Below are positions 1 through 10,790 of a DNA stretch of 10,790 bases, piece by piece. The position numbers and the translations under genes are program-made. The stretch is from Verrucomicrobiales bacterium (GTDB taxonomy: Bacteria; Verrucomicrobiota; Verrucomicrobiia; Verrucomicrobiales; DEV007): assembly GCA_023253615.1 (NCBI GenBank), contig JALRFZ010000372.1, positions 1-10,790 of the forward strand. Reading direction: 5' to 3'. The notes beneath the pieces are model-generated. The model did no database searches. It saw only the letters and a program-made list of their open reading frames with translations, and was not told the origin of the DNA. Numbering within the stretch: position 1 is the stretch's first letter; each line of letters opens with the position of its first letter.

Positions 1-1236
1 TCCATTCTCGACGGTTACAAGGCGGAGAATCTTCCCGATGATGTCGATCTGTTTGTCATCGGCAACGCCCAGAGCCGCGGCAATCCGGAGGTCGAGGAAG
101 TGCTGCGGCGCAAGCTCCACTACGTCTCGATGCCCGAGTTGCTGCGCGAACAGGTGCTGCGTGGCAAACGCAATCTCGTCGTCACCGGCACGCACGGCAA
201 GACCACGACCTCCTCGCTCCTCGCCTGGATCCTTGAAGCAGCGGGGCAAAATCCGAATTTCATCATCGGCGGCATCCCCGAGAATCTCGGCCAAGGCGCC
301 CGCATCACCGGATCGGATCTCACCGTGCTGGAGGGCGACGAATACGACTCGGCCTTTTTCGACAAACGCTCGAAGTTCATCCACTACCTGCCCGAGCTCG
401 TCATCGTGAACAACCTCGAGTTCGATCACGCCGACATCTTCGAGAATCTGGATGCGGTCAAAAAGACCTTCGGCCACCTCGTCCGCCTCGTCCCCGAAAA
501 CGGGATCGTATTGCTCAACGGCGACGACGAGAATGCCCTCGGGGTCTTTGCCAAACAGGGGCATTCCCCCATGAGACGCGTCGGGATCGGGGCCGATTGC
601 GAGGCCCGCATCTCCGACATCGATTACCGGGCCGACGGCACCTCCTTCACCCTCGACGGGGAGCACTACGAGACGGGGATGAATGGCGAATACAATGTCC
701 GCAACGCCGCCATGGCGATCACCGCGGCCCGCTTCGTCGGCGTCGCGCCCGATGTGATCCGCGAGGCCGTCGCTGCCTTCCGCAGCGTGAAGCGGCGTCA
801 GGAAGTGCGCGGTATCACCGAACGCGGCATCACCATCGTCGATGACTTCGGGCACCACCCCACCGCGATCCGCGAAGCCATCGCCGGGATGCGGAAACGC
901 TTCGACGGCGCCCGGCTCTGGGCCGTGTTCGAGCCCCGCTCCAACACGACCCGACGCAATGTTTTCCAGGAAGCCCTCCCCGAGGCCCTCGGCCAGGCTG
1001 ACGGCGTCTGCCTCGCCGCCGTCGCCCGCGCCGACAAGCTCGCCGAAGACGAGCGACTGGACACCGATCTGCTCATGAAGACGCTCCGCGACCAAGGACT
1101 GCCCGCCTTCTACGAGCCCGATGTCGACGCCATCGTCGCCCGTCTCGAGATCGAAGCCCGAGATGGCGACGTCATCATCGTCTTCAGCAACGGCGGATTC
1201 GGCGGGATTCATGAGGAATTGCTGCAAAAGCTGTGA
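1..1236 (+). CDS. mpl: Mpl: UDP-N-acetylmuramate:L-alanyl-gamma-D-glutamyl-meso-diaminopimelate ligase (5' end outside window)
   Basis: Cytoplasmic Mur-ligase-family enzyme that uses ATP to join the recycled murein tripeptide L-Ala-gamma-D-Glu-meso-DAP to UDP-MurNAc, returning cell-wall peptide to peptidoglycan synthesis. The frame is open from base 1 and ends at TGA 1234-1236, giving 411 visible residues. Alignment from memory to E. coli Mpl places the first visible residue near position 49, so about 48 N-terminal residues are missing. Visible signatures are the ATP loop GTHGKTTT (187-210), the Mpl-typical GDEYDSAFFDKRSKF and NNLEFDHADIF stretches, DDFGHHPTA (841-867) in the C-terminal ligase domain, EPRSNT, and the terminal NGGFGGIHEELL. 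These separate it from MurC. It implies DAP-type peptidoglycan. An internal ATG at 100 lies in conserved sequence and is not the true start. Lys and Glu codons are mixed AAA/AAG and GAA/GAG. Confidence 0.97.
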   Translation, partial: SILDGYKAENLPDDVDLFVIGNAQSRGNPEVEEVLRRKLHYVSMPELLREQVLRGKRNLVVTGTHGKTTTSSLLAWILEAAGQNPNFIIGGIPENLGQGARITGSDLTVLEGDEYDSAFFDKRSKFIHYLPELVIVNNLEFDHADIFENLDAVKKTFGHLVRLVPENGIVLLNGDDENALGVFAKQGHSPMRRVGIGADCEARISDIDYRADGTSFTLDGEHYETGMNGEYNVRNAAMAITAARFVGVAPDVIREAVAAFRSVKRRQEVRGITERGITIVDDFGHHPTAIREAIAGMRKRFDGARLWAVFEPRSNTTRRNVFQEALPEALGQADGVCLAAVARADKLAEDERLDTDLLMKTLRDQGLPAFYEPDVDAIVARLEIEARDGDVIIVFSNGGFGGIHEELLQKL

Positions 1237-1285
1237 TTTTCGTGATTTTCCGAAGCGGGAGGGAGGTGTTTCGAGTAGGATTCCC

Positions 1286-2144
1286 GTGTTGAAACGGATC
1301 CGCTGCCTCCTCTTCGCGACTGCCCTCTCCCTGCCGCTTGTACTTTCCGCGGCGGTCGAGGAGGAGCATGACCACGATCATCCCGAGGTCTCGTCCGTCG
1401 CGCCGGATCCGGCCGGGCGGATTCACGCCTTCGAGGTCGATTACGAGATCCATCGCGACGGACCCGTCACTTTCGATTCGCGTTTTCGTCTTGGCGTTGC
1501 CGGAGTCGCGATTCGAAGGGGGCCGGTCTTGAACGTTCTCACCGTCTTCCAGGGTCCGGCGGGACTCACCCTCGATACCGAGCTGGAGATCCTCGAGGTC
1601 GCCCGCGATGGAGCACCCGAGCCCTTTCGTGCTGATCGGAAATCGGGTTTTGTCATGCTTTTCATCGGATCCGCCGACCGCGACCTCGAGCATCGCGAGC
1701 ACGACTATGTCATCAAAGGCCGATTGCGGGAAGACTGGCGGCGGGAGGGAAGGGGAGTTTTCCGCCGTGATCGATCTCGTCGGTGCCCTGCCGGCCCTGC
1801 CCATTGATGCCGCCGTGGCGACCGTACGCCTGCCCGAGGGAGTGCCCGTGCTGCGCCACACGCCTTCCGTCACCGGCGTCGATCCCGAGACCGAGCGTCA
1901 CGGCCCCGCCTGGCGGGCCGAGGCCGAAGGAAACCGCATCCGGGTCGAGGCCACCGCCCCGATGAAGGAAAACCGCAGTTTCTTTCTCAACCTCGCCTGG
2001 CCCTCCGCGACCTTTGCGACCAAGAGCCAGTGGATGCTCGTGATGCGCCAACACCCCTCCCTGCCGCTCGCGGCATTGTCGGGACTGGCCCTGCTCTGGG
2101 CGTTGCTGATTCCGGTGAGGCGGATGGTGGGCGTGAAACGTTGA
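1286..2144 (+). pseudogene. DUF2207-like exported membrane protein, frame broken near 1752-1755
   Basis: The GTG at 1286 is chosen because AGGA lies five bases upstream (1277-1280) and the product begins with a signal peptide (Lys/Arg, then a hydrophobic stretch to about residue 23). An acidic, His-rich EEEHDHDH follows. The body resembles the extracellular DUF2207 domain: a beta-rich N-part, then FIGSADRDLEHREHDYVIKGRL, then PIDAAVATVRLPEG. The first half is read in one frame (stop near 1807) and the second in the next frame to TGA 2142-2144. Removing one base, for example from the GGGG at 1752-1755, restores one frame of about 285 residues with EGREFSAVIDL at the join. A hydrophobic segment (about 2060-2117) followed by a basic tail gives a single C-terminal anchor with most of the protein outside. 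DUF2207 proteins are usually much longer, so this is a short variant. The function is unknown. A sequencing error or a true pseudogene both fit. It may be cotranscribed with mpl, 49 bases upstream. Confidence 0.6.
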
Positions 2145-2224
2145 GCCGGGGACATGGGTTCCTGTCGGCGTCCGGAGATTCGCCGCAGTCCCGCGGAAAA
2201 CGCCTCGCACGCCGGTAGCCCGGG

Positions 2225-2247
2225 AAAAGGCAGGGCGGCTGCCTTTT
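2225..2247 (+). terminator. Rho-independent terminator-like hairpin after the mpl/DUF2207-like genes
   Basis: AAAAGGCAG (2225-2233) and CTGCCTTTT (2239-2247) form a perfect 9-bp stem with a 5-base GGCGG loop, and the descending arm ends in four Ts. It lies 80 bases after the DUF2207-like stop and before the next gene, where the mpl transcript would be expected to end. The A-rich and T-rich arms would let it work on either strand. The rest of 2145-2423 shows no coding sequence and no promoter I would defend. Confidence 0.65.
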
Positions 2248-2423
2248 CAGATCGTCCGCTTTTCGTGGCGCTTGGCGGTTTGGGGCGCGGGATTCGGTTT
2301 CACGCGGATTCCCTTGCCCTCATTTTGCGAATTTCCCGCATCATCCCGTGCTCGCGTTCGTCCATGCAGGATCGGGGCGGAATCCCTCGGCTCCGGACCA
2401 AGACCACACCACCACTCGACTCC

Positions 2424-2714
2424 ATGAAACACCTGCCCCTCCGCCGCACCGGCCGTGTCCTCCTCGTCCTCGCCACTCTCGCCGCCTTTGTCGGCGCGCC
2501 GCTCGATTCCTCGGCGCATGCCTACGATCCGGTGAAAAAGGTCAAGGTGAAAGACCACAAGGTGAAAGTGAAGGCGATCGACGGGAAGGCGAAGATCAAG
2601 AACAAACCGAACGGCAAACACAAGGTGAAGGTAAAAGGGCCGAACGGCGATCTCGCCGCCCGGATCGCCTACGCGGAAGCCTATCCGGCCTCCGCCCCGG
2701 GGTATTCGAAGTAA
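2424..2714 (+). CDS. Small secreted lysine-rich protein of unknown function
   Basis: I do not recognise a family. The 96-residue product has a clear Sec signal peptide: a basic MKHLPLRRTGR, a hydrophobic core at residues 11-24, and a likely cleavage after AHA at residue 33. The mature part of about 63 residues is dominated by alternating Lys-Val runs: KKVKVK, HKVKVK and HKVKVK, with KAKIK between, separated by short Gly/Asn/Pro turns. This suggests beta strands with one strongly basic face. The tail (residues 77-96) is rich in Ala, Tyr and Pro. There is no cysteine and no membrane segment after the signal. The ATG at 2424 is chosen because the signal peptide starts there; the frame is open farther upstream but looks non-coding. 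No Shine-Dalgarno is evident. A polyanion-binding role (DNA, polysaccharide, lipid A, phosphate) is a guess from charge alone. It stands alone between the terminator and the convergent sulfatase. Confidence 0.6.
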   Translation: MKHLPLRRTGRVLLVLATLAAFVGAPLDSSAHAYDPVKKVKVKDHKVKVKAIDGKAKIKNKPNGKHKVKVKGPNGDLAARIAYAEAYPASAPGYSK

Positions 2715-2725
2715 TGTCCCGCGCC

Positions 2726-2753
2726 TGGCCGGACCCGACGGCGGGGCCGGTCA
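2726..2753. terminator. GC-rich hairpin between convergent genes
   Basis: TGGCCGG (2726-2732) pairs with CCGGTCA (2747-2753) with one G-T wobble, and CCC/GGG extend the stem inside after a mismatch. The hairpin spans the 36-base gap between the lysine-rich gene and the sulfatase and includes the sulfatase stop codon. There is no T-tract on either side, so it is a weak terminator candidate that could serve both converging transcripts. Confidence 0.35.
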
Positions 2754-4220
2754 ATAATCCGCTCCGCGCAGGCTCGCGCTGACGCTGCCAAGCCAGCCTT
2801 CCAGCCCGGTCGAGAGGTCTTGGAGGATCTCGGGATACTGCTTCGAGACATCTTTCCTCTCGCGCGGATCGGTGGTGAGGTTGTAGAGCGTCCAGCGCAC
2901 CTTCTCTCCGCTCGTGCCGGAGATGCGGTGGATCTTCCAGTCGCCGGAGATCCAGGCGGCATGACCGGCGAAGACATCCCCGGGGAACTTGTGTTTGGGG
3001 ATTTTTTCGACGCGTCGGGTGACCCGTTCGACCTTGTTGTCGCTCCAGTTTTCGATGGTCGGCAACACCTTCGTGACGACACCTCCGGGATTCGTGAACT
3101 GTCCGGGAACGCCCGCATTCCAGAAGCCGAGGGGCGCGGTGCGGACCTGCATTTCCCCGCGGATCAGCGGCACGAGGCTGATGCCATCGAGGGGGCGCCC
3201 CCCGGTGTCGTCGATACCCGCGATTTCCATCAAGGTCGGGAAGATATCGACGGTGCCGCAGCGGACGGGTGTCGTATTGGCGGACGGGATTGCGGCGGGC
3301 CACTCGATGAAGGCGGGCACGCGCAGACCACCCTCGTAGAGGACGTGCTTGCCCCCACGGGCGTCGCCGGCATCGCCGACGTTGAGCGCTCCGTTGTCAC
3401 TGCAATACCAGAGGAGGGTGTTGTCGCGCAGGCCGAGCTCGGCGAGAGTCTCGCGGATTTTCCCAAAGGCGAGATCCATGCCGGTGATCTCGCCGTAAAA
3501 TTCGCGCTCGCGCTTCGAGAGACCGGCGTAGAGGGCGGCGAGCCCGGGAGCGGCATGGTGGGGCAGGTGGGGCGCGCCGAACCAAACCATCGCGAAGATC
3601 GGTGACTCGCCCGCGGCCTGTTGGCGGATCCAGTCGATGGCGAGATCGGCGACGACCATGCTGCCCTCGCCTTTCAATTTCAGGGGGCGTCCCTGGTCGC
3701 TCAACTCGGGATTGTGATCAAAGAAATTCGACGTGCTGACCCAGCGGTCGAAGCCGTTCGCACCGGGATTGACGGGGCTGTCGGCGCGGATCGACCCGAG
3801 GTGCCACTTTCCGAAGTGCCCGGTGACGTAGCCTTCGCGTTTCAGGATCTCGGCGAGGGTGATCTCCTGCGGTCGGATGGGATGGCCCCAGCTGAAGACG
3901 CCCATGCGGTTCGGATGTCGGCCCGTGAGGACGCTCGCGCGGGTCGGCGAGCAGGAAGGGGCGGCCGCATAGAAATGATCGAGACGCAGCCCCGAGCCGG
4001 CGGCGGCGTCGAGGTGGGGTGTCTTCAGATGCGGGTGGCCGTTGTAGCCGACATCCCCCCAGCCCTGGTCGTCGGCCATCACGAGGACGATGTGAGGGCG
4101 TTTCAGCTGACTTTCGTTCGCGCCCGCGGGCTCCTTCTTTTTGCCGGACTCCACCGCCCCCGCCGGAAGGCCCGGGACGACGACCGCGAGGAGAATGAGA
4201 ATGGAAAGGAGAAACCGCAT
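2751..4220 (-). CDS. Secreted type I (formylglycine) sulfatase, arylsulfatase family
   Basis: Hydrolyses sulfate esters, most likely on sulfated polysaccharide in the periplasm or outside the cell; the exact substrate cannot be read from sequence. The ATG at 4220 gives 489 residues beginning with a signal peptide (MRFLLSILILLAVVV, cleavage near residue 22). The frame is open to a TTG at 4298, but that extension has no family character. Visible residues: metal-binding D50-D51 in MADDQGWGD, the CSPTR motif with C90 (codon 3951-3953) that is converted to formylglycine, R94, the GKWH motif (K138, H140), a His-containing PHLPHH stretch, SDNG (D275, N276) and the following K291. The C-terminal LYNLTTDPRERKDVS stretch is typical of the family. 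The length is normal and no core residue is missing. CSPTR fits maturation by a formylglycine-generating or anaerobic maturase enzyme, not encoded here. It follows the ATPase gene by 93 bases, with no clear ribosome-binding site. Confidence 0.95.
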   Translation of the reverse strand: MRFLLSILILLAVVVPGLPAGAVESGKKKEPAGANESQLKRPHIVLVMADDQGWGDVGYNGHPHLKTPHLDAAAGSGLRLDHFYAAAPSCSPTRASVLTGRHPNRMGVFSWGHPIRPQEITLAEILKREGYVTGHFGKWHLGSIRADSPVNPGANGFDRWVSTSNFFDHNPELSDQGRPLKLKGEGSMVVADLAIDWIRQQAAGESPIFAMVWFGAPHLPHHAAPGLAALYAGLSKREREFYGEITGMDLAFGKIRETLAELGLRDNTLLWYCSDNGALNVGDAGDARGGKHVLYEGGLRVPAFIEWPAAIPSANTTPVRCGTVDIFPTLMEIAGIDDTGGRPLDGISLVPLIRGEMQVRTAPLGFWNAGVPGQFTNPGGVVTKVLPTIENWSDNKVERVTRRVEKIPKHKFPGDVFAGHAAWISGDWKIHRISGTSGEKVRWTLYNLTTDPRERKDVSKQYPEILQDLSTGLEGWLGSVSASLRGADY

Positions 4221-4239
4221 GAGAAGGCAATCGGACGTC

Positions 4240-4264
4240 TTCCGGATCCTGTAACGATCCGGAA
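4240..4264. repeat. Perfect inverted repeat upstream of the sulfatase start
   Basis: TTCCGGATC (4240-4248) and GATCCGGAA (4256-4264) form a perfect 9-bp palindrome around a 7-base spacer. It lies 20 bases upstream of the sulfatase ATG, in the 93-base gap after the ATPase gene. No T-tract follows it in the direction of transcription, so it does not look like an intrinsic terminator. It could be a binding site for a dimeric regulator of the sulfatase, or an RNA hairpin in the leader. The structure is seen directly; the function is inferred. Confidence 0.5.
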
Positions 4265-4313
4265 AGGAGAAGCTTTTCCCGAAATCAGTCTCCTGCAACC
4301 GAAAGATGCCTTT

Positions 4314-6737
4314 TCAGAGTTCGATGCGGTGCCCTCCGAGGAGAGCGGCGTGGGCGGGATGGCAGGTGAAAAGGACGACTTGTTTGTCCCCCGCGAATTG
4401 CCCCAGGAGAGCGGCGGCGTCGGCCTGGCGGTCGGGATCGAGATCGACGAAAGGATCGTCGAGGAGGAGGAATCCATGGCGTCCTTCGAGGAACCAGCGG
4501 GCCATCGAGAGACGCAGGGCGAGCCCGAGCGAGGCCCGGGTGCCGGCGGAAAGCAGGGCGAAGGGAATGGCGGTCGAATCGGCCCGCGCCGCTTTGGAGA
4601 GGTCGGGCGTGAGACCCTGATATCGATCGCGGGTGAGCGGGGCGAGGACTTCGGCGAGGTGGGTGTGCCAGGGGGCGAGGGTGTCGGCGTCGAGCTCGGC
4701 GCGGAGTTGATCGTATTCACGACGGATGCGGCGGATCGCTTCCCCCTCGCGTCGGGCGCGGGTCAGGGCCGCGTTGGCGAGATCGAGACGCTCCATGGCA
4801 TCGGCGGGTTCGAAAGCCGGTGCGGTGGCGACGAGTTCGGCTTTTTCCAACTGCAGTTGATGCAGTTCGCCCCGGTGTTGTTCGAGCTCGCTCCGTTTGA
4901 TGCGGAAGTCCCGGAGAAACGAGGCCGCGTCGGGAGTGCCCTCGGGCAGAGGATGGAGCGCCTCCATTTTCTGTTTCACCACCTTGTGCGAGGCGCGCAG
5001 ATCGGCGAGTTGATCGAGCAATTCATCGGCGCTGACAAAATCGCGTTCCCAAGCGGCCAGTTTCTGACGCAGGGAAGCGATCTCGCGGGTCGCGGTGTTG
5101 ATCTCGCTTTCGGTGCGGGCGTTGTCCGCGGAGATCTCTCCGAGGGGGCGGGCCGGGGCAGCACCACCGCCGGAGAGCCGCTCGCATTCGGCCTGCCATT
5201 CGCCGAGAGTGCGCGATCCGAGGAGGTCGGCGAGCTGGCGCTCGAGCAGGGCGATACGATGGGCGATCTCTTTCGCGCCGGCATGCTTTTGACGTGCGGC
5301 GGCGGGATCCTCGACACCGAGGGCCGCGAGGAGTGCCGTCATCTCGTCGGCGAGTTCGCGGAGCCGGGTCTCGTCCGCGGCGAGGTCGATCTCGGCGGAG
5401 CTCACTTCGATCTCCCAGGCTCCGTCGGGATCACGCAACGAGACACGTCCCCCGGCTTCGAAGGTCACCTCTTTTCCCGCGACGATCTCGCGGGGCAGGG
5501 TGGCATCGACTCCACTGCGGGTCTCGATACGCCAGGTGCCGGCCGCGGCGAGGCGCACCCGGAGCCGGGCGGCTTCGAGCCGGGTGTGGAGCCGGTCGCG
5601 CTCGCGCTCGATCGTCTCGAGCCGTGGCATGGCTGTGGGATCGATCTGGCCGAGGGCCGCGAGTTCGACTTTTGCGGCAGTGAGTGCGGTCTGGATCTTG
5701 GCGGCGTCCTCGAGGAGGCGGCGGGTCTTTTCGGCGGACTCCCAGGCTTTGGCGCGGGTCAGTTCCTCTCCGAGATGGACGAACTTTTCCCGCGACCGGG
5801 AAAGCAGCGTCTCCTGCTCCTGCACACGATTCGCGACGACGGGCCATTCCTGCGAGACTTCCTTCAGGCCTTTGCCGCGGGATTCAACTCCGGCGAGTTC
5901 GGCGTCGAGCTGGAGACGGACCTCCGCGTCGCGGGCCACCACCTCTTGCGCGGTGATCCACTCGGCGAGACACGCGTTCCGGCGGTGCGCCCGGTGGACT
6001 TTCGCATTCAGCGCATCGAGGCGGCGGTAATACTGTTCGGCTTCCTCGTAGGCGATGCGTGCGGCCTCTCTTTCATACCAGGCCGTCACGATCGAGCCGG
6101 CTCCGCGCATCCACCGCTGGTCGAGTCCTCGATTGCCTTCGGGGCGGTTCAGATCGACATCCCAGCGTTCGTATGCCGCCTTGTAGCGGGCTTCGAGGAG
6201 GGTGGAGAGTTTTTCGAGGGAGACTCCGTCGGTTTCGAAAACAGCACGGCGGAGACGCTCGTTCAATTCTCCGAGATCCCCTCCATCGGCGAGCCGGTCG
6301 AGGCTCTTTCCGATTTCGCCCTGGGCCGAAAAAAGGGCGTGATCCCACGTGCCGCGCGTGAGCCCGAGCAGCCGGCCGAGAGCTTCCTCGACCGCCGGTC
6401 CATCGGTGACGAGCCCTCCGTCGGGCCGGGTCAGTTCCGACGCGGAATTGCCGGGAGACCAACGTTTCGAAAGCCTCCACACGTTTTCACCTTCGGCCAG
6501 ATCGAGCGAGACCCGGATCGTGTCGCCACCGCCGAGCGGCAGGTAGGGCAGCACTTCGCCCTCGGCCTCGCGTTTGCCCAGTTTGGTCGGCACGAGCAAG
6601 GCCTGGCGCAGGGCGCGGCGCAAGGTCGATTTTCCCGCCTCGTTCGCGCCGAGCACGACATTGAGCCCGGGCTCGAACCGCAGCTCGCGATCGACCGTGC
6701 CAGCGAAAGGATGGAGTTGGAGACGTCGCAGGATCAT
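4314..6737 (-). CDS. SbcC/Rad50/YhaN-like SMC-type ATPase, without zinc hook
   Basis: An 807-residue ABC/SMC-type ATPase, expected to drive DNA end processing with the phosphoesterase encoded just before it. Domains in order: N-terminal half ATPase with Walker A GANEAGKST (residues 30-38) and Q-loop LFSAQGEIG (about 135-143); a long Glu/Arg/Leu-rich coiled coil (about 170-390); a beta-rich insert (about 391-447, DNA 5397-5567); a second coiled coil (about 450-690); and the C-terminal half ATPase with signature LLSAGT (728-733), Walker B FLLLDDPF (756-763), D-loop DLDPD and a TCHP stretch. No CxxC zinc hook is present at the apex, and the protein is shorter than E. coli SbcC (about 1050 residues), so it is closer to the YhaN type. 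The start is fixed by AAGGAGG seven bases upstream and by the ATGA overlap with the previous gene. RecF-like or YhaN-like are alternative family labels. Confidence 0.92.
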   Translation of the reverse strand: MILRRLQLHPFAGTVDRELRFEPGLNVVLGANEAGKSTLRRALRQALLVPTKLGKREAEGEVLPYLPLGGGDTIRVSLDLAEGENVWRLSKRWSPGNSASELTRPDGGLVTDGPAVEEALGRLLGLTRGTWDHALFSAQGEIGKSLDRLADGGDLGELNERLRRAVFETDGVSLEKLSTLLEARYKAAYERWDVDLNRPEGNRGLDQRWMRGAGSIVTAWYEREAARIAYEEAEQYYRRLDALNAKVHRAHRRNACLAEWITAQEVVARDAEVRLQLDAELAGVESRGKGLKEVSQEWPVVANRVQEQETLLSRSREKFVHLGEELTRAKAWESAEKTRRLLEDAAKIQTALTAAKVELAALGQIDPTAMPRLETIERERDRLHTRLEAARLRVRLAAAGTWRIETRSGVDATLPREIVAGKEVTFEAGGRVSLRDPDGAWEIEVSSAEIDLAADETRLRELADEMTALLAALGVEDPAAARQKHAGAKEIAHRIALLERQLADLLGSRTLGEWQAECERLSGGGAAPARPLGEISADNARTESEINTATREIASLRQKLAAWERDFVSADELLDQLADLRASHKVVKQKMEALHPLPEGTPDAASFLRDFRIKRSELEQHRGELHQLQLEKAELVATAPAFEPADAMERLDLANAALTRARREGEAIRRIRREYDQLRAELDADTLAPWHTHLAEVLAPLTRDRYQGLTPDLSKAARADSTAIPFALLSAGTRASLGLALRLSMARWFLEGRHGFLLLDDPFVDLDPDRQADAAALLGQFAGDKQVVLFTCHPAHAALLGGHRIEL

Positions 6738-7864
6738 GACCGGGCCTCCTTCACCAGTTCCCAGGCGAGTTGCAGGGCGTCGGCGTCCTCCATGGATTCC
6801 GCGAGCCCTCCGAGGAGGCGGTGCGGAAAGGAACCGATCGTGTATTCGCGTCCGATGTCTGCCGCGCTGATCTCGCGCTGCAATCCCGCGAGATCTGTTT
6901 CAAGATAGAGGACCGATTTTTCCAGCTCCGCGATCCATTCACCACGGGTGTCGTAGAGGTCGCCCGCGAGGCGTCCCGAGAGGCTCAATTTCACGAGATC
7001 CCGGTCCGGCCCGGAGGTGGTGAGCGAGGTTTTGAGCGCCTCAAGATCCGCCTCGTTCCGGAGGATTTTGGTCAGGGTGTGGAATTTGAACGAGCCGGTG
7101 CGCACGGACTCGCCCCGCACCGAGCCGTCCGGCCCGAGCTCTAGGATCAAGGCGTAACCCTCGTGCCGGCAGTCGAATCCATCGGGCTCGGGCGTCGCGG
7201 GATAGAGGATGCGATGGTTGGTGAATTCCTCCAGATCCGGGTAGCGGATGTGGGTGTGGCCGAGGAGCCAGAGATCGAGACCGCTCGCCTCGAGTTCCTT
7301 CCGTTTCATCGGAAAGTAGTCACCTTCGAAGTCGGGCGAGAGCCCCTCGAGGCTGCCGTGGGCGACGCCGATGCGGCGAACCTCGTCGGGCAGATCGAGT
7401 TCGGCGAGGGCCTCCGGCACCCATCCGACCGCATGGGTCTGCGAATGTCTCGATCCACAGACGCCGGGAAAAATCACCAGGGGGATGCCCTGGTCGCGCA
7501 GGTCGCAGGGGGTCTCGCGTCGCAGGAGGTGATGGCGCTCGCCAAGGGCATCGACGAAGCCGGGCCAGAGGGGATCCTCCTCCTGCGCATAGTCATGATT
7601 GCCCGGCAGCACCACGACGACACCTTCGAAGGCCGCGAGAATCGTCGCGGCCTCACGCACGAGGCTCTTGGGCACGCGCGGGGTGTCGAAGAGATCGCCG
7701 GCGATCACGAAGACGTCGCAGGCACGCTCGCGGGCGATCGCCACCATTCCGCGGAGGCACTCGATCCGGCGCGCGACGAGTCGCTCGCGCAGGGCGGGCG
7801 TGTAGCCGCCGCGGGTGAATTTGAGGCCGAGGTGGAGGTCGGCGGTGTGGAAAAGGCGGGTCAT
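6734..7864 (-). CDS. SbcD/Mre11/YhaO-like DNA exonuclease subunit (calcineurin-like phosphoesterase)
   Basis: A 376-residue two-metal phosphoesterase expected to cut DNA ends as the nuclease partner of the ATPase encoded next. All core motifs are visible: D9 and H11 in TADLHLG, D57 in GDLFD, N89-H90 in PGNHD, H169 in VAHGS, and H203/H205 in GHTH. These supply the metal ligands and active-site residues of the Mre11 family. After the catalytic domain (about 1-235) comes a capping region with SFKFHTL, as in YhaO/SbcD proteins, and a C-terminal helical stretch rich in Leu, Glu and Ala that may contact the ATPase coiled-coil base. The length fits YhaO/SbcD. The start is ATG 7864, where TRLFHTADLH begins at the usual place; no Shine-Dalgarno is evident. 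The stop overlaps the ATPase start (ATGA). A 142-base gap separates it from the exonuclease gene upstream, so its own promoter may lie there. Confidence 0.94.
   Translation of the reverse strand: MTRLFHTADLHLGLKFTRGGYTPALRERLVARRIECLRGMVAIARERACDVFVIAGDLFDTPRVPKSLVREAATILAAFEGVVVVLPGNHDYAQEEDPLWPGFVDALGERHHLLRRETPCDLRDQGIPLVIFPGVCGSRHSQTHAVGWVPEALAELDLPDEVRRIGVAHGSLEGLSPDFEGDYFPMKRKELEASGLDLWLLGHTHIRYPDLEEFTNHRILYPATPEPDGFDCRHEGYALILELGPDGSVRGESVRTGSFKFHTLTKILRNEADLEALKTSLTTSGPDRDLVKLSLSGRLAGDLYDTRGEWIAELEKSVLYLETDLAGLQREISAADIGREYTIGSFPHRLLGGLAESMEDADALQLAWELVKEARS
6745..6751 (-). promoter_or_regulatory. Strong ribosome-binding site for the SbcC-like gene
   Basis: On the - strand AAGGAGG lies inside the end of the phosphoesterase gene with a 7-base spacer before the ATG at 6737. 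It fixes that start. Together with the ATGA overlap at 6734-6737 it indicates translational coupling, fitting a fixed-ratio complex. It is the best Shine-Dalgarno in the window; most other starts here have a weak one or none. Confidence 0.8.
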
Positions 7865-8006
7865 GCGGGGATCGGGGGGCGGATCAGGTTAGCGGGTGAG
7901 GGGGGCGGCGCAAGTCCCGCTTCCCGTGGGCGTGGCAGTTATCTTCGCACAGGGGGTGGGACATCCGCGGCCCCTCCGGTGTCTTTTCCGGAAAAAAGGA
8001 TCGGCG

Positions 8007-8558
8007 TCACTGCGGCAAACGCCAATCGACCGTCACCTCGAGACTCTGGTTGAAGCGGTTCCGGTATTTCACGAGGCCGTGCCGGGCACCGTATTCGTGG
8101 ACCATCTTCGTCACCTTCACGTCGAAACAGCAATATTCGGCGATGGCCATGATCTTGCCCTCCTGCCACCATTTGATCGCATCGGTGCCGACCGCGGTCT
8201 TGCTCTCCCCGAGGGTCTCGCCCGCGACCGCGTCGAGCTTGGGACGATGTTGCAGCACTTTTTCGAGATCCACCATCAGGTCGAGATTATGGGTGTGCTC
8301 GCGCAGATCGAGCACGGTGTATCCCATCAGCACCTCGTAGTCGAAATAGAGGTGGTTGAATCCGATGACGAGGTCGGCCGCGCAGAGTTCGTCGATCAAG
8401 GCCTGCACGTTCGACTCGTCGTAGATCATGTAGCGGTTCAGCGCCGTGCTGAAGGTGACCCCGACCGACATCTTCATGTCCGCCTTGCGATCCCAGCCCC
8501 CCACGTCGTTGGCGGAGCGCTGGGTCTCGAGGTCGAAATAGACGAAATTCTCGGCCAT
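8007..8558 (-). CDS. DEDDy-type RNase H-fold 3'-5' exonuclease (YprB-like domain)
   Basis: A 183-residue, single-domain predicted exonuclease. The four acidic residues of the DEDD superfamily are visible: D9 and E11 in VYFDLET, D73 in GFNHLYFD, and D146 in YCCFDVKVT. Y142 lies four residues before D146, giving the DEDDy pattern. The GFNHLYFD and DLM...LEKVL stretches resemble the YprB-like ribonuclease H family, whose members are predicted 3'-5' exonucleases on RNA or DNA; the substrate is not known from sequence. The ATG at 8558 is chosen because motif I then lies at the normal distance from the N-terminus; the open frame farther upstream runs into the GH57 gene. The start is 13 bases after the GH57 stop, so the two are probably cotranscribed and may be coupled. 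No strong ribosome-binding site is present. A structural role in a larger helicase-nuclease system is possible, but no helicase gene lies nearby. Confidence 0.85.
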   Translation of the reverse strand: MAENFVYFDLETQRSANDVGGWDRKADMKMSVGVTFSTALNRYMIYDESNVQALIDELCAADLVIGFNHLYFDYEVLMGYTVLDLREHTHNLDLMVDLEKVLQHRPKLDAVAGETLGESKTAVGTDAIKWWQEGKIMAIAEYCCFDVKVTKMVHEYGARHGLVKYRNRFNQSLEVTVDWRLPQ

Positions 8559-8571
8559 GGTCCCCGGCGGA

Positions 8572-10131
8572 TCAGGCGTAGGGTTCGTAGAGATTCCACG
8601 GCAGGTCGGAGTAGACCGGATCCGCTTCCTCGATCTGCGAGAGAAGATCCCCTCCCGCATCCGCCCGCGCCGAGACCGCCCGGACCTGGTCGAACCGTTC
8701 GAGATGCTCCCGGGTGCGGCGCTCGGCGTAGCCGCGCGAAGGCTCGTTCTTCATCAGGAAGGCCCAGTCGCTCGATTGCGCGAGGAGGAGTTCTTTCGTC
8801 ATCAGTTCGATGCAGCGCTGCCGGTGCGTCGCGGCTCCCTCGGGCATGCCGGTGCGGTCGTCTTCGTAGAGCTTCACGAAACGGGCGAGCTGCTCGGCGC
8901 GCTTCTGGATCTCCTCGTTGGTCCAGTTGTTTTCCTCGCTCGTCCACGTCTCGAAGTAGCCGCCCTCTCCCCACGACGAGGAAACGGGCGCGGCGGCAGG
9001 GAATTCGAGCCCCTGGCCTGAGGCGAGATGCAGCCCCGGGGTGGTGAATGCGAAATCACTGCGCTGCGCCGCCTTGCGGAAGAGGCGCTCGAGGAATTCC
9101 GTGCCCTCGTACCACCAGTGGCCGAAGAGGTCCGCATCAAAGGCGCAGACGACGAGAGGATTTTCCACCCCTTCCGCTTCGAGAGCGGCGAGCTGGGCGC
9201 CCCGGCTGGCGATGAAGCGCACCGAATGCTCCTCGAGGGCGCGGGAGGCGAGCTCGGGGTCGTAGACGAGGCTCTCATCTTCCTCGCGTGCGATCCGGTA
9301 ATACTTGATCCCCGTGAACTGGCGCTGACCGCTCTCCCCGAGGTATTCCCGGAGGTATTCGATCGGTGCCTCCAAGCCGATGTCGCGGAAGAAATCACGG
9401 TATCGCCCGTCGCCGGGGAAACCTTCATCGGCATTCCAGATCTCGCTGCTGGACGCCTGATCGCGGCCGAAGACGACGAGCCCCTCGGCGGTCACGCCGG
9501 GCGTGAAGGGAAATGCCTCGCTCGCCTGGGGGGCGGTCGTCAGGCCATGCTCCTCGACGAGGGTCCAATCGATGCCCTCGCGTTTCAGAATCTGGCCGAT
9601 TGCCGGGGCATAGGCGCATTCGGGCAGCCAGAAGCCCCGCGGCATGCGGCCGAAGCATTGCACATACTGGCGGATGCCGAGGCGCACCTGGGCCTGCACC
9701 GATTCCGGCACGCGCATCAGCAGCGGGAGCAGGCCGTGCGTTGCCGCGCTGGCGGTGAGTTCGACATGTCCGCTGTCGCGCAGGTCCGCGTAAGCGCGGA
9801 CGAGGTCGCATTGACACTCGTCGACATAGAGCGATCGCAGCCGGTGGAGACTCGCCTCGTAGCGGACCGCGAGATCGCGTTTGCCGGTGATGTCGCCGCG
9901 CTCGACTTCGTCGCGACAGAGCCGGAGGGTGCGGTCGAGATAGGCGATGGTGCGGCGCCGCAGCACCCGGTCGCGCCACATCGCGAGCAGGGTGGGGGAA
10001 AGATCGACGGTCAGGCGGAAGGGCACGCCTTCTCCGCGCAGACGGAAGAGCATTTCGAGCAGCGGCAGATGCGTCTCGACCACGGTGCTGTGCAGCCAAT
10101 CCTCCTCGAGGCAATGCGGCAGCTCGGGCGA
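8572..10131 (-). CDS. GH57 1,4-alpha-glucan branching enzyme (DUF1957 family), 5' end missing at a junction
   Basis: Makes alpha-1,6 branches in glycogen-like alpha-glucan. About 519 residues of recognisable protein are present, from PELPHCLEEDWL to the stop at 8572. Visible features are the early TVDLSPTLL stretch, FWLPECAY with the presumed nucleophile Glu (codon 9619-9621), CAFDADLFGHWW with the presumed acid/base Asp (codon 9136-9138), and SSWGEGGYFETW. The C-terminal helical DUF1957 region carries the ELLLAQSSDWAF and HLERF stretches typical of the family. The family normally begins about 15-20 residues earlier with a GYF-LVLHAHLPFVR-type segment that holds the first conserved His motif. 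That segment is absent: upstream of about 10131 the frame enters the antisense of an aldehyde dehydrogenase. The frame stays open to a GTG at 10404 by chance, and a GTG at 10143 could nominally start translation, but neither restores the family N-terminus. As it stands the product is probably inactive. Confidence 0.93.
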   Translation of the reverse strand, partial: SPELPHCLEEDWLHSTVVETHLPLLEMLFRLRGEGVPFRLTVDLSPTLLAMWRDRVLRRRTIAYLDRTLRLCRDEVERGDITGKRDLAVRYEASLHRLRSLYVDECQCDLVRAYADLRDSGHVELTASAATHGLLPLLMRVPESVQAQVRLGIRQYVQCFGRMPRGFWLPECAYAPAIGQILKREGIDWTLVEEHGLTTAPQASEAFPFTPGVTAEGLVVFGRDQASSSEIWNADEGFPGDGRYRDFFRDIGLEAPIEYLREYLGESGQRQFTGIKYYRIAREEDESLVYDPELASRALEEHSVRFIASRGAQLAALEAEGVENPLVVCAFDADLFGHWWYEGTEFLERLFRKAAQRSDFAFTTPGLHLASGQGLEFPAAAPVSSSWGEGGYFETWTSEENNWTNEEIQKRAEQLARFVKLYEDDRTGMPEGAATHRQRCIELMTKELLLAQSSDWAFLMKNEPSRGYAERRTREHLERFDQVRAVSARADAGGDLLSQIEEADPVYSDLPWNLYEPYA

Positions 10132-10138
10132 GACGATG
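10121..10138. other. Head-to-head junction of two 5'-truncated genes (probable chimeric join)
   Basis: Reading leftward on the - strand, GH57 homology ends at the SPE of its N-terminal region (codons 10123-10131). Reading rightward on the + strand, aldehyde dehydrogenase homology begins at SSGET (codons 10121-10135). The two homologies overlap or abut within about ten bases, leaving no room for either gene's start codon, ribosome-binding site or promoter. Codon choice changes here as well. A misassembly or a short-homology recombination event would leave this pattern. Confidence 0.75.
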
Positions 10139-10790
10139 TCCACGCTCGACCCGGGCACGGGCGAGCCGGTCGCGGAGGTCTGCGTGCTCGGAGCGGCCGA
10201 CGTCGACAGGGCCGTGAAGGCCGCGGCGGAGGCGTTCCGGACGTCGGGCTGGGCCACGATGACGCCGAACGAGCGCGGCGCGAAGCTGCAACGGCTCGCC
10301 GATGCGGTCGAGAAGCACAAGAAGGTCATCGGGCAGATCGAGTCGCTCGATGCCGGCAAGATCCTCTCCCAGGCCGAGGGGGACGTCCAGAACTTCATCG
10401 ACACGCTTCGTTACTTCACCGACATGGCCCAGCACGTGCAGCGGCGAAACGTCCTCGCCGTCGCCGGCCACGAGGCCTGGACGGTGCGGCACCCGTGGGG
10501 GCCGTGTGGCTTCATCTTCCCGTGGAACTTCCCCTTCCTGCTGATCGGCTGGGGCGTGTCGCCGGCGCTCGCCGCGGGCAATACGGTCGTGATCAAGCCG
10601 GCCGAGGACACGCCGCTCTCGGCGATCTACCTCGCGCGGCTCGCCCGTGAGGTCGGGATTCCGGACGGCGTGGTCAACGTCATCCCGGGCACGGGTGCGG
10701 GGGCCGGGGCCGCGCTCTCCGCCCATCCGGGCATCCGTCGGATGAGCTTCACGGGCTCGCCCGAGGTCGGGCGGCTCGTCGGTGAGGCGT
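10136..10790 (+). CDS. Aldehyde dehydrogenase (NAD(P)+-dependent), truncated at both ends
   Basis: Oxidises an aldehyde to the acid with NAD(P)+; the substrate cannot be assigned. Homology can be followed from about 10124 (SGETMSTLDPGTGEPVAEV, matching the family's SGxT-x-NPATGE region) to the window end at FTGSPEVGRLVGEA, about 220 residues of a normal ~490. Visible motifs are ESLDAGK, the LRYF helix, GPCGFIFPWNFP with the oxyanion-hole Asn (codon 10526-10528), PALAAGNTVVIKPAE with the cofactor-binding Lys, GVVNVIPGTG, and FTGSPEVG of the Rossmann fold. The catalytic Glu and Cys lie beyond the window. An in-frame ATG exists at 10136, but the protein would lack about 30-40 N-terminal residues that the family has, so this is not a natural start. 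All 7 Lys codons are AAG and all 12 Glu codons are GAG, unlike the genes to the left. It joins the GH57 gene head to head. Confidence 0.93.
   Translation, partial: MSTLDPGTGEPVAEVCVLGAADVDRAVKAAAEAFRTSGWATMTPNERGAKLQRLADAVEKHKKVIGQIESLDAGKILSQAEGDVQNFIDTLRYFTDMAQHVQRRNVLAVAGHEAWTVRHPWGPCGFIFPWNFPFLLIGWGVSPALAAGNTVVIKPAEDTPLSAIYLARLAREVGIPDGVVNVIPGTGAGAGAALSAHPGIRRMSFTGSPEVGRLVGEA

Follow-up and report, generated by a model that had tools for sequence, protein, structure and literature searches.

The window analyzed here is an entire contig (C170, 10,790 nt). It belongs to a draft genome that totals 5.0 Mb, is split into 802 contigs, and has an estimated completeness of 84.7% and contamination of 4.65%. 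The binned organism is presumed to belong to Verrucomicrobiota on the basis of one genome of its order (G043) that carries this label. The genus was represented by 33 genomes, the one analyzed here among them (i.e., 32 congeners), and a further 23 genomes came from elsewhere in the family and order. Genes for a sulfatase and for Rad50/AAA-like, SbcD-like and exonuclease-like proteins occupy positions 2751–8572 on the minus strand. They are followed by a GH57 branching-enzyme-like gene (8572–10128, minus strand) and a fragment of an aldehyde dehydrogenase gene (10129–10790, plus strand). As the first-pass annotation had remarked, these last two genes meet oddly, head to head, and both encode proteins without their N-termini; the Pfam profiles, a second contig of the bin (C628) and the relatives of the two proteins all confirmed this.

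The stretch from 2751 to 10125 was collinear with all three congeners that we fetched at length, and in these the sulfatase, Rad50/AAA-like, SbcD-like and exonuclease-like genes form a conserved block after GH57. The contig from at least position 2751 to 10128 is DNA native to the binned organism. Queries with the Mpl ligase gene (1–1236) and with a frame of 178 residues (1608–2144) drew a blank in the DNA retrieved from these three congeners. At the left end of the contig, positions 1–259 overlapped the right end of contig C112 (5703–5961) with 95% identity and 14 differences; 11 of the 13 changed codons were synonymous. Judged by these substitutions, the bin probably contains two strains, or two species, that have diverged.

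The GH57 protein matched PF03065 (Glyco_hydro_57) with 94.4 bits and PF09210 (BE_C) with 69.3 bits, and both domains expected of a GH57 1,4-alpha-glucan branching enzyme are therefore present in the window copy. The best NCBIfam models, NF041133 and NF041566, scored far under their cut-offs. All 33 genomes of the genus, counting the one analyzed here, gave a GH57 match, with identity of up to 92% and with G022 contributing only a weak match of 47 residues; the 23 genomes from elsewhere in the family and order gave none. The gene thus resembles the branching enzymes in its domains and genus-wide orthologues, whereas the window copy differs from them in lacking the start, with the remainder intact. 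In one congener (G031), GH57 was matched on two contigs, C56 (32–1576) and C82 (10047–10427), both with 73% identity, which suggests that in this genome, too, a contig end is split or duplicated at GH57.

The native continuation of the GH57 gene was located within the bin, on contig C628 (3538 nt). This contig opens with window positions 9981–10128 (plus strand), and its first 148 nt are identical to the window at 147 of 148 bases. The sole mismatch, at 10060, is synonymous (Leu, CTG/CTC). Past base 148, C628 leaves the window, reading GTGCC where the window reads CGAGA, and an intact GH57 start lies 54 nt (18 codons, MSRNCSIILHAHIPWVRH) past the join. Because the native sequence stops at 10128, the last native base of GH57, the window copy lacks its first 18 codons. 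The HxHxP motif is absent from the C170 copy but present on C628 as HAHIP, in agreement with the ~ 15–20 missing residues, including this motif, that had been estimated before. Moving away from GH57 on C628, a gene for an RDD/GYF_2 protein comes next, its end overlapped by the GH57 start, and beyond it lies a gene for a LolC/E-type FtsX permease. C628 is the true neighbour of the C170 GH57 gene, meaning that the continuation of one flank exists elsewhere in the assembly, as is expected of a chimeric contig. The last ~ 109 nt of C628 (3430–3538) recur inside contig C519 (2031–2139) with 97% identity, a repeat at the point where C628 stops. We also considered deriving the k-mer length of the assembler from the C170/C628 overlap (79 identical bases, then the mismatch) and rejected this, since two other end matches in the bin are likewise imperfect, with 95% identity over 259 nt and 97% over 109 nt, and show no single k.

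A join had been placed within 10121–10138, and it indeed falls there, between the last base identical to native GH57 DNA (10128) and the first foreign base (10129). Relatives of the dehydrogenase provided the view from the opposite side. In 22 such relatives, 29–54 of 60 positions matched from 10130 on and 13–26 of 60 matched to the left of 10130 (raw counts), and the same 22 loci shared 0–4 nt with the window ending at 10128. The drop in identity left of 10130 and the 0–4 shared nucleotides set the break at 10128/10129, and any microhomology at the join would amount to a few bases at most. The first-pass annotation had proposed a shared 10-mer, TCGGGCGAGA, and this part of it did not stand. 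Native GH57 DNA on C628 runs ...CTCGGG and then GTGCC, and what it has in common with TCGGGCGAGA is only TCGGG, up to 10128. With no more than the first five letters in the native gene, TCGGGCGAGA cannot be the shared stretch.

GH57 loci were built for eleven congeners, of which ten (L018–L027) reach far enough, and one (L028) is cut by the contig end within GH57. The permease–RDD–GH57 order, with an intact GH57 start such as MSRNCSIVLHAHIPWVRH, was kept in all ten far-enough loci, that is, in relatives without the join. When a 120-nt query around the join was used, matches were obtained in 13 of the 32 other congeners. Their GH57-side matches stop between 10119 and 10136, in seven of the 13 at 10127–10128; three congeners (G011, G020 and G031) match 8 nt past the join, and none goes further. 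Congener G014 gave a second match, 24 nt long (96%), to the right-hand part of this query on a different contig. Among the 33 genus genomes, the join itself was seen solely on C170. The plasmid records gave no match to the 181 nt comprising the join and its flanks, and the viral contigs held no exact 22-mer of the join.

The dehydrogenase fragment is cut at its 5′ end by the join and at its 3′ end by the end of the contig. Its protein matched PF00171 (Aldedh) with 244.6 bits, over a curated cut-off of 23, across profile positions 11–223 of 461, and the match stops where the contig ends. This strong match over positions 11–223 makes the fragment a member of the NAD(P)-dependent aldehyde dehydrogenase superfamily, from whose full-length members it differs in being only the N-terminal half, minus the first ~ 35 residues. 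In this superfamily, the catalytic cysteine region lies in the C-terminal half. Of the 25 NCBIfam models shown for the fragment, none reached its cut-off. We inspected the 22 best-ranked of the best 80 loci from named genomes (21 labelled Planctomycetota and one, L052, labelled ‘bacterium’ only), and all 22 have an in-frame ATG 33–38 codons upstream of the codon matching window position 10130. The upstream ATG is probably the true start of the relatives, and the distance agrees with the loss of ~ 30–40 residues anticipated in the first-pass annotation.

The fragment has a planctomycete affinity. The best 80 loci comprised 64 Planctomycetota, eight Verrucomicrobiota, five Pseudomonadota, and one each of Acidobacteriota, Armatimonadota and ungrouped. 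The top identity among them, 90% at the protein level, belonged to Planctomycetaceae bacterium UBA4655, with 86% DNA identity over 660 nt, and the best labelled non-planctomycetes reached 74% (L068, Verrucomicrobia; L080, Armatimonadetes). In a tree of 93 rows (the window, the best 80 loci, and 12 rows drawn from the order and the bin itself), the window row stood as sister to UBA4655 (95/86). The pair lay inside a set of 33 rows (93/96) made up of 31 Planctomycetota and two ungrouped rows, namely the window and a ‘bacterium’ MAG, and all eight Verrucomicrobiota rows fell outside this set. Some Verrucomicrobiota do own this type of dehydrogenase, as indicated by the eight labelled rows among the best 80 and by the best match within the same order (G043, 73%). 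In the planctomycete family of UBA4655, 31 of 72 genomes carry the gene with 74–86% DNA identity (E ≤ 1e-100). The exact donor was sought in these 72 genomes, where the best match had 86% DNA identity.

Within the genus, the fragment protein had at most 43% identity to the 32 congeners among the matches listed. Elsewhere in its own genome, the best-scoring match was on C482 (39%), and C647 gave 41% over a part; the other PF00171 genes of the bin (six matches) are different from the fragment. No near-identical copy of the 662-nt piece was found on the other contigs of the bin, and the rest of its gene presumably ended up in a different bin or in none. The GC3 of the fragment was 0.932, compared to 0.758–0.852 in six other genes of C170 and 0.859–0.927 in seven relatives of the fragment. 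The two C628 genes had GC3 of 0.753 and 0.870, and because the latter value belongs to the native LolC/E gene, composition is weak evidence for a foreign origin. The phylogenetic profiles of the two sides of the join differ. The planctomycete affinity and the identities of at most 43% among the listed congener matches support the earlier caution that everything to the right of about 10130 should not be assumed to come from the same genome. The suggested search of each flank for its natural neighbour led to C628 on the left and to a planctomycete gene with 90% protein identity on the right.

We are highly confident that C170 is a false join between native DNA, up to 10128, and 662 nt of a planctomycete aldehyde dehydrogenase gene. 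The native continuation was found on C628, the gene order is conserved in relatives, and the right flank has a foreign affinity bearing the signature of another phylum, all in support of the chimeric contig suspected in the first-pass annotation. The 662 nt would derive from a different organism, a planctomycete presumably present in the same sample. As for the joining step, a chimeric library molecule may have been closed through a few bases of microhomology, or the assembler may have made a short-overlap join where strains vary and coverage was probably thin. Variation among strains of the bin, seen in the C170/C628 mismatch and in the 95% identity of the C170/C112 overlap, would interrupt the assembly graph and make such joins more likely.

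The same strain variation leaves a small chance that the junction is real in a minor strain. The two copies of the C170/C628 overlap differ by one synonymous base and could therefore represent two strains, one of which truly carries the join; planctomycete DNA would then have moved into the minor strain, replacing or interrupting the GH57 start. The differing allele at 10060 suggests that strain variants may coexist in the bin, and the left end of C170, which overlaps C112 at only 95%, may likewise reflect coexisting sequence variants. Nevertheless, the piece is only part of a gene, truncated at either end and joined with nothing between, and the contig stops 662 nt past the join. Moreover, the join was found in none of the 32 congeners, nor the join with its flanks in plasmid records, and no dehydrogenase this similar appeared in the congeners among the matches listed. 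We consider it similarly improbable that microhomology-mediated joining in such a strain placed the planctomycete dehydrogenase beside a decapitated GH57. If true, the minor-strain junction would be a recent inter-phylum transfer caught beside an unaltered sister haplotype (C628).

An inversion or deletion within one genome through TCGGGCGAGA, which would bring two native genes together head to head, was also raised in the first-pass annotation and is very unlikely. GH57 and the dehydrogenase are indeed oriented divergently and may have a few junction bases in common, but the native GH57 DNA leaves the window at 10129 with only TCGGG shared. Such an event also needs a native dehydrogenase of this type; none was found among the matches listed for the 32 congeners, and the other contigs of the bin hold nothing near-identical to the piece. 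That the two genes form a genuine divergent pair with unusually short starts has a negligible probability. Both frames do have start codons and remain open through the join, but N-terminal parts seen in the relatives (ten GH57 and 22 dehydrogenase loci) are missing from both proteins, and C628, with its intact GH57 start, and the congeners contradict such a pair.

Returning to the false join, two published accounts allow a comparison with known cases. In that of PMC7111523, assemblers are said to seldom make chimeras of two organisms, and the signs given for them are lacking read pairs, or coverage or phylogenetic profiles that differ between the two sides. In that of PMC8201837, misassembly into chimeric contigs is described as rarer than mis-binning. 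C170 resembles the inter-organism chimeric MAG contigs treated in these accounts (PMC7111523, PMC8201837) in its differing phylogenetic profiles across a sharp join, its fragmented draft genome, and the native continuation on another contig. It differs from the chimeras described there (PMC7111523, PMC8201837) in that an overlapping contig from its own bin fixes the join to the base. We regard such an overlapping contig as a criterion stronger than the phylogenetic profile.

The C170 junction is almost certainly an ordinary artefact and no real feature, and it matters for sequence hygiene only. It does illustrate a quick test that requires no reads, in which the remaining contigs of a bin are searched for the native continuation of a broken gene. 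For use, C170 should be trimmed at 10128, dropping the last 662 bases, with C628 taken as its continuation. If kept, these bases would make the genome seem to own a dehydrogenase that was not found in the genus and would give GH57 a false start, and they could pass for gene transfer.
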